Notes under the pieces: generated by a model
What the model was told of the DNA's origin: nothing
Database searches by the model: none
What the model saw: the letters and a program-made list of their open reading frames with translations, nothing else
In this document: positions 1 to 35,559 of the stretch, one piece after another
How positions within the stretch are numbered: position 1 is the first letter of the stretch
Layout: each line of letters starts with the position of its first letter
NCBI GenBank assembly: GCA_003231975.1
Contig: QIKW01000128.1
Coordinates: forward strand, 1 to 35,559
Source of the DNA: Acidimicrobiia bacterium
Lineage (GTDB): Bacteria > Actinomycetota > Acidimicrobiia > Acidimicrobiales > SZUA-35
DNA length: 35,559 nucleotides
Direction of reading: 5' to 3'
Made by a program: the position numbers and the translations under genes

Positions 1-10
1 AGAACGGTAG

Positions 11-46
11 AAGTCCTGGCCAGCACCAAGACTGACCAGGACTTTT
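11..46. terminator. Hairpin beside the tRNA gene, possible terminator
   Basis: The arms AAGTCCTGG and CCAGGACTT can form a 9-bp stem around a loop of about 15 nt. On the plus strand the right arm runs into a short T tract, so it could end a transcript entering from outside the window. On the minus strand it follows the tRNA 3' end, but the trailing T run is weak (TTCT). Confidence 0.45.
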
Positions 47-49
47 TAG

Positions 50-123
<74 letters not shown>

Positions 124-139
124 ACGAAGTGGACTGCTC

Positions 140-168
140 ATTCTACCTGGGCAGCTCCGGCGGTCCAA
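140..168 (-). promoter_or_regulatory. Housekeeping-type promoter of the initiator tRNA
   Basis: On the minus strand TTGGAC (163-168) and TAGAAT (140-145) are separated by exactly 17 nt, close to the primary sigma consensus TTGACA-N17-TATAAT. Transcription would start near 133, about 10 nt before the mature tRNA 5' end. Confidence 0.75.
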
Positions 169-585
169 CCTAAGGCGAATCGATCTGGCCTGACTTCAAA
201 ACAAGCACTGACGGAAGCCGGTTTGAGTGAACACCCATACAACCGACCCCCGCCCGTGCAGCCGAGCTATCACCCCTTCGATACGAGATGGAGTTGCCAC
301 GGAGAGTGAAGCCGCGGCAAGTCCATCCCGTAATGCACAGCTCTGCTGAGGGGCAAGAGCCAGCGTTTCTCGCGTAAGCCACCCGCCGCGGGTGCCTCAT
401 CGCGAGAACTTGTTGTCGCTATTTGAAGCAACAAGGGGAGTATGCACTAGGCCTGTCTCCCCCAGGAGGCCTAGGCCAATAGCACGACGAAAAAAGCTTC
501 GGATCATTCCCGCAAAAGGGCCCGAATCCCCAGCCCTGAAGAGGGCGTAGGATCGAGCCGCATTTGCGAAAAAATTTTCCTGGAC
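169..585. other. Gene-poor stretch without convincing coding content
   Basis: No reading frame here has a recognisable domain or consistent third-position GC bias. The only structure seen is the inverted repeat at 447-474. The minus-strand frame of the small ORF at 586-678 stays open after its TGA for about 60 codons, to a second TGA near 398; the read-through sequence resembles no family I recognise. Confidence 0.4.
447..474. repeat. 8-bp inverted repeat CTAGGCCT/AGGCCTAG
   Basis: Perfect arms at 447-454 and 467-474 flank a 12-nt loop. There is no T tract on either side, so a terminator role is not supported. Function unknown. Confidence 0.5.
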
Positions 586-678
586 TCAGGTCATCTGCCC
601 GCCAGCGGCCAGAACCGGAGCGACTGGGGCAAGAACAGTTACGGCAATGACGGTGACAAAAGCAAGACGACGACGCAT
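586..678 (-). CDS. Possible 30-aa exported micropeptide
   Basis: The ATG at 678 is preceded by AAGGAG with good spacing, one of the clearest Shine-Dalgarno sites in the window. The product starts MRRR, has a hydrophobic core (LAFVTVIAVTVLAPVAPVL) and ends AAGGQMT, so it looks like a signal peptide with an LA-A cleavage site and almost no mature part. It could be a true micropeptide, a leader peptide, or the remnant of a secreted protein cut short by a stop codon, since the frame stays open after the TGA. A palindrome lies just upstream. No family recognised. Confidence 0.4.
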   Translation of the reverse strand: MRRRLAFVTVIAVTVLAPVAPVLAAGGQMT

Positions 679-696
679 GAAGCGCTCCTTGGGTTA

Positions 697-712
697 GTTG
701 GTGAACACCAAC
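697..712. promoter_or_regulatory. Operator-like palindrome GTTGGTG-AA-CACCAAC
   Basis: Two perfect 7-bp half-sites are separated by 2 nt, directly upstream of the ribosome binding site (685-690) of the 30-aa ORF. It may be a repressor operator or a hairpin in the leader RNA. The cognate regulator is unknown. Confidence 0.4.
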
Positions 713-860
713 CACAGTGACCGAGCGTTGTCTCTGCTGCGTCTCATATTGACATGGCCAATCCATGCCGGTGCAGGCTCACCCAGGCACTAGCTGAAAT
801 TAGCTACAGCACGACAGGGTCTTAACGGGCGTCTGGCCTGCCAAATCTGATCAGAATTAG

Positions 861-3800
861 TTAGACGATCGACCCGCGGGTTGCCGGCTGATAGCCAAGG
901 CCTCTGAGATATGCTAGGTCACGCTTGACCGTTGCCCGGCTGGCATCGAGAACACCGGCTAGGTCATCAATTCGAGGAGCAGCCCCTTGATCGGCAGCTT
1001 CGGTGGTGAGCCTTAGCAGCTGGGCCCGCCGACGTTCCACCTTGGTGGTAGCCACAAAGTCTGCCGGGGCGGTAACGGTCCACCGAACGGCAACAAACTC
1101 GTCGGGCCGAAGCGGCCTGCCGGTTGGGGCCGAGATGTCTGGCAGCCGCAGCTTTACAAGCGAAGGGGCCAGGCGTTCCTGGGCTTTTGTTATTGCTTTG
1201 TTCTCGGGAACCCGGCTGAGGGCCAGGGTTCGCTGCTCGGAATCGAGCCCATCGACGGCCCGTTCCAGCGCATCCCAGGCCCGTTGCACCAGCGGCCCAG
1301 AAGGCTCGACGCCCTGGCACTCGCGAACCACCTCGGCACACCACCACAGGGCCAGGTGAGGCAAGGCGGTCCGGCCCTCAACCAGTTGGGCAGCACGTTT
1401 GGCCACATCCAGGGCCTCTTCGGTTTGTCCAAGTTGCAGCAGGCCTTGTGCTTCAAGAGCTCTTAACGCCGGGATCTGGGAATCGAGCGACAGCTCTTTG
1501 CAAATCGACAACGCCGACTGAACCGCCGCCAACAACTCGGCTGGCCGCCCAAGCCCAAGCTCGAGGTGGGCCAGGGTGCGGGTGGCCTGCACCTCGAGGA
1601 ATCTGTCGCCGGTTGCAAGTGCACGTCGTTGCGCCCGTTCTACATGACGTCGGCAGGCGGTTACTCTGCCTCTCAGTCGGCTGACGTTGGCCAGAACATC
1701 GAATGCGTAGGACTCGTGACGACGATCCCCAACGGTCCAAAAGAACTCGACCGCTGCCTTGGCATCCTTCTCGGCAGAGTCAACGTCGCCCAGCAAGGAG
1801 CACCGAACGTCGGCCCGGTTGAACCTAACGAAGGCCAGGCCTCGCTGGTGGCCCATTGATTCAAACACCTTCTCGGCATCGTCATATCTGGCCAGAGCCC
1901 GGCTGCCCCTTCCGCTTAAGGCATACAGCAAACCAAGATTGACGAGATTGACACCCTCGGCCCGCCGATAGCCAATCTCGCTGGCCATTTTGAGAGCGGT
2001 GGAATAGTCGGCTTCCGCCTCAGAGACCTGACCCTGCTGGGTGAAGGCGTTCGCCAGATAGCCGTGAGCGTCGATTTGGCCCCGCACGTCGTTGGCTGCC
2101 TCGGCCTCGGCCAAGGCCCTCTTCAGATGCCGCACCGCCCCGTCGAACTCTTGCACCTCGGTAAGCGCACTGCCCAGGGTTCGCAGTGCGGGCCCCACTG
2201 CCAGGCCCGCTGCCTGGAGGCGAACGACGGCCTCCTCCAATACTGGCACTGCGTCGGCCGCGTCGCCTGCCCAGTTCAAGATGGTGCCAAGCAGCGCCTG
2301 ACGCTGAGGGTCGTCCGCCAGATCCTCAGAGCCCTGCCCGTTCAGCAACTCAGTCGTGGCCGCCTTGAATTCAGACTGGTTGGCCAACAGTAAGACCCGC
2401 CGCCTGCCTATCTCGCCCAGCGTGCGCTGTGTCCAACTGGGGCGGCTGGCAGGCGCCGAAAGCAACTGGTCCAACTGCGCAAGAGCTTCGCCTTGACGTG
2501 CTCGCTCGCCCAGCACATCAAGCTGGTTCTCAAGCAGCAACAGCATCTCAACGCTGGTATTTCTCCGGTCAGCCACGTCTTCAGTTGGCAACCGGGAAAC
2601 AGAATCGATGGCCCGGTCAAGATGAGAAACCGCGGCAACGGTGGCAAACACCTCAGTTGCCTCCCTGGCCGCCAACCAGAAAGCATCGGCGGCGGCGTCC
2701 CAGAGCTCCGCTGCAAAGGCGTGGTCGCCAACCTCATCCCACGATGGGTTTCCGCACAACTCTCCGGTTAGAAGGTCAACTACCTTGCCGTGAAGCGCCA
2801 CGGCAGCCAGGGGCTCAACGGTTGCCCGTATGGCCTCCCGGACTTGTTGGTGCCTGATCACGTAGTGACGGCCAAGGTCTTCCACCAAGGCAGCATCGAT
2901 GGCCTCGCCAAGCAGCAACCTCACCCTGGCTGATGCGACCCCGGCCACCTCGGAGATTTCAGCGGTTCTGAGGGGCCGCACCGCTACCGCCATGACCTTC
3001 AGGAGATCCTGAGTTGGAATTGTCAGCTGGCTGAACCGTCGAGACAGCACGTCTGCAACCGTCGACACCAAAGGGAAGCGGGGTTTAACACCGTTGACGG
3101 CGGCAACCTCATAGTCGGGCCAGGCTCGGAGCGTCTCGACGATGAAGTACGGGTTTCCGTCTGTCTCGTCTCGCAGCCTTTTGATGGCAGCTTCGCCCGG
3201 CGCCCACGACGCAACGGCCACAGCCAGCTCGGCAACCGCCTCGACCGACAACGGGCCGAGGGCAAGGGCAACCGCCCCATCAACTACTTCCAAGCCGGTG
3301 AGGAGTTCCCAAACCTCCGGCCTGCGTTTGGCTTCCAGCTTCCGGTAGCTGATGCACAGCAACACCCCAGCCTCGTGCAATCGGCTGGCAAGAGACTTAA
3401 GAACCGAAAGCGTGCTGAGATCAGACCATTGCAGATCTTCAATGAAAACCAGCGTTGGACTCACCCGACCGCCGGTCAACACGAGGCGAGCCAAGGCCTC
3501 GTCCTGGCGCCAGCGCTCTTCATCGGGCTCCAACGCCTGGCGCATGGGGGAGACAACGTCGTCCATCAATTCGGGAATGACCTTGGCTGCCGCCTCTACC
3601 CACAGCGGTTCGACCATCTCAACAACGTGCTCGCCTCGGATACCCCGCAGGCTCTCGGCCAGGGCTGGAACCAGCCCGGCGTAGGGCCGGTTGATCGTGC
3701 GCTCGGCGCATTCGGCCCACATCACCGTTGCCCCCCGAAACCCCGCCCTGTCGGCCAAGTCTTGAAGGAGCTTCGATTTGCCAGATCCCGAGTCACCGGC

Positions 3801-4727
3801 AACCAGGCAGATTCCGCCTTCACCCGCCTCGCATCGCTCTAGCTTGTGCAACAGAACGGCGCGCTCATCGTTGCGGCCAACCATGGTGGTTTCGAGCTGC
3901 ACCCGGTGACGGCTGCTGCCTCCTCCGGGGCCGAGTTCGGCCACCAACGCCAACGTCTCTTCGGTTGGGTCAAGGCCAAGCTCGGTCTGGAGGATACGCG
4001 TGCACGCCGCCAGCTGCCGCCTGGCCTCTACCGGACGCTCGAGCAAGAGACAGAGCCGGATGACCTCGCGGTGGCTGTGCTCTCTGAGGGGGTCGACTAA
4101 TACCCGCTGGCGCGCCCAGCGCAACGCTCCGTCAAGGTCGCCGATCAAACGACGAGACTGCACCAGCCAACCCAGCAAGTCCAGCCAGGCATGAACCAAC
4201 CGATCTCGCTCTGGGAAGATCCAGTCGTCGTAGTGGCCATCCAGCAATGGCCCCCGATACAGCTGGGCCACTTCTTCAAGCACGGTTACCGGGACGGCCC
4301 TGGTATTCACCAGCAAGGCGGCACCGATCTCGGCGGTCCTATGCATGAAGTCGACCGAGTCCACAACGCACTGCTCTCCGGCCGTGAACTGAACAGTGCC
4401 GCTGGTAGCCACAATTGGGTTGAACCCGGCAGGCTCGAGGCTGCGCCGAATTTTCCACAACGTCTGACTTAGCCTGCGCCTGCCCTGCTGCTCTGAAAGA
4501 TCGGGCCAGAACTTGCCAATTAGCGCGTCACGGGTATGGGCGGTGCCAGCATGCAGGGCCAGAAACGAAAGGAGTGTGCGCGAGAACTCTGAAGAGACCG
4601 GCACATCCTCATTGTTAACTGAGAGCCGGAACCCTCCAAGCAGACGAAGAAAAATACTCGGCTGTAGTGACCCTGAACCCACCGCCTTATTACTAGCGTT
4701 CGGCGCCTCGTACACAAGATCGCCCAT
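861..4727 (-). CDS. Large BTAD/AAA-ATPase/TPR transcriptional regulator
   Basis: This 1288-aa protein has the layout of large SARP/AfsR-like regulators. An OmpR-type winged helix covers about residues 24-105 (LRLLGGFRLSVNN... then ...LWKIRRSLEP). A bacterial transcriptional activator domain (BTAD) covers about 120-255. An AAA/NTPase module follows, with Walker A GDSGSGKS at 311-318 and Walker B LVFIEDLQW at 426-434. A long alpha-helical region with TPR-like repeats fills about 700-1130. The last 60 residues look like a second helix-turn-helix (IDDLAGVLDASRATVKRDL), a DeoR-like arrangement not usual at this end of the family. GGTGGGAG lies in front of the ATG. The gene is divergent from the PRC-barrel gene and may control it; ligand and targets are unknown. 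Confidence 0.88.
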   Translation of the reverse strand: MGDLVYEAPNASNKAVGSGSLQPSIFLRLLGGFRLSVNNEDVPVSSEFSRTLLSFLALHAGTAHTRDALIGKFWPDLSEQQGRRRLSQTLWKIRRSLEPAGFNPIVATSGTVQFTAGEQCVVDSVDFMHRTAEIGAALLVNTRAVPVTVLEEVAQLYRGPLLDGHYDDWIFPERDRLVHAWLDLLGWLVQSRRLIGDLDGALRWARQRVLVDPLREHSHREVIRLCLLLERPVEARRQLAACTRILQTELGLDPTEETLALVAELGPGGGSSRHRVQLETTMVGRNDERAVLLHKLERCEAGEGGICLVAGDSGSGKSKLLQDLADRAGFRGATVMWAECAERTINRPYAGLVPALAESLRGIRGEHVVEMVEPLWVEAAAKVIPELMDDVVSPMRQALEPDEERWRQDEALARLVLTGGRVSPTLVFIEDLQWSDLSTLSVLKSLASRLHEAGVLLCISYRKLEAKRRPEVWELLTGLEVVDGAVALALGPLSVEAVAELAVAVASWAPGEAAIKRLRDETDGNPYFIVETLRAWPDYEVAAVNGVKPRFPLVSTVADVLSRRFSQLTIPTQDLLKVMAVAVRPLRTAEISEVAGVASARVRLLLGEAIDAALVEDLGRHYVIRHQQVREAIRATVEPLAAVALHGKVVDLLTGELCGNPSWDEVGDHAFAAELWDAAADAFWLAAREATEVFATVAAVSHLDRAIDSVSRLPTEDVADRRNTSVEMLLLLENQLDVLGERARQGEALAQLDQLLSAPASRPSWTQRTLGEIGRRRVLLLANQSEFKAATTELLNGQGSEDLADDPQRQALLGTILNWAGDAADAVPVLEEAVVRLQAAGLAVGPALRTLGSALTEVQEFDGAVRHLKRALAEAEAANDVRGQIDAHGYLANAFTQQGQVSEAEADYSTALKMASEIGYRRAEGVNLVNLGLLYALSGRGSRALARYDDAEKVFESMGHQRGLAFVRFNRADVRCSLLGDVDSAEKDAKAAVEFFWTVGDRRHESYAFDVLANVSRLRGRVTACRRHVERAQRRALATGDRFLEVQATRTLAHLELGLGRPAELLAAVQSALSICKELSLDSQIPALRALEAQGLLQLGQTEEALDVAKRAAQLVEGRTALPHLALWWCAEVVRECQGVEPSGPLVQRAWDALERAVDGLDSEQRTLALSRVPENKAITKAQERLAPSLVKLRLPDISAPTGRPLRPDEFVAVRWTVTAPADFVATTKVERRRAQLLRLTTEAADQGAAPRIDDLAGVLDASRATVKRDLAYLRGLGYQPATRGSIV

Positions 4728-4809
4728 GCACTGCTCCCACCTGCTACGCCTTTAAAGTTGACTGATCCAGCTGCACCTGTTTAGCAGATGCAGCTTCCAG
4801 GAGCCTGGC

Positions 4810-4908
4810 TGACGTCAAGAATCTGGGCCTACAGGGCCCCCATATGACGTTTCCCTTGACGAACGTAACGTATTCCGTCATATTGTTACGAAGGCGTGAC
4901 AACGTAAG
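4810..4908. promoter_or_regulatory. TGACG-rich divergent control region
   Basis: The region between the BTAD regulator and the PRC-barrel gene holds the palindrome TGACGTCA (4810-4817), TGACG at 4845 and 4857, CGTCA at 4876-4880, and TGACAACGT from 4897. ATATGACG (4842-4849) and CGTCATAT (4876-4883) form an 8-bp inverted repeat flanking the -35 and overlapping the -10 of the plus-strand promoter. Repeated cores of this kind suit a regulator binding site. That the neighbouring BTAD protein binds here is inference. Confidence 0.45.
4856..4884 (+). promoter_or_regulatory. Promoter of the PRC-barrel gene
   Basis: TTGACG (4856-4861) is followed after exactly 17 nt by CATATT (4879-4884), a reasonable primary-sigma -35/-10 pair. 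The start codon lies 33 nt downstream behind a strong AAGGAG site. Confidence 0.45.
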
Positions 4909-4917
4909 GAGTCCGAA

Positions 4918-5238
4918 ATGTCCACCTACGAGCCTGCCGCCATCTCGTTTCGCGGCAATGTAGTGATTGACACCAAAGGCGACACTGTAGGCACAATCAC
5001 TGACGTAATCTATGACCCCCAAGGCAATCCCGAAAAGCCATCCTGGATGGTGGTAAACCCTGGCATCTTCAGATCAGAGCACTACGTGCCTGTTGACGGT
5101 GCCTACGCAACGAAGGACGATCGGATTGTGGTCCCCTTCGACAAGCGCTGGATAAAGGCAGCGCCAAAGGCATCCGGCGATCATGTGCTCGACGCGCCGA
5201 TCCGTCGAGAGCTCCAGGTGCACTACAAGCTCCTGTAA
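4918..5238 (+). CDS. PRC-barrel domain protein
   Basis: This 106-aa soluble protein is almost entirely one PRC-barrel fold, with the motif series FRGNVVIDTKGDTVGTITDV, then DPQGNPEKPSWMVVNPG and YVPVDGAY. Such small beta-barrels occur in RimM, in the H subunit of photosynthetic reaction centres, and in many stand-alone bacterial proteins, some stress-induced; the role of the stand-alone forms is poorly known. AAGGAG precedes the ATG with normal spacing. It stands alone on the plus strand, divergent from the BTAD regulator and convergent with msrA, and its promoter lies in the TGACG-rich region, so it is the most obvious candidate target of that regulator. Confidence 0.85.
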   Translation: MSTYEPAAISFRGNVVIDTKGDTVGTITDVIYDPQGNPEKPSWMVVNPGIFRSEHYVPVDGAYATKDDRIVVPFDKRWIKAAPKASGDHVLDAPIRRELQVHYKLL

Positions 5239-5320
5239 CCAGCCGTGTCGAGTCGGGAGAGGCCTTGGCTGACGCTCCCTCCAGTGGTCAGTCCCTTGGT
5301 CGCTCCCGGCTTGACGCCAG

Positions 5321-5956
5321 CTAACCGTATGCAACCTGGCAAAAACCGTGGTTGCAATAGCCGCCTGGATTCTTGGCCAAGTACTGCTGGTGGTAGTCCT
5401 CGGCATAGAACCAGGGGCCAGCGGGGCCAATCTCGGTGGTGATGGCGCCAAAGCCTGCCGCGCTGAGCTTTGACTGATACGCATCCCGACTGGCCAAAGC
5501 CGCGGCCAGCTGCGCGTCTGAGCTGGTGAAAATGGCCGTGCGGTACTGGCTGCCCCTGTCGTTGCCTTGCCCCATCAGCTGAGTTGGATCGTGATTCTCC
5601 CAGAAAACGGCAAACAGAGCCTCGAGGGACACCGCAGACGGGTCGAACACAACAAGCACTGCTTCGGTGTGCCCGGTTAAACCAGTGCACGTTTCTTCAT
5701 AGGTTGGGTTCGGGGTTGTGCCACCGCTGTAGCCAACGGCGGTTGTGTAAACCCCCGGGAGCTGCCAGAAGAACCGCTCGGCCCCCCAGAAGCAACCCAT
5801 CCCCAGCACCAAGGTTTCAAGATGTTCCGGAAACGGGCCGACTAGCGGCTGGCCGCTGACAAAGTGACTGCTTGGCGGGGGCAGCGGTGTATCTCGTCCT
5901 GGCAGGCAGTCTTCAGGAGCTGGAACCCCTTCGCTTTTGCGATTCAGACCAAACAT
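5321..5956 (-). CDS. msrA: Peptide methionine sulfoxide reductase MsrA
   Basis: MsrA reduces the S form of methionine sulfoxide in proteins and free methionine, repairing oxidative damage. The 211-aa product has the catalytic motif GCFWGAE with Cys at about residue 55, followed by conserved stretches such as [45 protein letters not shown] and [10 protein letters not shown]. The C-terminus [11 protein letters not shown] supplies two further cysteines that may act as resolving residues, as in the enterobacterial enzyme. An N-terminal extension of about 45 residues precedes the core, as in long-form MsrA. GAGGA lies before the ATG. The gene starts 22 bp after UPF0182 on the same strand and is probably the last gene of that operon. 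Confidence 0.95.
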
Positions 5957-5978
5957 TGCTGCTTCCTCTGCTCAGATC

Positions 5979-8879
5979 TCAGGCTCCGGCTGCCTCAGTG
6001 GTTGGTGGCGAATCCGGAACACCCAGGATATCTGACAACGCCTCCAGCGCCGCAAGCGCCTCAGCCCGCAGTTCCTCGGCCGTTTCGGGCTCGCTGGCCT
6101 CAACCAGGTTGGCGGCGTCAAGCAAAGTCTCAACTCGCGCTACCAGTTCGGCAACCGTGAGGTCGGCCAGGTCTCCCACCTCGGGAACCGGGCTTTCCTC
6201 TTCGCCATTTTCAGGTGAAGACGGTTGCGGTTCGGGTGGTGGCCGAGTTGTGCCCGCCCCGTCGACTGTGATGCCCCTGAGTGCCTCTTCAAGCGTTTCG
6301 GCCATGGCGATCCGACCGCCGTTCACAGCAATCACACGGTTCAGTTCAGGAACCGCCGTTGTGGTGTCGGCCTTGATGTAGAGAGGTCGCACGTAGACAA
6401 CGGTGTTCTCAACCAGAACCATCTGCATCTGGCCGAATTCGAGGGTTGACCCCTCTCGGTTTCGCAGCGAGATGAACGGAGAAATGATGTCGTCTCGGCG
6501 GATGTCGGAGTCGATCAGATCTGGGGCGGAAAGCCGACCAGCGGGCAGCCGGTACTGAATGAGGGTGCCGTACCTTTCGGGATCCGATGGCGCAACCATG
6601 ATGGCTGTGAGTTCGGGGCGGCCGGTGCTGGCATCGCCTGAGCTTGGGACAAAGCCACGCTGAAGCACAAACGACGACTGGTCCTCGTTTGGAAGCCGGG
6701 TGGTTCGGTACTGCGGGGTCATCAGCACGGTTGCAGCCGCAGGAGAGTCTTCGTCTCCACCGGCCTGGAACGGCTGGCTGGTAACACGCCAAGCCTGAGC
6801 GCCTTCAAGGAAGCGAATGGGGCTGGCAACCTGGTATGTGTCCCAGGTTTCGGTTTGCACATTGAAGATGTCTGTGGGGTAGCGGAAGTGTTCTTCGATG
6901 CTTTGGGGCACCTCGTCGATTGATTGGAACAGGTCTGGGAAAGTCTTGGCCCAGGCAGCAACGATGGGATCGTCTTCGTCGATCACGTAGAAGCTGACAT
7001 CGCCGTTGTAGGCGTCAACCACGGCCTTTACCGAATTGCGGACATAGTTGAAGCCACCTGAAAGGTCTGAGCCCTGGTTTGAGCGAACGCTTACTCCTTG
7101 TGAGTAGGGAAACTCAGACGTTGTGGTGTAGGCATCAACGATCCAATAGATCTGGCCGTTGGCGACAATCGGGTAGGGGTCGCTGTCGAAGCTGAGAAAC
7201 GGCGCCAGTTCTCGCACCCGTTCCCCGACGTCGCGGTTGTAGATAACCCGCGAGCCGCTCTGAATGAAGGGGGAAATCAGCACCTCATACTGCTGGAACC
7301 GCAAAGCAAACGCGGTGCGGCGAACCAAGCCCGACATTGGCACGCCTGCGGTTCCGTCGTAGCGATAGTTGACCGACTCTCCAGCCACGTAATCAACCTC
7401 GTCACGGCTGGCTCCGACGATGGCGTAGCCACTAAAATCCTCATCGAAATAGACCTGAGGTTGGGTGAGGTCGATGGCGAACCCTTCCGCAATCCGCTGC
7501 TCGTCGGGACCGATTCCACTGACCACGTAATCTGGCAGGCCTCCACTGGTGGCATCGGATGAGGCCATGGCCACGCCGTACCCGTGGGTGTTCACGATGT
7601 GCTGCTTTTCCCAGTCGCTGTCTACGCGCGCCAGGTTCAGACTGCGGACCCCAATAGTTACCGGTTCAAGCTCGCCGTCGACCATGTAGCGGTCAACATC
7701 AAGCGGCTCGGAAAACTGGTAGAGCTCCCTGCCTCCTTCGCTGCGGTTGAACGCGTCAGCCGCCAGCTGCGGATCAAGAATCGAGATGTCTTCAAAAACG
7801 TCGGCGTTGGCCTCTAGCTGAGCGACGGTTAACGCGGGCTCGTAGGGAAGATCCACCTCAATGAGGTTCCCCTCGTCCAGCCCGTATGCAAACCGCGTGG
7901 CTTCGATGTTGCGGGCTATGAATGGCTCTTCACGGCTTGACTGCTCTACCTCAACTCTGAGGCGCTGATAGAGGGAGGGATAGATGGTGGCAACAACCAC
8001 GTGGCTTACCGCCCAGAGGCCAAGGGCAACAACGGGAAGCACCCAACCCTCGCGGCGAATGTTGAACAGGACAAGCACCGCACCGAACAACGAGATGACA
8101 ACCAGCAACTTCAGGGCCGGTAACTGGACCTGAACGTCTGTGCTGAGGGCCCCGTCGTACAAGCCGCGGTTTGAGTTGACCAAGTGGAACCGGTCAAGCC
8201 AATAGGCGACAGCGCGAAGCACGGCCAGCACGGCCAGCAGGATCGAAAGGTGCAGCTTGACCCCGCTGGTGACGCGGTTCGACGGAACAGTGGCCCTTAT
8301 CCCCCCGTTCAGGTAGTGGGCAATCAGGGAGAGAATGAGGGCGAATACCAGCGCTGAGAAAAACCAGTCAACCAAAAACGTCCAGAACGGCAGCCGGAAA
8401 ATGTAGAACCCGGCGTCTTTGTTGAACAAAGGATCCGTGCGCCCGAAGTCTCCGCCGTTGATGAACAAAAGCCACGTCTGCCATTGGGCTGCGGTGTTCC
8501 CCCCCGCAACCAGGGCGAACAGGGCCGAAATGCCGACTCGAATCTTGCCAACGTGCGAGCCAACAATCTGGTGGTAGCGCTCGATCAGATCCTCTTCAGG
8601 AGATTCGGGCCTCATCGACGGAGCGAACCGGTCGGCCAGATACAGATTCACCCACAGAATCATGAAGAAGATGACGGAGAAGCCAACGGCCAGCGTGAAC
8701 TGGGTGCCAACAATGGTGGTCCAGACCGAGCCGCGCTCTAACGAGTCAAACCAAAGCCAATCTGTGTAGAGCCTGGCAACGCCACTGGCCGACAGGAACA
8801 GAACCAGCAGCAGCCCAACGGCAATTGCGACAAAGATTCGAATTCGGGAGGATCGGCCTGAGCCGCGCATTGGTCGCAT
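5979..8879 (-). CDS. UPF0182 family membrane protein
   Basis: This 966-aa protein matches the actinobacterial UPF0182 family in length and layout. The N-terminal third has several transmembrane helices (for example IFVAIAVGLLLVLFLSASG near residue 15, and hydrophobic segments up to about residue 300). A large extracytoplasmic domain follows, with typical stretches such as ARNIEATRFAYGL and YVVSGIGPDEQRIAEGFAIDL. The last 80 residues are acidic and helical. Its biochemical role is not established. In mycobacteria the family lies next to a YlbL-type PDZ protein and a DUF2342 protein (from memory); here YlbL lies two genes upstream and DUF2342 about 6 kb away. A TAACCT box ends 9 nt before the ATG. 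Confidence 0.93.
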   Translation of the reverse strand: MRPMRGSGRSSRIRIFVAIAVGLLLVLFLSASGVARLYTDWLWFDSLERGSVWTTIVGTQFTLAVGFSVIFFMILWVNLYLADRFAPSMRPESPEEDLIERYHQIVGSHVGKIRVGISALFALVAGGNTAAQWQTWLLFINGGDFGRTDPLFNKDAGFYIFRLPFWTFLVDWFFSALVFALILSLIAHYLNGGIRATVPSNRVTSGVKLHLSILLAVLAVLRAVAYWLDRFHLVNSNRGLYDGALSTDVQVQLPALKLLVVISLFGAVLVLFNIRREGWVLPVVALGLWAVSHVVVATIYPSLYQRLRVEVEQSSREEPFIARNIEATRFAYGLDEGNLIEVDLPYEPALTVAQLEANADVFEDISILDPQLAADAFNRSEGGRELYQFSEPLDVDRYMVDGELEPVTIGVRSLNLARVDSDWEKQHIVNTHGYGVAMASSDATSGGLPDYVVSGIGPDEQRIAEGFAIDLTQPQVYFDEDFSGYAIVGASRDEVDYVAGESVNYRYDGTAGVPMSGLVRRTAFALRFQQYEVLISPFIQSGSRVIYNRDVGERVRELAPFLSFDSDPYPIVANGQIYWIVDAYTTTSEFPYSQGVSVRSNQGSDLSGGFNYVRNSVKAVVDAYNGDVSFYVIDEDDPIVAAWAKTFPDLFQSIDEVPQSIEEHFRYPTDIFNVQTETWDTYQVASPIRFLEGAQAWRVTSQPFQAGGDEDSPAAATVLMTPQYRTTRLPNEDQSSFVLQRGFVPSSGDASTGRPELTAIMVAPSDPERYGTLIQYRLPAGRLSAPDLIDSDIRRDDIISPFISLRNREGSTLEFGQMQMVLVENTVVYVRPLYIKADTTTAVPELNRVIAVNGGRIAMAETLEEALRGITVDGAGTTRPPPEPQPSSPENGEEESPVPEVGDLADLTVAELVARVETLLDAANLVEASEPETAEELRAEALAALEALSDILGVPDSPPTTEAAGA

Positions 8880-8888
8880 CAGCCACGC

Positions 8889-8894
8889 AGGTTA
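8889..8894 (-). promoter_or_regulatory. -10 box TAACCT of the UPF0182 gene
   Basis: On the minus strand TAACCT fits TANNNT and ends 9 nt before the ATG at 8879, which would give a transcript with a leader of only a few nucleotides. No Shine-Dalgarno sequence is seen. Confidence 0.35.
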
Positions 8895-8937
8895 GCTGTC
8901 TCTGGGCGGACTACTGCCGCAGCCCTCCGGGGAATGC

Positions 8938-10962
8938 TCAGCTTTCGGCCTCAACCACGAGGCAACGACAGCCCGGCTCGCCCCCCGGATGCGCCAAGCC
9001 GGTCGGGAACGGATCGGGTTTCACCACGGATATGGCAAGTGTGTTGTCAAAACAGTCTGCTGTTGGTTCGAACCTGGGGTCGGCAAGCCAACGCAACTCG
9101 GTTCCCTCTGCCAGGGCCTGATAGGCGCCAAGGGCGAACGCCTCGGAGAGGGCATCGTCGGTGATTGCGCCAACTTCAGAGGTTCGCAGATCCCTGTAGT
9201 GAGCCCGCACCGGTTCCAGCACTTCGTCCATGTCTCCGCCTGCAGCCTCGACGGCTTGTTCGATCCGAGCCCGAAGCGGGCCATGGATCAGCGACGTAAC
9301 CCTGTCGGCAAGGGCCAGAGCCTCAGCCTCGGCGGCAGACCCGCCAGTCATTGCCGCGCCTGCCTCGGCCGCGGCGACCATAGACGGGGCAAGGGCATCG
9401 AGGTAGGAGGCTCGTTGGGCATCAACCGGGGGAAGGTGTTTGGTTGACATTTTCTTCGCTCGCCGGAGACGATCCAAGACGTCGCTTTGATCATCTGCCA
9501 TTATCCGCTTGATGCGACGACGTAGATCGGCCCCCTGACGGGTCATGGCAATGTCTCGCTGGAGGAAACAGTCAGGCACATGGATTTCCTCTTCCTCCTC
9601 CCCTGCATCCTCGTCCCCTCCTTCTTCGTCCTCGGCCCCATCGGCCAGGTCAGATTCAACGACGGCGACAGCAGGCTCGGCGGATACCTGATCCGCACCG
9701 GCCTGTTCCGTGCTGGCCTGTTCCGTGCTGGCCTCACCCTCGCCTTCGGGCCCATCCAGCGACTCGAGAGCGGCAGACCCTGAAGTAACCACCGGCGGCT
9801 CTGGCAGCACTCCAGAGCCGCGCGCGCCATCAAGCTCGATCTCAAGATCCCGGACGTCCTGACCATCCTCGGATTCGGTGCTGCGGCGGGCCACCGCGTC
9901 AATCGCTGACTTGGCCTCTGGCAAGGCGGCCTCAAGCTCGGCGGCCGAATCGTCAATCTGGCGTCGTACTTCGTCAACTGCGCGTTGCAGACGATCTCGG
10001 GCTGCCTTGGCCTGGTCAAGTTGCTGGCGGCCAAGCCGTCGGCGCTTCACCAGGTCCGCCAGCACCTTTTCGCGAACCTGCTGGGCTTCAACGACCATGA
10101 AGCGCGCCGTCTCTTTCGCCCCTTCTTGGGAAGCCAGTGCGTCGGCTTCAGACTCGGCCCCAATTCGAGCCGCCTCGGTTTCGGCATCAGCCATCAAGGA
10201 CTCTGCTGCCGATACCAGCTCGGCCCGCTCGGCCTCAGCCTTCACCTTCGAGGCTGCCGCAGCGTCCTCAGTCTTTCGACGGGCCTGCTGGGTCTCGGCC
10301 AAAGCCTCAGCACGCAGGGCTTCCACTTCTGTGGCGGCCACAAGTCGGACCTCGGCCGCCTCATCTGCTGCGGCCTGTCGGTTGGCGTCTGCCTCTTCGC
10401 CTGCGGTTGTTCGCATCGCGTCAGCCTCGGCCTGGCTTGATGATGTCAGCTCTGCCGCCTCGGCCTCGGCCGACCTTTGAACGTCGGCAGCATCGCTGTG
10501 GGCCTGCCGGAGCAGTTCGGACACGTCTTTGTTGGCAATGGCCTGAACCCGGTCCACTTCATCTGTTCTGGCTTGGGCATCACTCTCGGCTTTGGCCACG
10601 ATGCCTGCCGCCGCGGCGTTGGCGGCCTCCAAGATTCGGGTCGTTTCTTCGCCGATGTAGCGGGTGATGCTGGCCTCGTCCAGCTCGACCTCGCCCTCAT
10701 CGGCGGCCTCAAGGGCCGCGCCGAGCTGATCGATCCGGGCCTCAAGCTCGGCGTTTTGATCTGTGAGTGAATCCAGGTCACGCTTGGCAGCCCGCAGCGC
10801 GTCAGAATTCTTATCACCTGCCCGATCCTGCCGCGCTATTGCCTCTGAGAGGCCACGAAGGTAGGCCTTCACTTCGGCCTGATCGAAGCCCCGAAACGAG
10901 GTTGAGAACGACCGGGCAGATATTGAGGCCGGATCAAGTGCCGGGTCACCAACAGAGCTCAT
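8938..10962 (-). CDS. DivIVA-domain coiled-coil protein with MuF-like C-terminus
   Basis: This 674-aa protein starts with a DivIVA-type membrane-targeting segment (FSTSFRGFDQAEVKAYLRGL, about residues 18-37), followed by a very long Ala/Glu/Arg-rich coiled coil to about 340. An acidic low-complexity stretch (about 390-470) contains a tandem ASTEQ repeat. The C-terminus is unexpected: W625, D628, C637-x-DN, F652-PTG, H658-P and GCRC at 664-667 follow the spacing of the zinc-binding end of phage Mu gpF/SPP1 gp7-type head morphogenesis proteins. DivIVA proteins recruit partners to curved membrane at poles and septa; what the tail adds is unknown. It sits between YlbL and UPF0182. TACCAT ends 8 nt before the ATG. 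Confidence 0.8.
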   Translation of the reverse strand: MSSVGDPALDPASISARSFSTSFRGFDQAEVKAYLRGLSEAIARQDRAGDKNSDALRAAKRDLDSLTDQNAELEARIDQLGAALEAADEGEVELDEASITRYIGEETTRILEAANAAAAGIVAKAESDAQARTDEVDRVQAIANKDVSELLRQAHSDAADVQRSAEAEAAELTSSSQAEADAMRTTAGEEADANRQAAADEAAEVRLVAATEVEALRAEALAETQQARRKTEDAAAASKVKAEAERAELVSAAESLMADAETEAARIGAESEADALASQEGAKETARFMVVEAQQVREKVLADLVKRRRLGRQQLDQAKAARDRLQRAVDEVRRQIDDSAAELEAALPEAKSAIDAVARRSTESEDGQDVRDLEIELDGARGSGVLPEPPVVTSGSAALESLDGPEGEGEASTEQASTEQAGADQVSAEPAVAVVESDLADGAEDEEGGDEDAGEEEEEIHVPDCFLQRDIAMTRQGADLRRRIKRIMADDQSDVLDRLRRAKKMSTKHLPPVDAQRASYLDALAPSMVAAAEAGAAMTGGSAAEAEALALADRVTSLIHGPLRARIEQAVEAAGGDMDEVLEPVRAHYRDLRTSEVGAITDDALSEAFALGAYQALAEGTELRWLADPRFEPTADCFDNTLAISVVKPDPFPTGLAHPGGEPGCRCLVVEAES
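9701..9730. repeat. 15-bp tandem repeat inside the DivIVA gene
   Basis: Two perfect copies of GCCTGTTCCGTGCTG (9701-9715 and 9716-9730) encode ASTEQ twice in the acidic linker on the minus strand. The unit length keeps the frame, so copy number could vary without disrupting the protein. Confidence 0.8.
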
Positions 10963-10970
10963 GGGCCCCG

Positions 10971-10976
10971 ATGGTA
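10971..10976 (-). promoter_or_regulatory. -10 box TACCAT of the DivIVA gene
   Basis: TACCAT ends 8 nt before the ATG at 10962 and no Shine-Dalgarno sequence is present, the geometry of a leaderless or nearly leaderless transcript. The gap to the upstream ylbL stop is 95 bp, so this may be an internal operon promoter. Confidence 0.45.
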
Positions 10977-11057
10977 GAGCGCCAGAGGATTCGAAAGCAG
11001 GTTTAGTGTTTGGCCGCTTCGAAAACTTCGCCTGAGCTGGGGATCGGGCCGGTTGTT

Positions 11058-12284
11058 TTAGGGGTTGGCAGCTGCGAACTCCTCTATCGCCTCGGTATTG
11101 CCCCCAAGCGAGGCAAGTGCTTCGAGGGCTTCATCAAGAGTCTCCACTGGAATGATTTCGAGATCATCACCAGCCGCAAGGCGAATCTGGGCGATGGCCT
11201 CTTCGCCAAGAGCGGCGGGAATGATGAAGACCTCCGCCCCAAGGTCTCGCACAGCCGCGGTTTTCTGGAGGACGCCGCCAACCGAACCGACCCGGCCGTC
11301 GGGGCTGATTGATCCGGTCACAGCCACTTGGGCACCGCCGGTAAGTTCACCAGGAGTCAACTGATCGAGGACGGCAAGCGCAAACACCAGCCCCGCAGAC
11401 GGCCCACCGACAGATCCCGAGTCGATCGAAATCTCGAACGGCAAATCGTCTGCGAACTGAATTCGGGTTTGGGGAGCAACTCCGAGGAACGCCGCGTTTT
11501 CGTCGTCTGGCTTGGCCCCGAGACTGATTCTGAGATCTTCGATTTCCAGGGCGCCTTCGCCGGTGGGCCGGTAACGTTCCACGGTTAGGACGATCTCGTC
11601 GCCCGGGGCCAGGCCCTTCAACCGGTCAACCAGCTCGAGAGCCGAAACCATGGGCGCACCGTCCATCGCCACCACCACATCGCCTGGGGTGAGCACCCCC
11701 TCAGCAGCACCACCTTCGACAACTTCAACAATGAAAACCCCGTCTGAGGAGATGGCGTCGTAGCCCAGTTCTTCAAGGGCGACAGCAACCGCTGTGCCTA
11801 TCGAATCGGTCATGGCCTGAAGGTTCAGCTCGCGGTTTTCGTCGGGGCTGCGGTCGCCAAGGATCACATCCTCGGGAACGATCTCGTTATCGTCATCCAA
11901 CTGAAGCCAGAGGTAGTGCCAGAGGTTGGGCCTAGTACGCAGGCGCACCGTTGTGAACAGCAACTCGCCGTCGCTTGGGAACTCGTCTATGCCAGAAAGC
12001 TCAATCAGCGGTTCGGTGTCTCGCGCCGACCCGGGAATCAGGGCTACGTAAGGGGTTTGGTAGGTGAAGCCGCCAATCACGACCGCAGCAAGTAGCACCG
12101 ACATCACGATGCCAACCCTTCGCCAGGGTCGCGCCCGCTTGGGTTTGGGCCCACCCGGAGCCTCGGAGCTGCCGAACACAGACCCAGAAGAGGCCATGGC
12201 GAACCCGGTGTGTCCTGGGCCGGCGGCTATGCTCTTGTTGTCCTGTCCGTTCGAGTCGGTCATTTCAGAACTTTCGGTCACCAT
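11058..12284 (-). CDS. YlbL-type membrane protease, PDZ plus Lon (S16) domain
   Basis: This 408-aa protein has a cytoplasmic N-terminus, one transmembrane helix (VGIVMSVLLAAVVIGGFTY, about residues 57-75), a PDZ domain (about 190-250) and a C-terminal Lon-type proteolytic domain. The catalytic Ser is in GGPSAGL and the Lys is in the QKTAA segment about 45 residues later, the Ser-Lys dyad of family S16. There is no AAA module, as in Bacillus YlbL. The family is thought to act in membrane protein quality control, but substrates here are unknown. It is the first gene of a minus-strand series with the DivIVA protein, UPF0182 and MsrA. ATG 12284 is followed by in-frame GTG 12281 and ATG 12263; no strong ribosome site decides between them. 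Confidence 0.92.
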   Translation of the reverse strand: MVTESSEMTDSNGQDNKSIAAGPGHTGFAMASSGSVFGSSEAPGGPKPKRARPWRRVGIVMSVLLAAVVIGGFTYQTPYVALIPGSARDTEPLIELSGIDEFPSDGELLFTTVRLRTRPNLWHYLWLQLDDDNEIVPEDVILGDRSPDENRELNLQAMTDSIGTAVAVALEELGYDAISSDGVFIVEVVEGGAAEGVLTPGDVVVAMDGAPMVSALELVDRLKGLAPGDEIVLTVERYRPTGEGALEIEDLRISLGAKPDDENAAFLGVAPQTRIQFADDLPFEISIDSGSVGGPSAGLVFALAVLDQLTPGELTGGAQVAVTGSISPDGRVGSVGGVLQKTAAVRDLGAEVFIIPAALGEEAIAQIRLAAGDDLEIIPVETLDEALEALASLGGNTEAIEEFAAANP

Positions 12285-12373
12285 GTGTATCGGAAATCGG
12301 TCGACCTAACCCAAGTGAGATTCCGATCTCGTGGCGGTCAACGCCCGAGCCTGATTCTCCCGGGTGTCCCATC

Positions 12374-12556
12374 TTGCCCATGTACACCGCAAACAGCCGT
12401 AAAGAGATCCGTCGAATGCGGTTTCCTTGGTGGCGTCGCGCCTTGGCCCCGCTCAGCTTCGGGTCCATCGTGATTATCGTCGGAATCACCCTGGCCGGGT
12501 TTGCGGTGGTTGTTTTCATGCTGATGCTCTTTGTGTTAGAGCAGGCCGTCGGCTGA
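12374..12556 (+). CDS. Small single-pass membrane protein
   Basis: A reading frame of at most 60 codons encodes a basic N-terminus (RRMRFPWWRRALAP) and one strong transmembrane helix (SIVIIVGITLAGFAVVVFML). The first possible start is TTG at 12374, with ATG two codons on. An ATG at codon 15 (12416) has GAG a few nt upstream and would give a 46-aa protein that keeps the whole helix. The gene is divergent from ylbL. I do not recognise a family; the positive-inside charge pattern makes chance less likely. Confidence 0.5.
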   Translation: MPMYTANSRKEIRRMRFPWWRRALAPLSFGSIVIIVGITLAGFAVVVFMLMLFVLEQAVG

Positions 12557-12632
12557 GCCCAGGCAGATTTACACATTCGGTAGCAGCAAACCGCTGGACT
12601 TCGTTGGACCGAGGTCAGAGCTTGAACGCGCG

Positions 12633-12657
12633 GCCGCCGCCCCGCGAGGGCGACGGC
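12633..12657. terminator. GC-rich hairpin between convergent genes
   Basis: GCCGCCGCCC (12633-12642) pairs with GGGCGACGGC (12648-12657) with one mismatch around a 5-nt loop. It lies between the small plus-strand gene and the minus-strand hypothetical gene. There is no T tract, so termination is only a guess. Confidence 0.3.
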
Positions 12658-12698
12658 TGCAAGACTGCTATTTCAATGGCGCCCGTGAAGGGAGAAGA

Positions 12699-13130
12699 TC
12701 AGCGTCCGAAGAGGCCTCGGCGTGCCCCCACGCCATTGTCTCCACCGTCGGTGCTGATAGTTGGTGCGTCTGTGATTGACCGGACGGTTGAGGAATCAGC
12801 CGTGGTGCTGTCTGTCGACGAACTACTGCTGGCAGCCGAAGTGGCAGACGAGGTGCTCGCCGGGGGGTCTTTCGGGACGCTGACCGGATCACCGGCAGAA
12901 ACCGCCGGAGCAACAGCGGCAGCCGTCAAGGCCGGCTCGCCTGCGGTGAGCTCTACCCGGAAGTAGGGCCGATATTCAAAGTTGACCTCTTCGGTGCGGA
13001 GGATCCGATCCACCTCAACACCCTGAGTGTTTCTGAGGCGCTCAACGAACGCTACTGCGTCGTGAACCTCCTCGGTCTCGTGATAGCCGGGGTTTCCGTC
13101 GGCACCTCGGTACATAACTATGTGTGGCAT
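12699..13130 (-). CDS. Hypothetical protein with Ser/Thr-rich tail
   Basis: GAAGGAGA seven bases upstream fixes the start at ATG 13130 (143 aa), although the frame is open further upstream. The first 60 residues form a compact domain (MPHIVMYRGADGNPGYHETE, then VDRILRTEEVNFEYRPYFRVEL) that looks like a small alpha/beta fold. The remaining half is low complexity, rich in Ala, Ser, Thr and Val, and ends RRGLFGR. I do not recognise the family. The cytoplasmic-looking head with a long disordered tail may indicate a protein-binding adaptor, but this is a guess. It is divergent from the HEAT-repeat gene. Confidence 0.75.
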   Translation of the reverse strand: MPHIVMYRGADGNPGYHETEEVHDAVAFVERLRNTQGVEVDRILRTEEVNFEYRPYFRVELTAGEPALTAAAVAPAVSAGDPVSVPKDPPASTSSATSAASSSSSTDSTTADSSTVRSITDAPTISTDGGDNGVGARRGLFGR

Positions 13131-13253
13131 AACTTTGTCTCCTTCAGGGGGCGGTCTTCTAGCTAGCGGTTCCATTTGGGGGGCTTCGCACACGGTGACC
13201 CGAGCACGGGGTCAGCAGGGCGACGGGAGGACCGGCACCCCAACAACCCGCTA

Positions 13254-13259
13254 TAGCAT
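13254..13259 (+). promoter_or_regulatory. -10 box TAGCAT of the HEAT-repeat gene
   Basis: TAGCAT (within TATAGCAT) ends 10 nt before GTG 13270, implying a 5' leader of only a few nucleotides. There is no ribosome site before the GTG. Confidence 0.4.
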
Positions 13260-13269
13260 TCCAGATTCT

Positions 13270-13911
13270 GTGACTGGAAACCACCCCTCATTTGCATCAG
13301 CTTCAATAATTGGACGTATAGCGCGCGCAGGCCACGACGGAAACATCGCCCTCGCGAAGGCGGAACTCTCCTCTGATAGCGCCACGAATCGGGCATTTGC
13401 CCTCGGCGCAATGCATCGCTCCGGGCATCTCAATTGTGTCACTCTTTGTGGCTTTTTTACCGATCCCAGCCCCGCTGTGAGGCGGCGAGCAGCCGAAATT
13501 GCGGCCAGAACCATCAAACCGGGCTCGTTGGAGCAAGGTTTGGTCAAGCTGCTGGATGATGATTCGACAGTGTCCGAAGCCGCAGCTTTCGCTATAGGTG
13601 AGATCGGTTCAGAGTATGGTGTTGAGCTGGCGCCCGAAACGGTGGAGGCCCTTGAGCGTCAAGCCCGCCAGCATCAAGACGCGCTTTGTCGAGAGTCTGC
13701 CATTGCCGCCCTTGGCGCTGTTCACAAAGGCCTCAGCACAATCCTGTTTGGCTGCAACGACAAGGCAACCGTTCGCAGGCGGGCTGTGATAGCGCTGGCC
13801 CCCTTCGACGGGCCAGAGGTAACAGCCGCTTTGGAAAAGGCGCTTGGCGACAAGGACTGGCAGGTCCGCCAAGCGGCCGAAGACCTGCTGGCAGACCAAG
13901 CCGCTAACTGA
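13270..13911 (+). CDS. HEAT-repeat protein
   Basis: The frame is open from 13120, but the first 50 codons overlap the divergent gene and have no protein character. GTG 13270, just behind a -10 box, is the likely start, giving 213 aa. The product is built of HEAT-type helical pairs: FFTDPSPAVRRRAAEIAART, then LVKLLDDDSTVSEAAAFAIG, DALCRESAIAALGAV and LGDKDWQVRQAAEDLLADQ. Such solenoids serve as protein-binding scaffolds, and PBS-lyase-like members act with cofactor-binding proteins. The partner is unknown. The gene ends 6 bp from the convergent mreB stop codon. Confidence 0.82.
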   Translation: MTGNHPSFASASIIGRIARAGHDGNIALAKAELSSDSATNRAFALGAMHRSGHLNCVTLCGFFTDPSPAVRRRAAEIAARTIKPGSLEQGLVKLLDDDSTVSEAAAFAIGEIGSEYGVELAPETVEALERQARQHQDALCRESAIAALGAVHKGLSTILFGCNDKATVRRRAVIALAPFDGPEVTAALEKALGDKDWQVRQAAEDLLADQAAN

Positions 13912-13917
13912 GCAAGC

Positions 13918-14934
13918 TCAGCGCCTACGGCTGCTGCGGCCCGTCATGAACATGTCGGTCACCTGGTCGAACGACTCGATGCACTGGCCGGCGCCCAGCA
14001 CTACAGACTCGAGGGGCTGGTCGACCAGATGAACGTGAACTCTTGCTTCAGCAGCCACCCTCTCGGCCATCCCTCGTAGTAGACCGCCGCCCCCGACGAG
14101 GTGGATTCCGCGGCCGATCAAGTCCTGGGCCAGCTCGGGAGGTGCGGCCCCCAGGCAGGAAACGACCGAGTCGACCATGGCCGAGACGGGCTCGTCGATG
14201 GCCTCCCTCACTTCAGTGCTTGTAAGGGTGATCGTGCGCGGAAGGCCACTCATAATCTCGCGGCCTCGAACATCTCCTTCATACTCTTCAGCTCCTGGCC
14301 ACGCAGAACCGATGGCAACCTTGATTTGCTCAGCCGTCTGCTCGCCAACCGCGATTCCGTGGGTGCGACGCACGTGAGTTTGAATGGCAGCGTCGATGTC
14401 AAAGCTGCCAACCCGCACGGCCTCCAGCGCCACGACACCACCCAGAGAGATCAGGGCGGTCTCGGTAGTTCCGCCCCCGATGTCTATGACCATGTTGCCA
14501 ATTGGCTGATCTATTGGAAGCTTCGAGCCGATCGCGGCAGCCATTGGCTGCTCGAGTAGATGGGCTTCCACCGCTCCGGCCCGCCGCGCCGCTTCGCGCA
14601 CAGCCCGCTGCTCCACCGCGGTGATGGCAGAAGGCACACAAATTACTACCCGTGGGCGGTTGAATCGACTAACCCCGGCCCGGTGCAAAACCATGCGAAT
14701 CATTCGCTCGGTAATGTCAAAGTCGGTGATGGCCCCCTGGCGGAGCGGCCGAACGGCAACGATATGGCTTGGCGTGCGGCCGATCATTTTCCATGCGTCA
14801 CGACCTATAGCCAAGACATCACCAGAGCGCGTGTTAAGAGCTATCACCGAAGGTTCGTTCAAAACGATGCCCTCGTCTCGGGCGTAGACCAGCGTGTTGG
14901 CAGTACCAAGATCGATTGCGAGGTCTCTACTCAC
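13918..14934 (-). CDS. mreB: MreB/Mbl-family actin-like protein
   Basis: This 338-aa protein is a full-length bacterial actin. The phosphate 1 motif is LAIDLGTANTLVY (residues 5-17), the phosphate 2 region VIDIGGGTTE, and the adenosine motif GIHLVGGGGLLRGM; SVVLGAGQCIE near the end is also typical. MreB forms membrane-bound filaments that organise lateral cell wall synthesis. The usual mreC/mreD partners are not downstream; instead the gene starts inside the moaE stop codon (4-bp ATGA overlap), so the two are probably translated together. A lone mreB could be a paralogue such as Mbl. The ATG at 14934 is the only sensible start. Confidence 0.93.
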   Translation of the reverse strand: MSRDLAIDLGTANTLVYARDEGIVLNEPSVIALNTRSGDVLAIGRDAWKMIGRTPSHIVAVRPLRQGAITDFDITERMIRMVLHRAGVSRFNRPRVVICVPSAITAVEQRAVREAARRAGAVEAHLLEQPMAAAIGSKLPIDQPIGNMVIDIGGGTTETALISLGGVVALEAVRVGSFDIDAAIQTHVRRTHGIAVGEQTAEQIKVAIGSAWPGAEEYEGDVRGREIMSGLPRTITLTSTEVREAIDEPVSAMVDSVVSCLGAAPPELAQDLIGRGIHLVGGGGLLRGMAERVAAEARVHVHLVDQPLESVVLGAGQCIESFDQVTDMFMTGRSSRRR

Positions 14935-15437
14935 GCGCTGGTCTCACTTCGGGTGCCGGTGGACGCCGTTGCGCTCTGTGCAATCTCTTCTAGGTGCTGG
15001 GGCTCGAGCCCCCAGGACTCTCCGTTGGCCCAACGCTCCTTCTTCCAGATTGGCACTGTTGCCTTCAATGTGTCTATGCCGAACCTGGCGGCTTCAAAAG
15101 AAGTGAGCCGATGCGGTGATGAAACAGCAACCACAACTGCCGATTCGGTGACTGGAACAAACCCGACCCGGTGGATCAGCGCCATACGGCCGATATCAGG
15201 CCAACGGTCTCGGGCTGCGGAAACAATCTGATCAAGCCTAGGAAGGACCTGTTCCTCGTAGGCCTCATATTCCAGTCGATCAACCTGGGGGCGCCCGTCG
15301 GAGTGGTCGCGGGCAGTTCCGCTGAACGTAACGGTTGCTCCACAGGACGGCAAAATCACCCAGTCAGAAACAGCGGCAACCGGAAGCGGACCAGGGCTCA
15401 GCCCGGTCCAATCATTACCTTTGGCGGGAACTTGCAC
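14931..15437 (-). CDS. moaE: Molybdopterin synthase catalytic subunit MoaE
   Basis: MoaE, with MoaD, inserts two sulfurs into precursor Z to make molybdopterin. The conserved blocks are GATVTFSGTARDHSDGR, LEYEAYEEQ, ALIHRVG, AVSSPHR, FEAARFGIDTLKATVPIWKKE and W. Lysines 125 and 132 correspond to the active-site lysines of the family. The frame runs up to a TTG at 15497, but GTG 15437 lies 6 nt behind a TACGAT box and gives 168 aa, close to the normal length; I prefer it. No moaD or other cofactor gene is nearby. The gene overlaps mreB by 4 bp. Confidence 0.9.
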   Translation of the reverse strand: MQVPAKGNDWTGLSPGPLPVAAVSDWVILPSCGATVTFSGTARDHSDGRPQVDRLEYEAYEEQVLPRLDQIVSAARDRWPDIGRMALIHRVGFVPVTESAVVVAVSSPHRLTSFEAARFGIDTLKATVPIWKKERWANGESWGLEPQHLEEIAQSATASTGTRSETSA

Positions 15438-15443
15438 TTCGCT

Positions 15444-15449
15444 ATCGTA
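15444..15449 (-). promoter_or_regulatory. -10 box TACGAT of moaE-mreB
   Basis: TACGAT ends 6 nt before GTG 15437, the leaderless geometry seen at several genes here. It supports the GTG as start over the upstream TTG. Confidence 0.5.
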
Positions 15450-15504
15450 CGCAAACCGCGGGCTCAGTTGGCCGGGGCGCCGAAAGTAGCCGCCCAAAGC
15501 GCAG

Positions 15505-15510
15505 TAATGT
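15505..15510 (+). promoter_or_regulatory. -10 box TAATGT of the HtrA-like gene
   Basis: TAATGT ends 8 nt before GTG 15519. The in-frame ATG at 15507 lies inside this box, so either it is the true start or, as I favour, it is part of the promoter. Confidence 0.4.
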
Positions 15511-15518
15511 CACCGCCC

Positions 15519-16877
15519 GTGACCTTCGAAGACGACGATGCTCCCCTCGGCGGTCCGCCACCAGACCCTTCCCAACGTCAGTGGCGTCACCCATCTGAGA
15601 TAGCAGCGGCAGCCGCCGCGGCGGCGCGCCCTCAGGGTCCACCTCGCGCCCGAGGCCTCTCGGCTGTATCAGTTCTGGTCGGCGGCACAGTCGGCCTGGC
15701 CACTTTCGCTTTGGCTTATGCAATTCTTGCCACCGCAACCAACGGCGCTTCTGGAAGGCTCCCATTGCCACCGGGCACTGGGCAAGCAGCCAACCAGGAG
15801 TTCGCCGATCTGGCCCCGACCAGCACTATCGGCTCCGCCCAGCAAGTGCGTGGCCCAAGTTCAACCAGCGTCGATGCCTCCACTTCTGCCCCCGCGTTGG
15901 CGCCCTCAACAGTGCGGGCCGTCTCCGCCCCACTCCAGGAACGGCCACCGTTGGCCCCGCACCTTCGGTCAATAGCAGAGACGGCGCTGGTGGCAGTGAA
16001 CCTTGGCGGCGAAAGCGTCCCCGTCGTCTCTGGCTTACTGCTTGACGGGGTGGTCATGACAAGCGCCAGCGCGCTTGGGAATCAATCCAAGCTCACCATC
16101 ACTTACCGCAACAACAACTATGACGCCGAACTGGTTGGCAGCGACCCGTTTTCAGATCTAGCCGTTCTCATTCCAGCCGGGCTAGTTCTCCAAGACTTGG
16201 GCGAAACCCCAGAGCGAGCCTGGCCTGAGAACTCTGGCTCCAACGAGACTTCAGACCGCACGTTCGAAGGAATTTCAGTGACGCTATTGGCCACCGATGG
16301 CCGCCCGGTGCCCATTGCGGTGCCGGGGACCCTCTTGTCTACAGATCAAGAAGCAACTACTCAAAGCGGACACACTGTGTTTGGGGCATTCGAAACGAGT
16401 GCCCGCCTGCCAGCCAGCGGGGCCGGGGGTGTGCTGGTTACCGACCAGGGCGAAGCCATCGGCCTTGTTATCGACAGCGGTGGGCACCTGGCCATTGCCA
16501 TCCCGCTAACCACCGTTCGAAAGGTGGCTGCCAGTTTGATGAGCAGCGGCTGGGCGGGCGAAGTGTGGATGGGTATCGAGGGAAGCGACACAGCCCGCGG
16601 CGTATTGCTGACAAAGGTCGACGACGGAAGCCCGGCGCTCGAAGCTGGGTTGGAACGAGGCGATGTCATCAGCGGTTTGAATGACTCTGTTGTGAAAGAC
16701 ATGGCCACTTTGGTGTCTCTGCTTCGACGGTTGAGCCCAGGCGATCAGGCGAGGCTCTGGGTACAGCGAGATGGTGCTGTAACGACGGTTACGGTGTTTG
16801 TTGCCGACTATCCGGCTGGCGACCGCATGGACGATGACACGATCGAGAAGGCCATCAGCGAACCAATCGGCGGGTAA
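15519..16877 (+). CDS. HtrA-like membrane PDZ protein, probable pseudoprotease
   Basis: From GTG 15519 the product has 452 aa (456 from ATG 15507). The N-terminus includes RQWRHPSEI, common in actinobacterial HtrA-like proteins. A transmembrane helix (SVLVGGTVGLATFALAYAIL) and a Pro/Ser/Thr-rich linker follow, then a trypsin-like domain (about residues 145-330) and a PDZ domain (about 350-435, GVLLTKVDDGSPALEAGLERGDVISGLN). The fold signatures of HtrA remain (SDPFSDLAVL, GGVLVTDQGEAIGLV), but the residues at the catalytic positions differ: the expected TNNHVV region reads TSASAL, and the expected GNSGGPLV reads SGAGGVLV. His and Ser are therefore absent and only the Asp remains. It may act as a binding or sensing protein. 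The last 23 bp overlap the convergent SDR gene. Confidence 0.85.
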   Translation: MTFEDDDAPLGGPPPDPSQRQWRHPSEIAAAAAAAARPQGPPRARGLSAVSVLVGGTVGLATFALAYAILATATNGASGRLPLPPGTGQAANQEFADLAPTSTIGSAQQVRGPSSTSVDASTSAPALAPSTVRAVSAPLQERPPLAPHLRSIAETALVAVNLGGESVPVVSGLLLDGVVMTSASALGNQSKLTITYRNNNYDAELVGSDPFSDLAVLIPAGLVLQDLGETPERAWPENSGSNETSDRTFEGISVTLLATDGRPVPIAVPGTLLSTDQEATTQSGHTVFGAFETSARLPASGAGGVLVTDQGEAIGLVIDSGGHLAIAIPLTTVRKVAASLMSSGWAGEVWMGIEGSDTARGVLLTKVDDGSPALEAGLERGDVISGLNDSVVKDMATLVSLLRRLSPGDQARLWVQRDGAVTTVTVFVADYPAGDRMDDDTIEKAISEPIGG

Positions 16878-17874
16878 TGCCTGCGATTGCGGCTGCGGCT
16901 CCGGCCACGCCAAGACCGGCCACTGCCAGCGCCATTTCTTGACGCCGCTGCGGGCTCATTGCCCACCGCGACGCGGGTGTGCCAAGTACGAACGCCTCTT
17001 CGTTGGAAAACGCTGGAATCCAGCCGGTTGCCCGGAGATTGTCGTTGGCAACCACCCACGGATAGCGAACGTAGGCCTCAATCCCGGCTGGCGTGTTCCC
17101 AATTCTGTAAGTTCGTCCGACCTGGAGGATTCGGTTGCTGATCCCCTGAGGCACCCGAATTTCGGGCCGCTCGACCAGGCCGTGCAGAACCTCGCTGCCG
17201 ATCCACCCGTCTGGCGCCACATTGAACGTTCCGCCAATTTGGTCACGAGCAATAAGGCTGAGGGCCGAGGCCAGATCGTCGTGATGCAGAAACTGCACCG
17301 GCGGGTCTACTTGGTCTGGCCTGAGGATTGTTGCCGCTCGCATCGCCTTCGCCACATAACTGACGCCTCGTTCGGAGAGGGTGGTGGTTGGTCTCAGCAC
17401 AGCGAGGTTGCATCCAGAATCAATCGCCCAGCCTCGGGCTTTTGCTTCCAGCCGCTGCTTGGCAACCGCGAAGCCCAGGGCTTCGTTGGGGCGCAGCGCC
17501 TGGGCCTCGGTGATGGGAACGGGGTTGTCGCTGTGCGCGCCGTAGACCGTGGCAGACGACAGCAGCACCAGCGAAGAACAGCCCGCGGCATCAATTCCGT
17601 CGAGCACCCGGTTCAGCATGTGCTCGGCCAAACCAGCGTCTTCGCGGCGGCCCGGGTCTTCCGCCAGGTGAATCACCGTGTCAGCCCCAACCAAGAGGGG
17701 GCCTAGATCCTCAGCCAAGAGGTCAACACGGTGGGTCTGAAGATTTCTCCCGGATCCAGGAAACGGCAGCCGATCGATGCCAACAACACGCTCTACGTCA
17801 GGGTTAGTTCCAAGCTGGCGCACCGTGCGCCTGCCAACCCCTCCGGCCGCCCCGGTAACCACAATTGAAACCAC
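16855..17874 (-). CDS. SDR-type NAD-dependent epimerase/dehydratase homologue
   Basis: The likely start is GTG 17874 (339 aa); the open frame further upstream is Arg-rich and non-coding in character. The Rossmann motif VVTGAAGGVGRR is at residues 5-16, and later motifs VDLL, VIHLAED, LLSSATVYGAH and LRPTTTL fit extended SDR proteins. The catalytic YxxxK is replaced by FAVAK (about residues 134-138), so the proton-donating Tyr is missing. The last 25 residues form a hydrophobic helix (MALAVAGLGVAGAAAAIAGI) followed by arginines, a likely C-terminal membrane anchor. It may be a non-catalytic or altered sugar-nucleotide/NAD(P)-binding protein; the substrate is unknown. It overlaps the HtrA-like gene by 23 bp at the 3' end and is 17 nt from the divergent DUF2342 gene. 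Confidence 0.82.
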   Translation of the reverse strand: MVSIVVTGAAGGVGRRTVRQLGTNPDVERVVGIDRLPFPGSGRNLQTHRVDLLAEDLGPLLVGADTVIHLAEDPGRREDAGLAEHMLNRVLDGIDAAGCSSLVLLSSATVYGAHSDNPVPITEAQALRPNEALGFAVAKQRLEAKARGWAIDSGCNLAVLRPTTTLSERGVSYVAKAMRAATILRPDQVDPPVQFLHHDDLASALSLIARDQIGGTFNVAPDGWIGSEVLHGLVERPEIRVPQGISNRILQVGRTYRIGNTPAGIEAYVRYPWVVANDNLRATGWIPAFSNEEAFVLGTPASRWAMSPQRRQEMALAVAGLGVAGAAAAIAGITRRLVR

Positions 17875-17879
17875 TGCCC

Positions 17880-17886
17880 TACGATG
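17880..17886. promoter_or_regulatory. Overlapping divergent -10 boxes
   Basis: On the plus strand TACGAT (17880-17885) ends 6 nt before GTG 17892. On the minus strand CATCGT (17881-17886) ends 6 nt before GTG 17874. The two hexamers share five base pairs, so one site could drive both leaderless genes. The minus box lacks the first T of TANNNT. Confidence 0.45.
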
Positions 17887-17891
17887 CCCTT

Positions 17892-19139
17892 GTGAGTGAG
17901 AACGAACCACTCGGAAGCGACGACGGTCCCTTCGGAGAGAATCCCTTCGGTGAACTGGCCAAGCTATTCGGATCCTTTGGTCTGGGTGGGCTTGGTGCAA
18001 GCGACCCCTGGCAGTCTGCCCGCCAGATTGCAAATTCGGTTGTCAACGAGGGTGGCGCCCAACCAAATCTGGACCCGTTGGTTCGAATGGCTGTAGACGA
18101 CCTGGCGCGCGTCGCCGATTTGCATGTCCGCCAGGTAGCCGGGATCCGGCTGGGAAGTGACACAACAGTTCGTGCTGTCAGCCGGTCTGCGTGGACCGAA
18201 ACCAGCCTTGATGCCTACAGACCCTTCTTCGAGCGATTCGGCGAGGCGATGGGCACCAGTGGGCCCCAGGAGGAAGCCTTCCAAGGCGATCCTATGGCAG
18301 CAATGATGGGCCAGATGTTTTCGTCGCTTGGCCCCATGATGGTGGCCTCCAGCGCTGGGTCAATGATCGGCCATCTAGGCCTAAGAGCACTTGGCCAGTA
18401 CGACCTACCGGTGCCAAGGCAGGGCTCAGAAGTTCTGGTGGTGCCAACCACAATTGACGCCGCGGCAAAAGACTGGGGATTCAGCCAAGACGAACTCCGC
18501 CTGGTCGTCCTGATTCGTGAGTTAGCTGCCCACTCGGTGCTGTCAACCCCGCACGTGGCGAAGCGGCTCGACAGCCTGTTCATAGACTTCGCCTCAGCCT
18601 TTCGGCCCAACGCCGAACTACTCAGCGAGCAATTCGGAGACATCACCGACCTGTCTCAAATTCAACAGATTTCTGAAAAGATGAACGACCCCGAGGCCAT
18701 TCTGGCCATGATGCGCTCGCCCGCCCATGACCTCCTTGTGCCTCAGTTGGATGCGTTGGTTTCAGCTGTTCTGGGATACGTAGACCACGCGGTCGGGGTG
18801 GCATGCGCAAATCTGGTGCCTTCAAACGCAAAGCTTCGCGAAGCTCTTAACCAGCGGATGCTTGACGTTTCTCCTGCCGACCGGTTCATGGAGCGATTAC
18901 TTGGAATTGATGTTGACGCCGCAACCCTTGAGCGAGGAACTGCCTTCATCGATGGCATCGTTTCACGAGCCGGCGACGCCGGGTTGCAGCGGCTGTGGGC
19001 CAACGAACTTGACATGCCAACCGCAGCCGAAGTGGACGCTCCAGGTTTGTGGCTGGCCAGAATTGGGCTTGACCCGGATCTTCCCGCAGGCACCAACCTC
19101 ACAATCCCAGACGACCTTTCAGGACTTGAAGACCTCTAA
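17892..19139 (+). CDS. DUF2342 (zincin-like) family protein without HExxH
   Basis: The 415-aa product belongs to the actinobacterial family annotated as zinc-dependent metalloprotease or F420-biosynthesis-associated protein. The Gly/Phe-rich N-terminus (PFGENPFGELAKLFGSFGLGG), the NLDPLVRMAVDDLARVADLHV block, the MGQMFSSLGPMMVASSAGSMIGHLG stretch and the TTIDAAAKDWGFSQDELRL segment are characteristic. In active relatives a HExxH zinc motif follows; here the region reads VVLIRELAAHSVLSTPHV, and no HExxH occurs anywhere in the protein. It is therefore probably not a standard metallopeptidase. GTG 17892 is chosen because of the -10 box before it; an upstream TTG (17865) would overlap the divergent gene. 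The MFS gene follows after 51 bp. Confidence 0.8.
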   Translation: MSENEPLGSDDGPFGENPFGELAKLFGSFGLGGLGASDPWQSARQIANSVVNEGGAQPNLDPLVRMAVDDLARVADLHVRQVAGIRLGSDTTVRAVSRSAWTETSLDAYRPFFERFGEAMGTSGPQEEAFQGDPMAAMMGQMFSSLGPMMVASSAGSMIGHLGLRALGQYDLPVPRQGSEVLVVPTTIDAAAKDWGFSQDELRLVVLIRELAAHSVLSTPHVAKRLDSLFIDFASAFRPNAELLSEQFGDITDLSQIQQISEKMNDPEAILAMMRSPAHDLLVPQLDALVSAVLGYVDHAVGVACANLVPSNAKLREALNQRMLDVSPADRFMERLLGIDVDAATLERGTAFIDGIVSRAGDAGLQRLWANELDMPTAAEVDAPGLWLARIGLDPDLPAGTNLTIPDDLSGLEDL

Positions 19140-19177
19140 CCAGCAGCTGGTCCTGGCGGGCCACAATGCCGCCCCAA

Positions 19178-19183
19178 TACAAT
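19178..19183 (+). promoter_or_regulatory. -10 box TACAAT of the MFS gene
   Basis: TACAAT is a near-consensus -10 and ends exactly 7 nt before GTG 19191. The in-frame ATG at 19182 lies within the box, so GTG is the more likely start on a leaderless transcript. Confidence 0.5.
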
Positions 19184-19190
19184 GGGGAGG

Positions 19191-20738
19191 GTGACGGACG
19201 AGCCTGCCGAGAAGAGGCAACGTGGTGTCCGCCGTGTGAGCGGACCAACTGGCGGCCAAGGGGCTGAGGCGTTCGCCGTTTCTCCCTTCGGGAGACTGGC
19301 CCGTGTGCAGGCATTTTCCGCGGCCGGAGACGCTCTGGTCGCCATCGCCTTGGCCGACTCGCTTTTCTTCGACATTGACCCAAACGATGCCCGCTGGCGC
19401 GTTGCCCTCTACCTGCTGATCACGATGGCACCATTCGCCATCGTTGCCCCGTTCCTGGGGCCAGCGATGGACCGGCTCAAGGGTGGCCATCGATTCATGA
19501 TGATCGGGTCGGCCGCCACACGGTGCCTGCTAGGTCTTGTGATGGCTTTCAATCTCCAGAGCCTGTTTCTGTTCCCGCTTGCGTTCGCGATGCTTGTGAT
19601 GGGCAAAAGCCATCACATTGCCAAAAGTGCAATGGTGCCCGGCACAGTCAGGGATCAAGAGGGCCTGGTTCGTGCGAACGCCAGACTGTCGATGATCTCA
19701 GCCATCTCAGCAGGCATAGCAGGAGTCCCAGGCATCATTCTGCTGAAGGTTGGCGGCTCGCCGTCCACCTTGTTCCTTGCCGGATTGATCTTCATAGGCG
19801 GGGCGCTTCTTGGCACCAAAATTGAACCAACGCAACTGGCTCCGGATCCCGCTGGCCAAGAGGAAAAGGCCGAGCTTCGAGGGTCTGGAATCATCCTGGC
19901 GGCCAGCGCAATGGGATATGTGCGAGGCGTGGTCGGTTTCCTAACGATGCTCTTGGCGTTCGAGCTCCGGGGCGGTATCGACCCCGGGCCGACGGCCGCC
20001 GGGGTCGACCTTGGCCACAAAGTGCGCGGCGCCTTAGGCCTGGAGCCGGTGGAGCTGGCATCCGGCGGGGCCCCTGCTTGGCACTTCGCGGCCGTGCTCT
20101 TGGCGCTTGGAGTTGGCGGGCTTGGCGGAGCTGTTGCGTCACCCAGGCTGCGAGAGCACGTAAAGGAAGAACGGATCCTTGCTGGCGCGCTTGGCGCAGT
20201 TGGGGTTTTTGGCACCTTGGCAGCAATTGTGGGAGGCCTGCCGGGGGCCATGCTCATTGCGTTCGCGGTGTCGGTTGCGGGCCAAATGGGCAAACAGTCA
20301 TTCGATGCCATCGTGCAGCGCGACGCACCGGTGGCCAACCTCGGCCGCTCGTTTTCCAGGTTCGAGAGTCGCTTTCAGATGGTGTGGGTTGTTGGGGCGC
20401 TGATCCCCGTTGTTGTCTCCCTGCCCGCCCGCCTGGGCTTCATTTTCGTGGCCGCGGCATCCGCCTTTGCGGCCGTCACTTACTGGCTTGGTAAAGACCC
20501 TGCTCCAACCCAGCAAGTTCCAAAAGAACGAGTTGACGCGGTTCGTCGAAGGGTCAGCAGTCGGCTTCGTTCTCACAATTCAGAAGGCCGCAAACCAAGA
20601 CGTCGAAAGAAAACGTCAGAACCTTCCCCGCCTCGTCAGGCCCCGAACGCTCAACCCGAGCCGCCAATCCAACTCAACCCAACCGAGGAATATGTGATCC
20701 CTCCCGGGCCACCCCCAACCAGCCCTCCCCCTCCCTAG
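19191..20738 (+). CDS. MFS-type transporter with Pro-rich C-terminal tail
   Basis: The 515-aa protein has about ten to twelve hydrophobic segments (for example LYLLITMAPFAIVAPFLGPAM, LFLFPLAFAMLVMG and MLIAFAVSVAGQMG) and fits a major facilitator permease. The loop GPAMDRLKGGHRFMM resembles the GxxxDRxGRR loop between helices 2 and 3. Substrate cannot be inferred. The last 75 residues are hydrophilic: a very basic stretch (RRRVSSRLRSHNSEGRKPRR) then a proline-rich tail ending PPGPPPTSPPPP, probably cytoplasmic and available for protein contacts. GTG 19191 is taken as start. The stop codon overlaps the convergent NUDIX gene by 4 bp. Confidence 0.85.
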   Translation: MTDEPAEKRQRGVRRVSGPTGGQGAEAFAVSPFGRLARVQAFSAAGDALVAIALADSLFFDIDPNDARWRVALYLLITMAPFAIVAPFLGPAMDRLKGGHRFMMIGSAATRCLLGLVMAFNLQSLFLFPLAFAMLVMGKSHHIAKSAMVPGTVRDQEGLVRANARLSMISAISAGIAGVPGIILLKVGGSPSTLFLAGLIFIGGALLGTKIEPTQLAPDPAGQEEKAELRGSGIILAASAMGYVRGVVGFLTMLLAFELRGGIDPGPTAAGVDLGHKVRGALGLEPVELASGGAPAWHFAAVLLALGVGGLGGAVASPRLREHVKEERILAGALGAVGVFGTLAAIVGGLPGAMLIAFAVSVAGQMGKQSFDAIVQRDAPVANLGRSFSRFESRFQMVWVVGALIPVVVSLPARLGFIFVAAASAFAAVTYWLGKDPAPTQQVPKERVDAVRRRVSSRLRSHNSEGRKPRRRKKTSEPSPPRQAPNAQPEPPIQLNPTEEYVIPPGPPPTSPPPP

Positions 20739-21154
20739 CCCGCGCTGTTGCCCAACGCCTGAAACTGCGAGAGCAGTTCGCGGTCGTGCGGGTAGCTAAG
20801 CAAAGCGGCGGCCTCTTCGGGGCCCAGCCACCTCACTTCGTCAACCTCGTCGTTTGGAACGAAGGTTCCCGCCGTTGCTTCCAAAGACCAGTACCGAACG
20901 CGTTTGTGTCGGTCCTTGTGGTCTGTGTAGTGCACGGAGGCCAGTTCGGAGCCAACCACACCCGAGAAATTCGTTTCTTCCTCAACCTCCCGCAAGGCAC
21001 ATTCAAGCTCGGTTTCGCCTGCTTCGAGCTTTCCCTTTGCGAAAGACCAGTCGTCGTACTCGGGGCGGTGCACCACCAGCACTTCGAAATCGTCGACTTC
21101 GCCGCCTTTGCTGCGCCAGACGAGGCAACCGGCTGCCAACAGAAGCTTGCTCAT
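20735..21154 (-). CDS. NUDIX hydrolase (MutT-like)
   Basis: This 139-aa protein has a full NUDIX box at residues 41-63: GKLEAGE, seven residues, then REVEEETNF, with Asn instead of the usual Gly near the end. These enzymes cleave nucleoside diphosphate-X compounds with Mg2+ bound by the box glutamates. Its ATG lies in the ppk1 stop codon (ATGA), so it is translationally coupled. In mycobacteria the oxidised-nucleotide hydrolase MutT1 is likewise adjacent to ppk1, but MutT1 carries an extra histidine phosphatase domain absent here. The likely substrate is an oxidised or alarmone-type nucleotide; this cannot be settled from sequence. Confidence 0.92.
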   Translation of the reverse strand: MSKLLLAAGCLVWRSKGGEVDDFEVLVVHRPEYDDWSFAKGKLEAGETELECALREVEEETNFSGVVGSELASVHYTDHKDRHKRVRYWSLEATAGTFVPNDEVDEVRWLGPEEAAALLSYPHDRELLSQFQALGNSAG

Positions 21155-23346
21155 GGTGTTTGGTCTGCCATCCCTGGCGCGGCGAGCCCACCAGGATGGG
21201 GGTAGGCCCGCATCCTCAGGCCATCATCTGGTTGAGCTTCTGTTTCGGGCTTACGGCTGCGCTCAATGGCTAACTCCTCGAACTGATCGTGGGCCGAAGG
21301 GCCGACTCCGCTGATGCGGTGGTAGCTGCCATCAGCACGGAGGTCCCACGCCAGCGAGTCGTCGGCGAGATTGATTTCAAGCAGCTCATCCAGCCTGCGA
21401 CAAGACTCTTCATCGTCAACCCGCACCAGAACCTCAACCCTTCGGTCGAGGTTGCGCGGCATCAGATCTGCTGAGCCCATGTAGTGAGCTGGTAGCCCAG
21501 GGCCGCGGCCGTTGCCAAAATAGAAGATGCGCGAGTGCTCCAGATACCGGCCAACCAGAGACCGAACAGAGATGTTTTCCGAAAGCCCAGGCACACCAGG
21601 GCGCAGGCAGCAGATGCCTCGAACGATCAGGTCTATCTTCACTCCTGCCTGGTTGGCGGCATACATCTCGTCGATCAGTTTGGCGTCGACCAAGCTGTTC
21701 ATCTTGAAGATGATGCGGCCAGACCCACCGGCTGCCTCAGCCTCGTTTTGGATCAGATCGGCCAGGGCTGGTCGGAGCCGCGAGGGCGCCATCACCAGCT
21801 TGTTGTATTCGAGGTCTTGTCCGTACCCGGTGAGGAAGTTGAAGAGCTGGGTGAGGTCGTCGCCAATGGCTTTGTCTGCTGTCAGCAAACCCACATCCTC
21901 ATAGAGCCTGGCGGTGCTGGGATTGTAGTTGCCGGTGCCGATGTGGCAGTAACGCCGTAGCCCGTCAGCCTCGGCGCGAACCACCAAAGTAGTTTTGCAG
22001 TGGATCTTGAGCCCGACCAAACCGTAGGCAACATGCACCCCTGCCTCTTCAAGCCTGCGGGCCCAGTCGATGTTTGCCCGCTCGTCGAACCTAGCTTTCA
22101 GCTCAACCAACGCGGCCACCTGCTTGCCTTGCTCTGCGGCCCTGATCAAAGACTCAACAATTGGGCTGTCGCCGGAGGTTCGGTAGAGGGTGAGCTTGAT
22201 GGCCAACACCTTTGGATCCTTGGATGCCTGGCGAACGAACTCGCCAACCGAACCGCTGAAGGAGTCATACGGGTGGTGCAGCAGTACGTCTTGATCGCGA
22301 AGACTGCCGAAGAAGTCTTCGGTTGTTTCTGCTTCTTGCAGGGACCTCGGGACCACTCCTTTGAACCTGGCTTGGGTCAGGTCGGGCCGATCCAGGCCTG
22401 CCATTTGCCAGTAGGCGGTGCAGTCGAGCAAACCTCGGAAGCGGAACACCTCGTCATCGTCCAGATCCAGCTCACGCAGCAGTAGTTGCAACGTGTCAGG
22501 CGGCATCGTCTGGTCTATTTCCAGCCGAATGGCCCGACCGAAGCGGCGCCTCCGAAGCTCTAACTCAACGGCTTCTAGGAGATCGTCGGCGTCTTCATCG
22601 TCGAGGGTGAGATCGGCGTTCCTAGTGACTCGGAAGGGCCAAGCTCCGCCAACTTCCATTCCTGGGAAAAGGTGCCCAAGGTGGGCTGCAATCACCTGCT
22701 CGATTGGAACGAAACGGCCCGAGGGAAGCTCGGTGAATCGGGGGATCGTTGGAGGCACCTTCACCCTGGCAAAACGCGGCCTGCCGGTGCGGGGCTCGGT
22801 TACCGAAACAGCCAAATTCAAGGACAGGTTGGAGATGTATGGAAAGGGGTGCCCGGGGTCTACAGCCAATGGGGTCAATACGGGAAAGACCTGGCCCTCG
22901 AACTCCGACGTTGCCTGCTTTTGCTCGTCTTCGTTCAGGTCGTCCCAGCCAACAAGGCACACACCCTGGTCGGCCAGGGCCGGAAGCAGCTGATCCATGT
23001 GCACGCGCTCGAGCCGGTGGAGCTGCTGCTCGGTGAGCCGCTGAATGCGACTGAGTTGGGTTAGAGGCGTGAGGCCATCGGGAGGTGTGCTGGTGACACC
23101 GCCAGCAACCTGATCCTTCAGCCCTGCCACCCGAACCATGAAGAACTCATCGAGATTCGATGCGTAGATGGCACAGAACTTCAACCGCTCAAGCAGCGGC
23201 AGCGACGTGTCTTCGGCCTGAGCCAGAACTCGGCTGTTGAACTGAAGCCACGACACCTCACGATTGGTATATCTCGTTGTGGGGTCGTTGGGGTCGAACG
23301 ACTCGGGTTCGAGGTATGGACTGGGTCCAGCGGTGGCATCGGCCAT
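21151..23346 (-). CDS. ppk1: Polyphosphate kinase PPK1
   Basis: PPK1 reversibly transfers the terminal phosphate of ATP to inorganic polyphosphate. The 731-aa length and the four-domain order (N, head, C1, C2) fit the family. The N domain begins NREVSWLQFNSRVLAQAED and continues with FCAIYASNLDEFFMVRVAGL. The autophosphorylated His lies in RYCHIGTGNYN (about residue 467), and a second conserved His is in EHSRIFYFGNG (about 600). The gene follows the ROK kinase after only 5 bp and overlaps the NUDIX gene by 4 bp, so polyphosphate synthesis is co-expressed with sugar phosphorylation and nucleotide hydrolysis. Confidence 0.97.
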   Translation of the reverse strand: MADATAGPSPYLEPESFDPNDPTTRYTNREVSWLQFNSRVLAQAEDTSLPLLERLKFCAIYASNLDEFFMVRVAGLKDQVAGGVTSTPPDGLTPLTQLSRIQRLTEQQLHRLERVHMDQLLPALADQGVCLVGWDDLNEDEQKQATSEFEGQVFPVLTPLAVDPGHPFPYISNLSLNLAVSVTEPRTGRPRFARVKVPPTIPRFTELPSGRFVPIEQVIAAHLGHLFPGMEVGGAWPFRVTRNADLTLDDEDADDLLEAVELELRRRRFGRAIRLEIDQTMPPDTLQLLLRELDLDDDEVFRFRGLLDCTAYWQMAGLDRPDLTQARFKGVVPRSLQEAETTEDFFGSLRDQDVLLHHPYDSFSGSVGEFVRQASKDPKVLAIKLTLYRTSGDSPIVESLIRAAEQGKQVAALVELKARFDERANIDWARRLEEAGVHVAYGLVGLKIHCKTTLVVRAEADGLRRYCHIGTGNYNPSTARLYEDVGLLTADKAIGDDLTQLFNFLTGYGQDLEYNKLVMAPSRLRPALADLIQNEAEAAGGSGRIIFKMNSLVDAKLIDEMYAANQAGVKIDLIVRGICCLRPGVPGLSENISVRSLVGRYLEHSRIFYFGNGRGPGLPAHYMGSADLMPRNLDRRVEVLVRVDDEESCRRLDELLEINLADDSLAWDLRADGSYHRISGVGPSAHDQFEELAIERSRKPETEAQPDDGLRMRAYPHPGGLAAPGMADQTP

Positions 23347-23351
23347 GACCC

Positions 23352-24290
23352 TTACCCCTCGATCCGGTCGGCGGCCAGCAGTGCGGCGCCGAGTACACCG
23401 GCGTCGTCAATGCGTTGAGCCAGGGCCAGGTCGCAGACCGTTGGACCGAACCCACCAAAGCTGAGCGAGCCTGCGATCTGATCCAGGTAGGGCTGCCCCA
23501 GGCGGTCGATCATGCCGCCGCCAAGCACAACTCGGCGAAGGTCAAGCACCGTTGCCACGTTGCCGATTCCAATGGCCAACGCCTTGACTGAATCGTCAAC
23601 AAGCTGGTGGGTGATCTCGTCTCCCTCGGCCAGCGCCTGAGCAATGTGGCGAGACTTTATTGGTCCGCCGCTGGTCAGCTCGGTCAGCTTGCTTGAACGA
23701 CCCGCGGCCGCGAGCCGACGAGATTCTCGCTGCATTCCGGCCCGTCCGGCGTAGGCCTCAAGATGGCCTCGCTCGCCGCAGCCGCAGACGCGGCCGTCAT
23801 CTATTACCGTCATGTGCCCGATCTCGCCTGCCATACCCCGGCTGCCGACCACCAGCCTTCCTCCCAGGATTAGGCCGCCGCCAACCCCTGTGCCAACAAA
23901 GAGAGCCATCAGGTCATCAACCCCCTTGCCGGCGCCGGCGCGGTGCTCGGCAACCGCCCCGCAGTTCACATCATTTGACACAACCACCGGGCGGCCAAGG
24001 GCAGCCTCAAGCTTCGTCTTTACCTTTACTGGAGAGTCCCAGCCCGCAATGTTGGGGCACCGTGCAACAACGCCGTCGGTGTCGACCAGGCCAGGCACGC
24101 CGACCCCAACCACCTCGGCTTCGCCGGCTCCGTCCAGCTGTTCAACCAGGCCGACTATGGCATCGAGCACCGATTTTGGCCCACCAGTGGGGGTGGACAT
24201 CTTTTCTCGCCCTACTGATCGGAACGTGACAGGGTCGACAAGGCGACTGAGGATCTTGGTCCCGCCGAGGTCGACCCCTACAACTTTCAC
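23352..24290 (-). CDS. ROK-family sugar kinase, probable glucokinase
   Basis: The 312-aa protein has the ATP phosphate motif VGVDLGGTK at the start, the sugar-binding block NDVNCGAVAEHRAGAGKG, the GTGVGGGLILGG motif, and EIGHMTV followed by CGCGERGHLEAYAG. In most ROK proteins the zinc site is CxCGxxGCxE; here His replaces the third Cys, which may still bind zinc. Glucose is the usual substrate in actinobacteria, and a polyphosphate-linked kinase is conceivable given ppk1 next door, but no polyphosphate-specific motif was recognised. The GTG start overlaps the previous stop codon (GTGA). Confidence 0.92.
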   Translation of the reverse strand: MKVVGVDLGGTKILSRLVDPVTFRSVGREKMSTPTGGPKSVLDAIVGLVEQLDGAGEAEVVGVGVPGLVDTDGVVARCPNIAGWDSPVKVKTKLEAALGRPVVVSNDVNCGAVAEHRAGAGKGVDDLMALFVGTGVGGGLILGGRLVVGSRGMAGEIGHMTVIDDGRVCGCGERGHLEAYAGRAGMQRESRRLAAAGRSSKLTELTSGGPIKSRHIAQALAEGDEITHQLVDDSVKALAIGIGNVATVLDLRRVVLGGGMIDRLGQPYLDQIAGSLSFGGFGPTVCDLALAQRIDDAGVLGAALLAADRIEG

Positions 24291-24772
24291 TCTGACGGCG
24301 CCGCCGGCTCTTCAGCTGCGGGTTCTTCTGTGGCAGCCACTTCCTCAGCTGCTGCGGGTGCCGTCTCCACCACTTCTGTGGCAGCCACTTCCTCAGCTGC
24401 TGCGGGCGCCGTCTCTACCACTTCGGCGGCAGCCACTTCGGGCTTTGCAACCTCTTCGGGCTTTGCAGCTTGGGCGGCGTGCTTTCGCGCCGCGTCGGCT
24501 GAGCGAGAGTAGTCCTCGTCGCCGAGGTCCCATTCGAGGTGGATCAGTTCGCGTTCAGAGTCTCGATTCACCCTCTCTCGGTTCCTACGAAATTGAGGGT
24601 CGTGTTTGGGAAGTAACAGCAATCGAGCGTTAACCCGTGTCCTGAAGTCGTCAATGATTTTCACTTCACCGAAGGTGCGGCGAATGTCCCAATGGGGGGC
24701 AACCGGGCCCAGATACACAATTGTGGCCCCGGCTACCGGCGGCAGATCTTCTTCAGGTTCGACGTACGTCAT
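24287..24772 (-). CDS. Hypothetical protein with repetitive Ala/Glu tail
   Basis: The 161-aa protein has a folded N-terminal half of about 85 residues (ATIVYLGPVAPHWDIRRTFG, then DDFRTRVNARLLLLPKHDPQ and RELIHLEWDLGDEDY). The tail consists of two tandem copies of the 16-residue unit EVVETAPAAAEEVAAT plus degenerate pieces. The head recurs in my memory only as a conserved actinobacterial hypothetical, with no known function. It is the first gene of the operon with the ROK kinase, ppk1 and NUDIX, overlapping the ROK start. TAACCT ends 6 nt before the ATG, suggesting a leaderless transcript. Confidence 0.8.
   Translation of the reverse strand: MTYVEPEEDLPPVAGATIVYLGPVAPHWDIRRTFGEVKIIDDFRTRVNARLLLLPKHDPQFRRNRERVNRDSERELIHLEWDLGDEDYSRSADAARKHAAQAAKPEEVAKPEVAAAEVVETAPAAAEEVAATEVVETAPAAAEEVAATEEPAAEEPAAPSE
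24325..24420. repeat. 48-bp tandem repeat in coding sequence
   Basis: Two copies (24325-24372 and 24373-24420) differ at only a few positions, and a partial third follows. They encode the 16-residue Ala/Glu/Val repeat of the hypothetical protein. The unit length preserves frame. Confidence 0.8.
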
Positions 24773-24778
24773 TTCCCC

Positions 24779-24784
24779 AGGTTA
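24779..24784 (-). promoter_or_regulatory. -10 box TAACCT of the ROK-ppk1 operon
   Basis: TAACCT ends 6 nt before ATG 24772, matching the leaderless pattern seen at other genes in this window. Confidence 0.45.
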
Positions 24785-24882
24785 CCGGGGTTTTTGCGGG
24801 CCTGGACCGCAAGATTTCAGGGCCCGAGGACAGCCTTCCCAATTCCGCTTCAACAAGAAATCTGAATCTTTTGGCCTATTCG

Positions 24883-24908
24883 GGAACCATTTTGGTGGGG
24901 TATACGTC
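24883..24908 (+). promoter_or_regulatory. ECF-type promoter of whiB (GGAACC-N16-CGTC)
   Basis: GGAACC (24883-24888) and CGTC (24905-24908) are separated by 16 nt, and the whiB ATG follows 9 nt later. The sequence and spacing match the promoter in front of the nearby ECF sigma gene, suggesting that this sigma factor drives whiB. Confidence 0.6.
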
Positions 24909-24917
24909 TCATCTGCC

Positions 24918-25166
24918 ATGGACACCAACTGGATGGCCACCGGCAATTGCAACAACCACCCGCCTGCGGTCTTTTTCCCAAGCGATGGAGTTGGCGTAGA
25001 GATCGCCAAGAAAATCTGCAGCACTTGCCCTGTACAGGACGCCTGCCTCGAGCACGCTCTTACCAGCCGGATCGACCACGGCGTGTGGGGTGGAACCTCA
25101 GAGCGCCAGCGGCGGCGGATCCTGAAAGCCAGGCGAGCCGAGAAGAAAATGCCTGCCAGGGCCTAA
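24918..25166 (+). CDS. WhiB-family Fe-S regulator (plus strand)
   Basis: The 82-aa product is a compact WhiB-like protein. Four cysteines (C11, C34, C37, C43; pattern C-x22-C-x2-C-x5-C) bind the redox-sensitive [4Fe-4S] cluster, and GVWGGTSERQRRR forms the turn and basic tail that contacts DNA. WhiB-like proteins act by binding region 4 of the primary sigma factor. The open frame extends far upstream but only the part from ATG 24918 (MDTNW) looks like protein. An ECF-type promoter lies directly in front. It converges on the anti-sigma gene with one base between them. The subgroup cannot be assigned with certainty. Confidence 0.93.
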   Translation: MDTNWMATGNCNNHPPAVFFPSDGVGVEIAKKICSTCPVQDACLEHALTSRIDHGVWGGTSERQRRRILKARRAEKKMPARA

Positions 25167-25167
25167 C

Positions 25168-25881
25168 TCAGCTGAGGTCGGGGAAGCCCAGCTCTCGCGT
25201 TATCGAATTCACCAGGTCGGTGAAACCCGCCGTCTTTGAGCGATGGGGAATTTCCTGCACGGCGTCGGCTACTTCGGCCGCACTGAGACCAACGATCGTG
25301 ACAGCTGAGTCTGCTGTTTCCAGAACGACAACTGACGCGTCTGGATCGACCCAAGCCAGAACACCATCGATCATCACCCGCTCGCCCTCAGGAAGTTCGT
25401 CGAACTTCACTCTCCCTGGCTGACTAAAGATGGAGACAGGCTGGCGCTCATGGGCATAAAGCACCTGAACGAGATCGCTCTCGGCTATGAAAGTTGCCCG
25501 CAGGTCCATGTCGTCGGTGGTGCGCAACGGAGTTTCTGAAAACTCTGGGGCAACTTCTTCGAACCCGCTGGAGCTAACCGGATTGACACCCTCTGACCCA
25601 CCGGCCTGGGCCGCGGCGTGGCGAGCAGTGAGAGTGCGCAGTTCGGGCACAATCCCCGGTCGGCCGAAGGCGCCCGTGACATACCAGAGGCCGAACGTGA
25701 GCATGGCAACGCCGGTGAGCCCAACCAGCAGCCTGCCTGCGAACAAGGGTCGGTGGTCCACGGCCTCTGCTATAAACCCGGCCGGTGGCTCCACCAGGGG
25801 CAGCCCCGCCAAAGCGGCCGCCACCTCGTCCTCCCAGGACTCTTCTGGGACCATTGCGGGGTCGCTGAACTCCCTGGTCAT
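25168..25881 (-). CDS. Membrane anti-sigma factor-like protein
   Basis: The 237-aa protein begins with a 45-residue acidic cytoplasmic segment (EESWEDEVAAALAGLPLVEPP) followed by one transmembrane helix (LLVGLTGVAMLTFGLWYVTGAF, about residues 51-72) and an extracytoplasmic domain. It overlaps the ECF sigma gene by 4 bp, the standard arrangement for a cognate anti-sigma factor. The zinc-binding HxxxCxxC motif of ZAS anti-sigmas such as RseA is absent, so sigma binding must use another fold. The outer domain has no recognised motif and may be the stress sensor. The role rests on position and topology, not on sequence similarity. Confidence 0.72.
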   Translation of the reverse strand: MTREFSDPAMVPEESWEDEVAAALAGLPLVEPPAGFIAEAVDHRPLFAGRLLVGLTGVAMLTFGLWYVTGAFGRPGIVPELRTLTARHAAAQAGGSEGVNPVSSSGFEEVAPEFSETPLRTTDDMDLRATFIAESDLVQVLYAHERQPVSIFSQPGRVKFDELPEGERVMIDGVLAWVDPDASVVVLETADSAVTIVGLSAAEVADAVQEIPHRSKTAGFTDLVNSITRELGFPDLS

Positions 25882-26405
25882 ACGCTCAACGCTTCTTTCA
25901 GCCTGCCGCGGCCCCTGTGAATCCGGCTGCGCACCGTGCCGATAGGCGCCCCGGTGTGCTCTGCGATTTCCTCATAGGAGTAGCCAAGAACGTCTTTGAG
26001 TACAACAGCCACCCGAAACTCGGGTGGGAGATCGTCCAGCAGTTGTTGGAGATCGTCTGGCAGGCCTCGCTGGGCCAACTCGGCATCAACCCCCGGAGAT
26101 CCTTCGATCACCCGATCTGGATCGTCTGGGAGGGGCTGTGTGGGCCGCCGCTTCTGTTTGCGGACGCGATCCAGGAATGTGTTCGTCGTTATTCTGCTGA
26201 GCCAACCTTCGAAGTTGCCGGGTTGGTAGTTGGCCAAGCCTCTACGAACTCGCAAGAGAACCTCTTGGACCAGATCTTGGGAGTCCTGATGATTTCCACA
26301 AAGCCGGTAGGCCAGGCTGTACAGGAAACGCCCATGAGTGTGAGCCACCTCTTCCCAAGTCGGGACCGAGGCCGGACCGGCAGGCGGCCTCTGGACATGG
26401 GTCAC
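25878..26405 (-). CDS. ECF RNA polymerase sigma factor, SigE-like
   Basis: The 175-aa protein has sigma region 2 (DSQDLVQEVLLRVRRGLANY with FEGWLSRITTNTFLDRVRKQ, about residues 40-85) and region 4 (LPPEFRVAVVLKDVLGYSYE then IGTVRSRIHRGRGRLKEAL, about 125-173), and no regions 1 or 3. The FEGWL-ITTN block closely resembles mycobacterial SigE, an envelope-stress sigma factor. The GTG start is 22 nt from the predicted transcription start. The neighbourhood (tatA upstream, membrane anti-sigma downstream) recalls the mycobacterial sigE-rseA-htrA-tatB cluster. An ECF promoter in front of it suggests autoregulation. Confidence 0.95.
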   Translation of the reverse strand: MTHVQRPPAGPASVPTWEEVAHTHGRFLYSLAYRLCGNHQDSQDLVQEVLLRVRRGLANYQPGNFEGWLSRITTNTFLDRVRKQKRRPTQPLPDDPDRVIEGSPGVDAELAQRGLPDDLQQLLDDLPPEFRVAVVLKDVLGYSYEEIAEHTGAPIGTVRSRIHRGRGRLKEALSV

Positions 26406-26433
26406 AGGAGTCGTTCTATCGATCGTGGTTCAC

Positions 26434-26459
26434 AACGGCCTTTGGCCGCCGGGGGTTCC
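26434..26459 (-). promoter_or_regulatory. ECF-type promoter of the sigma factor gene (GGAACC-N16-CGTT)
   Basis: On the minus strand GGAACC (26454-26459) is followed after 16 nt by CGTT (26434-26437), a textbook ECF group promoter. It sits in the 58-bp gap between tatA and the sigma gene, so the sigma factor probably activates its own transcription. Confidence 0.72.
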
Positions 26460-26463
26460 CCGA

Positions 26464-26652
26464 TCAGGAAGTCTTTTCTTCGCTGGAGTCAGCAGCTTCT
26501 GCAATTTCTTCCCCGGCCTCGTCAAGGCCGGTACGGAACTCTTTCTGTGCTTTTCCGATGTTGCGGGCAAGCTGAGGCAACTTGGCGCCACCGAACAGCA
26601 CAAGAAGAATCACGAGAATGATAAGCAGTTCGCTTGGTTTCAGATTCGGCAT
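26464..26652 (-). CDS. tatA: Twin-arginine translocase subunit TatA
   Basis: The 62-aa protein has one N-terminal transmembrane helix (ELLIILVILLVLFGGAKLP), the FG hinge of the family, an amphipathic helix (QLARNIGKAQKEFRTGL) and an acidic tail (EEIAEAADSSEEKTS). TatA oligomers form the channel through which folded proteins with twin-arginine signals cross the membrane. TatA and TatB are hard to separate at this length, but the tail is short, which favours TatA. The gene lies between whiB and the ECF sigma gene. TAGCCT ends 6 nt before the ATG. Confidence 0.92.
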   Translation of the reverse strand: MPNLKPSELLIILVILLVLFGGAKLPQLARNIGKAQKEFRTGLDEAGEEIAEAADSSEEKTS

Positions 26653-26658
26653 GCCACA

Positions 26659-26664
26659 AGGCTA
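26659..26664 (-). promoter_or_regulatory. -10 box TAGCCT of tatA
   Basis: TAGCCT ends 6 nt before ATG 26652 with no Shine-Dalgarno sequence, fitting leaderless transcription. It lies in the 35-bp gap after whiB. Confidence 0.45.
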
Positions 26665-26687
26665 ACCCACGCCGAAGCGAAGCGCGT

Positions 26688-26975
26688 TCAGGCAGACTCG
26701 GTGATTGCGGTGGCCGCTTCGCGCTCAAGCACCCGACGGCGCCGGATGCGGCGCCGTTCACGCTCGCTCATTCCGCCCCAAATACCGAACTTCTCGCCGT
26801 TCGCCAGGGCAAACTCGAGGCAGTCTTCACGAACCACGCAACCTCGGCACACCTCTTTGGCTTCACGGGTGGAGGCCCCACGTTCGGGGAAGAAGAGATC
26901 TGGGTCTACCCCAAGGCAGTTCGAAAGCTCCTGCCAGGAGGTGTCGAGCATGATGTGTTTTCGCCCGATTCGCAT
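26688..26975 (-). CDS. WhiB-family Fe-S regulator (minus strand)
   Basis: ATG 26975 is preceded by GGAGGA at proper spacing and gives 95 aa; 15 more codons are open upstream but lack a ribosome site. Cysteines 20, 43, 46 and 52 are arranged C-x22-C-x2-C-x5-C, the same spacing as in the other WhiB protein of this window, and bind an Fe-S cluster. GIWGGMSERERRRIRRRR is the DNA-contacting turn and basic tail. The spacing and the LFFPERG block resemble essential WhiB2/WhmD-type or WhiB1-type proteins. It has a clear promoter and is followed by tatA and the ECF sigma gene. Confidence 0.94.
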   Translation of the reverse strand: MRIGRKHIMLDTSWQELSNCLGVDPDLFFPERGASTREAKEVCRGCVVREDCLEFALANGEKFGIWGGMSERERRRIRRRRVLEREAATAITESA

Positions 26976-27040
26976 CTTATTGCTCCTCCGCCGCTTGACG
27001 CGACCTCGAGGGATTGCCACGCCGTAATTACAACGATGTG

Positions 27041-27069
27041 ATAATGCCCGTTTTTGGCGCGATTTACAA
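27041..27069 (-). promoter_or_regulatory. Promoter of the minus-strand whiB
   Basis: On the minus strand TTGTAA (27064-27069) and CATTAT (27041-27046) are separated by 17 nt, both close to primary-sigma consensus. The implied leader is about 60 nt and contains the GGAGGA ribosome site. Confidence 0.6.
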
Positions 27070-27138
27070 GACCTAGAGCAGGATTTTCAAAGATTCTCGG
27101 GTGATGCCACCCAATCGGACCTGGGTCGTTCCCGGTGA

Positions 27139-29166
27139 TCAACGACCCTTCAGCAGCCTTCGTTTGTGCTCGATGAAGTCGACAAGCACGTAGTCGCCGA
27201 GGTTCTGGGGGGTGGTGAAGAAGGCCCGGCCCCGGTTTAACTCGGTCAACCGCTCGATGAAATGACGCAATCCCTGGTCTGGATCGAGCATGAACGTGTT
27301 GATCGTGATGCCTGCCTTTGTGCACCTCATTGCCTCGGCCATCGTTTGGTCAACGGTCTCCCGAATTGGTGGGTAGGCAAAGAACGGTGTGCCGTCGTCG
27401 AGCAGGTGAGCGGTTGGTTCGCCGTCCGTGATCATGATGATCTGCTTCGTGCCGGACTGGCGGGCCAGCATCCGCTGAGCCAACTGGAAGGCATGCTGCA
27501 TGTTTGTGCCATAGACGTAGTCCCAGCTGACCTCGGGCAACTCGCCGGGCTTGAGCTCACGAGCCAACTCGTTGAACCCCACGATCCCCAGGTAGTCGTT
27601 TGGGAACTGGGTTGAGATCAGCGAGTACAGCGCCATTGCCACTTTCTTGGCTGGCAGAAAGTTGTCTCGCATCGGCATCGAAAGAGACAGGTCCAACAGC
27701 AGCACGGTGCTGGACCGCACCTGTTTTTCGGTGCGTTCAATCTCGAAGTCATCGGGAATCAGTTGCACAGGCGTTCCCCCGCCGGAGCGGCGAATAGCAT
27801 TGCGAACCGTTCGCTCGATGTTGAGGTTGAACGGGTCTCCAAACTCGTAGGGCTTGGTGTCGTAGTTGCGTTCGTGGCCTAGCCCAGAGCTTGCTGTTTC
27901 GTGGCGACCAAGCTTGTCTGATGCCAGCTTCTTGAACAGGTCGCCAAGGGCCTGTTGGCCCAACCTGCGGAGCCCGCGTGGGGTCAGCTCCAACCGACCC
28001 TCCTTGCTGTGCACCATGCCAGCGTCCTCAAGCATCTTGGCCAGTTCGCTTACCCGCTTCAGGCTTCTGGCCGCATCTTGTCCCAGCAACTGCTCCACCC
28101 GATCCATGTCAACCTCGGCCAGGGCCTGGGGCGAGGCAGGCGAGCGGAGGAATTGTTCCAGCTGGTCAAGCTGACCAAGCTCCCTCATCATCTGCGATGC
28201 GTCGGCCAACCCCAAGGGGTCGAACCCCTCAAAGTCGTAGCTCTGTTGCCAGCCCATGTCTGGGAACATCTCTTGCAGGTTCTGGCCAAGGCGGCTCATC
28301 TCGAAGTTCAGATCCAGATCTTCCATCAGCTGGTTCGACAGATCCATCAGCTGCTGGCGCTGCTCTGGGGTCATAGAGTTCAACAACGCCTGCATTGCTG
28401 CCTGCTGGGCAGCCATCTGCTCAAGCAGTTCGTCGAGGGTTTGGGGGTTGTTCGGGAAGAAGTCTCCGTAGTCCTCCATGAACTTTTCGAAGTCTGGCTC
28501 TTGCCCCGCAGCCCGCTGTTCGAGCATGTGGTTCAGCTCGGCGATCATGTCTTTCATGCGGGCCAGTTCCTCTGGCGACATGTTTTCCATTGCGTCTGTC
28601 ATCTGGCCGAACTGCTGGCTCACCATCTCTTGGCGTAGTTGGTCCAGCAACTCTTCGAACGCCTGTTTTGCCTGGTCGGACTCGAAGTCGTAGTTCTGTA
28701 GAGAGCGCACCTTGCCTGCCAGGTCATCTGGCAGCAGCCCAAGCTCCAGCTCTTTGGAGGTAGTCGTTTCCTTGGCCAGCTCGGCGTTGCGCTGATCTGA
28801 CTTGGATGTGTTTGGATCCCCAAGCTGCATGTCGGCCAGTGCTTGGCGGTCGCTCAGGCCCTCGCGTTCCTGGCTGACCAGATCGTTTAGCGCCTCGTTG
28901 ATCTCGTCGTAGACGCCACCAAGATTGCTGTTTTCCAGCCGCTCGGCCCGTTCCTGGCGAAGCCTTTCCAGGATTTCGCGCAAGCCCTGCACGTGTTCTC
29001 CGTTGCGATCCTCGAAGCCTTCCTGCATTAACCGCCGCAGGGCGGCCATTGGGTCTCCGTGATACAGCAGGTCGTCGGTGAGCTCGCCCATGATGTCGAA
29101 GCCGTCAAGGTCGAACCCGGTCTGAGACCCATCCCAACTCGAATATCGAAACCGATGTCCAATCAC
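27139..29166 (-). CDS. Von Willebrand factor A domain protein
   Basis: This 675-aa protein has a long Glu/Gln/Met-rich helical region (about 80-340) and a C-terminal VWA domain from about residue 485. The metal site DLSLSMP (MIDAS, DxSxS) is intact, and TDGEPT supplies the later Asp. Proteins of this size in actinobacteria (for example mycobacterial Rv0959, from memory) are encoded beside a magnesium chelatase/MoxR-type AAA+ ATPase and probably work with it as a metal-dependent chaperone. No such ATPase gene lies on either side here. The start is GTG 29166, 6 nt behind a TAGGGT box. Upstream lies the repeat block. Confidence 0.88.
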   Translation of the reverse strand: MIGHRFRYSSWDGSQTGFDLDGFDIMGELTDDLLYHGDPMAALRRLMQEGFEDRNGEHVQGLREILERLRQERAERLENSNLGGVYDEINEALNDLVSQEREGLSDRQALADMQLGDPNTSKSDQRNAELAKETTTSKELELGLLPDDLAGKVRSLQNYDFESDQAKQAFEELLDQLRQEMVSQQFGQMTDAMENMSPEELARMKDMIAELNHMLEQRAAGQEPDFEKFMEDYGDFFPNNPQTLDELLEQMAAQQAAMQALLNSMTPEQRQQLMDLSNQLMEDLDLNFEMSRLGQNLQEMFPDMGWQQSYDFEGFDPLGLADASQMMRELGQLDQLEQFLRSPASPQALAEVDMDRVEQLLGQDAARSLKRVSELAKMLEDAGMVHSKEGRLELTPRGLRRLGQQALGDLFKKLASDKLGRHETASSGLGHERNYDTKPYEFGDPFNLNIERTVRNAIRRSGGGTPVQLIPDDFEIERTEKQVRSSTVLLLDLSLSMPMRDNFLPAKKVAMALYSLISTQFPNDYLGIVGFNELARELKPGELPEVSWDYVYGTNMQHAFQLAQRMLARQSGTKQIIMITDGEPTAHLLDDGTPFFAYPPIRETVDQTMAEAMRCTKAGITINTFMLDPDQGLRHFIERLTELNRGRAFFTTPQNLGDYVLVDFIEHKRRLLKGR

Positions 29167-29172
29167 CCAAGA

Positions 29173-29178
29173 ACCCTA
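29173..29178 (-). promoter_or_regulatory. -10 box TAGGGT of the VWA gene
   Basis: TAGGGT ends 6 nt before GTG 29166, leaderless geometry. It is the first feature after the repeat block. Confidence 0.4.
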
Positions 29179-29207
29179 CTGGCCCGACCCGAACCAAGTT
29201 GACCCAG

Positions 29208-29255
29208 GAACTGGAATGGATTAGCGCAGTAAACTCGCCTAACCCATTCCAGTTC
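29208..29255. repeat. Long stem-loop IR1
   Basis: GAACTGGAATGG (29208-29219) pairs perfectly with CCATTCCAGTTC (29244-29255). The loop extends the stem with TTAG/CTAA. It shares its arm sequence with IR3, so the two are related copies. Confidence 0.85.
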
Positions 29256-29264
29256 GCGCTCTGG

Positions 29265-29321
29265 GACCATTCTGGGTGGCCCTACTATGGTTTTCCGGGG
29301 GTACGAGCACCCAGAATGGTC
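29265..29321. repeat. Long stem-loop IR2
   Basis: GACCATTCTGGGTG (29265-29278) pairs over 14 bp without mismatch with CACCCAGAATGGTC (29308-29321) around a 29-nt loop. The arm sequence is unrelated to IR1 and IR3. Confidence 0.85.
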
Positions 29322-29329
29322 GCGCCTCT

Positions 29330-29372
29330 CAGATGGGCGAAGCCGGACCTGCGAAAGCAGGTCCCAACATCA
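29330..29372. repeat. Direct repeat unit DR1
   Basis: The first of three copies of a 43-bp element beginning CAGATGGGCGAAGCC, with one mismatch to the others. It contains the small hairpin GGC-GAA-GCC and the strong hairpin GGACCTGC-GAAA-GCAGGTCC, a GNRA-type tetraloop on the plus strand. Confidence 0.85.
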
Positions 29373-29432
29373 GAACCGAACTGGCATGGAATAGTGGCGA
29401 AAACGCTCTTAATCCATGCCAGTTCGCGGTTC
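29371..29432. repeat. Long stem-loop IR3
   Basis: CGAACTGGCATGGA (29377-29390) pairs perfectly with TCCATGCCAGTTCG (29413-29426). The stem continues outward as CAGAAC/GTTCTG with a 2-nt bulge, about 20 bp in all. It is a diverged copy of IR1 and abuts DR1. Confidence 0.85.
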
Positions 29433-29506
29433 TGAGAAATTTGGGAGGCCCCGACCCGAAAAAAGCACGGCACAAACACCCAAAACTCGGCCGAGCTTCT
29501 CACGCG

Positions 29507-29525
29507 TGGTCGCCTTCGGCGACCA
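29507..29525. repeat. Hairpin preceding DR2
   Basis: TGGTCGCC and GGCGACCA form an 8-bp stem with loop TTC. It holds the same position before DR2 as the hairpin at 29598-29614 holds before DR3, although the stem sequences differ. Confidence 0.7.
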
Positions 29526-29537
29526 GCGCTGAGGAAA

Positions 29538-29589
29538 TGACCCAGATGGGCGAAGCCGGACCTGCGAAAGCAGGTCCCAATATCACAGC
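29538..29589. repeat. Direct repeat unit DR2
   Basis: A 52-bp sequence identical to DR3 (29628-29679), offset by exactly 90 bp. The core hairpin lies at 29558-29577. Confidence 0.9.
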
Positions 29590-29597
29590 CCACGCGT

Positions 29598-29614
29598 TGC
29601 CGACGGCGTCGGCA
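29598..29614. repeat. Hairpin preceding DR3
   Basis: TGCCGAC and GTCGGCA form a 7-bp stem with loop GGC, extended by GCG/CGC across one bulged base. Confidence 0.7.
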
Positions 29615-29627
29615 CGCAGCGAGAAAG

Positions 29628-29679
29628 TGACCCAGATGGGCGAAGCCGGACCTGCGAAAGCAGGTCCCAATATCACAGC
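29628..29679. repeat. Direct repeat unit DR3, overlapping the metH stop codon
   Basis: This copy is identical to DR2 over 52 bp. On the minus strand its right end supplies the last codon and the TGA stop of metH (29673-29675). Confidence 0.9.
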
Positions 29680-32600
29680 ACTGGGCCAAGCCAGCGGGCG
29701 GCTTCGTCAACCGGAATGCCTTTGCGGGCCGCGTAGTCTTCCAATTGGTCTTGGCCAACTTGGCGCACGCCGAAGTAGCGGCTCTGAGGGTTGGCGAAGT
29801 AGAGGCCGCTGACAGAAGCGGCTGGGTCCATCGCATAGGACTCGGTTAGGTTCACCCCAATTGCATTTGGTGCGTCGAGCAAGCTGAAGATGGTTCGCTT
29901 CTCGGTGTGATCCGGGCACGCGGGATAGCCAGGAGCGGGCCGGATTCCCTGGTAGCTCTCTTTGACCAGCTCGACGTTGCTGAACTCTTCGTTTTGATAG
30001 CCCCAGAGTTCGGTGCGCACCAGGTGGTGCACATACTCAGCACAGGCCTCGGCCAGGCGGTCTGCCAATGCCTTGAGCATGATGGACGAGTAGTCGTCGT
30101 TTGCCGCCTCGAAGGCGGCTGATCGTTCGGCAACGCCGTCTCCGGTGGTAACCGCGAAGGCCCCGATGTGGTCCTTCAGGCCGGAGGCATGGGGGGCAAC
30201 AAAGTCGGCAAGCGCAAAGTTGGGGCGATCGTCTGGGTGCGAGACTTGCTGACGGAGCGTGTGCAGGGTTGCCAGTGGCACAGATCGACTGGTGTCGTCA
30301 TAAAGGGTGATGTCGTCGCCGTTGGAGTTGGCGGGCCAGAAACCAATAACGACCTTGGCTGTCAACCACTGCTGGTTGATGATCTGGGCAAGCATCTTCT
30401 CGCCATCGGCAAACACGCCTCTGGCCGCTTCGCCAACAACCTCGTTGTTTAGGATTCGCGGGTACGCACCAGCGAGGTCCCACGTGCGGAAGAAGGGAGT
30501 CCAATCGATGTACTCAGCCAGCGTGGCAAGCGAGATGTCGCTGAGAACGCGGCTGCCGGTAAAGGTGGGTTCAATTGGTGAGAACGTTGGCCACTGAATC
30601 TGAACGGAGTTGGCTCTGGCGTCTTCGATGCTCACCAGCTTTGGGCCAGAGCCTGCTGCCCTGGCAACCCGAACAGACTCGTACTCTGCCTTCAGCTCAC
30701 TTTGGAAGGCGGCGCTCTTAGAGCCAAGCAGTTTGCTAACCACCCCAACGGCCCTTGAGGCGTCTGGCACATAGATCACCCCGTTGTCGTAGCCAGGGTC
30801 GATCTTGACAGCGGTGTGAACCCGGCTGGTGGTTGCGCCCCCGATCAGCAGGGGAATGTCGAAGCCTTCGCGTTGCATCTCGCCCGCCACATGCACCATC
30901 TCGTCGAGGCTTGGGGTGATCAGGCCGGAAACACCAACGATGTCTGCCCCCACCTCGCGGGCCGTTTCAAGGATCTTGGCGGCAGGCACCATCACCCCGA
31001 GGTCGATTACCTCATAGTTGTTGCAGGCAAGCACCACGCCCACGATGTTCTTGCCAATGTCGTGCACGTCTCCCTTGGCAGTGGCAAGAACAACCTTGCC
31101 GGCAGCGACCGAGCCATCGCCCGACACGTAGGGCTCGAGGTGAGCGACCGCCTTTTTCATGACGCGGGCGCTCTTCACTACCTGAGGAAGGAACATTTTG
31201 CCAGAGCCAAAAAGGTCGCCAACCACGTTCATACCGTCCATCAGCGGCCCTTCGATCACCTCGAGAGCTCGATCTGAAGCCAGCCTTGCCTCCTCGGCGT
31301 CTTCCACGATGAACTGATCCAGACCGTGAACCAGGGCGTGGACAAGGCGGTCTGTAACGGGCTTTTCCCGCCAGCTCATGTCAACCGCGGCGGCCTGCGC
31401 CTGGCTCTTGGCGTCGCCTGCCACTTCCAGCAATCGGTCGGTGGAATCGGGCCGACGGTTGAACAGAACGTCTTCGATGCGATCTCGCAGATCGTCCGGC
31501 ACATCTTCATAGACAGGGAGACGACCCGCGTTGACAATGGCCAGCCCCAGCCCGGCCTGAACCGCGTGATACAGGAACACCGCGTGCATTGCCTCCCGCA
31601 GCGGATTGTTGCCGCGGAAAGAAAAAGAGAGGTTGGAAAGGCCGCCGGAAACGTGAACGCCCGGCATCCTCTGCTTGATCTCCCTGGCTGCCTCGAGGAA
31701 AGCCAGCCCATATTCGGCATGGCTCTCAATGCCGGTGGCTACTGCGAATATGTTCGGGTCGAAGATGATGTCCTCTGGGGGAAACCCAAGCTCGTCCACC
31801 AGAAGCTTGTAGGCCCGCTCGCACACATCAACCTTCTGCTGGCGGGTCTCGGCCTGGCCACTCTCGTCGAAGGCCATGACAACAACGGCGGCGCCGTAGC
31901 GCCTTGCCGCTCGGGCCTGGGCCAGGAACTGCTGCTCTCCTTCTTTCAGACTGATCGAGTTCACGATCGACTTGCCCTGAACGCACTTCAGCCCTGCCTC
32001 GATCACCGTCCACTTCGAAGAGTCGATCATCACGGGAACTCGGCTGATGTCGGGCTCGGTTGCTATCAAATTCAGGAACCGCACCATGGCGGCTTCGGCA
32101 TCCAACATTCCCTCATCCATGTTGATGTCAATGATCTGCGCGCCGTTCTCGACCTGATCTCTGGCCACACCAACCGCGGTGTCGTAGTCGTCGCCGAGAA
32201 TCAGCTTGGCAAACCGGGCAGAGCCGGTCACGTTCGTTCGCTCGCCAACGTTCACCAACAGCGAATCGCTGTCGATCCGCATTGGTTCCAGGCCAGACAG
32301 CCTGGTGGCTTGGGGCAACTGAGGCACCTCCCTGGGTGCCAGCCCCTTGACCGATGCGGCGATTGCCGCAATGTGGTTAGGAGTGGTGCCACAGCAGCCG
32401 CCAACAAAGTTGAAGGTGCCTGCCTCGGCCAGGTCGGCAATTACAGCCGCGGTTTGTTTTGGTGTTTCGTCGTACTCTCCAAGCTCGTTTGGCAGCCCGG
32501 CATTGGGGTGACAGCTGAGGGCAACGTCGGCCACCCTGGCCAGTTCGCTGATGTGAGGTCGCAGTTCGGTGATTCCAAGGGCGCAGTTGAGGCCAACTGC

Positions 32601-33362
32601 CAACGGCTCGGCATGGCGGACCGAATTCCAAAAAGCTTCTGGGGTTTGGCCTGAAAGGGTTCGCCCCGAGAGATCGGTGATGGTGCCAGAAACCATCAGG
32701 GGCAGGTCGATCTCATTGTCTTCGCGGTACTGAAGGACCGCGTGGATTGCCGCCTTGGCGTTCAAGGTGTCGAAGATGGTTTCCACCATCACCACATCAA
32801 CCCCACCCTGAACCAGGCCCTCCAGGGCTTCGGTGTAGGCGGTCCGCAACTGGTCGAACGTGATGTCTCTGAACGCAGGGTCGTTCACCTCCGGCGAGAT
32901 GCTTGCAGTTTTACTGGTGGGGCCCAGAACGCCTATCACGAAACGAGGTTTCCTGCGGTTAGCTGCGGCTGCGGTATCTGCTGCCCCCCTTGCTATCTGA
33001 GCGGCGGCCAGGTTTAGCTCGGCTGCCAGGTGCTCTGTTCCGTAGTCGGCCTGACTGATCGAGGTTGCGTTGAACGTGTTGGTGCTGATCAGGTCTGCGC
33101 CCGCGTCTAGAAACTGGGTGTGGATTTCTCGAACTACATCGGGCCGGGTGAGGGAAAGAAGATCGTTGTTGCCCTTCAGGTCACTTGGATGGCTGGCGAA
33201 ACGATCACCACGGAAATCGTTCTCGCCCAGCCTTCGATCCTGGATCATTGTGCCCATTGCCCCGTCGAGCACCAGAATCCGCTTGGCCATAGCCCCGCGA
33301 AGCGCCGCCAGCCGAGCCTCTCGGTAAGGGCCGCCAAGGGGGCCTCTCGTCGTCGGGGTCAT
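29673..33362 (-). CDS. metH: Cobalamin-dependent methionine synthase MetH
   Basis: MetH transfers the methyl group of 5-methyl-tetrahydrofolate to homocysteine through cobalamin. The 1229-aa length matches the enterobacterial enzyme, and all four modules are present: homocysteine domain (about 25-330, zinc ligands in GLNCALG and [10 protein letters not shown]), pterin domain (about 355-620, [11 protein letters not shown] and [10 protein letters not shown]), cobalamin domain (about 650-890, [11 protein letters not shown] with the cobalt-ligating His near residue 766), and the C-terminal reactivation domain that binds SAM (about 900-1229, including [15 protein letters not shown]). The ATG overlaps the metF stop codon. 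The last codon and stop lie in repeat DR3, so the extreme C-terminus may have been set by that repeat. Confidence 0.97.
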
Positions 33363-34402
33363 GACACACGCTCCTGGGGCAGATGGGCCTGCTCAGCCGG
33401 GCCCTGCTCAGCCATGTTCGGTTGGGAGCCGCCTGCCGCTGCCGGGGCGGGCTTCACGCCCAGAATTCGACAGGTGGCGGCTGTGAGCTGGGGTTTGTTC
33501 ATGGTGTAGAAGTGAAAGTCTGAAACCCCAGATTCTGCGAGCCGTCGGCATTGCTCTGCGGCCACCGTTGCGGCAACAAGTTGGTGCATTTCCGGGGCGT
33601 CTTCGAGGTCTCCGAACAGTTCGTGCATCCAAGGCGGAACGTTGGTGCCGCATCTCTTGGCGAACCCCGAGATCCCCTTGAAGTTCGTGACAGGCATGAT
33701 TCCCGGCACGATCGGGGCCGTAATCCCGGCGCTGCGAGCGTTGTCGAGGAACCGAAGAAAAACATCGGTGTCGAAGAAAAACTGGGTTATGGCGCGGTCT
33801 GCGCCTGCGTCGAGCTTGCGCTTCAGGTTGTCCATGTCGGCCATAGGCGAGACAGCCTTCGGGTGAACCTCGGGATAGGCCGCAACCGAGATCTCGAAGT
33901 TCGCACTAGGTGAGCGTTCTAAGCGACGACGGATGGCCGCAACAAGTTCGGCGGCATCGGCGTAACCGCCGTCGACCGCTCCGTCGGCCATTCCGGCCGG
34001 GGCATCGCCTCGCAGGGCAACGATGTGGCGCACTCCGCCTGCCGCGTAGTGATCGATTACTTCGTTCACCACCTCTTTGGTGGCGCCCGCACAGGTGAGG
34101 TGCCCGGCAACCGGCAGGCCGGTGGTTTTGATCAAGCTGGCAACGGCGGTCTTGGTGCGTTCCTGGGTGCTGCCGCCCGCTCCGTAGGTGACGCTTACGA
34201 AGCTGGGGGCGAGGGGGGCCAGCACTTCGGCACAGCGGCTAAGCCCGGCAAGTCCGGCCTCGGTGGCCGGAGGGAAGAACTCGAACGAAACGTTGATCTT
34301 GGGATTGAGACGGGTGGTTGGCCAGGGCCTCCTGGCCAACCGCTGTGTGGCGTCGATCTCGCCCGGATGAGTGGGAACGTTCTGGTTGTCTGGCTGGCTC
34401 AC
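33359..34402 (-). CDS. metF: 5,10-methylenetetrahydrofolate reductase MetF
   Basis: MetF reduces 5,10-methylene-THF to 5-methyl-THF, the methyl donor for MetH. From GTG 34402, which overlaps the previous stop codon as GTGA, the product has 347 aa. Signature blocks are [70 protein letters not shown] and PGIMPV; these form the flavin-binding TIM barrel. About 35 extra residues precede the core and 40 follow it. The frame is open upstream to 34459, but that part is inside the methyltransferase gene. It is coupled at both ends by 4-bp overlaps. Confidence 0.96.
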
Positions 34403-35382
34403 GACGCTGCCTCCAAGTTGTAGACCGCTGGCGCATCCGAATTCTGGGTACCGACCCATACGGTCACGGTCAGCGAGTCCTGTATCGAGTCAGACTTGTG
34501 CATCAGGTGGGACGTCTTGATGCCGGTCAGCCCCGCCAACGCGCACCAGTCGCCAACGTCGGCGTCGGTGAAGCCAAGCCAATGATGGGCATAGTCGCTT
34601 CGCATCGATTCATAGGAATGAGCGGCAAAGTCAACAACGATCAGACGGCCACCGGGGCGGAGCGTTCGAGCGGCCTCGGCAACGGCTTGAGCCGGGTCGT
34701 CGAGGAAATGCAGAACGTGATGGAGCACCGCCAAATCAATGCTTCCCGCAGGCAGGTCGAGGTTGTAAACGTTGCCGTGACGAACCGCGCAATGGGCGAG
34801 GCCCAGTTGCTCCAAACGGCTTCGGGCCAGGTTCAGCATCTGCCTGCTGAGATCTATCCCAAGGCCGTTTTCGATGCGGTCGGCAAAAAGCTCAAGGACC
34901 CGACCGGTTCCGGTGCCAACGTCGAGAAGGCTGCGCACAGGCGTGGCGCCGCCAGCTTCAAGCATCGCGGCCTCAACCTCGGCATCGCCAACATGCAGCC
35001 GTCTCATCTGTTGCCAGTCGCCTGCAATCTTTTCAAAGTATGAGGCGGCGGCTTCGGCCCGTTCGGCTCGGATCTCGGCCAGCCGATCCAGCTCGGTACG
35101 CAGCGACGGCTGATCTTGGTTGATCAGGGGAAGAACCGCATCAAACAGCTTCCGGCCGTTTCCAGACCTTGACGGCCGGTAGAAGGCGCTAGTTCCTTGG
35201 GAGTGACGATCCAGCAAGCCCGCATCGCACAGCAAGCGCAGATGGCGACTGACCCGAGGCTGGGTTTGGCCGAGCACTCGGCAAAGCTCGGTAACCGTTA
35301 ACTCGCTTCTGGACAACACCGCCAGAATCTTCAGCCTGGTTGGCTCGCCAGCCGCCCTCAATGCTCTCAGCAAATCTTCCAT
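34399..35382 (-). CDS. ArsR-type regulator fused to a SAM-dependent methyltransferase
   Basis: The 327-aa protein has an ArsR/SmtB winged helix at residues 1-90 (GEPTRLKILAVLSRSELTVT, recognition helix QTQPRVSRHLRLLCDAGLL) without obvious metal-binding cysteines. A class I methyltransferase domain follows (about 130-300), with motif I LLDVGTGTGR (152-161), acidic residue GIDLS, motif IV IDLAVLHHVLH and the post-motif LRPGGRLIVVDF. It heads the operon with metF and metH. ArsR-family SahR proteins respond to S-adenosylhomocysteine and control methionine genes in proteobacteria; a SAM/SAH-binding fused domain suggests a similar role here (inference). GGAG precedes the ATG. Confidence 0.93.
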   Translation of the reverse strand: MEDLLRALRAAGEPTRLKILAVLSRSELTVTELCRVLGQTQPRVSRHLRLLCDAGLLDRHSQGTSAFYRPSRSGNGRKLFDAVLPLINQDQPSLRTELDRLAEIRAERAEAAASYFEKIAGDWQQMRRLHVGDAEVEAAMLEAGGATPVRSLLDVGTGTGRVLELFADRIENGLGIDLSRQMLNLARSRLEQLGLAHCAVRHGNVYNLDLPAGSIDLAVLHHVLHFLDDPAQAVAEAARTLRPGGRLIVVDFAAHSYESMRSDYAHHWLGFTDADVGDWCALAGLTGIKTSHLMHKSDSIQDSLTVTVWVGTQNSDAPAVYNLEAAS

Positions 35383-35424
35383 GTTGGCTCCATAGCGCTA
35401 GTGATCGGCGCATTCGATCAGGAA

Positions 35425-35450
35425 CATAAACATATCCTTATATTCTGATG
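35425..35450. promoter_or_regulatory. AT-rich imperfect palindrome, candidate operator of the met operon
   Basis: Two 11-nt half-sites (35425-35435 and 35440-35450) around CCTT can pair at 8 of 11 positions, with ATAT/ATAT inside and CAT/ATG outside. It is a sharp AT-rich island 43 nt upstream of the ArsR-methyltransferase start. A self-binding site is plausible. Confidence 0.5.
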
Positions 35451-35451
35451 A

Positions 35452-35559
35452 ATGCTCTATCATTGGGTCGGCTACCGCCTCCCGGCCGCCGGCCGATCCA
35501 ACTCAACCGCTACCCGCTGCTCGCCGATGGCGACCACGCACAAAACGCTCACACTGGGC
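35452..35559 (+). CDS. Possible partial gene running off the window
   Basis: ATG 35452 opens a frame to the end of the window (36 codons) with strong GC bias at third positions. TATATT (35439-35444) ends 7 nt before it, fitting a leaderless start, and that box lies inside the candidate operator. An ATG at 35448 opens another frame that is also open to the end. The peptide (MLYHWVGYRLPAAGRSNST...) matches nothing I recognise, so coding status is uncertain. Confidence 0.3.
   Translation, partial: MLYHWVGYRLPAAGRSNSTATRCSPMATTHKTLTLG

Follow-up and report, generated by a model that had tools for sequence, protein, structure and literature searches.

A DivIVA coiled-coil protein with a phage MuF-type C-terminus is inherited next to UPF0182 in Acidimicrobiia

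An N-terminal DivIVA segment followed by a coiled coil is common to DivIVA/Wag31, SepIVA, FilP, Scy and GpsB, and both features are present in the protein studied here, which also has a globular MuF C-terminus, a feature that the papers searched describe for none of them. In phages, MuF proteins are structural components of the head that are also found fused to effectors (PMC5512222), and they attach to the portal ring, as SPP1 gp7 does to gp6 (PMC6316719). The MuF/SPP1 gp7 minor head proteins (PF04233, TIGR01641) and the portal-MuF fusions (phrog_2662) resemble the cellular domain over its whole length, the common elements being a helical bundle and then an end with W, CxxC, F-P-x-G and (P)xHPxCRC. 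Unlike these phage proteins, the cellular protein lacks any portal, capsid or toxin domain and is fused to DivIVA and a coiled coil, its gene is chromosomal, vertically inherited and adjoins UPF0182, the Cys/His ligands are degraded in its own family, and the motif in helix 1 is cell-specific. A third point of reference is the UPF0182-YlbL neighbourhood of Actinomycetota, where the same gene pair occurs in the same order; the DivIVA-MuF gene intervenes in the class considered here, whereas no such gene does so in most other actinobacterial families examined. UPF0182 is a large conserved membrane family for which we know of no function. In Bacillus subtilis, YlbL helps to clear a division inhibitor (PMC6051672). 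A search of open-access papers for DivIVA together with MuF, Acidimicrobiia or head morphogenesis brought up no protein of this kind, in line with the statement at the outset that no described polar scaffold is known to have such an end.

The window, that is the whole stretch of 35,559 nucleotides analyzed here (contig QIKW01000128.1), was obtained from an uncultured organism in the order to which the nearest named relatives, Ilumatobacter-type MAGs, also belong. An open reading frame on its minus strand (10962..8938) with an ATG start encodes the DivIVA-coiled coil-MuF protein of 674 amino acids (8938..10962), which is present in single copy in its own genome. The next gene upstream (11058..12284, minus strand) encodes a YlbL-type PDZ/Lon-like membrane protease of 408 amino acids, assigned from its sequence and one predicted transmembrane segment; it is named for its likeness to the YlbL that PMC6051672 describes, and homologues were located by BLAST. 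The next gene downstream (5979..8879, minus strand) encodes a UPF0182 membrane protein of 966 amino acids (PF03699, E = 2.9e-233). Gaps of 95 bp on the YlbL side and of 58 bp on the UPF0182 side separate the three genes, a spacing on one strand that is consistent with an operon. Also in this neighbourhood, an MreB-like gene is found at 13918..14934 (minus strand), and genes for a small protein (12699..13193, minus strand) and a HEAT-repeat-like protein (13120..13911, plus strand), lying on opposite strands, are conserved in place beside YlbL and MreB in related genomes. In some lineages (f104), an MreB-like gene lies upstream of DivIVA-MuF where YlbL was not seen.

A search of the order, Acidimicrobiales, gave relatives in 296 of 397 genomes. 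In a census of 118 genomes of the order with at least 90% completeness, the MuF domain was detected in 97 and UPF0182 in 114; 97 genomes had both, none had MuF without UPF0182, 17 had UPF0182 without MuF, and four had neither, a joint absence that could be mimicked by an assembly gap across the pair. UPF0182 was the gene immediately downstream in 42 of 42 loci, all of which had been chosen by their MuF domain, and upstream of DivIVA-MuF the same loci usually, not always, had YlbL. Among the 17 genomes with UPF0182 only, five encode, immediately before UPF0182, a shorter protein made of DivIVA and a coiled coil, an arrangement that links the DivIVA part with UPF0182; eight have YlbL adjoining UPF0182 or very close by, and in the remaining four UPF0182 is located elsewhere. 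Outside the class, the fusion occurs in some actinobacterial families and is missing from others; genome-wide counts of absence are too high, since few candidates were scored per genome, and a locus-based check found the gene in class members for which it had been missed. Pairwise distances for MuF and UPF0182 correlate with r = 0.70 (0 of 2000 permutations). The DivIVA-MuF gene is one of long-standing vertical inheritance, probably going back to a single capture by an ancestor early in the history of the actinobacteria, with losses afterwards. Both a recent prophage remnant and an assembly chimera were ruled out by conservation in the order, by synteny and by the congruence of distances.

The original prediction had asked whether the same fusion exists in related genomes, and the DivIVA-MuF fusion proved to be conserved across the class. 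It had also described the gene as an interruption of the UPF0182-YlbL neighbourhood; the gene does sit between YlbL and UPF0182, but this is the normal gene order in its class. The MuF gene is not found among phage portal or capsid genes, its locus being a conserved chromosomal one (YlbL, UPF0182 and often MreB), and we therefore treat the MuF part as a domesticated domain and do not file the protein as a phage head protein.

At the N-terminus, residues 11-42 (10837..10932, minus strand; core FRGFDQAEVKAYL) form the DivIVA membrane-targeting segment that had been predicted, and this assignment was confirmed by a TIGR03544 match over residues 11-36 (E = 2.4e-4), by PF05103 matches whose pieces sum to 36.4 bits in a whole-genome scan (cut-off 28), and by orthologues that exceed the PF05103 cut-off outright, with a best E-value of 1.4e-15. 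The same genome encodes another DivIVA between SepF and IleS and a second one elsewhere. The interval between SepF and IleS is the usual place of the canonical DivIVA and, because a separate DivIVA is encoded there, the DivIVA-MuF protein is regarded as an accessory DivIVA.

A long Ala/Glu-rich coiled coil is predicted for residues 46-345 (9928..10827, minus strand). There is no proline over residues 12-347, and hydrophobic residues other than alanine are periodic at 3.5 and 3.67 residues (shuffle fractions of 0.017 and 0.006, respectively), which is the pattern expected of a coiled coil. The acidic linker that follows (residues 381-463; 9574..9822, minus strand) is probably disordered judging from its net charge, which amounts to -25 for residues 381-466. 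In 22 of 29 class members, the linker carries an LFARIR-like motif (consensus VDxLFARIRA) before MuF, and the motif recurs near the C-terminus of all five MuF-less DivIVA proteins (L210, L212-L214 and L218). Loci noted for the motif before MuF are L001, L083, L084, L087, L089-L095, L097, L099-L101, L103, L149-L152 and L194. It was observed 29 times as compared to a mean of 0.7 of 50 in shuffled sequences, a contrast that is descriptive because the sequences were already in view when the regular expression was written. The motif is absent from the protein of the window and present in that of the sister species, and possibly it binds a partner that these proteins share.

The MuF-type domain occupies residues 464-674 (8941..9573, minus strand) and consists of a four-helix bundle and a C-terminal beta/knuckle end. 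Taken alone, the C-terminus of the 674-residue protein gave no significant match in Pfam, NCBIfam or PHROG, and searches of its genome with PF04233 and phrog_2662 returned zero matches, so this copy has diverged too far to be matched by them and its identity rests on orthologues and on structural models. Among 31 orthologue domains, phrog_2662 (portal proteins, C-terminal positions 485-707) matched 17, with a best E-value of 3e-13, PF04233 (Phage_Mu_F) matched eight (best E = 9.5e-5) and TIGR01641 (SPP1 gp7) matched nine (best E = 0.0016); the phrog_2662 match is strong, and the bit scores for PF04233 and TIGR01641, where shown, are under the curated cut-offs. The MuF profiles are thus matched by orthologues and not by the diverged copy by itself. 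When phrog_2662 was run over whole genomes, it matched the DivIVA-MuF locus and nothing else in four of six genomes. A profile built from 60 cellular domains was aligned by hhalign to Methanoculleus virus gp11 with a probability of 98.3% over 212 columns, to the portal C-terminus of Strzyga with 98.2% and to Edmundo gp17, which is annotated as MuF-like, with 96.6%. Two of these three phage targets had been chosen by their similarity to an orthologue, and the fair comparison is therefore that with ten further proteins from these phages and from Mu, all of which remained below 1%. For Mu gpF, the match to the cellular profile was not significant and was confined to the CRC tail. Viral contigs searched with the cellular alignment yielded no relative, and therefore no close viral donor was identified in this search.

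AlphaFold2 predicted four helices within residues 455-674 (464-501, 513-539, 545-574 and 578-614) and, C-terminal to them, a small beta/knuckle end, with a pLDDT of 80 and a pTM of 0.75. Foldseek searches of predicted viral proteins in BFVD with this model retrieved head-morphogenesis, minor capsid and portal proteins with a probability of 1.00 and TMq values mostly of 0.4-0.67, all viral targets being predicted models themselves. The alignment behind the first model held four viral rows that might have biased it. A second model obtained with cellular rows only (pLDDT 77) showed the same bundle, in which the knuckle was of low confidence, and led back to these viral families, for which the E-values were somewhat better. 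Fold searches of the PDB returned generic helical bundles only and no solved MuF structure. Matches in sequence or fold to uS19, ZorA and Cas5 in the PDB were weak and are taken as chance, and the resemblance of helix 1 to archaeal/eukaryotic ribosomal protein uS19 (9457..9558, minus strand; E = 0.008-0.9) is probably of the same nature. The C-terminus had been predicted to be of the MuF type and an unrelated fold had been considered; the structure prediction recovered a viral MuF-type fold, and the homology reaches further than had been proposed, covering the whole domain of about 210 residues and not just the last 50.

The knuckle (residues 622-668; 8959..9099, minus strand) was defined by a census of ligands and by conservation, and the residues named in the original prediction are all there: W625, C637-F-D-N640, F652-P-T-G655, H658-P659 and G664-C-R-C667. 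In 60 orthologous domains, C665, C667 and G655 are conserved in 60/60, W625 in 58/60 and C637 in 53/60, and these five rank among the most conserved positions. The first canonical cysteine is kept in 41/60 and the canonical histidine in 44/60 cellular domains, and all five ligands of the knuckle C-x2-C...HP-x-C-R-C occur together in 34/60 orthologues, so that the expected Cys/His pattern is conserved in most of them. The proposed histidine of the HP pair was not borne out, as H658 does not lie in a conserved column and the canonical histidine column corresponds to E662. In the protein of the window, T634 aligns to the first canonical cysteine and E662 to the canonical histidine; both ligands are lost and only the cysteines C637, C665 and C667 are retained. 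The first cysteine and the canonical histidine are both absent from 15/15 sequences of its own family, 13 of which have an alternative histidine right after the FP(T/S)G motif that is missing in the window's protein (L656) and in the sister species. Metal stabilization, which was part of the original prediction, is not supported for this protein, given that its own genus keeps only three cysteines, that its own family has lost the first cysteine and the histidine and that family f65 is entirely without the knuckle. Metal binding by the window's protein appears doubtful because only C637, C665 and C667 remain.

Helix 1 (residues 469-502; 9457..9558, minus strand; consensus RD.A...L.R.LKR.L.DEQN..LD.LR) reaches about the same degree of conservation as the knuckle and is retained in lineages that lack the latter; in family f65, the helical part is retained and the knuckle is gone. 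One f65 genome has two UPF0182 loci (L151 and L152), each behind its own DivIVA-MuF protein, and both proteins stop after helix 4 without a knuckle, amounting to a natural deletion and duplication. In one genome of family f97, a MuF-like end without the usual cysteine pattern (DEARCTEV..FPSDG) is located just before UPF0182 (L180, about 4307-5250); it sits in a disrupted frame and looks decayed.

It is close to certain that the protein has a DivIVA domain and full-length MuF homology and fold, that it is vertically inherited across the class and that it is tightly linked to UPF0182. As to its function, we see about an even chance that it is an accessory DivIVA scaffold whose domesticated phage MuF domain serves for docking and which positions UPF0182 at curved membrane. 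The DivIVA segment would bind negatively curved membrane at poles or septum, and the coiled coil would oligomerize, with the C-termini projecting from it. The four-helix bundle of MuF would do the docking and so collect or position the UPF0182 protein from the adjacent gene, while the metal knuckle might just stabilize the end of the bundle and be expendable in some lineages, probably including that of the window. A docking role is suggested by analogy with the phage relatives, which dock on a multimeric ring, the portal, and UPF0182 is named as the docked or positioned partner solely because of its genomic linkage. Counting against such positioning, UPF0182 is present in some lineages in which MuF, or DivIVA altogether, is absent, and the protein is therefore not needed by UPF0182 everywhere. 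The YlbL neighbour would be in keeping with a setting in division or at the envelope, and we infer, as had been proposed at the outset, an interaction module at cell poles. More tentatively, a phage portal-docking domain may have been recruited once, early in actinobacterial evolution, to serve a polar DivIVA scaffold, the organizer of UPF0182, as its docking head.

The main rival to a docking scaffold is a polar or septal DNA tether, in which MuF would bind DNA and the DivIVA part would anchor that DNA at the membrane. SPP1 gp7 is termed a DNA-binding protein in work cited by PMC6316719, and 80alpha gp44, which is functionally similar to SPP1 gp7, shows no sequence preference in its binding of DNA ends (PMC7290940). 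Residues 467-520, which comprise helix 1 and its start, form a basic stretch with a net charge of +7 and conserved K/R positions, but most of the cellular MuF domains are acidic (pI about 5; negative net charge in 36/40) and the invariant partner gene encodes a membrane protein and is not a chromosome-segregation gene, which makes a tether unlikely. Far less probable is an anti-phage decoy, in which the cellular MuF would poison portal or capsid assembly of infecting phages. Defence genes are usually patchy in distribution, whereas the DivIVA-MuF gene occurs in most genomes, in single copy and vertically inherited at a fixed housekeeping locus, and a defence role is unlikely for this reason; PADLOC matched neither DivIVA-MuF nor its neighbours. 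What speaks for a decoy is that a phage head domain was retained by the host and that blocking the assembly of virions is among the known strategies of defence (PMC10884400). Convergence, by which a zinc knuckle would have evolved independently on a helical bundle without phage ancestry, might account for the generic bundles from the PDB and for the limited likeness to Mu gpF, but it is disfavoured and highly improbable in view of profile matches to portal/MuF families along the full length and of viral fold matches that persist after the viral rows were taken out of the alignment.

Returning to the accessory DivIVA scaffold with a docking MuF domain, the locus clearly illustrates how a structural domain of phages appears to have become a core component of the cell in the greater part of a bacterial class. 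From the cellular copies that lack the knuckle or the entire domain, it can be seen which parts of MuF are separable. Also, DivIVA-MuF names a cytoplasmic scaffold linked to UPF0182 and thereby offers a concrete handle on that membrane family. If the proposed function is true, it would be a cellular positioning system made from a virus assembly part.
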